From Holdemanella biformis DSM 3989 (lineage in GTDB: Bacteria; Bacillota_I; Bacilli_A; Erysipelotrichales; Erysipelotrichaceae): a DNA stretch of 64,000 bases. The DNA lies in NCBI RefSeq assembly GCF_000156655.1, contig NZ_DS996843.1:205941-269940 (forward strand), read 5' to 3'. Positions within the stretch are counted from its first letter, which is position 1. Each line of letters begins with the position of its first letter. Both the position numbers and the translations under genes were made by a program. This document shows positions 1-64,000 of the stretch, in pieces. The notes under the pieces were generated by a model, which saw only the letters and a list, made by a program, of their open reading frames with translations, searched no databases and had not been told where the DNA came from.

Positions 1-117
1 CTTGAAGGCCTTATGAAGCATGCAGTTATACAGTTCAAGATCCTTTTTAATGATGGATTCAGCTTCTGGTTCTAAATCTTTATAATAGATTCTTTGTGAC
101 ATTGAAAACACCTTCAT
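1..117 (-). CDS. Transposase-like protein, N-terminal fragment (runs off the left edge)
   Basis: Only the first 39 codons are present, beginning at an ATG whose complement is at 115-117, behind a very good ribosome binding site (AGGAGGAC). The peptide is charged and helical, with an Asp-Leu-Glu-Leu-Tyr-Asn stretch followed by Leu-His-Lys-Ala-Phe. It recalls the start of IS200/IS605 OrfB (TnpB)-type transposases, but 39 residues are too few to be sure. The decayed IS91 copy beside it shows that this is a spot where mobile DNA gathers. The gene is real by its start signals; the family is a guess. Confidence 0.45.
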   Translation of the reverse strand, partial: MKVFSMSQRIYYKDLEPEAESIIKKDLELYNCMLHKAFK

Positions 118-348
118 AAGACAAGTCCTCCTGTTCTATCTGACTCTATTATACTCTATTCACAACAGATTTAACAGATAGATTTGAGACTTTCTAAATT
201 ATTTTATTTTTATTATTATATCACTAATGTGTATATGTGATATTTATCGATATTCTCACATGTTCACATTAAATTCACATTGGACATATTCAAATCCTTA
301 TCATTTACCTAGTTTGTTTACATCTCTATTTAATTCTATACTTCATTT

Positions 349-1737
349 ATGGACACTATTTATCATTCAAACATTCCAATTGAAACTCTATCACTTTTAA
401 ATTGTGATGTTAGAAACTTCAATTTTATTCATCCCATCAAGAACATTTTTTTCGACAATATTGAATATATCCGAAAATTAGATGCTTCCGGTAAGGCTCG
501 TCCATGCATTTTAGACAATGTAGAACGTTCTCTTCTTTGCCACACATATTATCTTGGCTTTGATCAGTTTGAATGTCCCGATTGTGACAACTGGAATGTC
601 ATCCCTCATTCCTGTCATTCTAGATTTTGTAATGCATGTGGTGTTAAATATGCCAAACAGCTTGCAGCCAAGGCCACTTCTTTTTGTCTTGACTGCCCTC
701 ATAGACACATTGTATTTACTATTCCTGAAGAACTTAGAAACTGGTTCAGACAGGATCGTTCTAGACTCAATCTTTTGTTTGTTGCTTCCAGAAACACAAT
801 TTCTATTCTTACCAATAAATCTCTTGCCGATAAACTTAAAAAGAAAAAGCTTTCTGATACTCACTATATATTCAAAGATATTCCTATTCGTAATGAATTT
901 GGTATGATTGCCACTATACATACTTTTACAAGACCTTAAACAAAATCCACACATCCATTGCCTTATCCCTGAATTGATCTATTCCTTAAAAAAGACAAAA
1001 TCAAAACTTTTCATCATTTCAATTTCACGAAGCTTAGAAATACTTTTCAGTTTGAACTAATTCGACTCATCCAGGAAGCTGGTGGATTAAAGAAACCTGA
1101 AGAAAAGAACAGACTCTATAAAGATCATCCTAAAGGATTCTATGTCTATGCCAAGTTCAAATCCAATGACAACGATTCTAACGATACTTCGGCTAATAAA
1201 AATAGTAAAGATATTCAAGGCTGCGTAAACTACTTTATTCGCTATGCAGCCAGACCCCATGGCTGAAAATAGAATCACAGAATACAATAAAGAATCAAAT
1301 ACTGTCAGCTGGTTCTACAATGATCACAAGGATGAAAAAAGATATGATGTCACAGATAACGCAATCAACTTTATAAACCACCTTATTATACATATTCCAG
1401 ACTACCATTTCTTAACCACTCGATATTATTGATTCTATGCTAATGCATCTTTAGAAAACTCTAGATAAAGTACATGCACTTCTTAAAATCTTAAAGAATA
1501 AGGATTATTCTCGTGAAACAAGAACCAAAACTCTTAAAAACAAACTCAATAAATTTAGATACCGCACACACTTGATTGATTCTTTTAACCTAAGACCCAA
1601 TCCAATGTAAATGTGGATCTATAATGCAGTATACCTATACCTATAATCCTTTAGAAAACTCAAAGAATGACAGAACATACAGAAAAAGATGTATTGATGA
1701 AATGTACAAAATGCGGTTACGAAGAAGAAGTACCTAG
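349..1737 (+). pseudogene. Decayed IS91-family (HUH, Y2-type) transposase
   Basis: The first 196 codons are open and carry the zinc-binding N-terminal domain of IS91 transposases: CPDC, then SCHSRFCNACG, then a CLDCPHRHIVFTIP segment. Around position 935 the frame breaks. The continuing protein is still readable in other frames: an NPHIHCLIPEL segment with the His-x-His metal pair of HUH nucleases, then a VNYFIRYAARP segment, then YNKESNTVSWFYNDHKDEKRYDV, and finally a CKCGS zinc ribbon ending at a TAG at 1735-1737. At least three frameshifts and several stops interrupt it, so no active transposase can be made. No terminal sequences of the element were identified. Confidence 0.8.
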
Positions 1738-1831
1738 ATGGTTAATCAACGAATTATTTCCAAATGAACCTGAAAAAAACTATATGATGCACTGCCCTGA
1801 ATGTGATCATAAGATGATTGTAAAAAAATGA
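1667..1831 (+). CDS. Small zinc-ribbon protein, 54 aa, overlapping the transposase tail
   Basis: This 54-codon frame begins inside the last part of the transposase remnant in another frame. It encodes two CxxC pairs, CTKC near residues 13-16 and CPEC near residues 43-46, spaced like a single zinc ribbon. The frame is intact while the overlapping transposase is broken, which argues mildly for selection or recent decay. There is no strong ribosome binding site before the ATG. It could be an accessory gene of this type of element or a chance frame. No function is assigned. Confidence 0.4.
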   Translation: MTEHTEKDVLMKCTKCGYEEEVPRWLINELFPNEPEKNYMMHCPECDHKMIVKK

Positions 1832-1973
1832 TTCAACAATTAAAGACAAATACAAAATGCAGGCTATTTTCAATAGTCCTTTTTGTCGTTTCTGATAATT
1901 CATATCTTGTGATATTTTAGTGCTATTTCACATATCGTATTTCTCTGTTCCGAAACCAAAATCTTAATATATT

Positions 1974-2014
1974 TAAAAAAAGCTAGAATATGCTTTATAT
2001 AAAGCGATTCTAGC
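1974..2014 (-). terminator. Intrinsic terminator of guaA
   Basis: Arms GCTAGAAT and ATTCTAGC enclose a small loop. On the minus strand the hairpin is followed directly by a run of T residues. It lies 10 bases beyond the guaA stop and closes the long minus-strand gene run. Confidence 0.8.
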
Positions 2015-2023
2015 ATTTATTCT

Positions 2024-3571
2024 TTATTCGAACTCGATTGTTCCAGGAGGCTTACTAGTAAGGTCATACATTACACGGTTAACCCCACGAACCTCATTGA
2101 TAATACGAGACATAACTTTATTTAATACTTCATATGGAATCTGAGCAGATTCAGCAGTCATAAAGTCAATTGTATTAACGGCACGTAAAGCGATGGCATA
2201 ATCATATGTTCTTTCATCACCCATAACACCTACGGAACGCATATTTGTCAATGCTGCAAAGTATTGACCGATTGAACGATCCAATCCAGCATTTGCGATT
2301 TCTTCACGATAGATGGCATCTGCATCTTGTACGATTTTTACTTTTTCTTCAGTTACTTCACCAATGATACGAATTCCTAAACCAGGTCCTGGGAATGGTT
2401 GTCTGAATACTAAGTATTCAGGAATACCTAATTCTAAACCAGCTTTACGAACTTCATCCTTGAACAAGTCACGCAATGGTTCAATAATTTCTTTGAAATC
2501 TACATGATCAGGAAGTCCACCAACGTTGTGGTGAGATTTAATTACAGCAGATTCTCCACCTAAACCACTCTCAACAACATCTGGATAAATTGTTCCCTGA
2601 ACTAAGAAATCAACTTTTCCAATTTTCTTAGCTTCTTCTTCGAATACACGAATGAATTCTTCACCAATGATCTTACGTTTTGCTTCTGGCTCTTCAACAC
2701 CCTTTAGCTTTTCATAATATCTTTGTTGCGCATTTACACGAATGAAGTTTAATTCATATGGACCTTCTGGACCAAATACAGCCTCTACTTCATCCCCTTC
2801 ATTTTTACGAAGTAAACCATGATCAACAAATACACATGTCAATTGGTTACCGATTGCTTTTGATAATAATACAGCTGCAACAGAAGAGTCTACTCCACCA
2901 CTAAGGGCACATAAAACTTTTCCATCTCCAACCTTTTCACGAATAGCCTTAATTTGTTCTTCAACAAAGTTATCCATTCTCCAATCACCACTGCATCCAC
3001 AAACACCACGAACAAAGTTATATAACATTTTTGACCCTTCTTGTGTATGTAATACTTCTGGATGGAACTGAATAGCATATAATCCTTTTTCTGCATTTTC
3101 ACTTGATGCGCAAGGACAGTTATCTGTATGAGACGTAATTTCAAATCCAGGTGCTACCTGTGAAATATAGTCAAAGTGTGACATCCAACAAATTGTTTTT
3201 TCAGATACACCCTCAAAGATTTTAGAAGAAGTCTTATCCACAAGAACCTCTGTCTTACCATATTCACGGTGATCTGCTTTTTCTACTTTTCCACCCAATA
3301 CATGCATCATCAATTGTGCGCCATAGCAAAGTCCAAGAACTGGGATACCCAATTCAAATAATTCCTTTGAATATGTAGGTGAATCTGCCTCATAACAACT
3401 ATTTGGTCCTCCAGTTAAGATAATTCCTTTTGGATTCATAGCTTTGATTTTTTCTAAATCTGTTTTATATGAATAAATTTCACAATATACATTGCACTCA
3501 CGAACACGACGTGCAACCAACTGATTATATTGTCCTCCAAAATCAAGAACAATGACTAATTCTTTTTTCAT
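2024..3571 (-). CDS. guaA: GMP synthase (glutamine-hydrolysing)
   Basis: Converts XMP, glutamine and ATP to GMP in the cytoplasm, the last step of guanine nucleotide synthesis. The 515-residue protein has the usual full length. The class I glutamine amidotransferase domain comes first, with the nucleophile Cys82 in GLCYGAQ and a FHPEV histidine near residue 170. Then comes the ATP-pyrophosphatase domain with the SGGVDSS loop near residue 225, and the C-terminal dimerisation domain ending [20 protein letters not shown] precedes the ATG. It is the last gene of the minus-strand run and is followed by a clear terminator. No guanine riboswitch is visible in the 47-base gap upstream. Confidence 0.97.
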
Positions 3572-3618
3572 TACGTCCTCCTATTAATTTCTCAACAATA
3601 TTATAAAGTAGCAACCAA

Positions 3619-5118
3619 TTATTTACAACGCTTTAAATAATCAATTACCCCATTTAAATCCGTACAAGATTCTTGGATATACTCCTTCATTTCGTCATCT
3701 GGCGCAATCTGATCTTGAATAAAAATGGAATGCATCTTCGCATTGGCAGCTGCCATAATTCCATGCTTACTATCCTCTAACACTAAACAATTTTCTGGTT
3801 CCATTCCTAATCTTTTTGCTGCAGCCAAGAAAACATCTGGAGCCGGCTTTGATTTATATCCCTCTTTAGAAGATACAATCACATTTGGACTTAACACAAA
3901 ACCTGCATGCGACAAGAACTTTTTAATAGCTTGCGGATGCGAACTTGAGGCAACCGCATAAGGAATCTTATTCTCTTCAATATACTCAATTAAATTCTGT
4001 AATCCAACCATATTGGCACTACCAGGCTCTTTAAAATATGTAAAGAAATAATCCACACGCTCTTCCTGAATTTCTTCCATAACTCTTGTCACACCTGGAT
4101 ACATCATTTCAAACTCTGCAACCTTTCTTGAATCACAACCAATTAAAGGTTCTGGAAAATAGTCTGGACAAGAAACGCCTAATTCTTTAGCCTTCTCTTT
4201 AAACTCATCCTTAAACATCTTTTCCGTATTAAACATCAAACCATCCATATCAAAGATAACCGCTTTAATTTGTGGCTTTCTAAAATATTCAATCAAACAC
4301 TGCGTACCCAAATCACTCATGCCACGATCCATTAGATCCACATATTCTTTAATGACCCGATTTACACCATACAAAGGAAAATGTGCCTCTTGTACTGCAA
4401 TTTTTAAATCCTTCACAAAATGCTTCACATAAAAACCAGGCGCATAATCATTCTCTAACATCTTCTTACCTTGGAATTCCAATTGTTTAGATCCAGCAGC
4501 CCCATTGCGCAAGAAGCGATATACAAAAGATTCATCCACATCTTTACATTTCAAATACGACATGGCCTCACAAATACCTTGTAACGTATTCGCAATCATG
4601 ATTTGGTTCGCCATCTTGACATGTTGTCCACAACTCGCCTTGCCACAATACTCAATTTGTGTTCCAAACGCTTCAAAGATTTCTTTATTTGTTTCAAAAT
4701 CCTCTTTGTCTGCACCAACCAAAACAGTTAGAGTACCATTTTTAGCTCCCGTATCTCCACCAGTCACTGGCGCATCCAATACGTGAACACCAAGCTCTTT
4801 TCCTTTTATATACAATTCTTTGGCAAGCTTTGGACTTGAAGTTGTAAAATCAATACAAGTTTTACCTTTTTCAATACAACTAAAAATCACATCATATACT
4901 TCTTTAACATCACTAGGAAAACCGACCATTGTACAAATCACATCTACATGTGCCGTTAAATCTTCAATCGAATCTTCTAAAATGGCACCTGCATTTTTAG
5001 CTTGTTCTACCCTTTCTGGATGTCTTGCGTACACATGCACTTCATAACCCTTATTCAACAAATGAATAACCATTGGCTGACCCATAATGCCAGCACCAAT
5101 CCAACCTATTTTTCTCAT
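3619..5118 (-). CDS. Natural fusion: beta-hydroxyacid dehydrogenase (GarR/MmsB type) plus HAD phosphatase
   Basis: Residues 1 to about 285 are a complete NAD(P)-dependent beta-hydroxyacid dehydrogenase of the 3-hydroxyisobutyrate/tartronate semialdehyde reductase family: GxGxMG dinucleotide loop at residues 8-13, DAPVTGGDTGA substrate motif and a GxxGSKQ-like catalytic stretch with the expected lysine. Residues from about 286 to 499 are a complete HAD hydrolase of the beta-phosphoglucomutase/phosphatase group: FDMDGLMFNTE (motif I), ASSS (motif II), KPAPDVF (motif III) and LEDSKHG (motif IV). No stop or frameshift separates the halves. The gene ends 47 bases before guaA and starts one base after the DUF2974 gene. 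The substrates are unknown; pairing a reductase with a phosphatase suggests removal of a damaged or side-product metabolite (inference). Confidence 0.87.
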   Translation of the reverse strand: MRKIGWIGAGIMGQPMVIHLLNKGYEVHVYARHPERVEQAKNAGAILEDSIEDLTAHVDVICTMVGFPSDVKEVYDVIFSCIEKGKTCIDFTTSSPKLAKELYIKGKELGVHVLDAPVTGGDTGAKNGTLTVLVGADKEDFETNKEIFEAFGTQIEYCGKASCGQHVKMANQIMIANTLQGICEAMSYLKCKDVDESFVYRFLRNGAAGSKQLEFQGKKMLENDYAPGFYVKHFVKDLKIAVQEAHFPLYGVNRVIKEYVDLMDRGMSDLGTQCLIEYFRKPQIKAVIFDMDGLMFNTEKMFKDEFKEKAKELGVSCPDYFPEPLIGCDSRKVAEFEMMYPGVTRVMEEIQEERVDYFFTYFKEPGSANMVGLQNLIEYIEENKIPYAVASSSHPQAIKKFLSHAGFVLSPNVIVSSKEGYKSKPAPDVFLAAAKRLGMEPENCLVLEDSKHGIMAAANAKMHSIFIQDQIAPDDEMKEYIQESCTDLNGVIDYLKRCK

Positions 5119-5119
5119 T

Positions 5120-6241
5120 TTACTTTCTTCCTTTCACTAATATTGGAGCGGATTGCACCGCAATAAATTTCACAACTTCAAACATAAACTTAATTTCTTC
5201 TGCATTCAATTGACGAATCTCCTTAATTCCAGACAATGCCTGTTTAAATGAAAATTCAGTTAAATCCGCAATCGTATAAATTTCCATACGATCAAATAAT
5301 TCTCCAATCAAATGACAATAACGCTCTTTTTCTTCCAGTGGACGATCCATTAATAACTTATTTACATATTCCAATAAATCATCACTCTCTTTTGTGAGTG
5401 CATCACAATAATTAAAGTCTTTTACATCCACACTCCACATAAGCGTATCATGCTGAACTAGACCAGAACCTTGGGCATCCATGACTTTCGTTTGTTCTCT
5501 ATGATCTAAAACACGACCCACAATGCTATCCTTAGGAATATAGTTTGTGATCTTAGATACATCCTCATCACCTTGCCAAAAACCATCCGCAAAGCCAGGC
5601 CCATCAAAACTTTTCACACTTTCAATATATCCCTGTAGTTTTGGATTTTTTAAATAGGCATACATCGCTAGATTTCCACCCTTTGAATGCCCCGTCAAAT
5701 ACATCTTTGGATAGACTTTTTTCTTTTTTAATCCAAACAAATAACTCGTTTCAGGAATATCCGCAATGGTTTTCTTAACATAATCCTTCGCCAGGATTTG
5801 ACAAGGAAGATCCTTGCTATAGGTCATCATTAAATTTTCTTTCCAGCCCGTAATACTACCATCTGTACCACTAAAAGAAATAACGAAAGATCCATCTGGC
5901 AACACAAGTGTTACCACACTAAATTGAATCACATCTTCATCGCTATAGACTTTTTTATAGTTCTTTAACTTTATATTCCCATAACGAATCGTATCTTGCA
6001 ACGCATCAATCAAATGTGGAAGATTCATTGAAAATGTATACTTACTCTTTAATTCCTCTTCACTATATAAAGAAAGATATTTACGACATGCTTCTTCTAA
6101 AGAAACCTCGTCCTTTTCCACAATGCCATCCCAATCCACATAAGATAAATCGGCACATACTAACATATCCACCTCATTAAAGGGACGAATAGAAAAGTCG
6201 ATATCTCTTCTTAAATGTACATAATTTAATAAGTTTTCCAT
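5120..6241 (-). CDS. DUF2974 (Mbeg1-like) alpha/beta-hydrolase-fold protein
   Basis: A 373-residue protein starting MENLLNYV behind GAGGTTGACT; a longer frame reaches 6289 but has no ribosome binding site. It matches the Mbeg1-like family found widely in Firmicutes. A lipase-type nucleophile elbow GHSKGGN lies near residues 184-190, preceded by a hydrophobic strand and a SFSGTD stretch that could form the oxyanion side. There is no signal peptide or membrane segment, so it is cytoplasmic. The substrate is unknown. It is packed between the GNAT/carbonic anhydrase fusion and the GarR/HAD fusion, so it is presumably co-transcribed. Confidence 0.78.
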   Translation of the reverse strand: MENLLNYVHLRRDIDFSIRPFNEVDMLVCADLSYVDWDGIVEKDEVSLEEACRKYLSLYSEEELKSKYTFSMNLPHLIDALQDTIRYGNIKLKNYKKVYSDEDVIQFSVVTLVLPDGSFVISFSGTDGSITGWKENLMMTYSKDLPCQILAKDYVKKTIADIPETSYLFGLKKKKVYPKMYLTGHSKGGNLAMYAYLKNPKLQGYIESVKSFDGPGFADGFWQGDEDVSKITNYIPKDSIVGRVLDHREQTKVMDAQGSGLVQHDTLMWSVDVKDFNYCDALTKESDDLLEYVNKLLMDRPLEEKERYCHLIGELFDRMEIYTIADLTEFSFKQALSGIKEIRQLNAEEIKFMFEVVKFIAVQSAPILVKGRK

Positions 6242-6293
6242 AGTCAACCTCACTACATCGATTTTACAATATACAAAAGGATTAGCCAAATGA

Positions 6294-7250
6294 CTAACCC
6301 AATTTTTTTGATAATTTTACATAATGATCTGCATTTGAAAGAATGTCAGAAACCTGAGATTCTGAAGTCTTTTTAATGATTTTAGCCGGTACTCCAACCA
6401 CAACACTCCTTTGTGGAATCACCATATTTTCAGGTACAACACAACCAGCACCAATTATACTATGGCTTCCAATACAAGCTCCATTTAATATAATAGCGCC
6501 CATACCAATAAGCACCTCATCCTCAATCGTACAACCATGCACAATGGCCCCATGACCAATCGTAACACGATTACCAATTTTTAATGGATAACCACAATCC
6601 GTATGCAAAACACACTGATCTTGAATATTGCTTTCTTGCCCAATTTCAATCGTTTCTTCTTCACTACGAATCACGGCATTATACCAAACACTTGAACCTT
6701 CACCAATTGAAACATTACCTAAGATGGTTGCATTACTTGCACAAGAAAAATCCTTTTTAACCTCATTTAGTCTCTTACAAAGCCAAACTACACCATGCCA
6801 CACATCAAATTTTATACCACAAGAAGGTAATGCCCCATACATAGTAAAGCCATGTTTTTTATGAAAGGCAATACTTTCTTCATTCGAATCCGTAATGCAT
6901 GAAATGATCCAACGCATGTTTAGCTTTCTACAATCCGCTTCAAGCTGATCTAACATTTTTGAAGGTAAACCATAATGTTTTCCTTCTTTAAAATAAATAG
7001 TAAGTTCTACACAATACTTATACGCCTCTTTAGAAAAAGCCGGGTGCACATAGCCATAGCCAATTAGAACATCCTCATTAAGTGCGACATAAAATGGATT
7101 TGTCTTTGAAATTTCCATCATATGTTCTTTAAATACATCAAAAGAATCTGACACAACATCAAAAATTGCAACGCTTGTCTTTACATAATGTACATAGATT
7201 GGATATATACTTTCTAAATCTTTTTCTTGAAGTAAACGTAGCTCTTGCAT
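6294..7250 (-). CDS. Fusion: GNAT acetyltransferase plus gamma-carbonic-anhydrase-like hexapeptide protein
   Basis: The start used is MQELRLLQ, behind AGGAGGTTTT; the frame stays open further upstream but overlaps tsaD and lacks a ribosome binding site. The first 160 or so residues are a GNAT N-acetyltransferase of the phosphinothricin acetyltransferase type, with a CITDSNEESIAFHKKHGF signature. The rest is a left-handed beta-helix of hexapeptide repeats in the YrdA/PaaY gamma-carbonic anhydrase family. Candidate zinc histidines lie in CVLHTD and GHGAIVHGC, and the family ending VVGVPAKI is present. Each half is normally a separate protein. The substrate of the acetyltransferase is unknown. 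The gene follows tsaD by 8 bases in the same run. Confidence 0.85.
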   Translation of the reverse strand: MQELRLLQEKDLESIYPIYVHYVKTSVAIFDVVSDSFDVFKEHMMEISKTNPFYVALNEDVLIGYGYVHPAFSKEAYKYCVELTIYFKEGKHYGLPSKMLDQLEADCRKLNMRWIISCITDSNEESIAFHKKHGFTMYGALPSCGIKFDVWHGVVWLCKRLNEVKKDFSCASNATILGNVSIGEGSSVWYNAVIRSEEETIEIGQESNIQDQCVLHTDCGYPLKIGNRVTIGHGAIVHGCTIEDEVLIGMGAIILNGACIGSHSIIGAGCVVPENMVIPQRSVVVGVPAKIIKKTSESQVSDILSNADHYVKLSKKLG

Positions 7251-7258
7251 AAAACCTC

Positions 7259-8260
7259 CTATTGGATTTCTAGACTTGAATCGGCAGTTAAACTTGCATT
7301 CCCTCTTCTTCCAGAAAGATAGGCGATGGTTCCTGCAACACCAATCATACTCGCATTGTCTGTACAACAATACATTGGAGGCACGGTAAATTCAACTTCT
7401 GGATATTCATTTCTTAATTCTTCTACTTTTTCACGAAGTCTTGAGTTGGCACTTACTCCACCACCTACAACGAAATGGCGAATATCTTTATGATCATCTA
7501 ATACGGCTCTTACACGAGAGAAGATTTCATCCAATGCACATTCTTGGAATGAACAAGCTAAATCTGCCATATCAAATGTCTTGCCTTGTCTTTCCATACG
7601 CTTCGTAAATTGTAGAACACTACTCTTCAATCCAGAAAAACTAAAGTCATAACGACCCTGTGTTTTCGGTTTAGCAAGTTCATATACTGGCTTTCCTTCT
7701 TTTGCCAATTTATCAATTTTAGGACCACCAGGATATCCAAGGCCCAACACACGAGCCACCTTATCAAAGGCTTCTCCAATCGCATCATCCTGTGTTTCTC
7801 CTAAGATTTCAAAGCTTGTTTCATCCTTCATATAAACAAGTTCTGTATTTCCACCAGAAACAACTAATGCCAATACAGGATATTTCATATCCACCACTAA
7901 TTCATTGGCATAAATATGTCCTGCCAAGTGATGTACAGGAACTAATGGTTTATGGTAGGCAAAAGCCAAAGTCTTGGCAGCTTGCACCCCAACGTGTAAA
8001 CATCCAATTAAGCCTGGACCTTGCGTAACAGCAACCGCATCCACATCTTCCATAGTGATATTGGCATCTTTTAATGCTTTTTCAATACAATACGAAATAT
8101 TTTCTACATGAATACGACTTGCCACTTCAGGTACGACCCCACCAAATTCTGTATGCACATCAATTTGGCTTGCGACTACACTGGATAATACTTCCTTTTT
8201 ATCTTTGACAACCGCAACGGCTGTTTCATCACAACTACTTTCAATTCCGATAATAATCAT
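7259..8260 (-). CDS. tsaD: tRNA threonylcarbamoyladenosine biosynthesis protein TsaD
   Basis: The catalytic subunit that transfers threonylcarbamoyl from its AMP adduct onto A37 of ANN-decoding tRNAs, working with TsaB and TsaE in the cytoplasm. The 333-residue length is usual. Visible signatures are the ASKHA-fold start GIESSCDET, the metal-binding HHLAGH motif near residue 110, VSGGNT, and the GGGVSANSRLR and CTDNASMIG motifs near the C-terminus. AGGAGGATTAT precedes the ATG. It sits directly after rimI and near tsaB and tsaE, the usual Firmicute t6A cluster. Confidence 0.97.
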   Translation of the reverse strand: MIIIGIESSCDETAVAVVKDKKEVLSSVVASQIDVHTEFGGVVPEVASRIHVENISYCIEKALKDANITMEDVDAVAVTQGPGLIGCLHVGVQAAKTLAFAYHKPLVPVHHLAGHIYANELVVDMKYPVLALVVSGGNTELVYMKDETSFEILGETQDDAIGEAFDKVARVLGLGYPGGPKIDKLAKEGKPVYELAKPKTQGRYDFSFSGLKSSVLQFTKRMERQGKTFDMADLACSFQECALDEIFSRVRAVLDDHKDIRHFVVGGGVSANSRLREKVEELRNEYPEVEFTVPPMYCCTDNASMIGVAGTIAYLSGRRGNASLTADSSLEIQ

Positions 8261-8269
8261 ATAATCCTC

Positions 8270-8704
8270 CTACAATGCCAATGTCATCACAATGGCATCT
8301 TCTCCATCTGGATAATAACTTTTAGATACATTGACTTGAATAAAGCCCATTTTTTGATACAAATTCAAGGCTGCCTCGTTACTAGCACGAACCTCTAATG
8401 TCATATATTCACAAGCCACTTCTCGAGCTCGATCAAACAAATACATCATCAATTCTTTACCATATCCTCTTTTTCTTAAGTTTGGATCAACTCCAATACG
8501 AGCAAGCTGCGCCATTTCAAAGGTTTCCCATAAAAAGGCGTATCCAACAATGGTATCTTCATCTAGTAAAATCCAACCATGAGAAAAAGGATTCTCATTC
8601 AATTCATATAAACAATCTTTTTCTAGCCAAGGCTGTTTAAAACAAGCTTGTTCAAGTTCTAAAACACGAACAAGATCCGTGTCTTTCATTTCTTTAAAAA
8701 TCAT
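8270..8704 (-). CDS. rimI: Ribosomal-protein-S18-alanine N-acetyltransferase RimI
   Basis: A GNAT-fold enzyme that acetylates the N-terminus of ribosomal protein S18 or other proteins using acetyl-CoA. The 144 residues include the acetyl-CoA loop RIGVDPNLRKRGYGKELM near the middle and the conserved LEVRASNEAALNLYQKMGF segment typical of RimI. It overlaps the tsaB stop by four bases and precedes tsaD, an arrangement common in Firmicutes. Assignment to RimI rather than another GNAT rests mainly on this context and the LEVR-NxxAxxLY signature. Confidence 0.92.
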   Translation of the reverse strand: MIFKEMKDTDLVRVLELEQACFKQPWLEKDCLYELNENPFSHGWILLDEDTIVGYAFLWETFEMAQLARIGVDPNLRKRGYGKELMMYLFDRAREVACEYMTLEVRASNEAALNLYQKMGFIQVNVSKSYYPDGEDAIVMTLAL

Positions 8705-9294
8705 GCTTTATAAGCATCACTTTCTTTTAAATATTGAGGAACTAAGGCATGTACATTTTCAATTGTACGACTTGGTACCTCCATAAAATTCTTCAAGAAA
8801 TCACAACTTGCAGCTTCTTGATTCACTAAATATCCATCTCCATACAATGTTCCAGGATGTTCATTTAAGAAATTTTCCAATTGATCGACTTCTAAAATTT
8901 GTGTTTTTCCAACCACAACACCCTTTTCTAAGTGTGCTACATACGCTCTTTTACTACGCGCATCCAAAATAACATTGGCACTTTCATCCATGCCCGCAAA
9001 CAACTGCATTGTACTAATACACTTTAATGTTTTATGCATTTGTGTACAGAATACTTTCGCAATTGTCATCGCAATACGAATGCCTGTATAAGATCCAGGA
9101 CCATCTGTAATGATCACTTCATCTACGTCTTTATAGTCTAAGCCTGTCTTTTCAAACAATTGATTTAATTCCACAAAAATCGTTTCACTTTGTTTCTTGA
9201 ATGCTTCAATAGATACACCATCAATCAATGTTCCATCTTTATATAAACCTAACACCAATGCTTTATAAGCACTATCCATACATAAACTAATCAT
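8701..9294 (-). CDS. tsaB: tRNA threonylcarbamoyladenosine biosynthesis protein TsaB
   Basis: The non-catalytic ASKHA-fold partner that dimerises with TsaD for t6A synthesis. The start chosen is MISLCMDSAYKA, because GGAGG lies just upstream inside the slightly longer frame that begins at 9309. The signature ITDGPGSYTGIRIAMTIAK near residue 70 is diagnostic. At 197 residues it is a little shorter than the E. coli protein, as usual in Firmicutes. The start overlaps the tsaE stop by eight bases, which suggests translational coupling. Confidence 0.93.
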   Translation of the reverse strand: MISLCMDSAYKALVLGLYKDGTLIDGVSIEAFKKQSETIFVELNQLFEKTGLDYKDVDEVIITDGPGSYTGIRIAMTIAKVFCTQMHKTLKCISTMQLFAGMDESANVILDARSKRAYVAHLEKGVVVGKTQILEVDQLENFLNEHPGTLYGDGYLVNQEAASCDFLKNFMEVPSRTIENVHALVPQYLKESDAYKA

Positions 9295-9739
9295 GATATG
9301 CCTCCACAATACTTTTTGATACAGGACCCGTATATTCTAATGTCACTGTACGATTTTCATCGATACCTTCTTCAAAAGAAATTTTGATATGATCTTGTGG
9401 CAATTGATCTTCAATAAATTCAGACCATTCTACTACAGTAATCCCTTCATCAAAACAATCTTCAAAACCTAAGTCCTGACATTTTCCTTCTAAACGATAC
9501 GCATCAATATGATGGAAAGGGACTCCACCTTCTTGTTTATAATCCTTTAAGATTGTAAAAGTTGGTGAATTGATCACATTCTTTACACCCAACGCTTTCC
9601 CAAAGCTTTTTGTCCAAGTTGTTTTACCTGCACCCAAATCTCCATCTAATGTAATGACTAATTGTTTGTTTCTACAAAGATCTGCCATTTTAGTGGCAAA
9701 TTCCTGTGTTTCTTGTAAACTATGAATTTCTATTTTCAT
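9287..9739 (-). CDS. tsaE: tRNA threonylcarbamoyladenosine biosynthesis ATPase TsaE
   Basis: The P-loop ATPase that resets the TsaB-TsaD complex during t6A synthesis. The Walker A motif GDLGAGKTTWTK and the segments SPTFTILKDY, HHIDAYRLE and VVEWSEF are typical. I start it at MKIEIHS (9739), behind TGGAGGATTAC. The open frame runs on to 9871, but the extra 44 codons are only a translation of the 20-bp tandem repeat next door (repeating Lys-Trp-Lys-Pro-Leu), so that extension is very unlikely to be real. At 150 residues it has family length. Confidence 0.95.
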   Translation of the reverse strand: MKIEIHSLQETQEFATKMADLCRNKQLVITLDGDLGAGKTTWTKSFGKALGVKNVINSPTFTILKDYKQEGGVPFHHIDAYRLEGKCQDLGFEDCFDEGITVVEWSEFIEDQLPQDHIKISFEEGIDENRTVTLEYTGPVSKSIVEAYHD

Positions 9740-9770
9740 GTAATCCTCCAAGTTTTGTTTGTATCTCATA

Positions 9771-9866
9771 GAGTGGTTTCCACTTTTTTTGAGTGGTTTC
9801 CACTTTTTTTGAGTGGTTTCCACTTTTTTTGAGTGGTTTCCACTTTTTTTGAGTGGTTTCCACTTT
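9771..9866. repeat. Tandem array of a 20-bp unit with a 13-bp palindrome (4.8 copies)
   Basis: The unit GAGTGGTTTCCACTTTTTTT is repeated head to tail with exact 20-bp spacing, five times, the last copy cut short. Each unit holds AGTGG-TTT-CCACT, a small hairpin followed by seven T on the plus strand, so each copy also resembles a miniature plus-strand terminator. The array begins two bases before the stop end of the AlbA_2 gene and ends about 30 bases upstream of the tsaE start. A spacing of two helical turns puts all five palindromes on one face of the DNA, as in a protein-binding array (inference). Confidence 0.95.
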
Positions 9867-11577
9867 AACACTCCTTTATTTCATAAAATACACTATTCTT
9901 AATTCTAGTTTTTTTCAACAGATTTTTATCAAATAATCTTTTTAGAGCTTTATTAGCTCCTGATATGGATGAAATATTAGTCACCTTTATAACATCTTTA
10001 GATGTAATTTTCTTATTATTCTTTAAATATTCTAATATTTCTCTATCTGTTTTATTCAAATCTTCATCTGATTCCAAAGATGAAATCAAAGATACTCCAT
10101 ACTTTTCATTTATGCTATAAGTTGTCCATCTACCATTTTGGTTTACTACCAACATTTCTTTTTTTACTAAATCAGATAAATATTTACCGACTTCAACAAC
10201 ATGTGTGTTAAGCAATAATTGTATTTTCTCATTTGTAATTTCTTTATCCATATAAGTAATGCTTAAAATCATTTGTTCTTCTGCGTTTAACAAGAAATAA
10301 TCCTCTTTAAATATTTGCGATAAATATTCTGTTATCTCTTGAGGCAATAAACTTATCATATGTAAATGCAATTCAACACATGATAAGTTTTCATTTTCTA
10401 AAAGTTCTGGTTTTCTCCAATTTTCGGCTTTCCACGTCTTTAAAATCATAGGGAATCCAGAACCAATATTCTCACCATATCCAATCATCCTCAGCATTGT
10501 TTGTATTTTAGGATTTCTCGCAACTGAATTTCCACCTTCATAAATTTCTTCAATAGATATTTTTAATCTACCTGGATTAGAAAAAATAAATTCATTATCT
10601 TTTTTAATTATCTTTAAAATTCCAGCTTGATGATAATCACAGTGAATAATACTATTCATCATTGCTTCTCGTATAGAGGCATGTACTTCTGTATCATCTT
10701 TCCGTTGAAAACCTTCCAAAACAAAAGGTCGTTTTAAATCAGACACTAACTTAGGTAATACTATCTTAATAAAATTGTAAATGTTATTTTCCCATGTTCC
10801 ATCATATGTCAAACGATCTGACCATCTTCTGTCTCCAATCAAATTTGTCATATCTAAAAAATCAAAGCGAAAATTCTCTAATCTTTCCCGTATAGAGAGA
10901 CCTTTCCCAAACATCAATAATCCCGCTAACGTCAATCCTTCTTCTTTTGTCCCTCTGTTTACAGCATATCCGCCAAGACTTCTCAAAAAGTTTTTATTAT
11001 CCAATGAATTCCATACATGATTTGGATTATGTACCTCAAATGCATTCCTATACATCTGCAAAGTATCTCCATCAATATCTTCCATTGTATAGCTTGATAA
11101 CAAGGTGCCATCGTTCCCTTCATCGCTAGCATCTCGAAAGAATGATTTTATCTCACTTTCTGTACAATGATAATCTCCTTCATAATTTCTTTTATATGTT
11201 CCTTTCATAGGATTTCCGTTTATATAAACTGGTCTATGCTTGTAATCGGCACGAGGCACATGAATTATGACAACACTTTTGCCATCAATACATTCTTTAC
11301 GAACATCTTTTTCCAACAAAATATTTGAACTTACTTTATCGCTAGAAATTGTATCCCAAAAATCTTTTATTATTTTTTCAGGACAATCTACTCCAACAAT
11401 CTCAAAATGATTGTTTTTGGATTCATCAACCCCTAGATAAATAGTTCCACCATTTGTGTTTGCAAAAGAAGAATATGTTTCCCATACAGATTTTGGTAAA
11501 GAATTTGACGCTTTTTTACATTCTACTTCTATACTCTCACCATATTGTAATTCATTCATTAGCTCATGTGGTTTCAC
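9865..11577 (-). CDS. AlbA_2 (Schlafen-like) DNA-binding / HATPase_c_4 protein
   Basis: A 570-residue protein of a widespread family annotated as ATP-binding or putative transcriptional regulator. The N-terminus has the AlbA_2 domain (GESIEVECKKAS, then FANTNGGTIYLGVDE). The middle has the C-terminal ATPase-like HATPase_c_4 region (IREAMMNSIIHCDYH and IFSNPGRL), and winged-helix segments follow. The start is a GTG behind AAAGGAGG, overlapping the rarA stop by four bases (GTGA), so it is translationally coupled to rarA. The family is not normally part of the rarA-tsa neighbourhood. Together with the repeat array at its 3' end this points to an inserted accessory gene. The function is unknown; autoregulation through the array is possible (inference). 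Confidence 0.85.
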   Translation of the reverse strand: MKPHELMNELQYGESIEVECKKASNSLPKSVWETYSSFANTNGGTIYLGVDESKNNHFEIVGVDCPEKIIKDFWDTISSDKVSSNILLEKDVRKECIDGKSVVIIHVPRADYKHRPVYINGNPMKGTYKRNYEGDYHCTESEIKSFFRDASDEGNDGTLLSSYTMEDIDGDTLQMYRNAFEVHNPNHVWNSLDNKNFLRSLGGYAVNRGTKEEGLTLAGLLMFGKGLSIRERLENFRFDFLDMTNLIGDRRWSDRLTYDGTWENNIYNFIKIVLPKLVSDLKRPFVLEGFQRKDDTEVHASIREAMMNSIIHCDYHQAGILKIIKKDNEFIFSNPGRLKISIEEIYEGGNSVARNPKIQTMLRMIGYGENIGSGFPMILKTWKAENWRKPELLENENLSCVELHLHMISLLPQEITEYLSQIFKEDYFLLNAEEQMILSITYMDKEITNEKIQLLLNTHVVEVGKYLSDLVKKEMLVVNQNGRWTTYSINEKYGVSLISSLESDEDLNKTDREILEYLKNNKKITSKDVIKVTNISSISGANKALKRLFDKNLLKKTRIKNSVFYEIKEC

Positions 11578-12935
11578 GGTTTTCCTCCTTTAGGATTTTG
11601 CTTCATCATACGATTTCTATGCACCATTGCCTTGATTTGTTTAATCTGCGCAAGACGATTTCGCACCTTCACTTCAGATCCCTGATCACTTGGTACATAA
11701 TATTCTTTACCAACTAGAGCATCTGGAAGACACTGCATATCTGTCATGTGATATTCATAATCATGTGAATACTCATATCCTTTATTATAACCTAAATCTT
11801 TCATTAGCTTTGTCGGCGCATTACGAATGTGTAAAGGCACTGGCTGATCTAATGTTTTTAGTGCATCACTTTTCGCATTATTATAAGCCACTTCTAAAGC
11901 GTTTGATTTTGGAGCCAAAGCCAAATATACAGCTGCATGCGTTAAGTGCACATTGCATTCTGGAACACCTAAATAGTGACATGCCTGATAGGCTGCCACA
12001 CAGATTTCTAAGGCTCTGGAATCTGCCATACCAATATCTTCACTAGCCATACGAACGAATCTTCTTGCGATATATAAAGGGTCTTCTCCAGCCTCTAACA
12101 TACGCGCTAACCAATATACAGCAGCCTGTACATCGGAGTTTCGTACACTTTTATGTAGAGCCGAAATAATATTATAGTGTTCCTCCCCTTTTTTATCATA
12201 CAATAACGACCTTTTTTGAAGGCACTGCTTCAAAATATCCTGTGAAACATGAATACCATCCAATTCACTTGGACTATTATAAACAACCATCTCTAATGTA
12301 TTTAAACAAAAGCGGGCATCTCCACCAGAAAATGCGGCAATCGCCTCAATGTCTTCATCCGTAATATGTATTTTTAAATTGCCTAATCCTTTTGAGCTGG
12401 AAATAGCACGAATAATCAAATCTTTTAAGTCATCCGTATTTAGACTGTTTAACACAAACACTCTACACCTAGATAAAAGGGCAGAATTAATCTCAAAACT
12501 AGGATTTTCTGTTGTAGCACCAATTAGAATGATACTTCCCTTTTCCACATAGGGTAAAAATGCATCTTGTTGCGCCTTATTAAAACGATGGATTTCATCT
12601 ACGAATAGTATTGTTTTTTGTCCCAAGGCCCTACGCGTATCGGCCTGTTTCATAACTTCCTTGATTTCTTTAATGCCACTAGTAACAGCTGAGAAATCCA
12701 CAAAATAACTCTTTGTCTGATGTGCAATAATACGTGCTAATGTCGTTTTTCCTACTCCAGGTGGACCCCAGAAAATCATCGATGTCACTTGATCATGTTC
12801 AATCATTTGCCACAAAAGATTTCCCTTGGCAACAAGCTGTTTTTGTCCCACATATTCATCCAATGTTTCCGGACGCATACGATCGGCTAAAGGCCTTGTA
12901 TCTTCTTGTATTGAAAATAGAGAATCTTGTTCCAT
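11574..12935 (-). CDS. rarA: Replication-associated recombination protein A (RarA/MgsA)
   Basis: An AAA+ ATPase of the clamp-loader-like RarA/WRNIP1 family that acts at stalled forks with single-strand binding protein. The start is MEQDSLFS behind TGGAGGAAACAT; a longer frame to 12971 has no such signal. Visible are ADRMRPETLDEYVGQ, Walker A GPPGVGKTT near residue 55, Walker B LFVDEIHRFNKAQQD, sensor ATTENPSFEIN and the C-terminal tetramerisation region (YEYSHDYEYH). At 453 residues it has usual length. It is the first gene of the minus-strand run and is coupled to the AlbA_2 gene downstream. Confidence 0.95.
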   Translation of the reverse strand: MEQDSLFSIQEDTRPLADRMRPETLDEYVGQKQLVAKGNLLWQMIEHDQVTSMIFWGPPGVGKTTLARIIAHQTKSYFVDFSAVTSGIKEIKEVMKQADTRRALGQKTILFVDEIHRFNKAQQDAFLPYVEKGSIILIGATTENPSFEINSALLSRCRVFVLNSLNTDDLKDLIIRAISSSKGLGNLKIHITDEDIEAIAAFSGGDARFCLNTLEMVVYNSPSELDGIHVSQDILKQCLQKRSLLYDKKGEEHYNIISALHKSVRNSDVQAAVYWLARMLEAGEDPLYIARRFVRMASEDIGMADSRALEICVAAYQACHYLGVPECNVHLTHAAVYLALAPKSNALEVAYNNAKSDALKTLDQPVPLHIRNAPTKLMKDLGYNKGYEYSHDYEYHMTDMQCLPDALVGKEYYVPSDQGSEVKVRNRLAQIKQIKAMVHRNRMMKQNPKGGKP

Positions 12936-12991
12936 ATGTTTCCTCCATATGTACTTTATTATACACCACACAAAAGAAAAAGTGTTTGACC

Positions 12992-14344
12992 TTAATCAAA
13001 CACCATCTTCTTTTTCTCAATTCGTCTTAAAAATACCCATCCCACAACACAAGATAAAACTTCCGTAATCACAAATGCATACCAAATCAAAGATACATCC
13101 CTATCATATTGAATGACAAGTTTTGAAAATCCCCAAGCCAAAGGTAAAATCAAAATGACTTGTCTAAGCAAGGATACAATCAAGGATTCCATACCTCCAT
13201 TCAAAGCTTGATACACACCTTGAAATGCGATATTTACACCCGCAAACAAAAAGCTAATGGATATGATTCGAACAGCACTGATGAAATATATTCTGGATTG
13301 TCCTGCATTAAATAGTGTCGCAAAAAAGTTTGGGAACAGTTCTGTAATTAGAGTACCCAAGACCATTAATACGATAGTATAGATTAAGCCATATTTAATT
13401 CCATCTTTAACACGCTTCTTATTTTGCATACCATACGAAAAGGCAATAATAGGTGTAATCGCATCTCTTAAACCGAATGCCATAAATAAGACAAATTGTT
13501 GTACTTTATAGAATAGGCCATAGGCCGTTTGTGCAGATGCATCAAATTTTAGAATTAAGTTCATCGCATATACCATGAATGACATCAATGCCTGGGCAAT
13601 TATGGCTGGAAGTCCAATGGAATAAATTTCTTTGATGATACGCTTATTTGGTTTCATATAAGTTATACCTTGATCAAATTCTTTATTTAAACGCATATGA
13701 AACACAACTAATAATAAAGCCGATAAAATTTGTCCAATAACTGTCGCATAAGCCGCTCCTTGTACACCTAAATTAAAGCCATAGATCAAGATAGGATCTA
13801 GAATCATATTGATTACGGCTCCTGCAACTTGTCCAATTGTAGAATATAAGGAGCGTCCTGTAGCTTGGAGCAGTTTTTCAAATATAGAAAAAAACACAAC
13901 GCCAAAGGATAATAGGCAACAAATTCTTAGATAGTCCTCACTCATCGATAATACAAGTGAATCACTTGTTTGAGAGGATATATAGGCTTTAATGCCAAAC
14001 AAACCGAATAATACACAAAGAACATAAATAACTGTAGCTAGAAACAAACCATTTCCGGCTACTTTAGAAGCTTTTTCACGATTTCTCTGTCCCAAAGTTC
14101 TTGCGAGTAAGGCGTTTACTCCAACACCTGTACCAATGGCTAAGGCCACCATCAACATCTGGATAGGGAAAACTAAGGTAAGTGCATTTAATGCGGCTTC
14201 ACTTCCTTCTTTCATATTTCCTACAAAGGCACTGTCAACTATGTTATAGACAGCTTGCAGGGCCATAGATAAAATCATAGGCACACCCATTTGAAGCATC
14301 AACTTATTGACTGGCTCATTTTTCATTTTGTTGTTTTCTTCCAT
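12992..14344 (-). CDS. MATE-family multidrug/cation efflux transporter
   Basis: An integral membrane antiporter of about twelve membrane segments, 450 residues, starting MEENNKMK behind AAGGAGG. Typical MATE features are [21 protein letters not shown] at the N-terminus and its mirror [17 protein letters not shown] in the second half. It is likely to export cationic compounds using a sodium or proton gradient; the true substrate is unknown. Two hairpins, each followed by a T-run, lie directly upstream, the nearer one 20-70 bases before the start. That suggests control by transcription attenuation (see the leader features). Confidence 0.9.
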
Positions 14345-14364
14345 TCTTTTCCTCCTTAAAATAC

Positions 14365-14417
14365 AAAAAAGTGCATTACCTACATAAGTTGGACTTACGC
14401 TTTTAAGCAACACACTT
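14365..14417 (-). promoter_or_regulatory. Leader hairpin with T-run before the MATE gene
   Basis: Arms AAGTGTGTTGC and GTAATGCACTT pair over 11 bases with three G-U pairs and are followed on the minus strand by TTTTTTG, just before the AAGGAGG of the MATE gene. The loop holds GCGTAAGTCCA (14390-14400), shared with the next hairpin and, in altered form, with the leader at 15106-15162. This is a terminator placed before a gene, so probably an attenuator or riboswitch expression platform. Guanidine-IV (mepA-type) riboswitches precede MATE genes and are one candidate; I could not confirm that motif. Confidence 0.6.
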
Positions 14418-14428
14418 TACAAAAATAT

Positions 14429-14470
14429 AAAAAAGTAGCAGAAAACTGGATTTACGCTGTTTCCGCTACT
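14429..14470 (-). promoter_or_regulatory. Second leader hairpin / terminator with the same loop motif
   Basis: GTAGCGGAAA pairs with TTTCTGCTAC (ten base pairs, one G-T) around a loop holding GCGTAAATCCAG, followed by six T on the minus strand. It lies between the kinase-like gene and the MATE gene. It may end the first transcript or form a tandem copy of the MATE leader. The loop matches the neighbouring hairpin at nine or more of the core positions. Confidence 0.6.
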
Positions 14471-14518
14471 CGTTACGAAGTGATTATATTTTTATTTTTT
14501 TAATTTGTCAAAGTAAAA

Positions 14519-15085
14519 TTACATGGCTTTTTCAATTAATTCTACACATTTATCAATACCCAAAACACCACTGTCTAAACACAATTGATAGTTTTTAGCA
14601 TCCGCCCATTTACGATCTGTGTAATATTTATAGTAAGCAATACGACGTTTATCCTTATCTTTGATTCGTTTGTCTGGCGCAAATTCATTTTGTCCATAAA
14701 CCGATACAACACGATTCTTTCGATATTCAAAGTCTGCATGAATAAATACATTCAATACGTCTTTACGATCACGAAGAATATAATCTGAGCATCTTCCTAC
14801 AATGACACAATTTCCTTTATCGGCTAATTCACAAATTACATTTCTTTGTGCAATATATAATTCGTCCGATAAGTTATATCCATAATTATTCCAAATAAAA
14901 CCAAATGTACTTGTGCTTGATGCATCTTCCCCATTTTCTTCAATATACTCTTTCGCAAAACCACTTTCTTGAGCAATTTGTTGCACAATTTCATAATCGT
15001 AATAAGCATAGCCTAGTTTTTCAGCTAATTTCTTGGCAATGGTTCTTCCGCCACTACCAAATTCACGTGTAATTGTAATTATCAT
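14519..15085 (-). CDS. Cytidylate kinase-like family protein
   Basis: A 188-residue P-loop nucleotide kinase-like protein starting MIITITREFGSGGRTIAKK, behind AGGAGGTATCTT. The glycine-rich loop GSGGRT, the DYEIVQQIAQESG segment and VIVGRCSDYIL are characteristic of the cytidylate_kin2 family, which differs from true Cmk and has no established substrate. It has its own structured leader (15106-15162) and a possible leader peptide further upstream. A loop motif shared with the MATE leaders suggests that both genes answer to the same signal (inference). Confidence 0.85.
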   Translation of the reverse strand: MIITITREFGSGGRTIAKKLAEKLGYAYYDYEIVQQIAQESGFAKEYIEENGEDASSTSTFGFIWNNYGYNLSDELYIAQRNVICELADKGNCVIVGRCSDYILRDRKDVLNVFIHADFEYRKNRVVSVYGQNEFAPDKRIKDKDKRRIAYYKYYTDRKWADAKNYQLCLDSGVLGIDKCVELIEKAM

Positions 15086-15105
15086 AAGATACCTCCTAAT
15101 ATACA

Positions 15106-15162
15106 AAAATCGAGCCTTCTACAACTGGATTTATATCCCGCAAGAAGACTCGTTGTTGTAGA
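15106..15162 (-). promoter_or_regulatory. Attenuator with alternative antiterminator pairing before the kinase-like gene
   Basis: On the minus strand CGAG-T-CTTCT pairs with AGAAG-G-CTCG and is followed by ATTTTTG, then the AGGAGG of the kinase-like gene. The loop holds ATAAATCCAGTT. Immediately upstream, TCTACAAC is a perfect eight-base complement of GTTGTAGA, which overlaps the 3' arm of the terminator. The two folds exclude each other, the hallmark of a riboswitch or attenuator. The sequence TTTTTGTATATTAGGAGG also resembles TTTTTTGTATTTTAAGGAGG before the MATE gene. Confidence 0.65.
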
Positions 15163-15178
15163 CATTTTACCAAAATTA

Positions 15179-15214
15179 TTAAGTTTTTGTAAGTAATGGT
15201 ACAGCATTTTTCAT
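15179..15214 (-). CDS. Possible 11-residue leader peptide MKNAVPLLTKT
   Basis: A short frame behind GAGGTGATGGTGT lies upstream of the attenuator. It is inside a potential stem formed by GTGATGGT and ACCATTAC. It could be a translated leader that feeds into the attenuator or a chance frame inside an aptamer. Confidence 0.3.
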   Translation of the reverse strand: MKNAVPLLTKT

Positions 15215-15295
15215 ACACCATCACCTCGCTTTTTTATACTGCACTATCTACTTATATTTTAATTCAGAACAAGTGAAAAGTAACGTAAAACATGA

Positions 15296-15324
15296 AAAAA
15301 GAATAGAATTTTTCGACCCTATTC
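15296..15324 (-). terminator. Terminator of the DUF4143 gene, a near-copy of the pyrE terminator
   Basis: The hairpin GAATAG...CTATTC with a T-run follows the last codons of the DUF4143 gene and includes its stop. Its 24 bases (15301-15324) match 16830-16853 at the end of pyrE except for one base. The two copies flank the DUF4143 gene as direct repeats. Confidence 0.85.
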
Positions 15325-16695
15325 TAAATCATCACTCAACGCTGCACATATCATATATGGTGGAATACAAATTATATTATCTTTCCTTGCAAAATTTTTT
15401 GGATGAACAATATATGGTGTTGCGATTTTCTTACCAAATAATTCTTTAAATTTATCTAAAGACGTAGCTGAATAATTCTTTGAAGATTTTACTTCGATTG
15501 GAAATACTTTTAGATTTGTTTTACTCTCATTTGATAATAAGAAATCAATTTCAATATCATTTCTATGCTTCTCCTTATTATACTTTGTATAAAAATAAAG
15601 CTTTTTCCCCATAGATGTAATCATTTGCGCAATCATATTCTCATACAACATACCTTTATTTAATGATAATTTATCATTCATGATTTGTTGATACAATCTT
15701 GAAGAACTCAACTCATTTTCACTAAATGCCAAACTCACTAATAATCCTGTATCGCCCATGTAGCATTTCACATAAGAATCGTCTTTATTTAACGCAAATC
15801 CTACATTTGGATCTGTACACCTGTAACATAAATTACAAATCATAGAATCATCTAGCCAAAATAAAGGCTCATCATACCTGTCAAAACTACGATTAGATTC
15901 TCCCAGTTCAGATAAAACAACCTTTTTTTCATGTGTAGATAAATATCCTGGGATATTCTCAAACAAAGCTGACACTCTTGAATTGTATCTTTTAGCGGCT
16001 TTCTTGATATCATCACGATAGAGTTCAAGAATATCTCTTTTTTCCACATCCGCCGCATAAAAATCTTTATTTCCGTTCTTATAAGCTTTTAATGCCTGTG
16101 GCATTCCCCCAACCAGCAAATATTCTTTAAATAAATACATAACCTTCGCATGCATTTTTTCATCTAAAGGCTTTTTCTTATCCCAACAATTTTTAATATA
16201 TTCAAATAATAATTCCTCACCCATATAGATCATGAACTCTTCAAAATCTACAGGGTACATACGAATCTTTCTTTCCTCGGATGGCAATGTAATATTTTCA
16301 ACATTTTCTTTAATCGAAATCAAAGAACCCGTTTCTAAATAATCATACCGTCCATCTTCAACCAAATATTTAATGGCTTGTCTAGCTTGAGGAAATCTTT
16401 GTATTTCATCAAATATAATCAACGATTCTCTTTTAAATAATCGAACATTCATTTCTAAAGAAATAATTTGAAAAAAAGTATCTAAATCGTTTAAATTATC
16501 AAACGCTTTAATAATCGTATTTGAAGCCTTGTTGAAATCAATTAAAACATAAGATTTGTATTCGTTTCGACCAAACTCTTCTGCCACTGTAGATTTTCCA
16601 ATACGCCTAGCCCCTTCAATCAACAATGCTTTGGATCCATTTGTTTCCTGTTTCCATTTCAAAAGTTTAGAATAAATCTTTCTTTTTATTTCCAT
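15319..16695 (-). CDS. AAA ATPase with DUF4143 (ATP-binding protein)
   Basis: A 458-residue protein starting MEIKRKIY behind AAAGGAGATATCGCG. Walker A is GARRIGKST (about 28-36) and Walker B is SLIIFDEIQRFPQA (about 90-103). The C-terminal DUF4143 half contains IEIDFLLS and PIEVKSSKNYS, a PD-(D/E)xK-like nuclease core. Members are common orphan genes in gut bacteria and have no agreed role. Here the gene lies between pyrE and its neighbours, flanked by duplicated terminators. A 34-bp repeat array covers its promoter, suggesting self-regulation and recent insertion (inference). Confidence 0.87.
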   Translation of the reverse strand: MEIKRKIYSKLLKWKQETNGSKALLIEGARRIGKSTVAEEFGRNEYKSYVLIDFNKASNTIIKAFDNLNDLDTFFQIISLEMNVRLFKRESLIIFDEIQRFPQARQAIKYLVEDGRYDYLETGSLISIKENVENITLPSEERKIRMYPVDFEEFMIYMGEELLFEYIKNCWDKKKPLDEKMHAKVMYLFKEYLLVGGMPQALKAYKNGNKDFYAADVEKRDILELYRDDIKKAAKRYNSRVSALFENIPGYLSTHEKKVVLSELGESNRSFDRYDEPLFWLDDSMICNLCYRCTDPNVGFALNKDDSYVKCYMGDTGLLVSLAFSENELSSSRLYQQIMNDKLSLNKGMLYENMIAQMITSMGKKLYFYTKYNKEKHRNDIEIDFLLSNESKTNLKVFPIEVKSSKNYSATSLDKFKELFGKKIATPYIVHPKNFARKDNIICIPPYMICAALSDDLE

Positions 16696-16719
16696 CGCGA
16701 TATCTCCTTTATATAAAAC

Positions 16720-16749
16720 ATTATACACCATACATACCGCAGTGCGCAA
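16720..16749 (-). promoter_or_regulatory. Promoter of the DUF4143 gene, -35 inside a repeat
   Basis: TATAAT at 16720-16725 and TTGCGC at 16744-16749 are separated by 18 bases on the minus strand. The -35 box is part of the nearest copy of the 34-bp repeat, so a protein bound to the array would cover the promoter. Confidence 0.6.
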
Positions 16750-16821
16750 AGTATTTTAGTACGAAATATACCGTAGTGCGCAAAGTATTTTAGTAAGAAA
16801 TATACCGCAATGCGCAAAGTA
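16734..16821. repeat. 34-bp tandem repeat, 2.6 copies, upstream of the DUF4143 gene
   Basis: Units begin at 16734, 16768 and 16802. Each contains ACCGCAGTGCGCAAAGTAT with one or two changes between copies, followed by an AT-rich spacer. The spacing is exact. The array fills the gap between the pyrE terminator and the DUF4143 promoter. Confidence 0.9.
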
Positions 16822-16825
16822 TATA

Positions 16826-16853
16826 AAAAGAATAGAATCTTTCGACCCTATTC
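16826..16853 (-). terminator. pyrE terminator
   Basis: On the minus strand GAATAG and CTATTC form a stem around GGTCGAAAGATT and run into TTTTTATA. The stem includes the pyrE stop codon. A near-identical copy ends the DUF4143 gene. Confidence 0.85.
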
Positions 16854-17507
16854 CTTAGCTCCATATTCTTCATAATATGCATCAATTCTTGATTTTAATT
16901 CAGGATCTAATTTATCTCCTAAATATTCAATCACTTCTGGCATTGATACAATAGCAGCTGTTGGGAAACCATATAATTCACTCACTTCTGTTAATGCTGT
17001 TTTTTCACCTTTTCCCTTTTCGTTACGATTTAAAGAAACCATCAATCCAACGATTTCAACATTTGCTGCACCACGAACCTTTGGTACTGTTTCTTCCATT
17101 GATTTTCCAGATGTCGTAACATCTTCAATCATAACGACACGATCACCATCTTGTAGTTTTGTTCCTAAGAAACTTCCCTTATCAGCTCCATGATCTTTTT
17201 CTTCTTTACGATCTGAACAATAACGAACTTCCATTCCATATAAATGATCTAATGCGATTGTCGTCGCAACAGCCAATGGAATTCCCTTATATGCAGGTCC
17301 GAATAATACATCGAAGTCTTTACCATATTGATTAACGATGGCCTTTGCGTAATATTCACCTAATCTTTTTAACTGGTTACCTGTAACATATCCACCCGCA
17401 TTCATAAAGAATGGGGATTTACGTCCTGATTTTAGTGTAAAATCCCCAAATTTTAACACTTTAGATTCCAACATGAAATCAATAAACTCTTTTTTATATT
17501 GTTCCAT
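16848..17507 (-). CDS. pyrE: Orotate phosphoribosyltransferase
   Basis: Transfers the phosphoribosyl group of PRPP onto orotate to give OMP in de novo pyrimidine synthesis. The 219-residue protein has the PRPP-binding motif VVMIEDVTTSGKS near residues 120-132, FGDFTLKSGRKSPFFMNAG near the start, and FGPAYKGIPLA. GTGGAGG precedes the ATG. It is monocistronic here, divergent from the CBS protein, and ends in its own terminator. No other pyr gene is in the window. Confidence 0.96.
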   Translation of the reverse strand: MEQYKKEFIDFMLESKVLKFGDFTLKSGRKSPFFMNAGGYVTGNQLKRLGEYYAKAIVNQYGKDFDVLFGPAYKGIPLAVATTIALDHLYGMEVRYCSDRKEEKDHGADKGSFLGTKLQDGDRVVMIEDVTTSGKSMEETVPKVRGAANVEIVGLMVSLNRNEKGKGEKTALTEVSELYGFPTAAIVSMPEVIEYLGDKLDPELKSRIDAYYEEYGAKE

Positions 17508-17619
17508 TTTCTTGCCTCCACTTTTATAAAAATTCTATCATATTTCTGCACAATTTCCCATAATTGTATGATTTTTAAATGATAAATATTATGGTAGTAT
17601 AAAGTTGAGGTGATAGACA

Positions 17620-18042
17620 ATGCAGGAAAATGTATTCTTTTTTCTGAAGGCTAAAAATAGTGTTAAATATTTATATGATAATATCAGTGTAGAAGATGGA
17701 CTCGCCCTCATGCGCAAGCACAAATATACGGCAATGCCCATTATTAATAAGGAAGGGGTTTATGTAGGAACCATTACAGAGGGGGATTTTCTTTGGTACT
17801 TATTAGACCATCCTTCGATTCATAAAGAAGATCTAGAACAAATGGAGATTCGTGAACTAATTCGTGGAGACTTTACGCCACCCGTTCAAATCGATGTTCC
17901 AGTCGATCAATTGTTCGCTCAATCTTTGAAACAAAACTTCGTACCCGTAGTCGATGATCGCCAAATTTTTATTGGCATTGTGACACGACAATCTATTATT
18001 CAATATTTAATGAATAATGCAGATAAATACATGCAACAATAA
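17620..18042 (+). CDS. CBS-pair domain protein, 140 aa
   Basis: Two CBS domains fill the protein: residues about 20-65 (DGLALMRKHKYTAMPIINKEGVYVGTITEGDFLW) and about 85-135 (VDQLFAQSLKQNFVPVVDDRQIFIGIVTRQSIIQYL). Such stand-alone pairs usually bind adenine nucleotides and act as cytoplasmic sensors; the partner is unknown. GAGGTGATAGACA precedes the ATG. It has its own terminator directly after the stop. It resembles CBS proteins linked to cyclic-di-AMP or AMP sensing, but the ligand cannot be read from sequence. Confidence 0.85.
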   Translation: MQENVFFFLKAKNSVKYLYDNISVEDGLALMRKHKYTAMPIINKEGVYVGTITEGDFLWYLLDHPSIHKEDLEQMEIRELIRGDFTPPVQIDVPVDQLFAQSLKQNFVPVVDDRQIFIGIVTRQSIIQYLMNNADKYMQQ

Positions 18043-18073
18043 AACAGCCGGATTTATTCTGGTTGTTTTCTTT
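18043..18073 (+). terminator. Terminator of the CBS gene
   Basis: AACAGCCGGA pairs with TCTGGTTGTT (two G-U pairs) over a five-base loop and runs into TTTTCTTT, immediately after the stop codon. Confidence 0.75.
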
Positions 18074-18079
18074 ATCACA

Positions 18080-18108
18080 TTGAAAAAAGCCTTTAAATTG
18101 TGTATGAT
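18080..18108 (+). promoter_or_regulatory. Promoter of the CNNM/xpt operon
   Basis: TTGAAA at 18080-18085 and TATGAT at 18103-18108 are separated by exactly 17 bases, giving a good sigma-A promoter about 30 bases before the small overlapping frame at 18139. Confidence 0.65.
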
Positions 18109-18138
18109 AATGGGTATTAATGAAGGAGTGATAGTTTC

Positions 18139-18192
18139 ATGAATCCGGATGATTCAGTCCCGTTACAGTATAGTTTAGGAGGGTTAATATGA
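18139..18192 (+). CDS. 17-codon frame overlapping the CNNM gene (coupled leader or displaced N-terminus)
   Basis: MNPDDSVPLQYSLGGLI is preceded by GAAGGAGTGATAG and its stop overlaps the next start as ATGA. The peptide resembles the short hydrophilic N-terminus often seen before the first membrane helix of HlyC/CorC proteins. It may therefore be the true start of the following protein separated by a single-base frameshift, or a coupling peptide. Confidence 0.5.
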   Translation: MNPDDSVPLQYSLGGLI

Positions 18193-19379
18193 ACCTTCCC
18201 ATCTTAATTTTATTTACATTTATTCTAAACATCTTGTTTTCAATGACAAGCAGCATCGTTTCTACAAATAAAGAAATCGAAGATGAATCTTATAAATATC
18301 AAGCTACATTAAAATGGTTATCTCTATGCATGGAAGTATTTGGCATTGTGATGAGTGTAATCTATTTACAGCCCATGATCCATACTCCATTACTTTATGT
18401 AGTCGTACTTCTATTGGTGTATGTATATATTTTATTGAGTGATTTATTACCAAGAAAATTTGCGAATGCTCATTCAGACAAGTTTGAAAAAACATTTATG
18501 TCTATTGCGAAAGGCATTCAATCCTTATTTACACCATTTACTTTCTTCTTGCGTTTTGAAGTAGAAAAAGAACAAGAAGATTATTCTGAAGAAGATATTT
18601 ATGAAGTTATCAACGGTGGTGGTGTTGAACCAAGTCAAAAGGAGTTTATTGAAAACTTATTTGAATTTGATGATACACCCGTTGAAGAAATTTGCACACA
18701 TCGAAGTGAAGTTGTTTGTCTATATTTAAATGATGATAAAGAAACATGGAAAAAGACCATTCTAGAAAATCGTCACACATTATACCCTGTATGTGATGAG
18801 GATAATGATGATGTCGTAGGTATTCTAGATACACGTGATTATTTCCGTTTAGATTCGATTGAACAAGATAACGTCATCAATAAAGCGATGGATCAGCCTT
18901 TCTTTATTTCACAAAATATGAAGGCCGATGTTTTATTGAAGGAAATGAAAATCAAAAAAGTATACTTTGCGGTTTTACTTGATGAATACGGAGGAATGAC
19001 CGGTATCGTGACTTTGCATGATATTATTGAAACCCTTCTTGGTGAAATCCAAGAAGATGATGATATTGAAGAGCCAGATCCAATCCAACAAATTGATTCT
19101 GATCAATTTAGAATCTATGGTCAAGCTGACATTGAAGATGTTGAAAAAGCTTTAGGCATTTCATTAGAAGATGAGGATTGTGACACGTTTGGTGGATACA
19201 TCCTAAATCATTATGGACAAATTCCTGATGAAGGTTCACATTTTAAAGTCAGTCTAGACTTGATGGATGTATATGTTAAGGAAGTAAAGAATCATCGTAT
19301 CGGACAAACTATTGTACAAATAAAACGAAAAGAGGAAGGAAACCAACATGAAAGCACTGAAAAACGCAATCGAGACTAG
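18189..19379 (+). CDS. CNNM/CorC (HlyC) family membrane protein with CBS pair
   Basis: A 396-residue protein with an N-terminal DUF21/CNNM membrane domain of about three helices (first at residues 2-22, others near 42-90, ending LLPRKFANAHSDKF). A CBS pair spans about 165-290 and a CorC_HlyC C-terminal domain about 300-390 (FRIYGQADIEDVEKALG ... DTFGGYILNHYGQIP). The family transports or regulates magnesium or other divalent ions. The membrane domain is shorter than usual at its N-terminus, which fits loss of the first residues to the overlapping frame at 18139. The last codons overlap xpt by 32 bases. Confidence 0.87.
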   Translation: MNLPILILFTFILNILFSMTSSIVSTNKEIEDESYKYQATLKWLSLCMEVFGIVMSVIYLQPMIHTPLLYVVVLLLVYVYILLSDLLPRKFANAHSDKFEKTFMSIAKGIQSLFTPFTFFLRFEVEKEQEDYSEEDIYEVINGGGVEPSQKEFIENLFEFDDTPVEEICTHRSEVVCLYLNDDKETWKKTILENRHTLYPVCDEDNDDVVGILDTRDYFRLDSIEQDNVINKAMDQPFFISQNMKADVLLKEMKIKKVYFAVLLDEYGGMTGIVTLHDIIETLLGEIQEDDDIEEPDPIQQIDSDQFRIYGQADIEDVEKALGISLEDEDCDTFGGYILNHYGQIPDEGSHFKVSLDLMDVYVKEVKNHRIGQTIVQIKRKEEGNQHESTEKRNRD

Positions 19380-19920
19380 AGGACATTTTATTAATGATGA
19401 AGTATTAAAGGTAGATGCTTTTTTAAATCACCAAATTGATTGTTCTTTAGTAGATGAAATGGGAAATGAATTTTATGAACACTTTAAAAACAAAGGCATC
19501 ACAAAAGTAGTAACCATTGAATCTAGTGGTATTGCCCCAGCCTATGCGACAGCCATCCGTTTGAATGTGCCATTGATTTTCATCAAGAAAACACAACCAA
19601 GCACAATGATTGATCCTGCTTTTGCGGAAGTCTTCTCTTTCACAAAGAATAAGACATATCCAATTTGTATTGAAAAAGAATACTTAAAAAAAGGCGATAA
19701 AGTATTATTTATTGATGACTTCTTGGCAAATGGTGAAGCATTCAAGGGAACAGAAAACTTAATTGCGCAGGCACAAGCTGAAATTGTTGGTGTTGGCATG
19801 GTGATTGAAAAAGCTTTCCAAAAAGGACATGCGTATATTACTGAAAAGGGATATGACCTTTTGGCATTGGCATCTATTGCAGGTGTTAAGAATAAGAAAA
19901 TTACATGGGCTGATGAATAA
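19348..19920 (+). CDS. xpt: Xanthine phosphoribosyltransferase
   Basis: Salvages xanthine with PRPP to XMP, which guaA can turn into GMP. The 190 residues match family length, with VTIESSGIAPAYATA, the PRPP-binding motif VLFIDDFLANGEA near residue 125, and VGMVIEKAFQKG. AGAGGAAGG precedes the ATG. It begins inside the end of the CNNM gene, so it depends on that operon. There is no purine riboswitch directly upstream, unlike the classical Bacillus xpt arrangement. Confidence 0.95.
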   Translation: MKALKNAIETRGHFINDEVLKVDAFLNHQIDCSLVDEMGNEFYEHFKNKGITKVVTIESSGIAPAYATAIRLNVPLIFIKKTQPSTMIDPAFAEVFSFTKNKTYPICIEKEYLKKGDKVLFIDDFLANGEAFKGTENLIAQAQAEIVGVGMVIEKAFQKGHAYITEKGYDLLALASIAGVKNKKITWADE

Positions 19921-19954
19921 TCAGTCCATTTTTTTAAAAATTCGGGGGATTCTA

Positions 19955-21703
19955 ATGAAAAATACATTCAAAAAACTATTTATTAGCTTTACCGTATTAT
20001 CACTCACTGCATGTGGTTCAACTACAATGCAAGACAATACGTTTGCAGCTAAAGAAAACAAAGACTTCACAAAATACACAAACCAATTGGTAGTTGAATA
20101 TGCCGAAAACGACTATACAACGATGCACCAATTCTTCGAACATCCAGAAGACTATGGTATTGATATTAATAATGTAGATGTAAGTCTTGGTGAATTTTAT
20201 ACAGACAATACTGAAGAAATCAAAGAAGATCAAAAAGAATTAAACAAGTTTAATCGCAGTACTTTAGACAAGACGCAACAAACCATTTATGATGAATTAA
20301 AGTATGAGAATGAATTGAGTTTAAAAGCAGAGAACAAGAAATTTCAATATTTAAACAATTGTTGGAGCACAATGAGTGGACTTCACCAAAGTTTGATTTC
20401 TGTTTTTTCTGAATACATTTTACGAAGTGAAAAAGATATTCAAGATTTGATTACACTCATCAACGATGTGCCTCGCTATACAAATGATGTATTGGAATAT
20501 ACAAAAAAACAAGCAGATAAGAATACGTTACAGTTTGACTATGATTCTGTTATTCAAGATATTCAAGATGTCATCAATAATAAAGAGAATAGTTCAATCA
20601 CAAGTGCATTATATAATGCGATTGACTCTTTAAATCTAGATGAAGAAAAAACAACATCTTATAAAGCACAAGTCAAAGATGCTATGGATATAAGTTTCTT
20701 CCCTAGTTATCAGGCTATGTTAGATACATTAACTTCACTACAATCCAAAGTACAACCTTTACAAGGGTTATCCAACTATAAAAATGGTAAGAAATATTAT
20801 GAAGTATTAGTTGAAAATGCGACAAGTTCTACCGATTCTATTTCAACCATCAAAAAGAATACACAATCCGCAATCAATTCGGCCATTACTAAATTCCAAA
20901 AACTATATAAAGCCAATCCAATGATTGCGTATGAACTCGATTCTGTTTCAACAGATTTTACAGATGTAAATCAAATTCTAGAAAGCCTTCAAAAGAACTA
21001 TAAAAAGGATTTTCCAAAAGTAAAAACCATGAAATATGATTTAAAGGCACTACCAGAAGATCAATCTGTCAGTGGAATTGTTGCCTACTTTATTACACCC
21101 GCCTTGGATTATTCACAAAACTATCAAATGCGCTACAACAAACGTGATTATGGCGACGATCCATCTAGCTTAACACTTTATCAAACGTTGGCTCATGAAG
21201 GTATTGCCGGACATATGTACCAGGCTCAATATAATAAAGAACATTTAAAATACCCCATCCAATTCTTCTACAACAATCTAGGCATGTCAGAAGGATGGGC
21301 TACTTATATGGAAAGCATGTCTTTACATTATTTAGATAATAATGAAGACTTATTAGAAGCCTATAATTTGAATAACATTCTTACCAATCTATACATTGTC
21401 TTAATGGACATCAGCATTCATTATGATGGTATGTCACTCAATGATTTTAAGAATGAATATGGCGATATGTTTAGTTCAGAAGGATTAGAAAGTATTTACA
21501 ATCAATTGGCAGACAATCCAACTGTATTCTTATCTTACTATTACGGATATCTTCAAATTGTGGATTTAAAGAGTACAGCCAAATCTAGATTAAGATCTAA
21601 ATTTGACAATGTAGACTTCCATAATGCCCTACTACAATATGGTGAAGTCAACTTCAATATTGTCAAACAAAGCGTAAATGAATACATCAACAAAAACAGA
21701 TAA
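19955..21703 (+). CDS. DUF885-family metallopeptidase lipoprotein
   Basis: A 582-residue exported lipoprotein, started at MKNTFKKLFIS behind GGGGGA. The signal peptide ends in a lipobox, LSLTACG, so it should be anchored to the outer face of the membrane. The C-terminal third holds the zinc signature LAHEGIAGH (HExxxGH variant) followed by MSEGWATYMESM with the third metal-binding glutamate. These mark the DUF885 peptidase family, which trims peptides or acyl-peptides. A longer frame starting at 19805 overlaps xpt and is not real. A terminator follows. Confidence 0.9.
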   Translation: MKNTFKKLFISFTVLSLTACGSTTMQDNTFAAKENKDFTKYTNQLVVEYAENDYTTMHQFFEHPEDYGIDINNVDVSLGEFYTDNTEEIKEDQKELNKFNRSTLDKTQQTIYDELKYENELSLKAENKKFQYLNNCWSTMSGLHQSLISVFSEYILRSEKDIQDLITLINDVPRYTNDVLEYTKKQADKNTLQFDYDSVIQDIQDVINNKENSSITSALYNAIDSLNLDEEKTTSYKAQVKDAMDISFFPSYQAMLDTLTSLQSKVQPLQGLSNYKNGKKYYEVLVENATSSTDSISTIKKNTQSAINSAITKFQKLYKANPMIAYELDSVSTDFTDVNQILESLQKNYKKDFPKVKTMKYDLKALPEDQSVSGIVAYFITPALDYSQNYQMRYNKRDYGDDPSSLTLYQTLAHEGIAGHMYQAQYNKEHLKYPIQFFYNNLGMSEGWATYMESMSLHYLDNNEDLLEAYNLNNILTNLYIVLMDISIHYDGMSLNDFKNEYGDMFSSEGLESIYNQLADNPTVFLSYYYGYLQIVDLKSTAKSRLRSKFDNVDFHNALLQYGEVNFNIVKQSVNEYINKNR

Positions 21704-21710
21704 AACCTAA

Positions 21711-21742
21711 AAAGATGTTGGTTTAAATTTCCAACATCTTTT
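21711..21742. terminator. Bidirectional terminator between the peptidase and Fic genes
   Basis: AAAGATGTTGG and CCAACATCTTT form an 11-bp stem with an eight-base loop; A- and T-rich flanks allow function on both strands. Confidence 0.8.
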
Positions 21743-21848
21743 ACATTTTTCTAGGGGAATATTCCATGCTTTTAACACTTTTCTAGGGGAATATTTAAAG
21801 AAAATTACATTTTTCTAGGGGAAAATGCAACTATATTTAACACTTTTC
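21743..21848. repeat. 32-33-bp spaced repeat, three copies plus a remnant, at the 3' side of the Fic gene
   Basis: Copies of ACATTTTTCTAGGGGAATAT start at 21743, 21775, 21807 and, partly, 21840. The core TTTTCTAGGGGAA is invariant in three copies and forms a weak dyad (TTTTC/GAAAA). Spacing is close to three helical turns. The array lies between the terminator and the Fic stop codon. Confidence 0.9.
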
Positions 21849-21850
21849 AT

Positions 21851-22930
21851 TCAATAATTTCTTTTTCCTACAAATACATTATATACACTTCTGTAACAAT
21901 AACTCTTTTTACGTACCGAATCATCATACGAGACTACATTTAATTCTTCCATTTTCTGAATTGTACGATTGATTGTTGATTTCGATAATCCTGTCATATC
22001 TTCTAATTCTTTTTTTGTAAATACAACTTGAGAAAGAATAATTGGCATAATTTTAGATAGTGTTGTACTGTGAATCGTTTCCATTTTTGCCATATCTTCC
22101 TTATAGATTCTGTCGATTTCTTTCATCTTATAAATAAAACTATTGCACTGATCAACTACACATTGAAGGAAAAATTTGATGTATCCCAAATAATTTCCTT
22201 TACGACTTTCCATTAGATTAAATTGGTATGCAGGCTTATACAATTCTAATATTTCGGACATATATAATATTGGTTTATCTTGTTCAAACCTTGCCATTTG
22301 AATAGGAATCAAAGCTCTTCCAAGTCGTCCATTTCCATCTGAATATGCATGAATTGTTTCAAATTGTGCATGAGATAATGCCACATTAATTAAATATGGA
22401 TCAACAAACTCATCATTCATATATTCATACAAATTTTCTAATAAACCTGCTACATTTTCTGGTGCCGGAGGAGTAAATATCGCATTCTCAATACCCGCAC
22501 CTTTAGGGCCAATCCAATTCTGAGTTGTACGAATATGACCTGGCTTCTTTTTAGAATCACGAACACTATCCAACAAAAGCCTATGCATAGTATTCACCAA
22601 TTCAAAATCAATATCTTTTCCATTATTAATTTTTTCATATGCATATTCCACAGTTTTCTTTAAATTTTGAATTTCTTTATTATCATCCGTTTCTTCCATA
22701 TACTTTAAATAATACATTTCATCTTGCGAAATCTGCGTTCCTTCAATTTGAGTTGATTTCAAACTCTCACTCAACAAAATAGAATCTAAAAAGTATTTTG
22801 AATCAAAATTCAAAGTCTGTAATTTAATCTTATATTCTGTATATTTTGAATTTGCCTGAGACAATAATCTTAATAAGTCTTTATCCATCTTATAATTCAC
22901 TGGATATAAATCTGCATTAAAAGGTGTCAT
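21851..22930 (-). CDS. Fic-family (AMP transferase type) protein with C-terminal helix-turn-helix
   Basis: A 359-residue Fic protein. The catalytic motif HAYSDGNGRLGR is at about residues 194-205. The N-terminal inhibitory motif S-x-x-x-E-G (STQIEG, about 59-64) makes it a self-inhibited class II enzyme, which probably AMPylates protein targets. The C-terminus (KKELEDMTGLSKSTINRTIQKMEEL) is a winged helix, common in this DUF4172/Fic architecture. The first ATG has no good ribosome binding site and lies inside an imperfect palindrome, one of three upstream. This suggests that the protein represses its own start (inference). No antitoxin gene is adjacent. Confidence 0.88.
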   Translation of the reverse strand: MTPFNADLYPVNYKMDKDLLRLLSQANSKYTEYKIKLQTLNFDSKYFLDSILLSESLKSTQIEGTQISQDEMYYLKYMEETDDNKEIQNLKKTVEYAYEKINNGKDIDFELVNTMHRLLLDSVRDSKKKPGHIRTTQNWIGPKGAGIENAIFTPPAPENVAGLLENLYEYMNDEFVDPYLINVALSHAQFETIHAYSDGNGRLGRALIPIQMARFEQDKPILYMSEILELYKPAYQFNLMESRKGNYLGYIKFFLQCVVDQCNSFIYKMKEIDRIYKEDMAKMETIHSTTLSKIMPIILSQVVFTKKELEDMTGLSKSTINRTIQKMEELNVVSYDDSVRKKSYCYRSVYNVFVGKRNY

Positions 22931-23092
22931 TTTTTCAGATTTTGACTCATTTCACCGCTTTTTAATGTGTTTTGGTTCATATTTTCTGATTTTGACACCT
23001 TTTTATGCTTTTTTACCCCATTTTGAGTCAGACTTAACTCATTTTGATTTATTTTCAACAGAAAAAGTGTCATTTTTTTAAATTATGACACC
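22924..23092 (-). promoter_or_regulatory. Three imperfect 26-bp palindromes upstream of and across the Fic start
   Basis: Minus-strand sites of the form (G)GTGTCAAAATCAGAAAA..ATGAACC lie at 22924-22950 (covering the Fic ATG), 22975-23000 and 23067-23092. The last is the best dyad, GTGTCAT and ATGACAC around 11 bases. A further dyad, TGAGT and ACTCA, lies near 23025-23043. They look like operators for the C-terminal winged helix of Fic or another regulator. Confidence 0.65.
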
Positions 23093-23231
23093 TCCAAAAG
23101 AATATTTTCAATTGATTTTTCACTTTTGAGTATTTTTATTTACTTAAGGTAGTGAACTACTCGGCTACAAACAACCCAGCTTCTTGCTTCAACTTCCATT
23201 GTTTGATTAATACAAATTTGTATTTTCAGGT

Positions 23232-23567
23232 CTTATACGATATCTGGGGCCGACAAAGCTATCTGGAAACCTCAAAAGGAAAGTTGTCCACTACGGCTAC
23301 ATCGAAAAGCTCCTTGAGCATCTTGGTGAACTCTTCAATATCAGAGAAATTTTCTTTGAATGCTGGGGAACTGTACAGTTTGTACAGAACCGTAAAGGCG
23401 TGATCATTACTGTTGTTCCATTCGGTCATGGAGTTAAGGATGTGTCACCTCCAACAAAAGAACTCATGAAGCTGACACTGGAACAAAAGCTGTCCCACAG
23501 CGGTCATCCGGTGCTTCTGTCTACGATGACAGATGAATCCTTTTTATTTGAATATAGTGCGATTTGA
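23232..23567 (+). pseudogene. Phage terminase large subunit, C-terminal remnant
   Basis: One open frame reads RKVVHYGYIEKLLEHLG, then NIREIFFECWGTVQFVQNRKG, then PFGHGVKDVSPPTKELMKLTLEQKLSHSGHPVL. This is the nuclease part of TerL proteins. Both ends are missing and no other phage gene survives nearby. It marks a vanished prophage or phage-derived island. Confidence 0.8.
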
Positions 23568-23651
23568 ACATAATATGTCTTGAGTTTATAGTTTTGGGGA
23601 GCATTGTTGCATTATAATTATAATAATTGTTCCCTACAAGGAGGAAAAATC

Positions 23652-23891
23652 ATGCCCGTACAATATAGTGAAATACAAGAATTGCTCAGAAGTCGCGCCG
23701 ATCTTCACGCTAGGCTTAATTTGATGCCATACGATGGAACACCTGAAATCAAAGAACGTGGCGACAAGAAAAGACTTTTCCTACGAAAAAGCCTTTTCTT
23801 GATCAACTTCACAGTAATCCTCCTAATATTAGAACTGTGTTGTATTTCGCTTAATAAATTTACATGGAATCTCCATTTTTTGTCGAACTGA
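23652..23891 (+). pseudogene. Truncated small protein gene (about 47 genuine codons)
   Basis: The start MPVQYSEIQELLRSR follows a perfect AAGGAGGAAAAATC. The first 47 residues, through LMPYDGTPEIKERG and LFLRKS, look like a conserved short coiled-coil protein that I have seen in Firmicute mobile regions, but whose name I do not know. After the hairpin at 23765-23801 the frame continues only into the 3' end of the lacI-type gene on the other strand, so the gene has lost its C-terminal half. Confidence 0.5.
23765..23801 (-). terminator. Hairpin downstream of the LacI-type gene
   Basis: CAAGAAAAG and CTTTTCTTG form a nine-base stem extended inward by CTTTT/AAAAG. It follows the regulator stop by about 28 bases on the minus strand. 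The T-run is inside the stem, so terminator strength is uncertain. Confidence 0.5.
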
Positions 23892-24824
23892 TTTTCCCGC
23901 AAGAACTTTAATAAGCGAATCAACCGCAATTTCACTTAGCTCTTCTTCTTGTGAATCAATAGAACTCATTTCCGGATAGCAACAAACACATAGTTCTGAG
24001 TTGTTGAATCCAACGACATTGACATCTTCAGAAATCGACTTGTTGATTTGATGCACATATTTAAGTGCACCAACAGCCATCGCATCATCACTGGCAATGA
24101 CGGCATCAAAATCCAATTTTTTCTTTGCCAGTAAATCTCTTGCCTTCAATACGTTATTTGGCATAAGCACCTTATACTCTTCTTGCACCTTTAAACCATT
24201 ATCAATCAGTGCGTCTTGATATCCCTCTAATTTTTTTGTTGTGCTGTACGAATTGGCATCATACAAAAACACAATTTTCTTCCTTCCCGCTTCGATTAGA
24301 TTACATACAGTATCATAAACCGCTTTATAATTATCTGTTAAAATACAATATACTCCCGGTACTCGAATATAGCCATTCATGAGTACCACAGGAACTTTTT
24401 GGGCAGCATCCTTTAGATATTGAATATCATTCTGTCCACAATCTCCTGCATAATGTGATCCAACCAATATCATCGCATCGATTCTACGATCCAATAATAT
24501 TTTTACGGCTTCTACTTTTCCTTCATAATCAAAGCCACTACACATCAATATTGAGTCATATCCATACTTACGTAAATTCTTCTCTAAATACGCAATAGCA
24601 CTTGCCATATAACGATCGGATACATCTGGGCAAACCAAGCCAACTGTTTTTACTGAATTCAACCCTAAGCCTCGGGCAAACACATTTGGTGTGTAATCAT
24701 ATTCATTCATAACGTCCCAGACTTTCTTTTTTGTCTTTTCTGAAACCTTAGGACTATTATTGATTACACGCGATACAGTCGCAATCGATACGCCTGATAA
24801 CTTGGCAATGTCATAAATGTTCAT
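23829..24824 (-). CDS. LacI-family transcriptional regulator
   Basis: A 331-residue repressor, started at MNIYDIAKLSGVSIATVSRVIN behind GAGGAGTG. The classic LacI helix-turn-helix and hinge (residues 1-55) are followed by a periplasmic-binding-type sugar domain. Good 14-bp dyads with the TGTAAG..CTTACA pattern lie at 24866 and 25064. The divergent genes are dead fragments of uxaA and kdgK, so it probably regulated hexuronate/ketodeoxygluconate use. A cre site at 24926 indicates CcpA control. It may now be an orphan or may act on the PTS operons nearby (inference). Confidence 0.9.
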   Translation of the reverse strand: MNIYDIAKLSGVSIATVSRVINNSPKVSEKTKKKVWDVMNEYDYTPNVFARGLGLNSVKTVGLVCPDVSDRYMASAIAYLEKNLRKYGYDSILMCSGFDYEGKVEAVKILLDRRIDAMILVGSHYAGDCGQNDIQYLKDAAQKVPVVLMNGYIRVPGVYCILTDNYKAVYDTVCNLIEAGRKKIVFLYDANSYSTTKKLEGYQDALIDNGLKVQEEYKVLMPNNVLKARDLLAKKKLDFDAVIASDDAMAVGALKYVHQINKSISEDVNVVGFNNSELCVCCYPEMSSIDSQEEELSEIAVDSLIKVLAGKSVRQKMEIPCKFIKRNTTQF

Positions 24825-24865
24825 AATTGTTTCACTCCTCAACCCTATTCCAACGCACTGAAAAT

Positions 24866-24879
24866 TGCAAGTACTTACA
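24866..24879. promoter_or_regulatory. LacI-type operator 1
   Basis: TGCAAGTACTTACA is a near-perfect dyad 42 bases upstream of the regulator start and matches the site at 25064 in 11 of 14 positions. Confidence 0.6.
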
Positions 24880-24925
24880 TCATATTTCTTGTTGTAGCTA
24901 CTCACATTTCATAAGTCAAGTTTTT

Positions 24926-24940
24926 TTGGAATCGTTTTCA
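24926..24940. promoter_or_regulatory. cre site (CcpA binding)
   Basis: TTGGAATCGTTTTCA fits the consensus WTGNAANCGNWNNCW at every position. It lies between the two LacI-type operators. Confidence 0.7.
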
Positions 24941-25063
24941 CACTTGTATTTAAGGGGTATTATCTCTTTTTCTACATTTTATCAAAAAACAGATATGAAA
25001 CATACTTATTTGTAAGCTTTTTAAATTTTTCTATTGATTTATTTAAAAAACAGGGTCGTTCTG

Positions 25064-25077
25064 TGTAAGCACTTACA
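25064..25077. promoter_or_regulatory. LacI-type operator 2
   Basis: TGTAAGCACTTACA, a dyad just upstream of the uxaA remnant, similar to operator 1. Confidence 0.6.
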
Positions 25078-25105
25078 TCTAACATTTAAAATATAGACAG
25101 GTAGA

Positions 25106-25312
25106 AATGGTGCAAAAATTTATAAGATTTATTTTAACGACTTAGTAGCTGTTGCACTATGTCCTCTAGAAAAAGGGACTATATGTAATGTCGATGGACA
25201 AGAAATTACACTTATTGAAGATATTGCCCAAGGAAATAAATTTACATTGAAAGATATTGAAAAGGATCAACCTATTATTAAATATGGATTCGCGAAGGAT
25301 ATAAAGAAGTAG
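25106..25312 (+). pseudogene. uxaA: Altronate dehydratase (UxaA) N-terminal fragment
   Basis: The frame reads DLVAVALCPLEKGTICNVDG, then LIEDIAQGNKFTLKDI, then IIKYGF, which is the SAF-type N-terminal domain of UxaA/altronate hydrolases. It has lost its start codon by frameshift and stops after about 68 residues where kdgK sequence begins. A LacI-type operator lies upstream. Confidence 0.75.
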
Positions 25313-25620
25313 CTATCACATTAAGAGAGACTATCAATGACAATATCAACAACTGGTCCGCTATGTTGTATGATGGAAAAGATTACTATTTCTCAAATAA
25401 ATACAAGATGCAGATTGTAGACAGAGTCGGTGGTGGAGATAGCTTTGGTGCTGGATTGATTGCAGCAAATCTAGAAGGATAGGATGCAAAGTCAATAATC
25501 GAATTTTCGGTAGCTGCAAGTTGTTTAAAACACTCTGTCGAAGGTGATTTCAACATGGTAAGCATGGATGAAGTGTTGAAATTAGCTGGTGGAGATGGTT
25601 CAGGCCACGTTCAAAGATAA
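25291..25620 (+). pseudogene. kdgK: 2-keto-3-deoxygluconate kinase (KdgK/PfkB) C-terminal fragment
   Basis: REGYKEVAITLRETI, NNWSAMLYDG and the catalytic VDRVGGGDSFGAGLI motif of PfkB kinases are present, but the N-terminal half is missing and an in-frame TAG interrupts after ANLEG. It is joined to the uxaA fragment by deletion. Confidence 0.8.
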
Positions 25621-25733
25621 ACTAATTATTTGGTAGCAACAGATTACTATCATGTATTTATTCCTCCTATTCCAACAATATACTTACATTAAAATATCCT
25701 AATCGTAGTTATCTGTTTCTATATAAAACAAAG

Positions 25734-25774
25734 GATCGATATTCTATTTTCCCTATGAATATCGGTCTTTTTTT
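25734..25774 (+). terminator. Terminator after the dead uxaA/kdgK operon
   Basis: GATCGATATTC and GAATATCGGTC pair and are followed by eight T. It is a well-formed intrinsic terminator left over from the former operon. Confidence 0.8.
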
Positions 25775-25818
25775 ATTAAAATTTAGACTTATAATATATA
25801 CAGTAAAGAATATATATT

Positions 25819-26142
25819 ATGTTTAGATTATTTAAAAAGAAAGAGAAAATAAAAAGAGAATTGCCACCAGGGACAATTCGCAAAGAGTTTCATTTTGAAG
25901 GAAATGTTCAAAATATAGGTTTTCGTTTTGAAGTACAAAGCCATGCCATGCCATTAGGTATTACAGGTTATGCCAAAAATAATGATGATGGTAGTGTAAC
26001 TGCCGAGTTACAAGGAAGTGAAAAAAACATTAATAAAGTAATCAAAAGTCTTCAAAACATCAATCGTATTCAGATTGATTCCATGACAGAAAAAGAGATT
26101 CCACTTGATTATTATGAGAATGATTTTTATATTCTGTATTAA
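25819..26142 (+). CDS. acyP: Acylphosphatase
   Basis: Hydrolyses carboxyl-phosphate bonds in small acyl phosphates. The family signatures are clear: FEGNVQNIGFRFEVQ (catalytic arginine in GFRF) and ITGYAKNNDDGSVTAELQG (catalytic asparagine in AKNND). At 107 residues it is longer than the usual 90, owing to a Lys-rich start of about 20 residues. No strong ribosome binding site precedes the ATG. A terminator shared with the HicB-like gene follows. Confidence 0.88.
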   Translation: MFRLFKKKEKIKRELPPGTIRKEFHFEGNVQNIGFRFEVQSHAMPLGITGYAKNNDDGSVTAELQGSEKNINKVIKSLQNINRIQIDSMTEKEIPLDYYENDFYILY

Positions 26143-26147
26143 CTTGG

Positions 26148-26180
26148 ACAATGCTCATGATTTAGAGCATTGTTCTTTTT
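26148..26180. terminator. Terminator between acylphosphatase and HicB-like genes
   Basis: ACAATGCTC and GAGCATTGT form a nine-base stem, with TCTTTTTC on the plus strand. It overlaps the last codons of the convergent HicB-like gene. Confidence 0.75.
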
Positions 26181-26352
26181 CATTTTCTTCTAGATATCTT
26201 AGATATACAGCTTTAGTAGCTTCTGCATCAGCAATTGCTTCTTCAATTGTATCCCCACCACCTACACATCCTTTTAAATCCGGATACTCAACACACCATT
26301 CTGTTTTTCCATTTTCTAAATGTATAGGATATACTTTCATTGCATAGTCCAT
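26155..26352 (-). CDS. HicB-like antitoxin-family protein, 65 aa
   Basis: The sequence runs VYPIHLENGKTEWCVEYPDLKGCVGGGDTIEEAIADAEATKAVYL, the HicB-like partial RNase H fold. GAAAGGAAG lies before the ATG. HicB normally binds the mRNA interferase HicA, encoded beside it, but no HicA-sized gene with the dsRBD-like fold is present on either side. It is therefore an orphan. The C-terminal DNA-binding part seen in full HicB is missing, as in many short HicB-like proteins. Confidence 0.8.
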   Translation of the reverse strand: MDYAMKVYPIHLENGKTEWCVEYPDLKGCVGGGDTIEEAIADAEATKAVYLRYLEENEKEQCSKS

Positions 26353-26466
26353 ACTATCTTTCTTCCTTTCTTCAACTAATTCTCATATATCTAAGTATAA
26401 CAAACCCACATGTAAATTATATACAAAAACAGACTGAACATTCAAAATTCAGCCTGTACTTTTATA

Positions 26467-27387
26467 CTATTTAACTATTTCTTGGATTTTTTCTGCAATA
26501 TGTTTTGCGTCCAAACCATAGTAACCCAATAAATCTTTCGGTTTTCCACTTCTACCAAATGTATCCTGCATACCTAACATATATTGTCTGCATGCAATTC
26601 CTTCAGGTGCAAGAACTTCACTCACTGCACTTCCAAGCCCTCCATAAATATTGTGTTCTTCTACAGTTACAATCACATCATGCGTCTTGGCTGTTTCAAT
26701 AATCAATTTCTTATCGATTGGTTTGATAGTTGGAATATCGATGATTGTTGGTTCGAAATTTAATAATTCACTTGCCTTCAAGCTTTCCTGCACCATTAAT
26801 CCAGAAGCAATGATAGCTACCTTGCTTCCTTTTTTTAGTACATTTCCTTTGCCGAATTCAAATTTGTAGTTTTCATCATATACATCCTCTACTCCTAGTC
26901 TTCCTAATCGCACATAACATGGTCCTTCAATAGAGTATACGGCCTTGATGATTTCTTCAGTCTGTTTGGCATCACATGGCTGAAATACCTTCATATTTGG
27001 AATAGAACGCATTAGAGCTAAGTCTTCAATACACTGATGGCTTGCCCCATCTTCTCCGACACTGATACCGGCATGCGTAGCACATACTTTAACATTCAAG
27101 TTAGGATAACAGATACTGTTACGAATTTGCTCAAAAGCTCGGCCTGCCGCAAACATTGCAAAACTTGATGCATAAACAACCTTATTACTTGCGGCCATAC
27201 CAGCAGCGACTGCCATCATATTTCCTTCGGCAATTCCCATATTGAAATGATGTTCCGGTCTTGCCTTTTTAGCTTCGATTGTCTTTGTAGATTTTGTAAG
27301 GTCGGCATCCAATACAAATAGATCATCATGTTCTACGATTAGTTTTGCCAAAGTCTTTCCATACGCTTCTCTTGTTGCCGTTGCCAT
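26467..27387 (-). CDS. Transketolase, C-terminal subunit (operon I)
   Basis: The pyrimidine-binding and C-terminal halves of a split transketolase, 306 residues: FNMGIAEGNMMAVAAGMA with the catalytic glutamate near residue 54, CATHAGISVGEDGASHQC, and VEEHNIYGGLGSAVSE. It works with the preceding N-terminal subunit to move two-carbon ketol units using thiamine diphosphate. Its start overlaps the stop of that subunit (TAATG). It is the last gene of operon I. It is closely similar in protein and DNA to 37717-38646. Confidence 0.93.
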   Translation of the reverse strand: MATATREAYGKTLAKLIVEHDDLFVLDADLTKSTKTIEAKKARPEHHFNMGIAEGNMMAVAAGMAASNKVVYASSFAMFAAGRAFEQIRNSICYPNLNVKVCATHAGISVGEDGASHQCIEDLALMRSIPNMKVFQPCDAKQTEEIIKAVYSIEGPCYVRLGRLGVEDVYDENYKFEFGKGNVLKKGSKVAIIASGLMVQESLKASELLNFEPTIIDIPTIKPIDKKLIIETAKTHDVIVTVEEHNIYGGLGSAVSEVLAPEGIACRQYMLGMQDTFGRSGKPKDLLGYYGLDAKHIAEKIQEIVK

Positions 27388-28205
27388 TATTCAAGACCTC
27401 CTAATTCCTTCATTGCAGTTTCATACTGTTCATCATTTGGTGCAGCTCCATGCCATGCATAATTATTTTCCATGAAAGATACACCTTTCCCCTTGATTGT
27501 ATGGGCAATAATCATTGTTGGTTTATCCTTTACTTGTTTAGCTTGTTCAAACGCATTTCTTAGTTCATCAAAATCATGTCCATTTACATCTAATACATTC
27601 CATCCAAATGCTTCAAATTTACTCATAAATGGTTCTGGTGAAATCACATCCTCAATATTTCCATCGATCTGTAAATGATTATAGTCTAGAATTGCACATA
27701 AGTTATCTAGCTTATAATGACTTGCCGCCATAGCTGCTTCCCATACTTCACCTTCCTCACATTCGCCATCACCTAATAAAGCATAGATACGATGATTATT
27801 TCCATCTACTTTATTTGTGATAGCCATACCGACTGCACAAGAAATTCCTTGTCCTAAAGATCCAGTAGACATATCCACACCAGAAACATAATTCATATTA
27901 GGGTGTCCTTGTAATTTTGAATCGATATGTCTAAATCCTTTTAAATCTTCAATATCAATAAATCCCTTTTCTGCCAATGTAGCATATAATACTGGACTGG
28001 CATGTCCTTTACTCAATACAAAACGATCCCGATCGATTGTATTTACATTATCCTTATTGATATCCATCTGTTCAAAGTATAGTTCAGTCAGAATGTCTGC
28101 TGCACTCAATGATCCTCCTGGATGTCCTGATTTTGCACTATATACTTCAGTAACAATATTTCTACGAATATTTTTGGCATGAACTTTTAATTCTTCATTT
28201 GTCAT
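27387..28205 (-). CDS. Transketolase, N-terminal (thiamine diphosphate) subunit (operon I)
   Basis: A 272-residue N-terminal half with the thiamine diphosphate motif GDGECEEGEVWEAAMAASHYKLDNLCAILDYN and the loops KSGHPGGSLSAADIL and SKGHASPVLYA. Split transketolases of this kind serve pentose, apulose, sulfosugar or other C2-transfer pathways. It lies directly behind a hairpin plus T-run (28218-28249), so its level may differ from the upstream genes. Confidence 0.93.
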   Translation of the reverse strand: MTNEELKVHAKNIRRNIVTEVYSAKSGHPGGSLSAADILTELYFEQMDINKDNVNTIDRDRFVLSKGHASPVLYATLAEKGFIDIEDLKGFRHIDSKLQGHPNMNYVSGVDMSTGSLGQGISCAVGMAITNKVDGNNHRIYALLGDGECEEGEVWEAAMAASHYKLDNLCAILDYNHLQIDGNIEDVISPEPFMSKFEAFGWNVLDVNGHDFDELRNAFEQAKQVKDKPTMIIAHTIKGKGVSFMENNYAWHGAAPNDEQYETAMKELGGLE

Positions 28206-28217
28206 TTTGATTCCTCC

Positions 28218-28249
28218 TAAAAAAGAGATGCGTATAAATCCACATCTCT
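28218..28249 (-). terminator. Intercistronic terminator/attenuator before the operon I transketolase
   Basis: AGAGATG and CATCTCT form a seven-base stem followed by TTTTTT on the minus strand, which abuts the AGGAGG of the next gene. Because downstream genes clearly belong to the operon, it more likely sets partial read-through or protects mRNA ends. Confidence 0.65.
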
Positions 28250-28271
28250 CAAAATAATTTTATATTTGTTA

Positions 28272-29210
28272 TTACATTAAATTGTCCAACATTACCTCAG
28301 TCGAACGCTTAACAGTATTGATTTCAGCTTCTTGACTACGAGATGCAATATGTGCTGTCAAGATGAAATTCTTCATTGCTAATAATTCTTGAATCCAATC
28401 TTCATCTTTGGGTGGTTCTGTTGTCCAGACATCACTAGCTACAGCTTTTACTTCACCATTTTTCAATGCTTCATAAATAGCATGTTCATTAACGATTCCT
28501 CCACGTGCCGCATTTACTAAAACTGCAGTTTTCTTCATCATTTTAAATTCTTCAGTTGAAATCATATCCTTAGTTTCTTCTGTTAATGGAACATGTAAAG
28601 AAATAAAATCACAATTTTTTAGAATATCTTCTACTGTTGTAAACGTTGCATGATATTCATCTAAAACTTCTTGTTTTACTGGGAATGCATCATAGCAATA
28701 TACTTGCATTCCAATACCATTTGCCATGCGTGCCACATGTTTTCCAATGTTACCAAATCCAATGATACCTACTTTTTTACCATACAATTCGAAACCAGTA
28801 GGCTTTACCCATTCATGATTCTTTACATCCATGGCATTACTAACTAGATCTCTAGCACACGCAAACATCATTCCTACTGTCAATTCAGCTACTGCATTTG
28901 AATTTGTACCTACGCAACGTCCTACTTTAATGCCCATTTCTTCACAGGTTGGCAAGTCAATGTTATCTACGCCAATACCAAATTTTACAATGCTTTTTAA
29001 ATTTTTACATTGAAGGAGCAATTCACGATTACATGAATCTACTCCAACAATAATTCCCTCAGCTTCTTTTGCTTTTTCAACAAATACTTCACGAGGGACT
29101 GGTTTTCCCGTATCATTCCAATCAACTTCGTAACCAGCTGCTTCTAGTTGTTTTTTATATTCCTCACCATATTTCGCATAACCGCGAGGTGTAATTAAAA
29201 TTTTTCCCAT
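28272..29210 (-). CDS. D-isomer-specific 2-hydroxyacid dehydrogenase (operon I)
   Basis: A 312-residue NAD-dependent dehydrogenase of the phosphoglycerate dehydrogenase family. The dinucleotide loop is VGIIGFGNIGKHVA, and the catalytic Arg/Glu/His set is seen in NAARGGIVNE (Arg), a downstream Glu, and LTAHIASRSQEAE (His). The substrate is not phosphoglycerate by default: in this operon it probably reduces or oxidises a 2-keto/2-hydroxy sugar acid, for example hydroxypyruvate made or used by transketolase (inference). It starts one base within the stop of the aldolase gene. A paralogue is at 43741-44673. Confidence 0.88.
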   Translation of the reverse strand: MGKILITPRGYAKYGEEYKKQLEAAGYEVDWNDTGKPVPREVFVEKAKEAEGIIVGVDSCNRELLLQCKNLKSIVKFGIGVDNIDLPTCEEMGIKVGRCVGTNSNAVAELTVGMMFACARDLVSNAMDVKNHEWVKPTGFELYGKKVGIIGFGNIGKHVARMANGIGMQVYCYDAFPVKQEVLDEYHATFTTVEDILKNCDFISLHVPLTEETKDMISTEEFKMMKKTAVLVNAARGGIVNEHAIYEALKNGEVKAVASDVWTTEPPKDEDWIQELLAMKNFILTAHIASRSQEAEINTVKRSTEVMLDNLM

Positions 29211-29845
29211 TATTTAGCCTCTTTTGCTTTTACAAATTCATCACGAAGCATTTTCGCATTCTTAGCAATATCTTCTGCAGAACCTTTAGTCAATAGTCCT
29301 CCAACGCCTAATGCTTCAGCTCCATTTCCTACCCATTCTTTAACATTTTCAGGAGTAATACCTCCGCTAGCTAAAACTGGAATCTGTGGACATGGTACTT
29401 TGAATACTTTAGCCAAGTTTGGTCCATAATAGTTTGAAATAGGGAATGCTTTAATAAATGAAGCTCCTGCTTTTAATGCATTCAATGATTCTGAATATGA
29501 TGTGCATCCAGGACCATATGGAATCTGATATAAGTTACAAATTTCTTGTACATCTGGATCAAAGTTTGGTGCCACCATGAATTCTGCGCCATTCATAATT
29601 GCTAAACGAGCTGTTGTTGCATCTAAAACCGTTCCCGCTCCAACACAAATCTTATCTCCAAACTTTTCTTTAATAGCTTTGATAACATCTCCTGCATTCG
29701 AATTTGTGTAGCTAATTTCCATTGCATCAACTCCACCTTTTAAACATCCTTCTGCAATTTCTAATCCACGTTCAATTGTTTCTACACGCACTACCGCGAA
29801 AATTCCTGTTTCTTTAATTCTTACTACTGTTTCTGCTCTACCCAT
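29210..29845 (-). CDS. KDPG/KHG-type aldolase (Eda family)
   Basis: A class I aldolase, 211 residues from MGRAETVVRIKETG. Family features are FAVVR (catalytic region), AMEISYTN, VGAGTVLD, MVAPNFDP and the Schiff-base lysine in FIKAFPIS, followed by PVLASGGITPENV. It splits 2-keto-3-deoxy-6-phosphogluconate or a similar 2-keto-3-deoxy acid into pyruvate and an aldehyde. The frame extends to 29896, but the upstream part overlaps the deacetylase and lacks a start signal. Its presence implies that the imported sugar is converted to a 2-keto-3-deoxy acid. Confidence 0.92.
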   Translation of the reverse strand: MGRAETVVRIKETGIFAVVRVETIERGLEIAEGCLKGGVDAMEISYTNSNAGDVIKAIKEKFGDKICVGAGTVLDATTARLAIMNGAEFMVAPNFDPDVQEICNLYQIPYGPGCTSYSESLNALKAGASFIKAFPISNYYGPNLAKVFKVPCPQIPVLASGGITPENVKEWVGNGAEALGVGGLLTKGSAEDIAKNAKMLRDEFVKAKEAK

Positions 29846-29867
29846 CTTAAATACCTTCTTCCTTTTT

Positions 29868-30632
29868 TTATATTTCTTTAGTTGTGATAAAATCAAACTT
29901 ATCTAGTCCTGTCTTCTTAAAACTTTCATATAAATGAGTACCTCCTGTAAAATTATCAATAAATGATCCTTCAACTAAAACAGGATGTACATAAACCTCT
30001 ACTGCATCAGCATCAATCAATGCTGGATTATTTTTTTTCATATTTTTATCAAATGTTGCTACACTACTAGAATACGTTGGATGTTTTAAATTTAACTCGT
30101 CCATAGTTTTAATCCATTGATTTCCATACCAATCTCTAAATTTTGAACCATTGAAATAACTATTCCCAATATACCTAACTGATTTAAATCCATATTTTTT
30201 TAATAATGGTATTAAAGCAGTCATTACTGGTTTTTCATAAAATGCACAGTGATGTGAATCAATATTCATAAGCGTAAAACCACCAGATAAATACTTTTTA
30301 ATCTGTGCTTCCAACTCATTTTGAATAACATCAACATTTAAATTAAAATATTTGTGAAAAAAGTCAGGACGATAATCAAACATGTCATAACGTGCATATT
30401 GTTTTAATTTTTTATAATCTCCAGTTAATGGAGTTCCTTCAAACAAATTAATATGAAGTCCAACTTTATCTTGAAACCCTTCTTCTTTAGCTATACGTAC
30501 TGCTTCATCAAAATAATTTGTATTCACCATAACCGAAGTTTGTGAAATATAACCCTCTCTCATTGCTTTCAAGACACCTAAATTTGCTTCATGTGTTCTT
30601 CCAAAATCATCACCATTTAAAATAATACGCAT
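29868..30632 (-). CDS. ChbG/YdjC-family carbohydrate deacetylase
   Basis: A 254-residue cytoplasmic hydrolase, started at MRIILNGDDFG behind GAGGAAGG. The metal-binding Asp-Asp (GDDFG), VGLHINLFEGTPL and IDSHHCAFYEKP segments match YdjC/ChbG, which removes acetyl groups from phosphorylated chito-oligosaccharides. In this PTS operon it suggests that the transported sugar carries an N-acetyl or similar group. The next genes show no deaminase, however, so the fit is incomplete. Confidence 0.87.
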   Translation of the reverse strand: MRIILNGDDFGRTHEANLGVLKAMREGYISQTSVMVNTNYFDEAVRIAKEEGFQDKVGLHINLFEGTPLTGDYKKLKQYARYDMFDYRPDFFHKYFNLNVDVIQNELEAQIKKYLSGGFTLMNIDSHHCAFYEKPVMTALIPLLKKYGFKSVRYIGNSYFNGSKFRDWYGNQWIKTMDELNLKHPTYSSSVATFDKNMKKNNPALIDADAVEVYVHPVLVEGSFIDNFTGGTHLYESFKKTGLDKFDFITTKEI

Positions 30633-30717
30633 TTTATTCAACCTTCCTCTAATCACTAGAAGTATTTACAATTCACTTCTTTATTCTTCTTGAACGTAAT
30701 CTATATTTATTATTGAT

Positions 30718-31536
30718 TTAGAAGAAACCAATTAATGTTCCAACAATTCCAATCGCAATCAAAATACATAAAATTACGTTAACATTCATTTTCTTTTTCA
30801 ATAACCCAACTGTTAACAATGTAATTCCTAAAGGTAACATTCCTTTGAAAATACTATCTAAAACTGAAGTCTGAACATTTAAATCTCCGCTTGATAAATG
30901 CAATACCATGCCTGAAGAAACAGTTACATAAGAAGCTGCTAAACCTCCTAAAACAGTAGCTCCTACTACAGTTGCTTTTTCTGTAACTGCATTAATTAAT
31001 CCACCACTAATAATTTTAGTAATTCCTTCTCGGCCTCCATAATAACCTTTCATGAAAGACCAATAACCTAATCCATACAAAACAACACCAATTATGATTA
31101 AATATAATACTGGGGCAAACAAATTACCTTCTTGAGCCATGCCTAAAATAATTCCTAAAGCAATTGGAGACAATGTTCCTTGCCAAATCGTATCCCCAAC
31201 ACCTGCAAGAGGACCCATTAATCCAGTTTTCACACTTGAAATCATTTCTGGATCAATATTTTCCCCATTAGCTTTTTGTTCTTCTAAAGCTAATGTCATA
31301 CCAATAATACATCCTCCAATATTAGGTTCCGTATTAAAGAATTCCATGTGACGCTTACACGCATCCTTCATCTCTTCTGTATGTTCACCATATAATTTAG
31401 CTAATGATGGTGCTATTGCATGCACAACGCCTGGTGCTTGCATACGTTCATAGTTATACATACAATGACTAAAGAACGTCCAAATTAAATATGATTTTAC
31501 AAGATCTTTTTTAGTTAAACTTTTCTTTTCTGACAT
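30718..31536 (-). CDS. PTS mannose-family transporter subunit IID (operon I)
   Basis: A membrane partner of IIC that forms the sugar channel. It has 272 residues, with the family N-terminus LTKKDLVKSYLIWTFFSHCMYNYERMQAPG and the segment EFFNTEPNIGGCIIGMTLALEEQKANGE. The central GLMGPLAGVGDTIWQGTLSPI motif is strongly conserved, and membrane helices fill the second half. AAAGGAG precedes the ATG. It lies in the order IIA-IIB-IIC-IID typical of complete mannose-family systems. Confidence 0.95.
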   Translation of the reverse strand: MSEKKSLTKKDLVKSYLIWTFFSHCMYNYERMQAPGVVHAIAPSLAKLYGEHTEEMKDACKRHMEFFNTEPNIGGCIIGMTLALEEQKANGENIDPEMISSVKTGLMGPLAGVGDTIWQGTLSPIALGIILGMAQEGNLFAPVLYLIIIGVVLYGLGYWSFMKGYYGGREGITKIISGGLINAVTEKATVVGATVLGGLAASYVTVSSGMVLHLSSGDLNVQTSVLDSIFKGMLPLGITLLTVGLLKKKMNVNVILCILIAIGIVGTLIGFF

Positions 31537-31548
31537 ATTATTTCTCCT

Positions 31549-32310
31549 TTATTCAGCGATAGCTTCTGATTTTTGCAAAAATGCCATAATTACTGCTAGT
31601 AATCCAATTACTAATAAAGGTAAGTTCATATAAGTATATAGAACAAATCCTAACAAAAAGTATAAATAAGCTCTATTTCCTGTATTAGATAAGATTGCTT
31701 TGAAGTTCATAGCAATTCCTAAAGCAGGTAAAATCGTACCAATTGTTGTTAAGCAATCAATCACAGGTGTTCCTTTTAATGAATCCAACATTCCAGTAAT
31801 TACATCAGCGCCACTGAAAACTGCAATTGCAACTGGAGTAACGTATAAAATCATTTTAAAAATTTGACTAGGAATAATATTCCATAGAACAATCTTTTTA
31901 ACATCACCTGTATTAACAACTTTATCCATTGCATGTACAATAGCAATATCTCCAGTCATATAAATCATCCAAACCAAGTTTCCTAACAACGAGATAGGAA
32001 CTGCCAAGCTAACAGCCACTTGAGCTGATGTTCCAGAAATAATGGCTAATGCTGTTCCTACACAACCAGCCAAACCTTCATCCATAGTTTGTGCCCCACC
32101 TGCCGTAATTTGTGCCAAATATGTAGCATTAATTGCTGCACCCACGATGCAACCTTTTACTGGATCTCCTAAAATAATTCCAACTGCAACACCTTGTAAT
32201 AATGGACGTCTAAATGCCCAACCTAAATTGACTGTAAACCATGGTGTACCATTAGCTCCCAAATAATAAACCAAACCAATAAGAATAGCCTGTAAAATTG
32301 AAATATGCAT
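31549..32310 (-). CDS. PTS mannose/sorbose-family transporter subunit IIC (operon I)
   Basis: A polytopic membrane protein of 253 residues. The start ISILQAILIGLVYYLGANGTPW and the repeat GVAVGIILGDPVKGCIVGAAINATYLAQITAGGAQTMDEGLAG are hallmarks of the sorbose/mannose IIC family. It forms the substrate-binding channel with IID. Substrate cannot be deduced from sequence. Confidence 0.95.
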   Translation of the reverse strand: MHISILQAILIGLVYYLGANGTPWFTVNLGWAFRRPLLQGVAVGIILGDPVKGCIVGAAINATYLAQITAGGAQTMDEGLAGCVGTALAIISGTSAQVAVSLAVPISLLGNLVWMIYMTGDIAIVHAMDKVVNTGDVKKIVLWNIIPSQIFKMILYVTPVAIAVFSGADVITGMLDSLKGTPVIDCLTTIGTILPALGIAMNFKAILSNTGNRAYLYFLLGFVLYTYMNLPLLVIGLLAVIMAFLQKSEAIAE

Positions 32311-32325
32311 AATTCTCTCTTCCTC

Positions 32326-32802
32326 CTATAAATATTTATTTAAATCCACTTTTTCCATATTTGGAACCACTTGAATATAAACATTCACTCCTCTATCTAG
32401 CAAATTTTTAAATACGACTTTTTCATCGTTACTTGCTGCAATATTTTTATACAATTTATCTCGTCCTTGTTTTGATCCCATTCCTCCTAAATTGATTTCA
32501 TTAATTTCTACTCCATTATTTATTAAAGCTTCAAATGTTTCTGGTCCTTTAGCTAATAAAATATATTTTTTTCCTTCATTATCTTTATTTTCTAACAATT
32601 CTTTTGTAGCTTGTTCAACCGTAACGGCTGTAGCTTTAAGATGTTTAGGTGCCGCTCCTGTGATAACTGCACTTAAGAATGGATCTTTTGCAACTTTATC
32701 ATCAACAATTAAAATTTCTTTCCCTCCAACATACGATACCCATGCTGTCATGACCTGTCCATGAATTAAACGATCATCGATTCTTGATAATACAATACTC
32801 AT
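32326..32802 (-). CDS. PTS mannose-family IIB phosphocarrier (operon I)
   Basis: A cytoplasmic IIB protein of 158 residues. The phosphorylated histidine is in VLSRIDDRLIHGQVMTAWV (His15), and the LGGMGSKQGRDKLYKN segment is typical. It passes phosphate from IIA to the incoming sugar at C6 or an equivalent hydroxyl. It lies between IIA and IIC with about 15-base gaps, so the four are one transcript. Confidence 0.95.
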   Translation of the reverse strand: MSIVLSRIDDRLIHGQVMTAWVSYVGGKEILIVDDKVAKDPFLSAVITGAAPKHLKATAVTVEQATKELLENKDNEGKKYILLAKGPETFEALINNGVEINEINLGGMGSKQGRDKLYKNIAASNDEKVVFKNLLDRGVNVYIQVVPNMEKVDLNKYL

Positions 32803-32817
32803 AATTTAAATCTCCTT

Positions 32818-33219
32818 TCATTGATACATACTTAATGATAATTTATTAATTCCAGATTTTCCTATATCTAATAATTGATTTGCCAAATCTTCAACATCTG
32901 TTGTTTCTCTTTTAATTAAGCATTCTAATAAAATAGGTAAGTTTACTCCAGTTACACATACTATCTTTTTATCTTTAACTTGACTAATTGCTCTTGCAGA
33001 AGCATTGAATGGACTAGCTCCCTGCAAATCAGTCAACAACAAAACATCATCTTTAGATTCTTCACAAAAATGAATTACTTTTTCTGTAAATTCATCAATG
33101 CTATCATTTAATGTTAATCCTATATAATCCAAACCTTCTACAGGACCCATAATGACTTTAGATGCATTACATAACCCTTCTGCAAATGTCCCATGTGTAG
33201 CAACTAATACTTGAATCAT
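32818..33219 (-). CDS. PTS mannose-family IIA phosphocarrier (operon I, first gene)
   Basis: A 133-residue IIA-man fold protein, started at MIQVLVATHG behind AAAAGGAG; a GTG nine bases earlier would shorten the spacing. The phosphorylated histidine is in VATHGTFAEGL. DVLLLTDLQGASPFNASAR and VTGVNLPILLECL are family signatures. It is the first gene of operon I. The upstream 273-base gap is shared with the divergent LevR-like regulator. Confidence 0.94.
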   Translation of the reverse strand: MIQVLVATHGTFAEGLCNASKVIMGPVEGLDYIGLTLNDSIDEFTEKVIHFCEESKDDVLLLTDLQGASPFNASARAISQVKDKKIVCVTGVNLPILLECLIKRETTDVEDLANQLLDIGKSGINKLSLSMYQ

Positions 33220-33228
33220 GGTATTCAC

Positions 33229-33492
33229 TCCTTTTTTGATTCTATTTTTTTCGTTGTGTCGACTTCAACTACACCAACATAATATCCACGTAAGGACTTA
33301 AATGCAAATCACTATATTTTTTTAGTTTATTATGCGTGTTACACGTTTATATGCTTTATATATGACTTTTTTACAGATTTTTTACACTTTAAATATAATT
33401 AGTATACATTTTTTATTTAACAAATAATTGTTTTTGTGTACAATATAATCATAAAATATCACATAAAAATTTAATAAAAGGAGAAAAATAAT
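33229..33492. promoter_or_regulatory. Divergent promoter region between PTS operon I and the LevR-like gene
   Basis: AT-rich gap holding promoters for both directions. A TATAAT-like -10 lies near 33443-33448 on the plus strand. A perfect 11-bp palindrome, CGTGTTACACG, at 33335-33345 is a likely operator. I looked for a sigma-54 promoter (GG and GC dinucleotides ten bases apart) before the PTS operon and saw none. Confidence 0.5.
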
Positions 33493-35787
33493 ATGTCTAT
33501 AAAAAGCGAAATTTTAGAATATATAACAATATCAACCAAAAAAAATTTACAAAAAAAGAATTATGGGTTTGAAAATTGCACCGCTCCAATAATTGCAAAA
33601 TCGCTTTATCAAGATAGAACCAATGTTTCACGAATATTAAACGAATTATTCAGGGAAGGCAAACTAATAAAAAAAATCGGAAAACCCACTATTTTTATTT
33701 CAAAAGAAACAATACATAGAGAATTCCCTTTTATCAACATTCCAGATACATTAAGCAAAGATTCCAGTTTTGAAAAATACATTTTTTATACTCATGCAGA
33801 AAGCAAATCATCTTTTGCTCAAGCTTTTCATATTATCGGATCAAGCCAAGATGGTTCATTATTTAACGCAATCAATAGATTAATGCCAATCTTCTTTCTA
33901 CCACAAAACATACTTAAATCTATCATTATTAAAGGTGAAAATGGTTCTGGAAAAAAATATATTGTACAAGAACTATTTAATCGTTTCATCGAATTAGGTC
34001 TCGCAACAGATTCAGGACAATTGATATACGTGGACTATAGGAAAATTTCCAACAACTTATCTTCTTTTATTAACTCAGTGAAACAAGAAGACAAAATATT
34101 TATCGCCATACAACTATCAGACACAAACACAGCTGTCGAAATAAAAAACGTGCTTCGATCATTTGAAATCGATTTTTTTTCTAATAACCTTCAACCTATC
34201 GTTTGCTTCTTATATCCAAGTGCAGATTCAAATTCAGAATTGTCTCAAATAACACCATTATACGTTGAAATTCCATCTTTTAAATCTCGCCCATCAATCG
34301 AAAAAATTGATTTGTCTATTTCATTCATAAAGCACGAAGCAGAACGACTTCAAAAAACCATCAAAATTACAAAAGATTTTTTAGAAACCATTATAACAAA
34401 CAGCAACAACATTAGTCTTTTACAACAAAATATATCATATATAGTATCAAGAAAATTTTTTGAGTCCGAGCAAAGTAAACCCGACATTTTACTTAACAAA
34501 AACACCATTTCCGAATACATTGACATACAAGAAAACCAACGCACTCTTCACATCGACGATATCAACGATTCATTTATTATAGAGCCTAACAAAAACATAA
34601 CCGCAACTACCAGCATTACTACACCACCAGAAGCAGCCACATCACAAAGCCAAGAAATTAAAACTTGGAATCCAAGCGCTATACAACAGTTTGCTTTTTA
34701 TCTAGAAAATTCTACAAAAGAAATTTCCTATTCAAATCTCGAAGAGGGAAAAATGTATAATTTACTTTCCAAGACATTTGAAAAAAAATTTCCAATTTGC
34801 GATATCGTATCAAAAAATAGAATTATCAATATAATTTTATCTATCATTTTTAATAAGTCTAATCAAAATTCTTTATTTTTCAGCCTTCCCTCTTCAGACA
34901 GCATTAATAGTAACGTAATCAACATTGCAAATAGCATCGAAGAAAGAGCTTCGAGAATGAACATAAAAATCGATTCCTCACAAATTTTTAAAATAAGAAA
35001 CATTTTAAGTCATTCTTTCTCTCTATTTAGCAATATACAAATCCCTATTCTATTAGTTTCACGCAATTTTTTAGCTTCAGAATTGTTAAAAATAATATAT
35101 AACAATCACAACAAAAGCAATTGTATTTATACATATAACACTTTTGATAGTAACAAACGAAACAGCCTTGATTCTATCACAAGATATATTCAATCTATTG
35201 ACAAAGGAAAAGGCGTTCTGTTAATAGTTGATTCTTCAATACGAGCCGAGCTTTCAAATAGTTTATTCATGAATACTAAAACAACAACCTATATACTAGG
35301 ATTCTCATCTTTTCCACTTGTATCGGAATGTTTATTAGAAATTCAAAAATCAAGTGTTAATCTATTAGCAATAACTCCTGGATTAGTTATTAAAAATTCT
35401 TCCATCGATAAATTGACAAAAGGTCATGATTTGAATGAATATGGAAACAGAGCCACTAATGAATATTTACTGTCACTTAATTCATACTTCAACACTTTAA
35501 ATATATTTGAAATTCACGAGAGATTATATAAAATCGAAAAAAATATATGTGAATCTCTTGAATTAGATTTAAACAACAAATTAATCCTAAACTTTATTTT
35601 CTTTATGGATACAGTCTTATTCTTAAAAGACATAAATTACGACTCTAACATCTTCAATCAACAAAAATGCACTAACGAACACTTTGAAAATATCGTTCAG
35701 AAACATATCAACAAAGATGAAAAAATAAAAAAATATAGTTTCAGTTCTGGCGAAATTGAATTATTACGCCAAATTCTATATTATTAA
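33493..35787 (+). CDS. Degenerate LevR/DagR-like PTS-linked transcriptional regulator
   Basis: A 764-residue protein with the winged-helix N-terminus of LevR-type activators (AKSLYQDRTNVSRILNELFREGKLIKKIGKP, residues 33-66). An AAA-like region has an altered Walker A, GENGSGKK at 148-155, with Lys where the Thr/Ser should be. The sigma-54-contacting GAFTGA motif is absent. A later segment (PILLVSRNFLASELLKIIYNNH ... GKGVLLIVD) resembles the IIA-like domain, and the C-terminus has PRD-like helices. It is shorter than typical LevR (about 900 residues) and very Asn/Ile/Ser rich. It probably controls the divergent PTS operon by a sigma-54-independent route (inference). Confidence 0.72.
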   Translation: MSIKSEILEYITISTKKNLQKKNYGFENCTAPIIAKSLYQDRTNVSRILNELFREGKLIKKIGKPTIFISKETIHREFPFINIPDTLSKDSSFEKYIFYTHAESKSSFAQAFHIIGSSQDGSLFNAINRLMPIFFLPQNILKSIIIKGENGSGKKYIVQELFNRFIELGLATDSGQLIYVDYRKISNNLSSFINSVKQEDKIFIAIQLSDTNTAVEIKNVLRSFEIDFFSNNLQPIVCFLYPSADSNSELSQITPLYVEIPSFKSRPSIEKIDLSISFIKHEAERLQKTIKITKDFLETIITNSNNISLLQQNISYIVSRKFFESEQSKPDILLNKNTISEYIDIQENQRTLHIDDINDSFIIEPNKNITATTSITTPPEAATSQSQEIKTWNPSAIQQFAFYLENSTKEISYSNLEEGKMYNLLSKTFEKKFPICDIVSKNRIINIILSIIFNKSNQNSLFFSLPSSDSINSNVINIANSIEERASRMNIKIDSSQIFKIRNILSHSFSLFSNIQIPILLVSRNFLASELLKIIYNNHNKSNCIYTYNTFDSNKRNSLDSITRYIQSIDKGKGVLLIVDSSIRAELSNSLFMNTKTTTYILGFSSFPLVSECLLEIQKSSVNLLAITPGLVIKNSSIDKLTKGHDLNEYGNRATNEYLLSLNSYFNTLNIFEIHERLYKIEKNICESLELDLNNKLILNFIFFMDTVLFLKDINYDSNIFNQQKCTNEHFENIVQKHINKDEKIKKYSFSSGEIELLRQILYY

Positions 35788-35794
35788 CATTGAA

Positions 35795-35831
35795 AAAGAT
35801 ATCAATTCATTTTATTTGAACTGATATCTTT
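35795..35831. terminator. Convergent terminator between the LevR-like gene and the kdgK pseudogene
   Basis: AAAGATATCA and TGATATCTTT form a ten-base stem flanked by A and T runs on both sides. Confidence 0.8.
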
Positions 35832-36848
35832 AACTATATCTAGATAAGTTTGTATTCTTAGAATTCATGATTTTAAATACATCTTCTTGTGTTACCACAT
35901 TAAAATCATGTTGAATCATAAGCTTTAATACACTCGCACTGATCACAAAATCCACTGTCTTTTGTGGATCAAATCCATTGATTAGTCCATGCACAAATGC
36001 AGCGCCATACGCATCTCCAGCACCTACAGCTTCTAAGCTATGTACTCTATGAATTGGACTTTGGTAGAATTTACCATCTACATAATAGATGCCCATCCAA
36101 TCTCCTTCTTCTACAGTATGCATATTTCTTAATACACTAGTCACACTCTTCACATTTGGGAATTGACGAGTAATTTCTAACATACCCTCTTTATACGTAT
36201 CAATCTGATCAATACCTGTAGATAAGTCTCCATCAAAGCATGGATACCTAGTGTTGCTTCAAAATCTTCATCATTGGCAATACATACATCTACATACTGC
36301 ATAAAATCACGCATTACAACTTGCGCTTGTTCTTTAGACAACATTTTTCCACGATAGTTCAAATCACTTGAATATCCTTTTCCTTACAATACCTTCAAAG
36401 CTCTCTTTAAAGATTAACAAATACTATCACTTGCAGCAGGTGTTACACCTGAAAAATAGAAAATATCTCCTGGCTCTAGGATATCTTCCCATTTATACTC
36501 TTCTACATCCGATTGAGAAAAAGCACTGTAAGCATGGTCATAAACAACATTAGTGCTACAAATATTACTTCCTTTTTCAAAGAAATAAATTCCTAAACGA
36601 TTGCCTCCACGAAGCATATACTCTGTATTCACACCATAATGACAAACTGCACTTAACGCAGACATTCCCACTGGATTGTTTGATACTTTAGATACAAAAG
36701 CACATTTATCTTCATACATCGCTAAACTTACAGCTACATTGGCTTCCGCGCCACCATAACTCGCCTCAAAACCATCACTTTACATAATACGCAAGTTTTC
36801 TGGTGTCTTTAAACGAAGCATGATTTCTCCAAAAGTGACTACCTTCAT
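35830..36848 (-). pseudogene. kdgK: 2-keto-3-deoxygluconate kinase (PfkB family), frameshifted
   Basis: Reading from MKVVTFGEIMLRLKTPENLRIM, the frame meets a TAA, then continues through FEASYGGAEANVAVSLA and VSKVSNNPVGMSALSAV. At least two more frame breaks occur near 36410 and 36180 before the end, VGAGDAYGAAFVHGLI. The ribosome binding site GGAGG and the ATG at 36848 are intact, so decay is recent. It would have phosphorylated KDG, the step before a KDPG aldolase. It lies at the end of operon II. Confidence 0.88.
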
Positions 36849-36899
36849 AATATATATCCTCCATGAACATGATTATGATAGCACATATTAAAGGATGGC

Positions 36900-37730
36900 T
36901 TAACGCCATCCTGGATTGATATATTTTTGTATGAAATCAGATACTCCATTCATATCATTACTTTTACAAATAAAAGTAGCTTTATCTTTAACATCTTTAT
37001 CCGCATTTTCCATACATACAGAATACTTTACAGCTTCAAACATACTTACATCATTGTAGTTATCACCAAATACGATCACTTTTTCTGAAGATATATGTAG
37101 TAACTCTATTAAATTTTTTAATGCTTTTCCTTTTGAAGCCTGTCGGTTCACAATCACAAATGCATTTCCTTCTGCACGTTCACAATGTACATGTCCACAA
37201 TACAAATTAATTTTCTTTGCGAATTTCTCTATCTTATTTAATTCCTTATCAATACACATTATTTTATTAATTGTATTTGCACAAACTGCATTGATAGATG
37301 CATTGTCTACAATTGGTAAAACGCCTTCAAAACGTTTTCTAAAAGGTAAAATCAAATCAATCTTACCCATTGTATAAATACAGTTTTCTGCATTGGCATG
37401 ACACTCCAAATTAAATTCTTGAACCAAATTCAATATAAATCTGACCTCTTCATCTGGTATTGAATATTGTTTAACACAAGCATCGTTTTGATATATTTCT
37501 GCTCCGTTATTTGTGATATAAGGTGAATTTATATCTAATTCAGAAATGAATTTTTTTACTAAAACCATACTTCTTCCAGACGCAATCGTAAATTTATAAT
37601 CTTGACCAGAAATTACATCTTTAATATTGTCATCCAAAGACTTATCTGATTTTAGTAAGGTGCCATCTAAATCAGCTACAATCAGTTTTATTCCCTTTAA
37701 TTTTGTATCAGGAACTTTATCTGTATTCAT
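36900..37730 (-). CDS. Cof-type HAD phosphatase
   Basis: A 276-residue HAD-IIB hydrolase started at MNTDKVPDTK; the frame also opens upstream. Motifs are VADLDGTLL (nucleophile Asp), ITNNGAEIY, a SKGKALKNL lysine and FGDNYNDVSMFE. Such enzymes dephosphorylate sugar phosphates or flavin nucleotides. Its start overlaps the end of the transketolase C-subunit by 14 bases, which ties it to operon II. It may drain a phosphorylated intermediate. Confidence 0.88.
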   Translation of the reverse strand: MNTDKVPDTKLKGIKLIVADLDGTLLKSDKSLDDNIKDVISGQDYKFTIASGRSMVLVKKFISELDINSPYITNNGAEIYQNDACVKQYSIPDEEVRFILNLVQEFNLECHANAENCIYTMGKIDLILPFRKRFEGVLPIVDNASINAVCANTINKIMCIDKELNKIEKFAKKINLYCGHVHCERAEGNAFVIVNRQASKGKALKNLIELLHISSEKVIVFGDNYNDVSMFEAVKYSVCMENADKDVKDKATFICKSNDMNGVSDFIQKYINPGWR

Positions 37731-38646
37731 TTTTAACCTTTTCAACAATATGATCTGCATTCAAACCATATTTAGCTAGTAGTTCATTTGGGGTTCCACT
37801 CTCTCCAAAAGTATCCTGCATGCCCATCATTTCCATACGCACTGGACTCTTCTTAGAAGTTACTTCACTCACTGCACTTCCTAATCCTCCATATACATTA
37901 TGTTCTTCACAAGTAATGATAAATTCATGAGATTTTGCGATTTCTTCAATCAACTCTTCATCGATTGGCTTGATACAAGGCATATCTACAACTGTAACTG
38001 AAATATCTTCTTTAGCTAAAATTTCAGCGGCTTTCAATGCCTCTTGCACCATCATGCCTGTCGCAACCAATGCGATTTTCTGACCTTCTCTTAAAACTTT
38101 TCCTTTACCCAATTCAAACTTATAATTTTCATCATATACATCTTCTACTGCGCCACGACCCAGTCTTACATAACAAGGTCCTGCAATATCAGCTACTGCC
38201 TTTACAATTGCTTTTGCCTGGTATTGATCACATGGTACAAATACTTTCATATTTGGAATACTTCTCATAAGCGCAATATCTTCAATACATTGATGACTTG
38301 CACCATCTTCTCCAACTGTAATTCCAGCATGCGTTGCACATACTTTAACATTCAAGTTAGGATAACAAATACTATTACGAATCTGTTCAAAAGCTCGGCC
38401 TGCCGCAAACATCGCAAAACTTGATGCGTAAACCACTTTATTTGATGCAGCCATACCTGCAGCAACTGCCATCATATTTCCTTCGGCAATTCCCATATTG
38501 AAATGATGTTCCGGTCTTGCCTTTTTGGCATCGATTGTCTTTGTAGATTTTGTAAGATCCGCATCTAATACTAAAACATCATCTCTTTCTACAACTAATT
38601 CTGCCAAAGCCTTTCCATAGGCATTACGTGTTGCTTCTTTTGCCAT
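37717..38646 (-). CDS. Transketolase, C-terminal subunit (operon II)
   Basis: 309 residues, closely parallel to the operon I subunit: FNMGIAEGNMMAVAAGMA, CATHAGITVGEDGASHQC, TCEEHNVYGGLGSAVSE. Several stretches of DNA around 38340-38420 are almost identical to 27090-27170, which shows a recent duplication or gene conversion. The start overlaps the N-subunit stop (TAATG). Confidence 0.93.
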   Translation of the reverse strand: MAKEATRNAYGKALAELVVERDDVLVLDADLTKSTKTIDAKKARPEHHFNMGIAEGNMMAVAAGMAASNKVVYASSFAMFAAGRAFEQIRNSICYPNLNVKVCATHAGITVGEDGASHQCIEDIALMRSIPNMKVFVPCDQYQAKAIVKAVADIAGPCYVRLGRGAVEDVYDENYKFELGKGKVLREGQKIALVATGMMVQEALKAAEILAKEDISVTVVDMPCIKPIDEELIEEIAKSHEFIITCEEHNVYGGLGSAVSEVTSKKSPVRMEMMGMQDTFGESGTPNELLAKYGLNADHIVEKVKNEYR

Positions 38647-39464
38647 TATTCAAGACCCCCTAATTCCTTCATTGCCTGTTCATACTGTTCTTGGTTTGGT
38701 GCTGCTCCATGCCATGCATAGTTATTTTCCATATAAGAAACGCCTTTACCCTTGATTGTATGGGCAATAATCATTGTTGGTTTATCCTTAACTTGTTTAG
38801 CTTGTTCAAACGCATTTCTTAATTCATAAAAATCATGTCCATTCACATCCAATACGTTCCATCCAAAAGATTCAAATTTACTTGCGAAAGGTTCTGGCGA
38901 AATTACATCATCAATATTTCCATCAATCTGTAAATGATTGTAGTCTAAAACGGCACATAAATTATCCAATTTATAGTGAGCTGCTGCCATACAAGCTTCC
39001 CATACTTGACCTTCTTCACATTCACCATCACCTAATAAGCAATAAATTCGATGTGTATTCTTATCAATATGCTTATTGACAATAGCCATGCCCACAGCAC
39101 AAGAAATACCTTGTCCTAAAGAGCCTGTAGACATATCAACACCAGCTACTTCATTCATATTTGGATGTCCTTGTAAATTTGAATTGATCTTTCTAAATGT
39201 AGTCAAATCATCATCTAACAACCCCTTTTCTTTTAACGTTCCATATAATAATGGACTCGCATGCCCTTTACTTAATACAAAACGATCACGATCAATTGAA
39301 TCTATATTTTCTTTATTAATATCCATCTGTTCAAAATAGATTTCTGTTAAAATATCTGCACCACTCAAGGATCCTCCTGGATGTCCTGAGTTGGCACTAT
39401 ATACTTCGGTTAATATATTCTTACGAATATTGTTTGCATGAAGTTTTAATTCTTTGATTTCCAT
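38646..39464 (-). CDS. Transketolase, N-terminal subunit (operon II)
   Basis: 272 residues from MEIKELKLHANN, behind GTGGAGG. The thiamine diphosphate motif is GDGECEEGQVWEACMAAAHYKLDNLCAVLDYN, and SGHPGGSLSGADIL and KGHASPLLYG are present. It starts two bases before the deoC stop ends, so translation is coupled. It is highly similar to the operon I copy. Confidence 0.93.
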   Translation of the reverse strand: MEIKELKLHANNIRKNILTEVYSANSGHPGGSLSGADILTEIYFEQMDINKENIDSIDRDRFVLSKGHASPLLYGTLKEKGLLDDDLTTFRKINSNLQGHPNMNEVAGVDMSTGSLGQGISCAVGMAIVNKHIDKNTHRIYCLLGDGECEEGQVWEACMAAAHYKLDNLCAVLDYNHLQIDGNIDDVISPEPFASKFESFGWNVLDVNGHDFYELRNAFEQAKQVKDKPTMIIAHTIKGKGVSYMENNYAWHGAAPNQEQYEQAMKELGGLE

Positions 39465-39465
39465 T

Positions 39466-40122
39466 TTATTCCTCCACTTTATATTCATTTAATATATTTA
39501 TAGTTGCACTTGCGCCAATCCTTGTTGCACCCGCCTCTATAAACGCTTTACATTCTTTCCAAGTATGAATTCCACCAGCTGCCTTGATTTTTACTTTGTC
39601 ACCTACATATTTTTTCATCAATAAAACATCATCCAGCTTAGCTCCACCAGTTCCAAATCCAGTACTTGTTTTAATGTAATCTGGTTGTATATCCCGTGCG
39701 ATTGAAGAAAGCTCTTTAATCTCACTTTTACTTAAATAACAATTTTCAAATATTGCTTTTACGCATTTGTGTTCATTATGACAAATTTCCGTCATAATAA
39801 GCATTTCCTTACGAATGTGTTTCCAATCATGCATAAGTGCAGCTCCTATATCAATGACATAATCAATTTCATCTGCTCCATTTTCAAGAGCTTGTCTACA
39901 CGCTGAACTTTTTACATCCAGCCCATCCGCACCTAAAGGAAACCCAATTACTGTACATACTTTTACATCACTAGCCTTTAATTTGTCTTTACAGTATGCA
40001 ATCCATTTAGGATTTACACATACAGAAGCAGTGTTTAATTCTAACGCTTCTTCACAAAGTTCTTCAATATCTTTCTGTGTTGCAAAAGCTTTTAATAATG
40101 TATGATCAAAATATTTATTCAT
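39466..40122 (-). CDS. deoC: Deoxyribose-phosphate aldolase
   Basis: A 218-residue class I aldolase of the DeoC family: FDHTLLKAFAT at the start, VCVNPKWI, CTVIGFPLGA, EIDYVIDIGA, and the two lysines in YIKTSTGFGTGGA (Schiff base) and KIKAAGGIHTW. In this operon, beside a DapA-type lyase and split transketolase, it may act on a branched or sugar-acid-derived aldehyde rather than deoxyribose phosphate (inference). A hairpin and GAAGGAATAAAG precede the start. Confidence 0.92.
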   Translation of the reverse strand: MNKYFDHTLLKAFATQKDIEELCEEALELNTASVCVNPKWIAYCKDKLKASDVKVCTVIGFPLGADGLDVKSSACRQALENGADEIDYVIDIGAALMHDWKHIRKEMLIMTEICHNEHKCVKAIFENCYLSKSEIKELSSIARDIQPDYIKTSTGFGTGGAKLDDVLLMKKYVGDKVKIKAAGGIHTWKECKAFIEAGATRIGASATINILNEYKVEE

Positions 40123-40144
40123 CTTTATTCCTTCTAAAGTAAAA

Positions 40145-40171
40145 GAGATGACTTCCTAACGAAATCATCTC
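40145..40171 (-). terminator. Intercistronic hairpin before deoC
   Basis: GAGATGA and TCATCTC form a seven-base stem followed by TTTTACTTT on the minus strand, just before the deoC ribosome binding site. It shares its GAGATG/CATCTC stem with the hairpin at 28225. Confidence 0.6.
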
Positions 40172-40180
40172 CTAGTTTTT

Positions 40181-41068
40181 TTATTTTAAGCCATAATATT
40201 TTAGCATTTCTGTGATTTTTTCGTCATCTTCTTTTGATAATTCTTGTACAGGCATACGAGCTGGACCAACTTCAGCAATTCCAGCTAATTCTACAGAACG
40301 CTTCATTGCACTAGGAACAGTTCCTAGTTTTAATACACCACGTAAAACATCAATATCTTTTTGAAGTTTTTCTGCCGTTTCAGTATCGCCTTCATTTAAA
40401 GCTTTATCTAATCCTACCAATGTATCTACAATTACATTACTTGTTCCTGCTACAGCTGCAGTTGCACCAAGTCCATACGCATAAGAGATTTTTGAATCAC
40501 TACCGATTAATAATTCAAAGTCTTTATTTTCAGCAATCTTAGCATATGCCTGGATTCTTTCTAATTCTCCACTACTGTCCTTAATAGCTTTAATATTTGG
40601 AATATCAGCTAATCTATCTACTAATTCTGGACTTAATGGACATCCTGTTGCCTTTGGAATGTTATATAAAACAATAGGAATGTTTACACTTTGGGCAACA
40701 GCCTTATAATGCGCATATAAATTTTCATCTGTAGGTTTTAAGAAATATGGAGTGATGACGCTTAGTGCATCTGCACCGATTTCTTCCATTTTCTTCGACA
40801 AACGAACAGTTGCTCTAGTTGAACAACAGCCTGTACCAACAAATACAGGTACTCGTTTATTAACAATTTCTACAACTTTTTTAGCGAATTCCACCTTTTC
40901 ATCTTCATCTACAACGTGAAATTCTCCATTACTACCTAAAATAAATATACCTTTAACACCATGTTCAATTAAATAGTTAATCAATTTTTCAGTTGCTTCA
41001 TAATTTATTGATTCTTCCTTATCTCTATTAAATGGGGTAACAATTGGTGTAATAATTCCTTCGAACAT
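40181..41068 (-). CDS. DapA-family (dihydrodipicolinate synthase / N-acetylneuraminate lyase type) aldolase
   Basis: A 295-residue class I lyase. Signatures are FILGSNGEFHVVDEDE (GxxGE substrate motif in variant form), VFVGTGCCSTRATVRLSKKMEEIGADALSVITPYFLKP, the tyrosine in VLYNIPKATG and the Schiff-base lysine in IKAIKDSSGE. The variant GSNGEF is common in sugar-acid lyases (KDG, 2-keto-3-deoxygalactonate or NAL types) rather than in lysine-pathway DapA. It probably cleaves a 2-keto-3-deoxy acid to pyruvate plus an aldehyde. Confidence 0.88.
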   Translation of the reverse strand: MFEGIITPIVTPFNRDKEESINYEATEKLINYLIEHGVKGIFILGSNGEFHVVDEDEKVEFAKKVVEIVNKRVPVFVGTGCCSTRATVRLSKKMEEIGADALSVITPYFLKPTDENLYAHYKAVAQSVNIPIVLYNIPKATGCPLSPELVDRLADIPNIKAIKDSSGELERIQAYAKIAENKDFELLIGSDSKISYAYGLGATAAVAGTSNVIVDTLVGLDKALNEGDTETAEKLQKDIDVLRGVLKLGTVPSAMKRSVELAGIAEVGPARMPVQELSKEDDEKITEMLKYYGLK

Positions 41069-41082
41069 TTTGACTTCTCCTT

Positions 41083-41553
41083 TTATTTTTTAAATATAGA
41101 GTAGTCTTTATTATCGTATGGGGTGGTTTGAAAAAATAATTTAATATCATGCTCTTGAATGAAACGAATTCTTTCGATGTCTTCATCAGAGAAGTATTCG
41201 GATAAGCTTTTTAACATAACCCTAACTGCAGGGTATGGCATTTGAATTTCTTTAACTTTAAATCCTTTATCAACCGCTTGTTTAACAATTTCCAAATTCG
41301 GAAAAATAACCATCACCTTCATTGGAGGATTTTCATTAATTCTATCTATAAACTGCTCGACCGAATAAAAGTTGACCTTCATAGTTTTTGGCAAACATAA
41401 CTGCATTACATTTGCGATAAATGGATCTGTAACATAATGCGGATCTACGACCCAAACTTGATCTGCATTTATAAACTGATTCCAGTTTAATTGTACCGTT
41501 GCATGTAATAACCTTGAATCGATACGTACAAGTTTTATATTTAACCCCTTCAT
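41083..41553 (-). CDS. PTS mannose-family IIB-like phosphocarrier (operon II)
   Basis: 156 residues from MKGLNIKLVRIDSRLLH, behind AGGTGG. The phosphorylated histidine region is VRIDSRLLHATVQLNW, where the usual Gly after His is Ala. The C-terminal half is less conserved than in operon I. It lies between the PucR-type regulator and the DapA-like gene, an unusual place for a PTS subunit. It works with IIA (42699-43118) and the interrupted IID. Confidence 0.85.
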   Translation of the reverse strand: MKGLNIKLVRIDSRLLHATVQLNWNQFINADQVWVVDPHYVTDPFIANVMQLCLPKTMKVNFYSVEQFIDRINENPPMKVMVIFPNLEIVKQAVDKGFKVKEIQMPYPAVRVMLKSLSEYFSDEDIERIRFIQEHDIKLFFQTTPYDNKDYSIFKK

Positions 41554-41554
41554 C

Positions 41555-42637
41555 TCAATCACCCACCTGAACCTTATTACTTTGCTCTTTTACGGCATGT
41601 GAAATCAATATTAGAAGAATTTTACCTTGAAAACTACCACGTATATCAATCTGAAAGATTTCTTCCAGCTTTTTAAGCTTGTATATTAATGTATTTTTAT
41701 GTAAAAACAAACTTTCTGCTGCTTGCGTTAAATTAAAATCATTATTTAATAACGCCTCACTAATTTCTGTTAATTCTTCAAAATCAATTTCTTTTCCTTT
41801 GTCAATATAATAATTGTACACGCAATCCACGTCTTTTACATCGATTTTTGATAAAAAATACTCAGTAACATATTTTTCAAAAAATATGGGAACATTCTTT
41901 TCATACTTAACATTGTTCTTTAACCATAGACAATGTTGATAAGAACTTACATATTGTCTTAACTTATGCTGAACTGAACCAACAAAATAATAGAAATCGT
42001 GGAAATCCCAATCAATTAAATTATGTATGTACTTTTGAATATACTCTTCAATTTCCTCTTTTTGCTTTAATTTGTCAGGAATATCCTTATAAACAAGTAA
42101 ACATCGATCATTCAATAAAGAATAAATGATTTGTTGACTATCCGGATTCATTTTCAATCTAGCCACGTCTTGTGTTTTTACATCTCCACGACTTGATATC
42201 ATATAGATTGCTACACGTGTTTTATCTTTATTCAAACCTAGATCATCCATCAAATCGATTATTCTTTTAATATCAAAATCCTTCTCATTTAATAGACATT
42301 TTACTAATTCATCATCCTTTGTGATTTTTCTATTTAAGTTTGCCTGATTGATTTCAAACATTAAACGAACCGTTAAAGATTCATGTAAAAGATTACCAAT
42401 CATTTGTAAGCTATCATCATAACCATTTACCCATAAATAGCCAAATTCTTGTCCTTTCACATTCACTTCAAAAAAGACATTATTCTTATCTGGTCGATTA
42501 AAATCAATAGTGTTCCCAAGTAAATTTTTATCACTACAAAGTGTCACTTCTTTATTTTCGTTTATAATACCAATAACATATTTTTGGTTTTCATGAATAA
42601 CACTAATAAACTCATCAAAAATTTCGCCAATCAGCAT
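41555..42637 (-). CDS. PucR/CdaR-type transcriptional regulator (operon II)
   Basis: A 360-residue regulator with an N-terminal sensor-like region (about 1-110, sugar-diacid regulator style) and the PucR-type helix-turn-helix at the C-terminus: NDFNLTQAAESLFLHKNTLIYKLKKLEEIFQID. CdaR proteins respond to sugar diacids such as glucarate or glycerate. It lies inside the operon it probably controls, between IIA and IIB. GAGGTGGTCTAA precedes the ATG. Confidence 0.85.
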   Translation of the reverse strand: MLIGEIFDEFISVIHENQKYVIGIINENKEVTLCSDKNLLGNTIDFNRPDKNNVFFEVNVKGQEFGYLWVNGYDDSLQMIGNLLHESLTVRLMFEINQANLNRKITKDDELVKCLLNEKDFDIKRIIDLMDDLGLNKDKTRVAIYMISSRGDVKTQDVARLKMNPDSQQIIYSLLNDRCLLVYKDIPDKLKQKEEIEEYIQKYIHNLIDWDFHDFYYFVGSVQHKLRQYVSSYQHCLWLKNNVKYEKNVPIFFEKYVTEYFLSKIDVKDVDCVYNYYIDKGKEIDFEELTEISEALLNNDFNLTQAAESLFLHKNTLIYKLKKLEEIFQIDIRGSFQGKILLILISHAVKEQSNKVQVGD

Positions 42638-42698
42638 TTAGACCACCTCATAATCTCTAAATAAAGATTACCATTTTTCTTTGCTAAATACCAACTTA

Positions 42699-43118
42699 CT
42701 AATCGTTGTTTCCATACAATTGCTTATTTGTATGAACACAAGCTTGTGCATATGTATCCATTGTTTCTTTGACGATTTGTTCAGCATCCACTGCATCTGC
42801 ATTTGCAAGTTTTAAATACAAATCAATTAACACTGGCAAGTTTAAACCTGTTAATACATCATAATTATACTTTTGTGACAATACAGTAAATGTATTGCAT
42901 GGAGTACCACCATATAAATCAACTAATACAATAGTAAATCCATTATCCAATGTAGATAACGTGCTATCTACAACTTTCATATATTCTTCAAATGAATATT
43001 CTGGAAGCAATGAACAAGTCTTAACATGAGACATATCCCCTGCAATCATTGATGCAGATTTAACTAATTCTTCACCAAATCTACCATGAGTTCCAATTAC
43101 AATATTAAACTTTTCCAT
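42699..43118 (-). CDS. PTS mannose-family IIA phosphocarrier (operon II)
   Basis: 139 residues. The phosphorylated histidine is in NIVIGTHGRFGEELVKSA; TIVLVDLYGGTPCNTFTV and LTGLNLPVLIDLYLK are family signatures. It receives phosphate from HPr for operon II. It is separated from IIB by the regulator gene, and 61 bases before that gene hold no clear promoter. Confidence 0.93.
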   Translation of the reverse strand: MEKFNIVIGTHGRFGEELVKSASMIAGDMSHVKTCSLLPEYSFEEYMKVVDSTLSTLDNGFTIVLVDLYGGTPCNTFTVLSQKYNYDVLTGLNLPVLIDLYLKLANADAVDAEQIVKETMDTYAQACVHTNKQLYGNND

Positions 43119-43127
43119 ATTTACTCC

Positions 43128-43730
43128 TTACTTTTGCATTTCACGAATGCTTTTTCCCAAGCTTCCACCTGGATGCCATTTAACATATTGATTTAATGTT
43201 AAATTTTTTCTCTCTTCAAGAACATCACTCAAAGTCTGTAACACAATGATTTCAGCAATGATCGATGCTCTTGGAGGTTTATTTAAACTGTCTCCCTCTT
43301 TATCTACATGTGCCTTTAAACAAACTTCACTAGCCTTTGCCAATGTAGATTGATCATTTCCTGTACAACTAATAATATGTGCACCATTTGCAAGTAAAGT
43401 GTTTACTGTTGCCTGAAGTTCTGTTGTTTCCCCACTATTGCTGATTGCGATTACAACATCACCAGGTAAAACCTGCCCACTTGATCCATGAACGGCTTCT
43501 GTACCATGCAATTCATAAGTTGGTGTTCCTGTAGAAGATAATAAACTAGCTACATATCCTGCAACATGGCCTGGTTTTCCAATTCCAGTTACATGAACAC
43601 GATTTCCTTTTGATTCTGCATCCATAATGATATCGGCAGCTTTTTCAACCGCTTCTAAATCTACGTCTGCGATATATTTATTTACTTCTTCTTTTAAATT
43701 TGTTAAGAAATTAACAGCATCTTTACTCAT
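43128..43730 (-). CDS. SIS-domain sugar-phosphate isomerase (KpsF/GutQ type without CBS domains)
   Basis: A 200-residue protein consisting only of the SIS domain. Signatures are VTGIGKPGHVAGYVASLLSSTGTP, AISNSGETTELQATV and the HPGGSLG motif of arabinose-5-phosphate isomerases. KpsF and GutQ carry two CBS domains, absent here, so this is a catalytic-only relative. It may interconvert an aldose and ketose phosphate derived from the PTS substrate (inference). Confidence 0.87.
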   Translation of the reverse strand: MSKDAVNFLTNLKEEVNKYIADVDLEAVEKAADIIMDAESKGNRVHVTGIGKPGHVAGYVASLLSSTGTPTYELHGTEAVHGSSGQVLPGDVVIAISNSGETTELQATVNTLLANGAHIISCTGNDQSTLAKASEVCLKAHVDKEGDSLNKPPRASIIAEIIVLQTLSDVLEERKNLTLNQYVKWHPGGSLGKSIREMQK

Positions 43731-43740
43731 AAAATTATAC

Positions 43741-44673
43741 CTACTTTCCTAATAATTGTTCCATAATAATATTTGTAGACATTTCACAAGTACGTGTTTC
43801 TGACTCTTTTGTACGAGCAGCTGTATGAGGAGTTAAATAGAAATTATCTAATGCCAATAATTTATCTCCTTCTTTTGGTGGTTCACTACTATATACATCG
43901 AAACATGCTGAACGAATTTCTTTAGTTGATAAAGCTTCATATAATGCTTCTTCGTTTACGATTCCACCTCTTGCTGCATTAATTACACATGCATTTGTCT
44001 TCATTTGTTTAAATTGTTCAGTCGAAATCATATCTTTCGTTGAATCTAATAATGGTACATGCAATGAAATATAGTCGCATTCTGTATAAATTTCATCTAA
44101 AGTTGCAATTTTTGCATGATGCTCTTTTGCAGCTTCCTCAGAAATAGGGAAAGCATCATATGCATATACTTCCATTCCAACTCCATGTGCATAATCTGCA
44201 AGATATTTACCAATCATCCCAAATCCGATGATTCCTAATTTTTTACCATAAATTTCTAATCCTGTTGGTTTAGCCCATTTGTGATCTTTTACTTCATCAA
44301 TTGAGTAATAAAGATTTTTTGATTCTGCAAACATCAATGCCATAACATGTTCAGCTACAGAACGAGAATTTCCTCCAACACAACGGCCTACATAAATATC
44401 ATGTTCTTTAGCATACTCTAAATCGATATTATCTGTTCCTACACCAAATTTACATACAGCCTTTAAATTAGGACATCCCGCCATCATTTCAGCATCCATT
44501 TTATCAACACCAACAATAATGGCATCTACATCTTTAGCTAATTCTTTAAATTCTTCATGCGTATAAGCTAAGCCTGTGTCATTATAGTGAACTTCCAAGC
44601 CTGCTTTACGCATCTTTTCAACTTCATCTAAACCATAATTTGCGAATCCTCTAGGTGTAATTAATACTTTCAT
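43741..44673 (-). CDS. D-isomer-specific 2-hydroxyacid dehydrogenase (operon II)
   Basis: 310 residues, a paralogue of 28272-29210. Features are LGIIGFGMIGKYLADYA (dinucleotide loop), ACVINAARGGIVNEEAL (Arg) and YLTPHTAARTKESE (His). The N-terminus VLITPRGFANYG closely resembles ILITPRGYAKYG of the operon I protein. GGAAAGGAAC precedes the ATG. A palindrome and terminator lie upstream, so it may head a separately controlled sub-operon. Confidence 0.88.
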   Translation of the reverse strand: MKVLITPRGFANYGLDEVEKMRKAGLEVHYNDTGLAYTHEEFKELAKDVDAIIVGVDKMDAEMMAGCPNLKAVCKFGVGTDNIDLEYAKEHDIYVGRCVGGNSRSVAEHVMALMFAESKNLYYSIDEVKDHKWAKPTGLEIYGKKLGIIGFGMIGKYLADYAHGVGMEVYAYDAFPISEEAAKEHHAKIATLDEIYTECDYISLHVPLLDSTKDMISTEQFKQMKTNACVINAARGGIVNEEALYEALSTKEIRSACFDVYSSEPPKEGDKLLALDNFYLTPHTAARTKESETRTCEMSTNIIMEQLLGK

Positions 44674-44712
44674 TTTATTGTTCCTTTCCGTTTAAAATAA
44701 ACTTTTTATACC

Positions 44713-44730
44713 AACAGTTATTCAACTGTT
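44713..44730. promoter_or_regulatory. Palindrome upstream of the operon II dehydrogenase
   Basis: AACAGTTATTCAACTGTT is a perfect seven-base dyad around four bases, 40 bases before the dehydrogenase start. A regulator binding site is likely; the PucR-type protein is a candidate. Confidence 0.4.
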
Positions 44731-44743
44731 CAATTATAATTTT

Positions 44744-44788
44744 CTAAAAAAGAAAAGGACAAATCATTTCTTCCATAGATTTGTCCTT
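44744..44788 (-). terminator. Terminator after the IID gene (operon II)
   Basis: AAGGACAAATC and GATTTGTCCTT form an 11-base stem, followed on the minus strand by TTCTTTTTT. It separates IID from the dehydrogenase gene. Confidence 0.75.
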
Positions 44789-44800
44789 GTAATTCATTCA

Positions 44801-45640
44801 CTAGATAATATGGAAGAATGTTAGTACAACAGCGATTACCATTGTGTAAACCATCAATCGGATGAATTTTGGTCCACGCTTTGTGATATATAGATACATA
44901 CTCATAACGACAACGAATGGTAACATGTTAGGTAAAATACCATCAAGAATTGATTGAACTGTTGTTGTTGCTCCATCAGCTCCACTAGCAAATTCTAAGA
45001 TAGTAGAAACTTTTACATAAGAAGCTGACAAGCATCCAATCATGAATAAACCAACAATACTAGCAATATCAATAACTTTTTTGATTGCACCTGAATGCAA
45101 GATTTCCAATACTGAGTTCTTACCTAAAGTGTAACCTTTATTAAATAATGTCCATGACCAGAAATATGACCATGCGATATAAATCAATCCTGGAATAAAT
45201 GCTGCAAGAACGGATCCTTGTTGTGCCATTGGAACAAAGATTGCTAATGGAATTGTAGCAACGATACCTTGGTCAACACTATCACCAATACCTGCTAAAG
45301 GTCCCATCAAACCAATTTTTAATGATTGAATCATTTCTGGAGTGATTTCATCTTCATGTCCTAATGCACGTTGTTCTTCTAATGAAATAGTAATACCATG
45401 AATGATACTTCCCCAGTCACAGTTCGTATTGAACATTGAAGTATGACGCTTCATAGCATCCTTTAATTCTTCAGGTTTATCTTTATAAATTTTACGCATT
45501 ACGCCATTCATTGAATATCCAAATGCTAATGCTTGCATACGGTCAAAACTAACAGGAACTTCTACTGCTGTAGTCCAACGCCACCATGCTTTTACTAAAT
45601 CTTTTTTGCTGACTAATGTTTGTTTTTCTTCTGGTGCAAC
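44801..45640 (-). pseudogene. PTS mannose-family IID subunit, 5' end cut off by the conjugative element
   Basis: In frame from VAPEEKQTLVSKKDLVKAWWRWTTAVEVPVSFDRMQALAFGYSMNG to the end, with GLMGPLAGIGDSVDQGIVATIPLA in the middle. The codons before Val at 45640 read into DNA that belongs to the conjugative element, so the true start and promoter are missing here. They should lie beyond the far end of the element. An internal ATG at 45538 would make a protein lacking the first helix. Confidence 0.85.
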
Positions 45641-45668
45641 TTTGTAAGAACAACAATAAGAATAAAAA

Positions 45669-47237
45669 TTAGAAGTTCCAATGAATTTCGATAGGTACTT
45701 CCTTAGTTACAGGGTCTTTTTTGCCAACAAGAATATAGTCAATCAGTTTTTCTACAATTTCCCTGTCTAAGTGTTCAAGATTTGTATATTGCTCAATTAA
45801 CTGGCGACGATTATCGCCGTTTTCCATTTTTCTTTCAAGCGTATCAAGCTGTTTTTGCGTATCAGCCACCAGTTTTTCAAGCCTTTCTTTTTGAGTAACG
45901 AAGTCCTTTGATAAATCTAAATAATCTTGTTCTGAAAGAATACCTTTTACCTTATCTAAATATAGTTCACGAATACCTTTTGTATATTCGGCAATTTTCT
46001 TTTCATAAGTAGAAATAGTAGATTTTAGGGCTTCTTGCTTTTCTTTTAAATTATTATTAAAAGTGACATTTTGTTCCAGTTCATCCTTATCAAGATATGC
46101 CATTGACATACGGTTCAATTCTGTAATTACAGCCTGTTCCAGTTTGGGAACAGATATAAAAGAACCGATACAAGCGTCTTTTGATACGTGGCGATTAGAA
46201 CATTGCAGATACCGTCTGCCATCTGTCTGCTTATTAGAACGCATTGTATAACCACAATACATACAACGAGTTTTTTTAGCAAATAACCCGATAGTACCGA
46301 CGGAAAAAGGTTTTGCCTTTTGCTCAATCAGCGATTGTACTTTATCCCAAAGTTCTCGGTCAATGATAGCTTCATGTGTCCCCTCAACCCTATACCACTC
46401 ATCTTTTGGTCTGGGTTTGTTCTGTTTGGTTTTGTAAGAAACACTACCGTATTTTCCTTGTACCATATTTCCGATATACATTTCGTTGCACAACATATCA
46501 GAAATAGCAAAATATTTCCAAAGTGTGCTGTTTTTTCTTGTGGGTTGCTTATAACGTAACCCATGAAGTCGTTTGTATTCTGTCGGGTTCGGTACACCAC
46601 GGTCATTCAGCATACGAGCAATAGCTGTTTTACCATATCCCTGTGAAAAGAGGGTAAAAACTTCTCTAACGATTTGTGCCGCTTCTTCATCAATAATCAG
46701 ATGTCCCTTTATGTCAGGGTCTTTTTTGTAACCATATAAGGCAAATGCACCAATATGGAAACCATTTTTTCTTCTGTCCGTAAGCACGCTTTTGATATTA
46801 TCAGACATATCTTCCAAATACCATTCATTTACCAAACCGTTAATCTGGCGTGATTTTTTGTTTCCCTTATTCGCAGTATCAGCATTATCAACAATACTAA
46901 CAAAACGAATACCCCAAACTGGAAAAAGTCCATGTATATATCTTTCTACTAATTCCAGTTCTCTAGTAAATCGGGATTGTGTTTTACAAAGAATAATATT
47001 GAATTTTCGTTTTTCAGCGTCTTCTAACAACTGATTAAAAGCTGGTCTGCGTCTGTCTGCACCTGTATAATCGTCATCACTATAAATATTGTAAACTTCC
47101 CACCCTTGCTCTAATGCATATTGAAGCAACATAGATTTTTGATTTTGAATACTGTTACTATCGTCACTTTCTGATTGTTTGTTTCTGTCTTCCTCTGATA
47201 AACGGCAATATAAAGCAACTTTTATTTGATTTGTCAT
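45669..47237 (-). CDS. tndX: Large serine recombinase (TndX/TnpX-like)
   Basis: Excises and integrates the element. 522 residues started at MTNQIKVALYCRLSEEDRN, behind AAAGGGG. The catalytic serine is in YCRLS and further resolvase motifs are YIDNADTANK-like and QSRFTRELE. A recombinase domain follows, then a zinc ribbon (CMYCGYTMRSNKQ ... YLQCSNRH ... CIGSF) and a C-terminal coiled coil. It replaces the Int/Xis tyrosine system of Tn916, as in Tn5397. The gene is at the extreme end of the element. Confidence 0.93.
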   Translation of the reverse strand: MTNQIKVALYCRLSEEDRNKQSESDDSNSIQNQKSMLLQYALEQGWEVYNIYSDDDYTGADRRRPAFNQLLEDAEKRKFNIILCKTQSRFTRELELVERYIHGLFPVWGIRFVSIVDNADTANKGNKKSRQINGLVNEWYLEDMSDNIKSVLTDRRKNGFHIGAFALYGYKKDPDIKGHLIIDEEAAQIVREVFTLFSQGYGKTAIARMLNDRGVPNPTEYKRLHGLRYKQPTRKNSTLWKYFAISDMLCNEMYIGNMVQGKYGSVSYKTKQNKPRPKDEWYRVEGTHEAIIDRELWDKVQSLIEQKAKPFSVGTIGLFAKKTRCMYCGYTMRSNKQTDGRRYLQCSNRHVSKDACIGSFISVPKLEQAVITELNRMSMAYLDKDELEQNVTFNNNLKEKQEALKSTISTYEKKIAEYTKGIRELYLDKVKGILSEQDYLDLSKDFVTQKERLEKLVADTQKQLDTLERKMENGDNRRQLIEQYTNLEHLDREIVEKLIDYILVGKKDPVTKEVPIEIHWNF

Positions 47238-47319
47238 AATTTGTTTTCCCCTTTTAAGAGAAGACAAAACAAACTATCTCTGCAATATTATTATAACATT
47301 TAGCAGGATAATTTGTCTA

Positions 47320-47463
47320 TCATCTAGCAGGAGTAACCTGCCCCTTATTTTTTTCAAGTTCACTTATCAATTCTATCCATATAGAAGTGTATGCTTTCTT
47401 AAACATCCGTTTATCATTGTTTTTAAAAACATTTTTACAGATTATCTTCACATCATTTTTCAT
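47320..47463 (-). CDS. Small basic protein, 47 aa, beside the recombinase
   Basis: MKNDVKIICKNVFKNNDKR begins behind GTGAGGTGGTCGA and ends VTPAR. It is Lys-rich with an amphipathic helix around KKAYTSIWIELISELEK. It lies between the recombinase and the regulatory region, where excision helpers are found in related elements. A role as recombination directionality factor or DNA-binding accessory is possible but not shown. Confidence 0.6.
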   Translation of the reverse strand: MKNDVKIICKNVFKNNDKRMFKKAYTSIWIELISELEKNKGQVTPAR

Positions 47464-47876
47464 TCGACCACCTCACAACAATATATTAAGAAGATATGCA
47501 AAAATGCTTGTACTTTATGAAAGATTTTGTCAATTTCAGAAGCAGGCAGACGGCTTTGGAAAGCTCCGTTAGTATCTCAACTATTCCCATTCCTGTGGGC
47601 AGAACCGCACCATGCGGACGTATCATTATTCTGTGAGGATAGGTCGTGGCAAAACGACTTTTCCAACAGTCGCTCTCGGATCACTGCGTGGGTCGCTCGC
47701 TTTCTTTTGAAAAGGTCGTGGCGTACAGTCCCCGTGGCTCGCTATCTCACAAACGTATCTGTCTGCTTTATTCAGTTGTCAAAGAGCTGTGGCGAAAGCC
47801 TGTTGCTTTCATGTAAAAGCAGGGGCAGAGCAGGAAAGAGGGGATTGAACAAATCATGCTCTGCGGTTACTGCGTG
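47464..47876. other. Non-coding region between the small gene and the orf8-like gene
   Basis: About 410 bases without a convincing gene. It holds several short inverted repeats such as CCGCACCATGCGG and looks like the leader/regulatory segment of this family of elements. Reading frames present are short and lack start signals. Confidence 0.5.
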
Positions 47877-48119
47877 TTATTCTTCGGTTTCTAAAGGAAT
47901 ATCAAAGTCCAAAATCATTTTGATAAGTGCTTCTCTGATACGTCCCTTTAATTCCATGTCTACGACTATGCAGACATTACCATATCTGTCATAGAATGGA
48001 CGTAAACAACATTTTGATATGTACGGGTCATAAAATGCCAGTATCTTTTCAATCGAATTTACGTTCCCGTCCACAGCCGACGAGATAAGGTAAAATGACG
48101 GGCGTGTGTTATTCATCAT
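47877..48119 (-). CDS. Tn916 Orf8-like helix-turn-helix protein
   Basis: An 80-residue protein with the conserved MNNTRPSFYLISSAVDGNVNSIEKILAFYDPYISKCCLR core of Orf8 proteins. It overlaps the orf7-like gene by 11 bases. In Tn916 orf7 and orf8 drive transcription through the element end into the recombination genes and the circular transfer transcript. It has the same position and order here. Confidence 0.88.
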   Translation of the reverse strand: MMNNTRPSFYLISSAVDGNVNSIEKILAFYDPYISKCCLRPFYDRYGNVCIVVDMELKGRIREALIKMILDFDIPLETEE

Positions 48120-48537
48120 TCATGGTCTCCTTTAACTTTTTCTTGATTTCTTCAAGTGAGTTCTTCCTACTGCGAAACGACGTTGAACGGTTAATCTTTA
48201 ATCTGTCGCCGATTTCTGTATCGCTCATGCCTAAGAAGAAGTACATCAACAAGATTTCCCTGTCCTTTTCAGACAGATACTTAATCGCTTCTGCTAAATC
48301 ATCATCAAGAACACGAACCTCAATACCGCATACATCAAAGGCGGTATAATCGCTTTCGTATTCGTCCCAGACAGCCAGCTTTTCCACGACGATTTCTGGA
48401 AGTTCACAATAGGAAATTTCCTTATTTCTTCGTCGCTTTAATTCTTTGCGGTAATTACGGACAATGCCTTTTACTACACGTTTGAGCTTGCAGTCGAATT
48501 GACATTGTATCGTTCTTTGGAAGTCCGACGGTTTCAT
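48109..48537 (-). CDS. Tn916 Orf7-like sigma-70 family factor
   Basis: 142 residues started at MKPSDFQRTIQCQFD behind GGGGGTG. The C-terminus is a region-4 helix-turn-helix (LSEKDREILLMYFFLGMSDTEIGDRLKINRSTSFRSRKNSLEEI). The length matches Tn916 Orf7 of about 140. The frame continues to 48678 without a start signal. It probably helps turn on orf8 and the recombinase. Confidence 0.9.
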   Translation of the reverse strand: MKPSDFQRTIQCQFDCKLKRVVKGIVRNYRKELKRRRNKEISYCELPEIVVEKLAVWDEYESDYTAFDVCGIEVRVLDDDLAEAIKYLSEKDREILLMYFFLGMSDTEIGDRLKINRSTSFRSRKNSLEEIKKKLKETMNDE

Positions 48538-48962
48538 ATCATCACACCCCCTTTCCGTTATGACGTGAAAAGTGTTTATCCCTCTTTCCGCACCATATCT
48601 GTACGGCAAGGTGTGATTTGTTGCAGGAATTTGAAAAAAATTGAAAAATTTTTTCGAGTACAAAAAAAGCCCGCACAAAACATATAGTCTGTACGAGCTA
48701 TTAAAGCTGTGAGATATTCAGTTGTCGATAAAATGCTGTTAGGTAGTGTATGAGTGTATAAACTTATGCTTAAAACTTTCCATAATACAAGCCCCCTTAC
48801 AGCACTTGATTTGTATTAAACTTTTATTTTCTTTCTTCAATTATGTGAAAGGGCGTTAGCACTTTTGGCTGTCGTTCCTTGATTACCTATCGCAAAGACA
48901 TTCGAGTCTGTCACAATAGACAAATTCCATTTACTTGCCGTTAACTGACTCATTTGTCTTTG
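48538..48962. other. Region between the orf7-like gene and the BlaR1-like gene
   Basis: About 425 bases with no clear gene. It contains an inverted repeat around AAAAAGCCCGCAC and a 14-codon frame (48739-48783, behind AAGGGGG). A 38-codon frame at 48837-48953 starts MSQLTASKWNLS just after the BlaR1 stop. Neither has family support. In Tn916 this place holds attenuators for the tet(M)-linked transcript. Confidence 0.45.
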
Positions 48963-50258
48963 TTACTTTTTCGATTTAATTTCAAAACTTCCCGTATGAT
49001 TATTAGCTTGTATAGTTACTGTATAAGTCCCAACTTCTTCAATATTAACCTCAAATGTTCCTGTTTCTATATTTGTTTCATCAAAAAGTTTATTTCCTCG
49101 TTCATCTGTAATTTCCATGCTTATTTTTCCCTCTTCGGTAACAAAGGATAGTATAATGGTCATAGGATTATCAATCTGAATATTGAATGATAAATTTTTT
49201 GCTGTGGTTTCACTCGTTACTCGACTAATACTTGTAGGCCAATTATCTTCAACTACTAGTTCTATTTCTTCTAAATCGGAAAAGCCATTTTTTATGCTAT
49301 CTCTTGAAGTATTAGAGCTTTCATAATTACTTTGTTTTTCAGACACGTTTTCTATGTTTTCAACTACATTATCAGGGGAATTAGTTAAAAAACATACGGC
49401 AACTATTATACAAATAATGACAGCAACAATGCCAATCCAGAAAGCAGGCTTTTTATAATTTAACACGTTGCGTATCCTCCCTTTTACTCCGATTTCACCA
49501 AATCCTAAAGGATAGGCTATTATATTTGTTTTTTGCAGGCTACAAAAAAGAAGTGCCTCTGAATAGTTTTTTCGCTCTGAAAAATTTAGTGCTTTAATAA
49601 CTTTTTCATCACAAGCCAATTCAATATCTTTGCAAAACAAACTATATGCTATCCAAATAAGAGGATTAAGCCAATAGACAGATAATAATAAAAAACCAAA
49701 CGGCTTCCATAAATGGTCTTTTCTCCTCAAATGTGCCTTTTCGTGTGCTATAACATACGCCATTTCTTTTTCTCCTAAACTGGAAGAAAGATAAATCTTA
49801 GGTTTTACAATGCCTAATATAAACGGAGATTTTACACTATCACAAATAAAGATATTTTCTTTTAGAAGAACCGCTTCGTGCATACGCTTCTTGATACGCC
49901 AATAACTAATAATTGCGTAGCACAATATTGCAATAACACCAATTAGCCAAATAACACTTACTAAAGTTACAAGTATAAAAATAGGAAATTCTTGGTTGGT
50001 TGTTAAATCACTACTGTGTGCTATCGTCCCTTGCGATAGCTGAAATGTAGCAGGATTAATTGGCTCTGGATTTGATACAACACTTAATGTACTTTGGAAA
50101 GATATAGGGAAAACAAGGCGGATTGCAACTATTCCCCATAACAAACAAAATATCCACTTAGGAGCTTTCTGCAAAACTATACGTAACATAATTATTATAA
50201 TAATAAGCCAACTTGCTATGATACTCATATTAGTAATTTTCAAGAAAAGTGTTGTCAT
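48963..50258 (-). CDS. BlaR1/MecR1-like M56 metallopeptidase sensor with a novel extracellular domain
   Basis: 431 residues. Membrane helices lie at about 10-30, 36-52, 92-118 and near 285-305. The M56 zinc peptidase site is VIAHEKAHLRRKDH (HExxH at 172-176), followed by ELACDEKVI. The C-terminal 130 residues after the last helix are predicted to be outside the cell and read as a beta-sandwich (ELVVEDNWPTS ... NIETGTFEVNIEEVGTYTVTIQ) with no serine-x-x-lysine penicillin-binding motif. It overlaps the BlaI-like stop by four bases (ATGA). It probably senses something other than beta-lactams and cleaves the repressor. Confidence 0.88.
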   Translation of the reverse strand: MTTLFLKITNMSIIASWLIIIIIMLRIVLQKAPKWIFCLLWGIVAIRLVFPISFQSTLSVVSNPEPINPATFQLSQGTIAHSSDLTTNQEFPIFILVTLVSVIWLIGVIAILCYAIISYWRIKKRMHEAVLLKENIFICDSVKSPFILGIVKPKIYLSSSLGEKEMAYVIAHEKAHLRRKDHLWKPFGFLLLSVYWLNPLIWIAYSLFCKDIELACDEKVIKALNFSERKNYSEALLFCSLQKTNIIAYPLGFGEIGVKGRIRNVLNYKKPAFWIGIVAVIICIIVAVCFLTNSPDNVVENIENVSEKQSNYESSNTSRDSIKNGFSDLEEIELVVEDNWPTSISRVTSETTAKNLSFNIQIDNPMTIILSFVTEEGKISMEITDERGNKLFDETNIETGTFEVNIEEVGTYTVTIQANNHTGSFEIKSKK

Positions 50259-50623
50259 GACTTAACCTCCTCGGCGTTGTCAATCATTCTTCGGATTTCC
50301 GCTACTTCTTCGCTTGTTAAAGTCTTATTTTGTGTAAAAGCAGCTATAAAAGCAGGCAAAGAACCATTAAATGTATCGTCAACATATTTTTTGCTTTGCA
50401 TACCATAAAAATCTTGTTTTGTAATTAAAGATGTTACATTTCCTTTAATGTTTTGAAAAAGACCCTTATCACAAAGTCTTCTTAAAACTGTGTGGGTAGT
50501 AGTACGCTTCCAGTTAAACTCTTGCTGACAAAGTTTTACTAACTCGGTAGAAGTCGTTGGTTCATTAGCCCAAATCATATCAGCGAAACGAGCTTCAATA
50601 ACACCTAATTGAATTTCAACCAT
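50255..50623 (-). CDS. BlaI/MecI/CopY-family repressor
   Basis: 122 residues started at MVEIQLGVIEARFADMIW behind GAAAGGAGG. The winged helix runs STELVKLCQQEFNWKRTTTHTVLRRLCDKGLFQNIKGNVTSLI. The C-terminal dimer region ends at residue 122. Two dyads fit its operator, within and just downstream of its own promoter. It is coupled to the BlaR1-like sensor. No beta-lactamase or copper gene is adjacent. Confidence 0.92.
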   Translation of the reverse strand: MVEIQLGVIEARFADMIWANEPTTSTELVKLCQQEFNWKRTTTHTVLRRLCDKGLFQNIKGNVTSLITKQDFYGMQSKKYVDDTFNGSLPAFIAAFTQNKTLTSEEVAEIRRMIDNAEEVKS

Positions 50624-50640
50624 GTAATGTCCTCCTTTCG

Positions 50641-50698
50641 AGACTACAAATAGTAGTCTTATGTATAACAGTCTACTCTTTGTAGTCTTATATGTCAA
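50641..50698 (-). promoter_or_regulatory. Promoter with two BlaI-type operators
   Basis: TTGACA at 50693-50698 with two operators: AGACTACAAAGAGTAGACT on the minus strand (50670-50688) and AGACTACAAATAGTAGTCT (50641-50659), spaced 29 bases. The first covers the spacer between -35 and the probable -10 (TAGACT). Repression of both genes is expected. Confidence 0.75.
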
Positions 50699-50746
50699 GA
50701 GTTTTCCATAATTCTTTAAGATACAAGATAATAATTTTTATATCAT

Positions 50747-51667
50747 TTATCCTACAATCTTCCAGTTGCTATCCTTATGTAGTACAAGCTCATACTGCGA
50801 TACCTGCGTCGCTTTTGTCTGATTATCAATGAATTTTACCGCTACCTTGACTTTCACATTGTCCCCGTCCTTTGTAAAGATAGGGTTTACCAGTTCAGAA
50901 TAAAGGTAGTCCCCGCCAATAGGTTCAAGCACATTCCCAGATACATAATAAGCCAGCTCTTTTTCTGTGGCTGTCGGGTACAGCTTAAAGAATGTTTCCA
51001 GAAATGCGGTAGCGTCGTTTACGGTATCAGCGTCCACGCTTGCGTCTGTTTCTGGTGTCTTAGGCTCATAGTCTGATTTTTCGATTGCTGGTGCAAGAGT
51101 AGGGTTCTGAATGATTACCATATCCCCGTCAGCGTCTACATGGACTTTTACAGTATAAGTCGCTTTCGCATTGCTTGTCTGTTCTCCCTCTTTTATCTGC
51201 TGATCTACTTCGTAGGTAGCAGAAAAAGTGTCCGTTCCCGACTGTTCAATACTCCATACAATCACATCTGTAACTGTGGAGCTGGTCGGTATATCCGTTC
51301 TGATTGTATCTATATTCAAGTCCTGCAATTCCTTTGTCAGATAACCGTTGATTGTCTGCGTCCTTGCTTCAATCGCTTCTTTGCTGTTATTCCATGTGTA
51401 GTAGGACTTCGCAAAGTTCTTCACGAAATTTTCTATCCCGTTGGTGTCCTGCAAGCGAAGCTCAATGATTTCTTTTTCATGGGTCGTGTGCTGGTCGATA
51501 GCCGTAAAATTCTTATATACCCCAAAACTCACGCTTGCGATAAGCACCGCCCACAACGCAATCACGGTTTTCTTATGTGTGCCTACCTTGACAGTACGCA
51601 CCTTTTTTTCTTTTGGTTCTTTGATAGTTTCTGTCTGTTTCTTATTCTTCTTAAACATATTTTTCAA
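50747..51667 (-). CDS. Tn916 Orf13-like conjugative transfer protein TcpC
   Basis: 306 residues, a VirB8-like bitopic membrane protein. One helix lies at about 33-50 after a Lys-rich N-terminus. Two NTF2-like domains follow (EIIELRLQDTNGIENFVKNFAKSYYTWNN; then FLETFFKLYPTATEKELAYYVSG). It anchors the transfer channel in the cell wall side of the membrane. It follows the NlpC/P60 gene by seven bases. Confidence 0.92.
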   Translation of the reverse strand: MKNMFKKNKKQTETIKEPKEKKVRTVKVGTHKKTVIALWAVLIASVSFGVYKNFTAIDQHTTHEKEIIELRLQDTNGIENFVKNFAKSYYTWNNSKEAIEARTQTINGYLTKELQDLNIDTIRTDIPTSSTVTDVIVWSIEQSGTDTFSATYEVDQQIKEGEQTSNAKATYTVKVHVDADGDMVIIQNPTLAPAIEKSDYEPKTPETDASVDADTVNDATAFLETFFKLYPTATEKELAYYVSGNVLEPIGGDYLYSELVNPIFTKDGDNVKVKVAVKFIDNQTKATQVSQYELVLHKDSNWKIVG

Positions 51668-51674
51668 GTCCTTT

Positions 51675-52682
51675 CTATTGTTTTACTCGTCCTGCACCGA
51701 TTAAGTGCTGTTGCCAGTAACTACTACTTAGGTCTGCATATCCTATCGGGTCACCTGCATGGTACATCTGGTTATTTCCTACATAAATGCCGACGTGGGT
51801 TACATACGAACCAGCGTTATAGGTAGAATGGAAAAACACCAAGTCCCCAGCCTTTGCCTGCGAGAGTGGAAGATGTTGGGTTGCGTCATACTGGGCTTGT
51901 GCTGTTCTCGGTAAGGAGATACCAGCTTTTCCATAGCACCATTGCACAAGTCCGCTACAATCAAAGGAAGTGTTCGGGTTACTGCCACCATACACATACT
52001 TCCAGCCTTGATATTTCAACGCTTCATTCATAATCGCTTGTGCCGTCGCATTATCAAAGTGTGTCACGGTCAGATATTGATTGACTAATTCCACATAGAA
52101 CATATTTCCATAGCCATACCGCCAACCCCCGTTCTTTGCAACAGCTATCGGGTTGGTGTAGGTTACTTTCTTTCCACCCGATTTTTCACGGGCAAAATTT
52201 TCCGCAAGGTTAAAGGTGTGCTTTTTTCCTTTTCCTACCACATATCCCACATAACCACCGCCATAGTTATAGGACTGTATCGCTACATTCAAATCGTCGA
52301 TACCTTGATTTTTGCAGGAAGAAAGCAGGGACGCAAAATATTTACACCCCTGCTTGATTGAGCTTTCCGTATCTAAGGAATTAGGCGGTAGTCCCAGACT
52401 TTCCGAACTCTGCATAACATCTTCTGCCGTACCGCCACTTTCTACTTGAATGATAGCCAATAGCACATTGACATACTCGGAGATATCGTATTCTCTGGCG
52501 TATTTTTCCACCATAGGCTGATGTTTCAAGACTTCTGCGGATAAATTCATACCTGTAATGCCAGAAGAAAAATTGCTGTTCTCGTCGTCGCTGTCCGCAC
52601 TAATCAACACACCAAAGAAAAGCACCAGAGAAAAGAGGATAGGAAACAGACTGCCGATAATAGCGATATGTTTCAGTTTCAT
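51675..52682 (-). CDS. Tn916 Orf14-like cell-wall hydrolase (transglycosylase plus NlpC/P60)
   Basis: 335 residues. The N-terminal signal/helix is followed by a lytic-transglycosylase-like domain (LLAIIQVESGG, then YNYGGGYVGYV). A C-terminal NlpC/P60 peptidase follows, with NTSFDCSGLVQWCYGKAGISLPR (catalytic Cys) and GDLVFFHS ... THVGIYVGNNQMYHAG (catalytic His). It opens peptidoglycan for the transfer channel. It overlaps orf15 by four bases. Confidence 0.94.
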   Translation of the reverse strand: MKLKHIAIIGSLFPILFSLVLFFGVLISADSDDENSNFSSGITGMNLSAEVLKHQPMVEKYAREYDISEYVNVLLAIIQVESGGTAEDVMQSSESLGLPPNSLDTESSIKQGCKYFASLLSSCKNQGIDDLNVAIQSYNYGGGYVGYVVGKGKKHTFNLAENFAREKSGGKKVTYTNPIAVAKNGGWRYGYGNMFYVELVNQYLTVTHFDNATAQAIMNEALKYQGWKYVYGGSNPNTSFDCSGLVQWCYGKAGISLPRTAQAQYDATQHLPLSQAKAGDLVFFHSTYNAGSYVTHVGIYVGNNQMYHAGDPIGYADLSSSYWQQHLIGAGRVKQ

Positions 52683-54889
52683 TTTTTCTTCTGTCCTTTC
52701 TTCGTTACAAGGTTACGGGTTTTCTCTGTGGTCTGCTGGTTCTTCTGGACACTCTGGGTCTGCTGAACCTTTGTCCTGCGGTCTTTCATGTAATTCTGGC
52801 GTGTTTCCTGCGATACCACTTTTTCTACATTCTGCCTATGTACTGGCTGTGCAGACTGGGTCGCTTTCCTATCAGAAGCACCAGAAGATAACGGACGCTC
52901 TTTGATAACATTTGTCTTGACTGGCTCACTTGCTTTTGAAGTGGTCGCTGTGGCAGGGCGTTTGACTTCCTGCGTTTTTTCCGTACTCGGCTTTGGAATG
53001 GTTGAAGCTGTGGCTGGTCGCTCATGGGGACGGGTAGCTCCCGTTGTCGCTGATCCGTCAGCCTTTCGCTGTGCCTGCCTTGCTTCTTGTGCCTTTTGAA
53101 GTTCCATACGCTTATCAGCGATATTCTGTCTATGCTGTTCCCGTTTTTCCATACGTCCCGACTGTCTGGACTGCTGTTCCTGCACCATGCCACGCTTGAA
53201 GTCGGACACGCTGGACTTTGCCTTTTCCTTTGCGGAATACACCGCATAAGCGGTCTGGGTCGGCATATCTTTGAGATTTTCTTTCAACGCACCAGCCTTA
53301 TCTTTGAGCTTGTTTTTCGTATCTAAGACAGCACCCACCTTTGAGCCTGCCTTACTTCCCATAGAAGTATTGTTACGCTTTGGCTGTGTGTTGGTACGGT
53401 TTCGCTTATTTTCTGTATTAGAAGATAAAAGAGAACCTGCGACAGACCCCGTTCCAGCTCCAACCATACTTCCATGACTAACAGCTCTAGCCATACGTCG
53501 TTCCATTCGTCTAGCCCTGTGTGCCATGAACAGATACGGTCTGCGGAAAATTCTTCGTCCCATGCTTTGACTGTCGCTGGCATTTAAAGAGAACATACTC
53601 ATTAAATCGCCCAGCTTCATATAGATACCAGCGAAACATACTATCTGTAAGAACGCCACCATAAAGAACGGGTAGTCCGTGGAAATGTTATAAAACATAC
53701 TGGAAATGCTGAACGCCACCGTTACAATGAGCGTTATTCCTGCCCGTGTCATTATGGTATTAAACACCCTCACGATTGCCTGCTTTGCCATGCTTTCATA
53801 ACTCGGTATCATAGAGAGCAGGAAACTAATAGGCAAGAACATAGCGAAGATAATAAAAAGTATCTGGCTAAACAACATCATACCCGTAAGCAAGAATACA
53901 AATATTGTGATACCTAAGTTAAAGAACAAGAGAAAGAACACCATACCTAAACGGTTTACCACCTGCGGTATCGTCAGATTGTTGTTGTCGTTGTCCTCGA
54001 TTTCTGTTTTCACGACTTTCTCTCTGGTCTTTCCGTCCTCGTCCTCTGGGCTTGCTGATACCAGAGCTTCTACACGGTCTGCCCCGATTTCTTCTGCGTT
54101 GCTGTTGCCAAATTGTAAAAGTAGCCACGGCTGTTCCACTTGAATAGAAAATAAGCTGTCCCGTATCAAGTCCACGCTGTCCTTGCCCTCGCTGTCAGAG
54201 TTGGGGAGCATGATTTTTGTTCCCAAATCAAGTGAAGCGGTACTAATATCTGATGAAAATTCATTTATCTTTTTGATGTAGTCGGGAGCGTAGGCAATAA
54301 ACGAAGCGGACAGCACGAACACCACCACAAAGTTGATAACAGCGTGAAGTGCCTTGCTGGTTTCTCTTTTTATCAGTCCCGTATAGGCAACATAAAGTCC
54401 CACCACCAAGATAATGAGAAGCAGGAAACCAACATAGAAGCCAGAGCTGGAAAAACCGTTCTGTGTTACGCCTGCAAGGGTCTGTATGCTCTTTCCGATA
54501 CTGTCTGCCACATCGTTGATGAAGTCCAGCTTATAGGCTTCCTGTACCACATACCCCGTAGCATTGCTTAAATATAAACTGATAGTCCAGACAAAGTTGG
54601 TAATACAGTAAAGCCCGTACTGTACCGATTTTCCAATACCGTCCAGCCAGTTCCACGGAAGCCACGACCAGCTATTATCCACATAAAAATCAAGCTGGTA
54701 GTTGGAAAGGGGATATTTTGAGTAAAGATTTTCTGCGTTTATGGTATCGTCCACAAGCCCCGTCGCATGAGCCACCGTCCCCAAAAGTGAAAACAGGATA
54801 AGGGAAAGTGCCACCACGAACAGAGCCATTTTGAGAAAGTGGAACATCTTCTTTTTTGTGAACGCACCTTTTATCCTTTCTTTCATCAC
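52679..54889 (-). CDS. Tn916 Orf15-like membrane protein (VirB6-type)
   Basis: 736 residues. A cleaved N-terminus (FVVALSLILFSLLGTVAHA) and about eight membrane helices between residues 60 and 410 form the transfer pore. The C-terminal third is a basic, Gln/Arg/Thr-rich, low-complexity cytoplasmic tail, which varies between elements. It overlaps orf16 by four bases, so it is coupled. Confidence 0.92.
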   Translation of the reverse strand: MMKERIKGAFTKKKMFHFLKMALFVVALSLILFSLLGTVAHATGLVDDTINAENLYSKYPLSNYQLDFYVDNSWSWLPWNWLDGIGKSVQYGLYCITNFVWTISLYLSNATGYVVQEAYKLDFINDVADSIGKSIQTLAGVTQNGFSSSGFYVGFLLLIILVVGLYVAYTGLIKRETSKALHAVINFVVVFVLSASFIAYAPDYIKKINEFSSDISTASLDLGTKIMLPNSDSEGKDSVDLIRDSLFSIQVEQPWLLLQFGNSNAEEIGADRVEALVSASPEDEDGKTREKVVKTEIEDNDNNNLTIPQVVNRLGMVFFLLFFNLGITIFVFLLTGMMLFSQILFIIFAMFLPISFLLSMIPSYESMAKQAIVRVFNTIMTRAGITLIVTVAFSISSMFYNISTDYPFFMVAFLQIVCFAGIYMKLGDLMSMFSLNASDSQSMGRRIFRRPYLFMAHRARRMERRMARAVSHGSMVGAGTGSVAGSLLSSNTENKRNRTNTQPKRNNTSMGSKAGSKVGAVLDTKNKLKDKAGALKENLKDMPTQTAYAVYSAKEKAKSSVSDFKRGMVQEQQSRQSGRMEKREQHRQNIADKRMELQKAQEARQAQRKADGSATTGATRPHERPATASTIPKPSTEKTQEVKRPATATTSKASEPVKTNVIKERPLSSGASDRKATQSAQPVHRQNVEKVVSQETRQNYMKDRRTKVQQTQSVQKNQQTTEKTRNLVTKKGQKKK

Positions 54890-57336
54890 TCCACCTCATT
54901 TCTCTGTACGGGTGGTCTGGTATCAAAGGCGTGTAGCAGTTCTTCAAAGACTGGGTGTATCTGCACCACACCGACACGCCCGTATAAGTCCTGCAATAAG
55001 CATTGTCCGTTCTCCAAATCACGCAAGCGTTTCTGGTTGTTCTCGTCGTCCTTGTCAATGCCGAAAAATTCTAAGGTCTGCTTTATCTCGTTGATGTCAG
55101 TAGAACGAAAGGCAAACTTCAAACCGATGTTGTTTTTCAGACTTTCCTTTGACACGTCCCCAGAAGATTGTGTAACGAAATAAACGCCTGCCTGCATAGC
55201 TCGTCCAGCACGAACCAGCTTGTTAGAGAGTGTTTCTCCTTGTGCCACATTTAAGAACGCCCACGCTTCGTCCAAATCGACAATCTTAAAAATGCTTCTG
55301 TCCGAATGGATAAAATCAAGGGCAAAGGTACTAATCACAATCAGCATAGACACCGACAATAATTCAATGGTCGTGTATTCCTCAAAGGCTGTGTCCTTAT
55401 CTGGCAGTACAAGGTCTGCTACTTGAATGATGTTGAGCTGGTTATCCAGACTGATTGCATTTTCTACCGTCCCGTCTGAAAACAGCAGGTGTGCAAAATC
55501 ATAGTCCGTGAAGCTGTCGATATGGTCTGCGATATTGCGTGAGATTGCGGTATCTTCCTTTCTCAATTCCTCAATAACGTGCAACAGCCCTCTATTTTCA
55601 CTCTGGGTAACGGAGCGTACCGCCTTACGAAGTACGGGGAATTTTTCGCCGTCCCTAGAGGAAATACCCGTAAGGAATGTCAAAATGTCGATTGCCAGAC
55701 TTTCAGCGTCTTTTACATTCTTCATAATCACAAACGGGTCAAGAAGTCCTGGATTTCCTTTATCGCTGGTTAAGTTTACGATATTGATTTCATGGGCTAT
55801 CTCTGGGAGCGTTTCTTTCCAGTTGCCACGCTCTGATTTTGGGTCTAAGATAACCGCTTGTCCCCCAAAGAGAACCGAATAATACACAAGAAGATTATTG
55901 CAGAACGACTTCCCACCGCCAAGCGAACCGACAAAAGCAGACGCAAGGGCATTTGTAACTGTGCCTTTTACGCCCTGCGAAGCTAAAGACGGTTGCAGGT
56001 ACACATTTCTTCCCGTATCAACGGAATAGCCCATATAGATACCCGTGTTTTCTCCTAACTGCTGTGTCGCACCGAAGCCCAGCCCAGCTAGAAAATCTGA
56101 TTTTACATACTGCACATAATCATTGATATATCGCTTGCTGGCAGGAAGAAATTCAGAATGAAGCCCCAGCATATCCCCAACAGGACGCACCAGCTTGACA
56201 TTGAGGTCGTCGTAAAAGTCCTTGACTTCATCACAACGGCGTTTCAGCTCGTCAAGATCGGGTGCAGACACCCGTATCACGTAGCTTAACTTATACATAC
56301 TTTCTTTGCTCTGGTCTAAGTCTGTTTCCAGCTCGTCCACGCTGTCTAATGCGTCCACCACATTTGAGCTGGTTTCACTTCCTGCTTGATAAGCGTGATT
56401 GTCAAGGTCTTTCAATTCCTTTTTCTTATTGCGGACGGTTGTTAATGCTTTGCGGTTCTCCACGATTTCTACATTCATAGAAGTATCAACGGGGAATGTG
56501 AATTGCTGTTGCTGGAAATAGAAGATTTCAGACGACGGAAAATCAAGCTCGCCGACAATCGCATTGACGGTAAAATAGGACACATAGCTTTCCTTGTCCT
56601 CATGCTCCAAGCGTAAATACCGCTGGCTTTCTTCAATTACACACCTTGTCGGACGGATAAGGTCATAGTATTTTATCAGCGTTTCTTTTTTATAATTCTT
56701 CTTTGGTAGCTGGTACTCATAATCTTCATAGGCGATACCGTCCCTGCCGTAAAGATGTTCCATGAGATACCCAAAATCGTTGATTTCCAAGCGTCGCACC
56801 TTGAAACGCCTTGATATTTTGTTTTCTAACAGTTTTTCCATTTTCATGTAACGGTTGATTTCATCATTCGGCATGGAAACAAAGTCATTCATCAGCGTGT
56901 GGTTCACTTCATGGAGAAATTCCGTGAACGTCAGCCACGCCGATTTTTTGATGTTCTTCAGATTGAGTTGTTCTTCCGTAACCATGAGCTTAAAGCCAAG
57001 AAAAAAGCGGTAGTCCACTTGATTGTCCCCAATCATAGATACTAACGCTTCGGTCTGTTCGTCTATCTTCTGATAGGCAACTTCCTTTAATTTTCCCGTT
57101 ACCAGTTTCTTTGACTGTTCCTGCTGACTTCGGATTGAGCTTTCTGTGGCAATCTGCAACGCATGAATTTTACCCTCACGGGACTGTGCGATAAGCTGTC
57201 GGAAACTGTCATGCACGATAAATTTCTGCTCTGCGGATAAGAAAGAATAGTTGTACGGTATCAGCTCATAGTAAGCGAACACCTCATTGTCCTTGTTCCA
57301 GACAAGGTTATTGTCAATATATTTTATCGGGAACAT
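54886..57336 (-). CDS. Tn916 Orf16-like VirB4-type transfer ATPase
   Basis: 816 residues. Walker A is GSLGGGKSFCNN and Walker B is IFKIVDLDEAWAFLN; the N-terminal VirB4 domain precedes them. It powers substrate movement through the mating channel. The C-terminus includes LVRAGRAMQAGVYFVTQSSGDVSKESLKNNIGLKFAFR. It overlaps the TcpE-like gene by 23 bases. Confidence 0.95.
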   Translation of the reverse strand: MFPIKYIDNNLVWNKDNEVFAYYELIPYNYSFLSAEQKFIVHDSFRQLIAQSREGKIHALQIATESSIRSQQEQSKKLVTGKLKEVAYQKIDEQTEALVSMIGDNQVDYRFFLGFKLMVTEEQLNLKNIKKSAWLTFTEFLHEVNHTLMNDFVSMPNDEINRYMKMEKLLENKISRRFKVRRLEINDFGYLMEHLYGRDGIAYEDYEYQLPKKNYKKETLIKYYDLIRPTRCVIEESQRYLRLEHEDKESYVSYFTVNAIVGELDFPSSEIFYFQQQQFTFPVDTSMNVEIVENRKALTTVRNKKKELKDLDNHAYQAGSETSSNVVDALDSVDELETDLDQSKESMYKLSYVIRVSAPDLDELKRRCDEVKDFYDDLNVKLVRPVGDMLGLHSEFLPASKRYINDYVQYVKSDFLAGLGFGATQQLGENTGIYMGYSVDTGRNVYLQPSLASQGVKGTVTNALASAFVGSLGGGKSFCNNLLVYYSVLFGGQAVILDPKSERGNWKETLPEIAHEINIVNLTSDKGNPGLLDPFVIMKNVKDAESLAIDILTFLTGISSRDGEKFPVLRKAVRSVTQSENRGLLHVIEELRKEDTAISRNIADHIDSFTDYDFAHLLFSDGTVENAISLDNQLNIIQVADLVLPDKDTAFEEYTTIELLSVSMLIVISTFALDFIHSDRSIFKIVDLDEAWAFLNVAQGETLSNKLVRAGRAMQAGVYFVTQSSGDVSKESLKNNIGLKFAFRSTDINEIKQTLEFFGIDKDDENNQKRLRDLENGQCLLQDLYGRVGVVQIHPVFEELLHAFDTRPPVQRNEVE

Positions 57337-57712
57337 CGTTCACACTCCTTACTGCCGTGATTGTTTCATTCAAGGTCTGCTTATGCAGTTTTACGGCTTT
57401 TCCTGCATAAGTGATTTTAGGTCGCAGGGCATAGGTTATCTGTGATTTCAAAAAGCTGTACGGCTTCTTTCCGTCAAAAGTTTTCTGCGACATAAACCAA
57501 GTGAGAGCAACGGGAATACCAAAATATTTGAGAAATGCTCCCTCAATCATGGAAAGTGGGGGAATATCCCCAAACAGAATGATGATAAATTCTGTAATCA
57601 CAAACCATGTAATCTGTGTAAAGGTAACGGGAAAGGGTAAGTTAAAGTCATTGATTGCATACAAGACTTTTTCTACGTTCCAGATACCCGTATAAGATTT
57701 AATCTTTTTCAA
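57314..57712 (-). CDS. Tn916 Orf17-like TcpE-family protein
   Basis: 132 residues with two membrane helices (ITWFVITEFIIILFG and IPVALTWFM) and the conserved YSFLKSQITYALRPK region. It is part of the transfer complex between VirB4- and VirB6-type proteins. A terminator-like hairpin lies between it and the ardA genes upstream. Confidence 0.92.
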   Translation of the reverse strand: MKKIKSYTGIWNVEKVLYAINDFNLPFPVTFTQITWFVITEFIIILFGDIPPLSMIEGAFLKYFGIPVALTWFMSQKTFDGKKPYSFLKSQITYALRPKITYAGKAVKLHKQTLNETITAVRSVNDVPDKIY

Positions 57713-57737
57713 GTTCTTTCAGCTCCTTTCAAAATAG

Positions 57738-57767
57738 AAAAGGACAGCCATTTTCAGACTGTCCCTT
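57738..57767 (-). terminator. Hairpin between ardA and the TcpE-like gene
   Basis: GGACAG and CTGTCC form the stem with a weaker inner part, followed by TTTTCTATTTTG on the minus strand. Confidence 0.55.
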
Positions 57768-57820
57768 AAAAGAGAAATACGCTGTCAGTAGCAACAATGC
57801 TTGTCGCTGATCTTCCAGCG

Positions 57821-58324
57821 TTAATATGGTATCTCGCACATACCTCGGCTTGTTTCAATGAAGCAACCGCCCATATCCAAATCTCGCCCGTAGGCTTCAT
57901 AGTCAATGTAGTTCTGTAAGCTGGGTGGAATATCGCCAAGTGCCTGCAATTCGTCTATGTAGTAGTAGGCAACATCTGTCATGCTTTCACAGTCGGGATA
58001 ATAATAAATATCGTCCTTATGTTCCACGACTTCTTCCAGCGTCCCGTAGTGGCTGATAAATTCGTCCAGACATTCTACGATATAGTCGGGAAGTTCCTCT
58101 ATCATTTCATACATCTCATTGAGTTCTTCAATGGAAACATACTCGCCAATCGCAATAGGGAAGTTGTCGGTATCATGGATAGCGTATTCCTCATACTGTT
58201 CATTTAAGCCGATTTTTTCTTTTACATCTTCCTCATCAATGGGAAACGTGAACCAAGCCCCGACTAAATAGCCCTCATTGTATTTGCCGAGATTAGCAAT
58301 GTAAACCGCCATATCATCAATCAT
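57821..58324 (-). CDS. ardA: ArdA antirestriction protein, copy 1 (Tn916 Orf18-like)
   Basis: 167 acidic residues from MIDDMAVYIANLGKYNEG, behind GAGGTG. It mimics DNA to block type I restriction enzymes when the element enters a new host. Characteristic segments are VGAWFTFPIDEEDVKEKIGL and DYEAYGRDLDMGG. A GTG nine bases upstream is less suited. The next gene upstream is a second, diverged copy. Confidence 0.94.
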   Translation of the reverse strand: MIDDMAVYIANLGKYNEGYLVGAWFTFPIDEEDVKEKIGLNEQYEEYAIHDTDNFPIAIGEYVSIEELNEMYEMIEELPDYIVECLDEFISHYGTLEEVVEHKDDIYYYPDCESMTDVAYYYIDELQALGDIPPSLQNYIDYEAYGRDLDMGGCFIETSRGMCEIPY

Positions 58325-58341
58325 AAGCACCACCTCATTTC

Positions 58342-58845
58342 TTACTCTGGCAGTTCAAAGATACCGTGTTCTGTTACTAAAAATTTCCCTTGTTCCTGCA
58401 AGTGAGAAGCGTAGGCTTCAAAATCGAAATAGTATTCTTGACAGTCCTCGGATAAATGTTTAAACGTCGGGTCATTCATCAGCTTTTGCCTTGCAACATC
58501 TATCATGCTTTTGCAGTCGGGATAAACCGTAATCACGTTTCTGCAAATATAAAGTGCTTCTAAATTCTCAAACACCGTAAGTAGTGATACATATTCTTCC
58601 TGCATATCACTTGAAAGCTGGCGGTACATAAAATCTAATTCGTTGAGCTGGTACACGCTGGTATGTTCGTGGACTTCATCAGCATAAGGCAACACCTTTT
58701 CGATAATACGGTAATCCCCACTTTCTGCACCGATACCTAACTTTTCTTCAAACTCGGCAACATCTATCGGCAGGTCAAACCAGTATGATATTGTTTCTTC
58801 GCCAGTTGTTCCTTTCGTTTCCACCAGCACCCTTGTTTCCTGCAT
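58342..58845 (-). CDS. ArdA-like antirestriction protein, copy 2
   Basis: 167 acidic residues, with YWFDLPIDVAEFEEKLGIGAESGDYRIIE and DFEAYASHLQEQGKF matching the ArdA fold. It is clearly diverged from copy 1, so it may target a different restriction enzyme. The end of the small gene upstream overlaps its start by 82 bases in another frame. Confidence 0.88.
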   Translation of the reverse strand: MQETRVLVETKGTTGEETISYWFDLPIDVAEFEEKLGIGAESGDYRIIEKVLPYADEVHEHTSVYQLNELDFMYRQLSSDMQEEYVSLLTVFENLEALYICRNVITVYPDCKSMIDVARQKLMNDPTFKHLSEDCQEYYFDFEAYASHLQEQGKFLVTEHGIFELPE

Positions 58846-59060
58846 TGTTCCTCACGTCCTTTCTGTTGTTTCATCACATCTTTTAAGGTCTGGTACGACA
58901 TACCAAACACATATTTTGAAAAATCTTCTAACTGTCTTTCTTCATAGTCGGCAGGGTTCAGCCGTTTCATTTCCTGCCACACCTTACGCTTGTAAGAGGG
59001 CAGGTCGGAAATGTATTCACAGCTGACGTTTGCCTGCATATCCTTAAAAATATCGCTCAT
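58764..59060 (-). CDS. Conserved small ICE protein, 98 aa
   Basis: Started at MSDIFKDMQANVSCEY behind GGAGTGATGAA; the frame extends to 59147 without a start signal. The core YKRKVWQEMKRLNPADYEERQLEDFSKYVFGMSYQTLKDVMKQQKGR is typical of small proteins encoded beside ardA in Tn916-type elements. The last 27 codons overlap the second ardA in another frame. The function is unknown. Confidence 0.65.
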   Translation of the reverse strand: MSDIFKDMQANVSCEYISDLPSYKRKVWQEMKRLNPADYEERQLEDFSKYVFGMSYQTLKDVMKQQKGREEQCRKQGCWWKRKEQLAKKQYHTGLTCR

Positions 59061-59089
59061 TTCATCACTCCAATCTGAAATTTTGGTAA

Positions 59090-59122
59090 GAAAAAAGCAG
59101 TCAATCCTAAGATTAACTGCTT
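59090..59122 (-). terminator. Terminator, copy A of a duplicated element
   Basis: AAGCAGTTA and TGACTGCTT form a stem followed by TTTTT on the minus strand. A near-identical hairpin, including flanking GGTAMGAAAAAAGC, is at 63144-63176. Each follows a small orphan gene. Confidence 0.75.
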
Positions 59123-59153
59123 TAAAAGTTATTAAACTGTATTGCATAGAAAA

Positions 59154-59447
59154 TTATTTTTTTGACGTTCCCCAGTCAACCAGCATAAACAAAGCGATAC
59201 CCATACCTGCAATCAAAAAGAAAATACTTATACTTTTCTTTTTTACTAATCCAACAATACCTATGATTATTAGAAGGATAGAAACTATTAACGACATATA
59301 GAAACAGAATTTCGCCCATTTTCCACCTTTATTACTAAAATATTCTTGTCTTTTGTCGCTAACTCTACATTCTAAGAAATATTCTACTAATCCACTACTT
59401 AAATATTTTACAATATCTTTAATAAGTTCCACAATATCACTTCCCAT
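59154..59447 (-). CDS. Small membrane protein, orphan insert in the ICE
   Basis: 97 residues with two membrane helices (SLIVSILLIIIGIVGLV and SIFFLIAGMGIALFMLV). The first ATG lacks a ribosome binding site; a GTG at 59432 behind GGGAAG is a good alternative start. AT-rich base use differs from the conjugation genes around it. It ends in the duplicated terminator, so it looks like a later insertion. The function is unknown. Confidence 0.6.
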   Translation of the reverse strand: MGSDIVELIKDIVKYLSSGLVEYFLECRVSDKRQEYFSNKGGKWAKFCFYMSLIVSILLIIIGIVGLVKKKSISIFFLIAGMGIALFMLVDWGTSKK

Positions 59448-59511
59448 ATAAAATTATAATATCTGCTATTTGTGGGGTATTATAGCACTTCTATGTATGC
59501 TTTACAACAAT

Positions 59512-59733
59512 TTATGCACCGATAATCTTATTGAACAGCTCTAACAGTACATCTTTCACACCGCCAGCATTGAATACCAAGCCGACAGCAATCAAGGCAA
59601 CTACCAAGAAGCCGATAAGTTTGGAAAACTCACGCTTGAAACCTAAGTAGATACCGATAACCACAATCGCCATAAGCACTAAGCTCTGTGCGTTTGATAA
59701 AAACCATTGATATAAATTTTGTCCGAAATTCAT
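59512..59733 (-). CDS. Tn916 Orf19-like protein
   Basis: 73 residues, two membrane helices (SLVLMAIVVIGIYLG and LIGFLVVALIAVGLVF), the length and position of Orf19. It is a small transfer-complex membrane protein of unknown exact role. It starts right after the stop of the DUF3789 gene (TAAATG). Confidence 0.88.
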   Translation of the reverse strand: MNFGQNLYQWFLSNAQSLVLMAIVVIGIYLGFKREFSKLIGFLVVALIAVGLVFNAGGVKDVLLELFNKIIGA

Positions 59734-59868
59734 TTAATTGTCCTCGCTTTCTTCTAATTGTTTCATTTTATAGTCAGCTTCTTTGCCAACATTCAAAATA
59801 CACATCAAGACTACGCCAATACCCATTCCCATAGATACCAGCAGGAAATCTTTCAATAATACCCACAT
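59734..59868 (-). CDS. DUF3789-type small membrane protein, 44 aa
   Basis: MWVLLKDFLLVSMGMGIG begins a single membrane helix followed by NVGKEADYKMKQLEESEDN. GGAGTGATG precedes the start. It lies between orf20 and orf19 in the element and matches the DUF3789 family seen at this place in Tn916 relatives. Too short for many gene finders. Confidence 0.75.
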   Translation of the reverse strand: MWVLLKDFLLVSMGMGIGVVLMCILNVGKEADYKMKQLEESEDN

Positions 59869-59880
59869 TTTTCATCACTC

Positions 59881-61077
59881 CTAACTTTCTACTAAATCTT
59901 TTGCAGGGGTCGTCTGCTGTTTGATTATCATTTCATGCTTTTCTGTGAGCTTTGCCTGCTGTTCGATTGTATCCATGTAGTCTGTACCGTTTCCTTTATC
60001 AATCTTTTTCAGCATTTTCAAGGTCGGTGCTACCTGCCTTTGTACCCAACGCAATGTGCGGTCTAAGGTGTAAGGCTCTGGCTTTGTCGTCAGCTTCAAA
60101 CTCTGTCTGTTATCGCCGATAAACCAAGCCCAGCGGTCATTGAGTTTCCAGTCATTTTTTCGCTTGTCTGGTTCTTCATCAACAAACCGCACATACTGAT
60201 TGATAATAGAAAAGGCGGTCTGCTCTGCGTCATAATAGGTCAGCAAATCTCGTACTGCATAATAGGCACGTTCATTGCGAAGCCGTATCTCGAAACGGTT
60301 GATAATGTCGGCTTCTTCCAGAGGTGTCCCCAGCTTGACGTACTGCTCATAATCCTTTTCATAGATACAGAAATATACATCAGATTTCAGCGAACCAAGA
60401 TAAAGGGTACGCCCCATATATTCTCTGTCGTCCTCTCTGTGCTTGATAAGCTCGCCCGACTGGTAGAACTTATAACTTCTGGACTTCCCGATATATTCCC
60501 GTTTCCTGCATTTTTCCGCAAGCTCTGGAATATCCAAAATGCCCGTATGGTCGTTGATAGCAAGGTCGATACGCTTCATCACGCCACCGTCTATGAGTGC
60601 GTCCATGAGGAAGTCATACCAGCTTCTTTGCTGTGCCAGCAGGTAACTTTCAAACTGTCGGCAACCCCGACCCTTTAACTCTAAAAGGACACCTTTTTCT
60701 TCGTCAGACGACGTATAGATAAAGATGTCCCCTAAAGAGTAATGCTCCGTATAACTGTAATGTCCGTAATCTTCATGGAGCATATAATTGATATTCAGTT
60801 TTAATATATCTTTGATGATGTGCTGTATATCCAGCGTGGAAAAACGAATTTTCACATAATCAAACAGCATGGTAAGCGGTGCTTCTGGATTGAACCTTGC
60901 CAGTTCCTCATGCAGAATATTAAGAAGTTCCTTTGACGGCTTCATTTTTCCGCTTTCTATCTTGTTGAGGTATTCTCTTGTAATGCCAGAAGCTAACGCC
61001 AACCTGCCTTGTGAGATACCGTAAGCAATCCGTTTCTCCCGTAATTCTTTTATCCATTGTTCTTCATTCAGAACCAT
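59881..61077 (-). CDS. mobT: Relaxase / Rep_trans protein (Tn916 Orf20, MobT)
   Basis: 398 residues. The N-terminus is an XRE-type helix-turn-helix (LREKRIAYGISQGRLALASGITREYLNKIESGKMKPS). The rest is a Rep_trans rolling-circle domain with the segment RIDLAINDHTGILDI and NRFEIRLRNERAYYAV. It nicks oriT and starts transfer and replication of the circular form. The oriT-like region lies directly upstream. Confidence 0.94.
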   Translation of the reverse strand: MVLNEEQWIKELREKRIAYGISQGRLALASGITREYLNKIESGKMKPSKELLNILHEELARFNPEAPLTMLFDYVKIRFSTLDIQHIIKDILKLNINYMLHEDYGHYSYTEHYSLGDIFIYTSSDEEKGVLLELKGRGCRQFESYLLAQQRSWYDFLMDALIDGGVMKRIDLAINDHTGILDIPELAEKCRKREYIGKSRSYKFYQSGELIKHREDDREYMGRTLYLGSLKSDVYFCIYEKDYEQYVKLGTPLEEADIINRFEIRLRNERAYYAVRDLLTYYDAEQTAFSIINQYVRFVDEEPDKRKNDWKLNDRWAWFIGDNRQSLKLTTKPEPYTLDRTLRWVQRQVAPTLKMLKKIDKGNGTDYMDTIEQQAKLTEKHEMIIKQQTTPAKDLVES

Positions 61078-61197
61078 ACCCCCAATCTGTAACGTGTGAA
61101 GTTTTTTAAGGCGACTTCACAGCCGATTTTTGCTAGGAAACCATGTCAGAAGCCTTATGTTTCCTATGTTTTTTGTCTATTGTCTATTTGCAAACGT

Positions 61198-61255
61198 ACC
61201 CCTCTGTTAGATACCGAGGGGTTTTACCTGCTGGCGTGGCTTACGCCACACCAGC
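61198..61255. other. oriT-like region (inverted repeats beside mobT)
   Basis: ACCCCTC and GAGGGGT form a seven-base inverted repeat at 61198-61222, resembling the Tn916 oriT dyad. GCTGGCGTGGC and GCCACACCAGC form a second strong stem at 61230-61255. The spot, between orf20- and orf21-type genes, is where Tn916 oriT lies. No nic site can be fixed from sequence alone. Confidence 0.7.
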
Positions 61256-61323
61256 AACGGCTAGTCCGTGCCGTCGCCTTTCGCTTCGCACGTCGCCGTC
61301 CCGTCCTGCCTTGTGTTATGAAC

Positions 61324-61728
61324 CTACATAATAGTATTCATACCAAGATACAGCACGATACAGTCTATATCTTCATTCCTACATACTTCTAAGGCTTCGA
61401 TATCAAGTTCAAATTCATGTTGTGTATGCTGAAACAAATTCTTATCCACCACAATAAAGTTATAGCAATAGGTACATTCCAAGAATGACATTTCTTCGTC
61501 CAGCGGAATGGAAAATAACAGCGGTAATTCCTGCTGTTTGTGTTCGACTTCTTCTAAAATTCTGCTCATTTTTTCATGGAAACGCTCAAAAGGATATTCG
61601 TCCCACTTTTCAAAATCACTGTTTGCCGTAAAGTCCAAATCAGCAAAAAATCTATCAATATTCAAGCAGATACCTTTAGTATTTTTTTCTGTTGTTTCAT
61701 TCATTAGTTGCATTTGTAAATAACCCAT
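61324..61728 (-). CDS. Conserved ICE protein upstream of mobT
   Basis: 134 acidic residues from MGYLQMQLMNETTEKN. AAGGAG lies 13 bases upstream, rather far. The frame opens to 61812, overlapping the FtsK-like gene. The sequence LEVCRNEDIDCIVLYLGMN shows no domain I recognise. Found between orf20 and orf21 in some Tn916 relatives. Confidence 0.6.
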   Translation of the reverse strand: MGYLQMQLMNETTEKNTKGICLNIDRFFADLDFTANSDFEKWDEYPFERFHEKMSRILEEVEHKQQELPLLFSIPLDEEMSFLECTYCYNFIVVDKNLFQHTQHEFELDIEALEVCRNEDIDCIVLYLGMNTIM

Positions 61729-61738
61729 AGTTATTCTT

Positions 61739-63118
61739 TCACTCCTTTTCTTGTTGTTCTGGCATGACTTGTCTTTCTTGTGCAAGCCTGCCGATTGTTT
61801 GTAAAAAATCATGTCCTTTCGGGACTAAAGGCGTGTAAAACTCACTGATAACGCTTATTCCCACATCACAATAGCCACGCCCCTTGATACGCTTCTGAAA
61901 AAACTGCTTTTTCACATCTGAACCGAACAGCATACCGTAACCTAATTCGCTGATACGCCCCAAGCCCACACGGAAATTGAAGTTATCTCTGATACCGTCT
62001 GAAAAATACTTTGCGTCTGGACGCTGGCAGGCGACGATAAGGAAATAACCTGCTTGTCGCCCTAACATAACGATTTTCTTTAACTGGCTAAGTAAGCTCA
62101 CGCTTTCCTTTGTCCCCAGCATTTCAAAAAACGCCACATATTCATCAAAGATAAGAAAGCAGGGTGGCAGTCCCAGATAGGCATAGTTTTTGCCCGTCTT
62201 ATAGTTCGGGTGTTGCTTCATTTCCTCGCTTCGCTGTACCATGCCCTCATAAAAGGCATTGACGCAATCTATCATTTCTTCTTTGGTATGATATACATTT
62301 CCCATAACTGTCCCTAAGTCTGCAAGGTCAGCGTTCTTCGGGTCTAAGATGTAAAGGACAGCGTCGGTATGCAGTAAGGCTTCAATGAGCGTCAGCAAAA
62401 AATAGGTTTTACCGCCACCCGTACCACCAGCAATCAGAGCGTGAGGGAGTGCGTCATATTCCCAGACAAGATTTTTCATCAGTCTAAGACAGCCGTTTTC
62501 TGCCCGTACTTCATCAATGGTAATGCGGTTCGCTATCATATCATAAAGCAGGGTATATTCGATATAGCCGTCATGCAGGGTCTTTTCGGTTAGCTCACAA
62601 TACAAGCCACTTTCCAATTTATCCTCTAACCGTAAAAGCTGGTCTTGATATTTTCCCAGCGTGATTTCACAGCGGATATGAAGCAGTCCCTTTTCCATTT
62701 GATAATAAATCTTTGGAAACCAGACGATTTTTTCCCTTGATCTGCTTTGCAGGTCAGTAAAAAAACCGCTGTCTTGTATGGTATCTGCTTCATACCACTT
62801 ATTTTCCAGTATCATTCGTGCCAGCTTTTGACGGTGCAGGAGCTTCTTGAAACTGTCGTAACAGAAGCGGTAATACAGAAAAGCGACCAATGCACAAACA
62901 CCAGTCGCTATCAGTATAGTTATGAAGTTGTAAGGGGAAAGCGTCAAGCCGTTTTCTAACAAGCTGAAATGTTCCCAATCGGTACGCATGAACTGTTTGA
63001 TATTGAGTAGCAAAAGAACCGCCACGAACACAAACAAAAGCGTCCCTATGGAAAAATGATAGACAAGGTGCTTGTCGCTGGCTCTGATACGGTGTCCTCT
63101 ATTCCAAATCTTTTGCAT
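61739..63118 (-). CDS. tcpA: FtsK/SpoIIIE coupling protein (Tn916 Orf21, TcpA)
   Basis: 459 residues, with two membrane helices near residues 24-43 and 65-85. Walker A is AGGTGGGKTYFLLTLIEAL and Walker B is FLIFDEYVAFFEML. It brings the relaxase-DNA complex to the mating channel. AAAGGAG precedes the ATG. Confidence 0.94.
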   Translation of the reverse strand: MQKIWNRGHRIRASDKHLVYHFSIGTLLFVFVAVLLLLNIKQFMRTDWEHFSLLENGLTLSPYNFITILIATGVCALVAFLYYRFCYDSFKKLLHRQKLARMILENKWYEADTIQDSGFFTDLQSRSREKIVWFPKIYYQMEKGLLHIRCEITLGKYQDQLLRLEDKLESGLYCELTEKTLHDGYIEYTLLYDMIANRITIDEVRAENGCLRLMKNLVWEYDALPHALIAGGTGGGKTYFLLTLIEALLHTDAVLYILDPKNADLADLGTVMGNVYHTKEEMIDCVNAFYEGMVQRSEEMKQHPNYKTGKNYAYLGLPPCFLIFDEYVAFFEMLGTKESVSLLSQLKKIVMLGRQAGYFLIVACQRPDAKYFSDGIRDNFNFRVGLGRISELGYGMLFGSDVKKQFFQKRIKGRGYCDVGISVISEFYTPLVPKGHDFLQTIGRLAQERQVMPEQQEKE

Positions 63119-63143
63119 AAATCAATCACTCCTTTCTGGGTAC

Positions 63144-63176
63144 GAAAAAAGCAGTCAATCCTAAGACTAACTGCTT
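63144..63176 (-). terminator. Terminator, copy B of a duplicated element
   Basis: AAGCAG and CTGCTT form a stem around GTTAGTCTTAGGATTGA, followed by TTTTTT on the minus strand. Twin of 59090-59122. Confidence 0.75.
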
Positions 63177-63182
63177 AAAATG

Positions 63183-63506
63183 TTATCTTTTTTCAATTAT
63201 AGTGTCGTCTTTATCCTTTATAATCCAACAGTCTTTTGCATAATCAAATTGAATTTTATAAGGTTCATTATCTATGAAACAATTAAGCTCGGCATATATT
63301 ATCTCATCTTCTATATACAGTTTAGGAATTTGTTTTTTTAAATTACTAAAAAATTCTTTAGAAGGTACATTATTTAATGTAGGGTAAACATTATTTGAAA
63401 TAAACCCTTTCAATAATTTATGATTATCAAAACCGACTTCTATATTATGAGATTTATTAGTTTCCCATGTTTCTATCCAACTAATATTATTTTTTGAAAT
63501 TTCCAT
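63183..63506 (-). CDS. Orphan insert protein, 107 aa
   Basis: Started at MEISKNNISWIETWETNK behind GGGAG. AT-rich, with a predicted mixed alpha/beta fold ending DCWIIKDKDDTIIEKR. It is not part of the core Tn916 order and splits orf21 from orf22. It ends in the duplicated terminator. The function is unknown; a small immunity or antitoxin-like protein is possible but not supported by a motif. Confidence 0.6.
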   Translation of the reverse strand: MEISKNNISWIETWETNKSHNIEVGFDNHKLLKGFISNNVYPTLNNVPSKEFFSNLKKQIPKLYIEDEIIYAELNCFIDNEPYKIQFDYAKDCWIIKDKDDTIIEKR

Positions 63507-63582
63507 GATATTCTCCCTTATTGAAATTATTTTATTTTGATTATACATCTGAAAATAAAGCTATACAAGGGTAAAAATCATA

Positions 63583-63951
63583 TTACTTACTTCTTACTTG
63601 CCCTTGTGAAGTACCGGCTTGATTGCCTTTATTCTTCAACACAATATCCTCTGCCTTTACATACCAGTCCACATCTGCACCCGTATAAGTCTTTCTTGAT
63701 ACAGTATCGGCTACTGGATTGACAAGTTCCACGACTGCATTGTACGGAAATTCCCTTAACGGTACTTCTGGCGGTACAGACACGGGGATAATTCCACCAT
63801 GCAGACTGCACTTCAAATCATAGATACGCTTTTTAAGCTGTGTACTCGGTGTCCCGTCCTCATTCTGCAAGAACACATCACGCACCGCTGTAAATTTTAA
63901 TTCTCCAAATGTTTTCTCTTTGTCAATGACAAACCCGTTTGATAATCTCAT
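63583..63951 (-). CDS. Tn916 Orf22-like (DUF961/YdcP) protein
   Basis: 122 residues: MRLSNGFVIDKEKTFGELKFTAVRDV, PYNAVVELVNPVADTVSRKTYTGADVDWYVKAEDIVL. The DUF961 family occurs as two adjacent paralogues (orf22/orf23) in Tn916. AAAGGAGTG precedes the start. The role in transfer is unknown. Confidence 0.92.
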   Translation of the reverse strand: MRLSNGFVIDKEKTFGELKFTAVRDVFLQNEDGTPSTQLKKRIYDLKCSLHGGIIPVSVPPEVPLREFPYNAVVELVNPVADTVSRKTYTGADVDWYVKAEDIVLKNKGNQAGTSQGQVRSK

Positions 63952-63966
63952 AAATTCTTCACTCCT

Positions 63967-64000
63967 TTACTTTTCTTCAACTGCTACAATATCATCAGCA
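63967..64000 (-). CDS. Tn916 Orf23-like protein, C-terminal end (runs off the right edge)
   Basis: Only the last ten codons (ADDIVAVEEK) are present. The ending and position match the DUF961 paralogue Orf23, just upstream of orf22. Confidence 0.7.
   Translation of the reverse strand, partial: ADDIVAVEEK

Follow-up and report, generated by a model that had tools for sequence, protein, structure and literature searches.

In the DNA of Holdemanella biformis DSM 3989 that we analyzed (a stretch of 64,000 nucleotides, hereafter the window), a kinase-like gene and a MATE exporter gene lie in line on the minus strand, and their leaders raise the question of whether both genes are controlled by the same regulatory RNA and, if so, by which kind. 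A first-pass annotation had noticed three hairpins followed by U-runs in these leaders and had read them as a ligand- or factor-sensing attenuator shared by the two genes. The three hairpins, each with a U-run next to it, are indeed present on the minus strand, one before the Cytidylate_kin2 gene and two in tandem before the MATE gene, and their loops are related as it had claimed (GCGUAAGUCCA, GCGUAAAUCCAG and AUAAAUCCAG). The features discussed below are the following, with bit scores from the covariance model R2 described in the next section:

12992..14344, minus strand: MATE exporter gene (450 aa; Pfam PF01554, 5.3e-37; NCBIfam TIGR00797)
14365..14418, minus strand: terminator of copy B, U-run 14370-14365
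14382..14421, minus strand: motif copy B, in tandem before the MATE gene (R2, 39.9 bits)
Within copy B, minus strand: P1, AAGU 14417-14414 / ACUU 14389-14386, with GUG 14413-14411 and UAAGUCCA 14397-14390
14429..14471, minus strand: terminator of copy A, 5' arm beginning at the conserved GAG, U-run 14434-14429
14439..14479, minus strand: motif copy A before the MATE gene (R2, 37.9 bits)
Within copy A, minus strand: P1, AAC 14474-14472 / GUU 14446-14444, with GAG 14471-14469 and UAAAUCCA 14454-14447
14483..14511, minus strand: MATE-leader promoter predicted from sequence (TTGACA 14511-14506, 17 nt, TATAAT 14488-14483)
14522..15085, minus strand: Cytidylate_kin2 (PF13189) kinase-like gene (188 aa; Pfam 5.8e-53)
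15105..15152, minus strand: intrinsic terminator of the kinase leader, CGAGUCUUCU 15152-15143 / AGAAGGCUCG 15120-15111, U-run 15109-15105
15118..15159, minus strand: motif copy before the Cytidylate_kin2 gene (R2, 30.5 bits)
Within the kinase-leader copy, minus strand: P1, ACAAC 15156-15152 / GUUGU 15125-15121, with GAG 15151-15149 and AUAAAUCCA 15134-15126
15164..15192, minus strand: predicted kinase-leader promoter (-35 TTACAA 15192-15187, 17 nt, -10 TAAAAT 15169-15164)

The MATE gene belongs to the matE subfamily, the runner-up NCBIfam model, MepA, scoring under its cut-off. All three hairpins fold better than shuffled sequences (z of -3.3, -3.3 and -2.6), and the loop word RTAARTCCAR has exactly three matches in the 64 kb, all within these leaders; since three or more matches were also reached in 19 of 100 shuffles, this word is by itself weak proof. 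It is homology, not the loop word, that proves the three leaders: the covariance model gives them 30-40 bits (they belonged to its own training sequences), while the next best match in the window reaches 13.7 bits. An eight-base antiterminator pairing had also been proposed, and it exists in the kinase leader between UCUACAAC (15162-15155) and GUUGUAGA (15125-15118), but its outer part is probably untranscribed because, given the -10 box TAAAAT (15169-15164), transcription likely begins at about 15158-15156; what is kept in homologues is the in-register pairing of ACAAC (15156-15152) with GUUGU (15125-15121). The resemblance reported for the stretch that leads from the U-run to the ribosome binding site is real for MATE copy B when compared with the kinase leader and is not a family feature.

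Homologous leaders and their consensus hairpin

The first pattern that was searched, made of the loop, the U-run and the ribosome binding site and applied to 245 genomes from the family, returned true relatives mixed with chance matches in coding sequence, most of which were removed by the covariance model. Nine leaders revealed a pairing between the bases immediately before a conserved GWG and those immediately after UCCA (AAC/GUU, AAU/AUU, AGC/GCU and AGU/ACU). At E<=0.1, a covariance model built from these nine (R1) picked out 49 of the 295 genomes searched in the order, its weakest matches being due to chance. A second model (R2, 48 members) matched in 30 of 346 genomes of the class, several other families included, and all 19 genomes with matches in a sample of the phylum fell in that same class (the share of sampled genomes from outside the class is not given). 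An exact pattern run over the GTDB collection found 112 stretches, of which 80 were retrieved, in records labelled Bacilli, Clostridia, Ruminococcus, Blautia and Synergistaceae; since most of these records are metagenome assemblies, an odd lineage label could reflect mis-binning. Three matches lie in a Blautia-labelled genome and two in a Synergistaceae-labelled one, up to three copies being found per genome, and the strict pattern had no match among viral contigs. A new model from homologous leaders, which the first-pass annotation had called for, finds homologues, and the family now comprises 149 sites (135 distinct sequences) in gut bacteria. Homologous kinase leaders occur in loci L003, L071 and L117, and tandem copies before MATE genes recur in L080, L065 and the same-genus L057.

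The consensus is a hairpin of about 40 nt, P1(YAAY)-GWGYN-P2(GC..)-loop-(..GC)-RUAANNCCA-P1'(RUUR), in which the 5' tail forms a covarying helix with the hairpin's own 3' side. P1 is formed by Y5 A6 A7 Y8 with R37 U38 U39 R40, with extra pairs in many members, and P2 by G14-C27, C15-G26 and further pairs. Between them lies an internal loop (GWGYN // UAANNCCA) with the 5' strand G9 W10 G11 Y12 N13 and the 3' strand R28 U29 A30 A31 N32 N33 C34 C35 A36. Conservation is not confined to the stems: this loop is the most conserved part, with about 12-13 conserved bases, G9, G11, A30, A31 and C35 being invariant across the 149 members and Y12 facing a purine at 28 in every case (U-G, C-G or U-A). The position of G9 and G11 opposite C34 and C35 suggests extra pairs, for which covariation is no test because these bases almost never vary.

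Both stems covary. In the nine leaders, which had been chosen without a P1 requirement, 82% of P1 cells are paired, against 22-56% in slid registers. P1 was confirmed independently in the 80 genome loci because the pattern that selected them left its 3' strand free: pairing reaches 98% over its four core pairs there (0-44% in slid registers), and the innermost position holds U-A in 58 loci, C-G in 18 and U-G in 4, with no mismatches. P2 also covaries (C-G 46, U-A 20) and provides an independent confirmation, since only P1 went into the models and P2 was used neither in building nor in searching. In an ungapped alignment of 69 members, 87% of P1 and P2 cells are paired, against 28-47% in slid registers, and double changes fill 106 cells where 44 would be expected from shuffling; shuffle controls overstate significance because the members are related, a flaw of which the slid controls are free. 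A -10-like hexamer lies a few bases upstream of the motif in 64 of the 69 members, and, going by these predicted promoters, the hairpin is the 5' end of the mRNA, which would start a few bases past the -10 box.

Overlap of the hairpin with intrinsic terminators

The conserved internal loop doubles as part of an intrinsic terminator in 63 of the 69 members that were scored, and it does so in two ways. The terminator takes the 5' strand of the hairpin in 35 members (5' arm GWGYNGC.., with the loop and the P2 5' strand) and the 3' strand in 28 (5' arm GCGUAARUCC), which makes two distinct terminator designs on one hairpin; among the remaining six, five were left unclassed and one has no detected U-run. 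In the kinase leader of the window, the conserved GAG falls inside the 5' arm. From the base pairs involved and the predicted U-runs, hairpin and terminator cannot coexist in either design, and an ON switch is predicted from this exclusion. Moreover, the terminators of the three window leaders fold at -15 to -23 kcal/mol, whereas the conserved hairpin with P1 enforced reaches -4.8 in the kinase leader and -1.1 in MATE copy A (the two for which it was computed), so that the default state should be OFF where the comparison was made. As in a terminating ON riboswitch, a conserved, covarying, aptamer-like hairpin lies 5' of an intrinsic terminator with which it is exclusive, and in different lineages it precedes several gene families that lack homology to one another. 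The shared sensing attenuator of the first-pass annotation is therefore strongly supported, loop and stems being conserved and covarying across many genera. What that annotation had named as refuting it, a lack of covariation or a conserved stem with a variable loop, was not observed.

We consider it likely that these leaders form a new family of cis-acting transcription-control RNAs and most probably a small-molecule riboswitch that switches ON. The comparison itself establishes the family, its covarying stems, its invariant loop, the terminator overlap, the 5'-end position and the gene associations; ligand binding, the ON direction and promoter activity are our inferences. RNA polymerase would first make the hairpin of about 40 nt at the very 5' end (P1, internal loop and P2), which would be fully formed by the time transcription reaches the terminator's 3' arm. 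A ligand that stabilizes the hairpin would withhold one strand of the internal loop from the terminator, which would then be blocked, and the polymerase would read on into the downstream gene, be it for an exporter, a kinase or a CarD-like protein; with no ligand bound, the terminator would invade the hairpin and transcription would stop. For the MATE gene of the window, two complete copies in series would be expected to give a steeper response.

Downstream genes and the kinase-MATE link

Labelled by similarity to exemplars, the genes behind the 149 sites encode MATE exporters (80), CarD-like proteins (38), MATE-kinase fusions (3), MFS transporters (4), DUF2798 proteins (3), proteins like the RNA polymerase alpha C-terminal domain (4), ABC proteins (2), kinases (2) and a small unnamed family (2), with 11 sites unassigned, some of which lie at the ends of contigs. 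At L074, counted as ABC, a nearer ORF looks acetyltransferase-like by eye, and the CarD identity is clear in one exemplar (Pfam CarD_TRCF_RID and CarD_C) and weak or absent in others grouped with it by similarity. The alpha-CTD-like proteins (about 72 aa, weak Pfam match; L124, L162, L167 and L204) are, with the CarD-like genes, a second RNA-polymerase-related target. Two motif copies precede genes named by eye in metagenome-assembled genomes (MAGs): a REP-type transposase-like gene (L268:1500-2100, Synergistaceae-labelled) and a gene for a small microcompartment-like protein (L261:1500-1900, Blautia-labelled).

The kinase-like partner, which had been judged unusual, turns out to be a recurrent one: kinases that have their own motif copy and adjoin a MATE gene are found elsewhere, and MATE-kinase fusions carry the leader as well. 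A MATE gene lies within 1.5 kb of 11 of 30 kinase loci. An 11-kb contig of genome G054 (L117:508-10028) holds three MATE-kinase pairs and two motif copies, one before a kinase and another before a MATE gene, as in the window, and a TetR-like gene adjoins one of these pairs; in G012, a leader-bearing kinase is directly followed by a MATE gene. Long ORFs that combine MATE with a C-terminal Cytidylate_kin2 domain stand behind a motif copy in L107, L108, L161, L197 and L210, and Pfam confirms the domains in L161 and L197, whose MATE types are clearly different.

What the RNA may sense and how it relates to known systems

Because most targets are exporters, several of them unrelated, we guess that the RNA binds a small molecule that is toxic or related to stress. 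A fuller proposal, to which we give about even chances, is that a new class, ranging over Bacilli and MAGs labelled Clostridia and Synergistaceae, senses one probably toxic small molecule of the gut and controls a detoxification set made up of MATE exporters, an accompanying or fused kinase and a CarD-like protein; the kinase may modify the compound. Against a small-molecule riboswitch, the target genes single out no one metabolite, and CarD-like RNA-polymerase-binding proteins are odd beside exporters.

The same leaders could be explained without a small molecule, by an RNA-binding protein that would hold the hairpin and internal loop and thereby block the terminator, much as BglG and LicT act on RAT antiterminators. 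RATs are short imperfect hairpins that overlap a terminator near the 5' end of the transcript, as is this motif; a small conserved internal loop would suit a protein-binding site too, and several genes per genome (up to three copies) may share such an element. The RAT sequence presumably differs from the motif. RATs control PTS genes, whereas no PTS sugar genes are found among the identified targets of the 149 sites, no candidate antiterminator protein is linked to motif sites, and a trans-acting factor would have to be present in every lineage with the RNA. The CarD-like protein, the sole recurrent regulator-like target, was rejected for this role: no CarD-like gene was detected in the window's genome (G000) or in a congener (G001), and since both have the RNA, such a protein is not an obligate factor. 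Protein-dependent antitermination is the main rival reading, possible but rather unlikely. That the copies are ordinary constitutive terminators of similar sequence that sense nothing is very improbable: each has a strong intrinsic terminator, but if that were all, the loop bases would not be conserved, P1 and P2 would not go on covarying within a structure that disrupts the terminator, and the terminator would not draw on one loop strand in some members and on the other strand in others.

Guanidine-IV, which the first-pass annotation had put forward, and the related Gd4v riboswitches resemble the motif in their terminator-based ON logic, their MATE and GNAT targets, the conserved bases within a terminator hairpin and their occurrence in gut bacteria, where Gd4v is enriched (PMC9788692). 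They require, however, an upstream P1 hairpin and a loop-loop (kissing) pseudoknot, whereas the motif is one hairpin near +1 that leaves no room upstream and whose 5' tail pairs with its own 3' side. In the Rfam scan that had been recommended, the window had no match at gathering scores and nothing credible at E<=10, and 20 homologous loci had no match at E<=1 (the presence of the guanidine-IV model in the library is unconfirmed). No SMR/Gdx or transaminase (PRK07324) gene is among the identified targets of the 149 sites (11 unassigned), and an SMR gene is present in 2 of 59 genomes of the order. Guanidine-IV and Gd4v are hardly credible and were rejected on architecture, and guanidine is an unlikely ligand.

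The HMP-PP (thiS) riboswitch also has conserved bases in a terminator-like hairpin, which its ligand is thought to preclude (PMC8632094), and is in this sense a terminator-embedded aptamer like the motif; it has another consensus (no Rfam match) and serves thiamin genes instead of exporters and CarD-like genes, and it differs from the motif hairpin, which serves two terminator geometries. A possible functional parallel is the yjdF azaaromatic riboswitch, which senses diverse aromatic compounds (PMC4793209); it has no sequence or structure match to the motif in the Rfam search and mainly a single target gene. The motif works like a terminator-overlapping riboswitch, as judged from its sequence, and fits no class tested.

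Three other candidates were set aside. A leader peptide was dropped because no recurring start codon lies inside the hairpin in the sequences read and GUGUAG alternates with GAGUAG. Mimicry of 16S rRNA, noticed afterwards, was also set aside: a conserved 16S stretch contains CAACGAG and UAAGUCC, two parts of the consensus, in the opposite order, but positions 32-33 vary (GU, AU, UU, AA and GA). A PyrR-like loop is seen in one member only (L031/L073).

Such a motif is found neither in Rfam 15 nor in the main texts of the open-access papers searched (an unnamed listing in a subscription paper or a supplementary table is possible), and those papers contain nothing on its sequence or on CarD, MATE or kinase leaders; the family is apparently undescribed so far. 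Orphan riboswitch classes with so much covariation and so many gene families are uncommon, and the motif has only about 40 nt. Knowing the ligand would reveal a compound pumped out by many uncultured gut bacteria and would show what the Cytidylate_kin2 kinases that accompany MATE pumps or are fused to them do. With terminators arranged in two opposite ways on a single hairpin, the family also offers a natural comparison for how riboswitches acquire expression platforms.

Elsewhere in the window, three near-identical repeats (ATACCGYARTGCGCAAAGTATTTTAGTA...) at 16722-16822 lie just before an AAA_14/DUF4143 gene and are perhaps its promoter or operator region, and nearly the same short hairpin (AGAATAGAATYTTTCGACCCTATTC) follows two neighboring genes at 15297-15325 and 16822-16855, like a repeated terminator.
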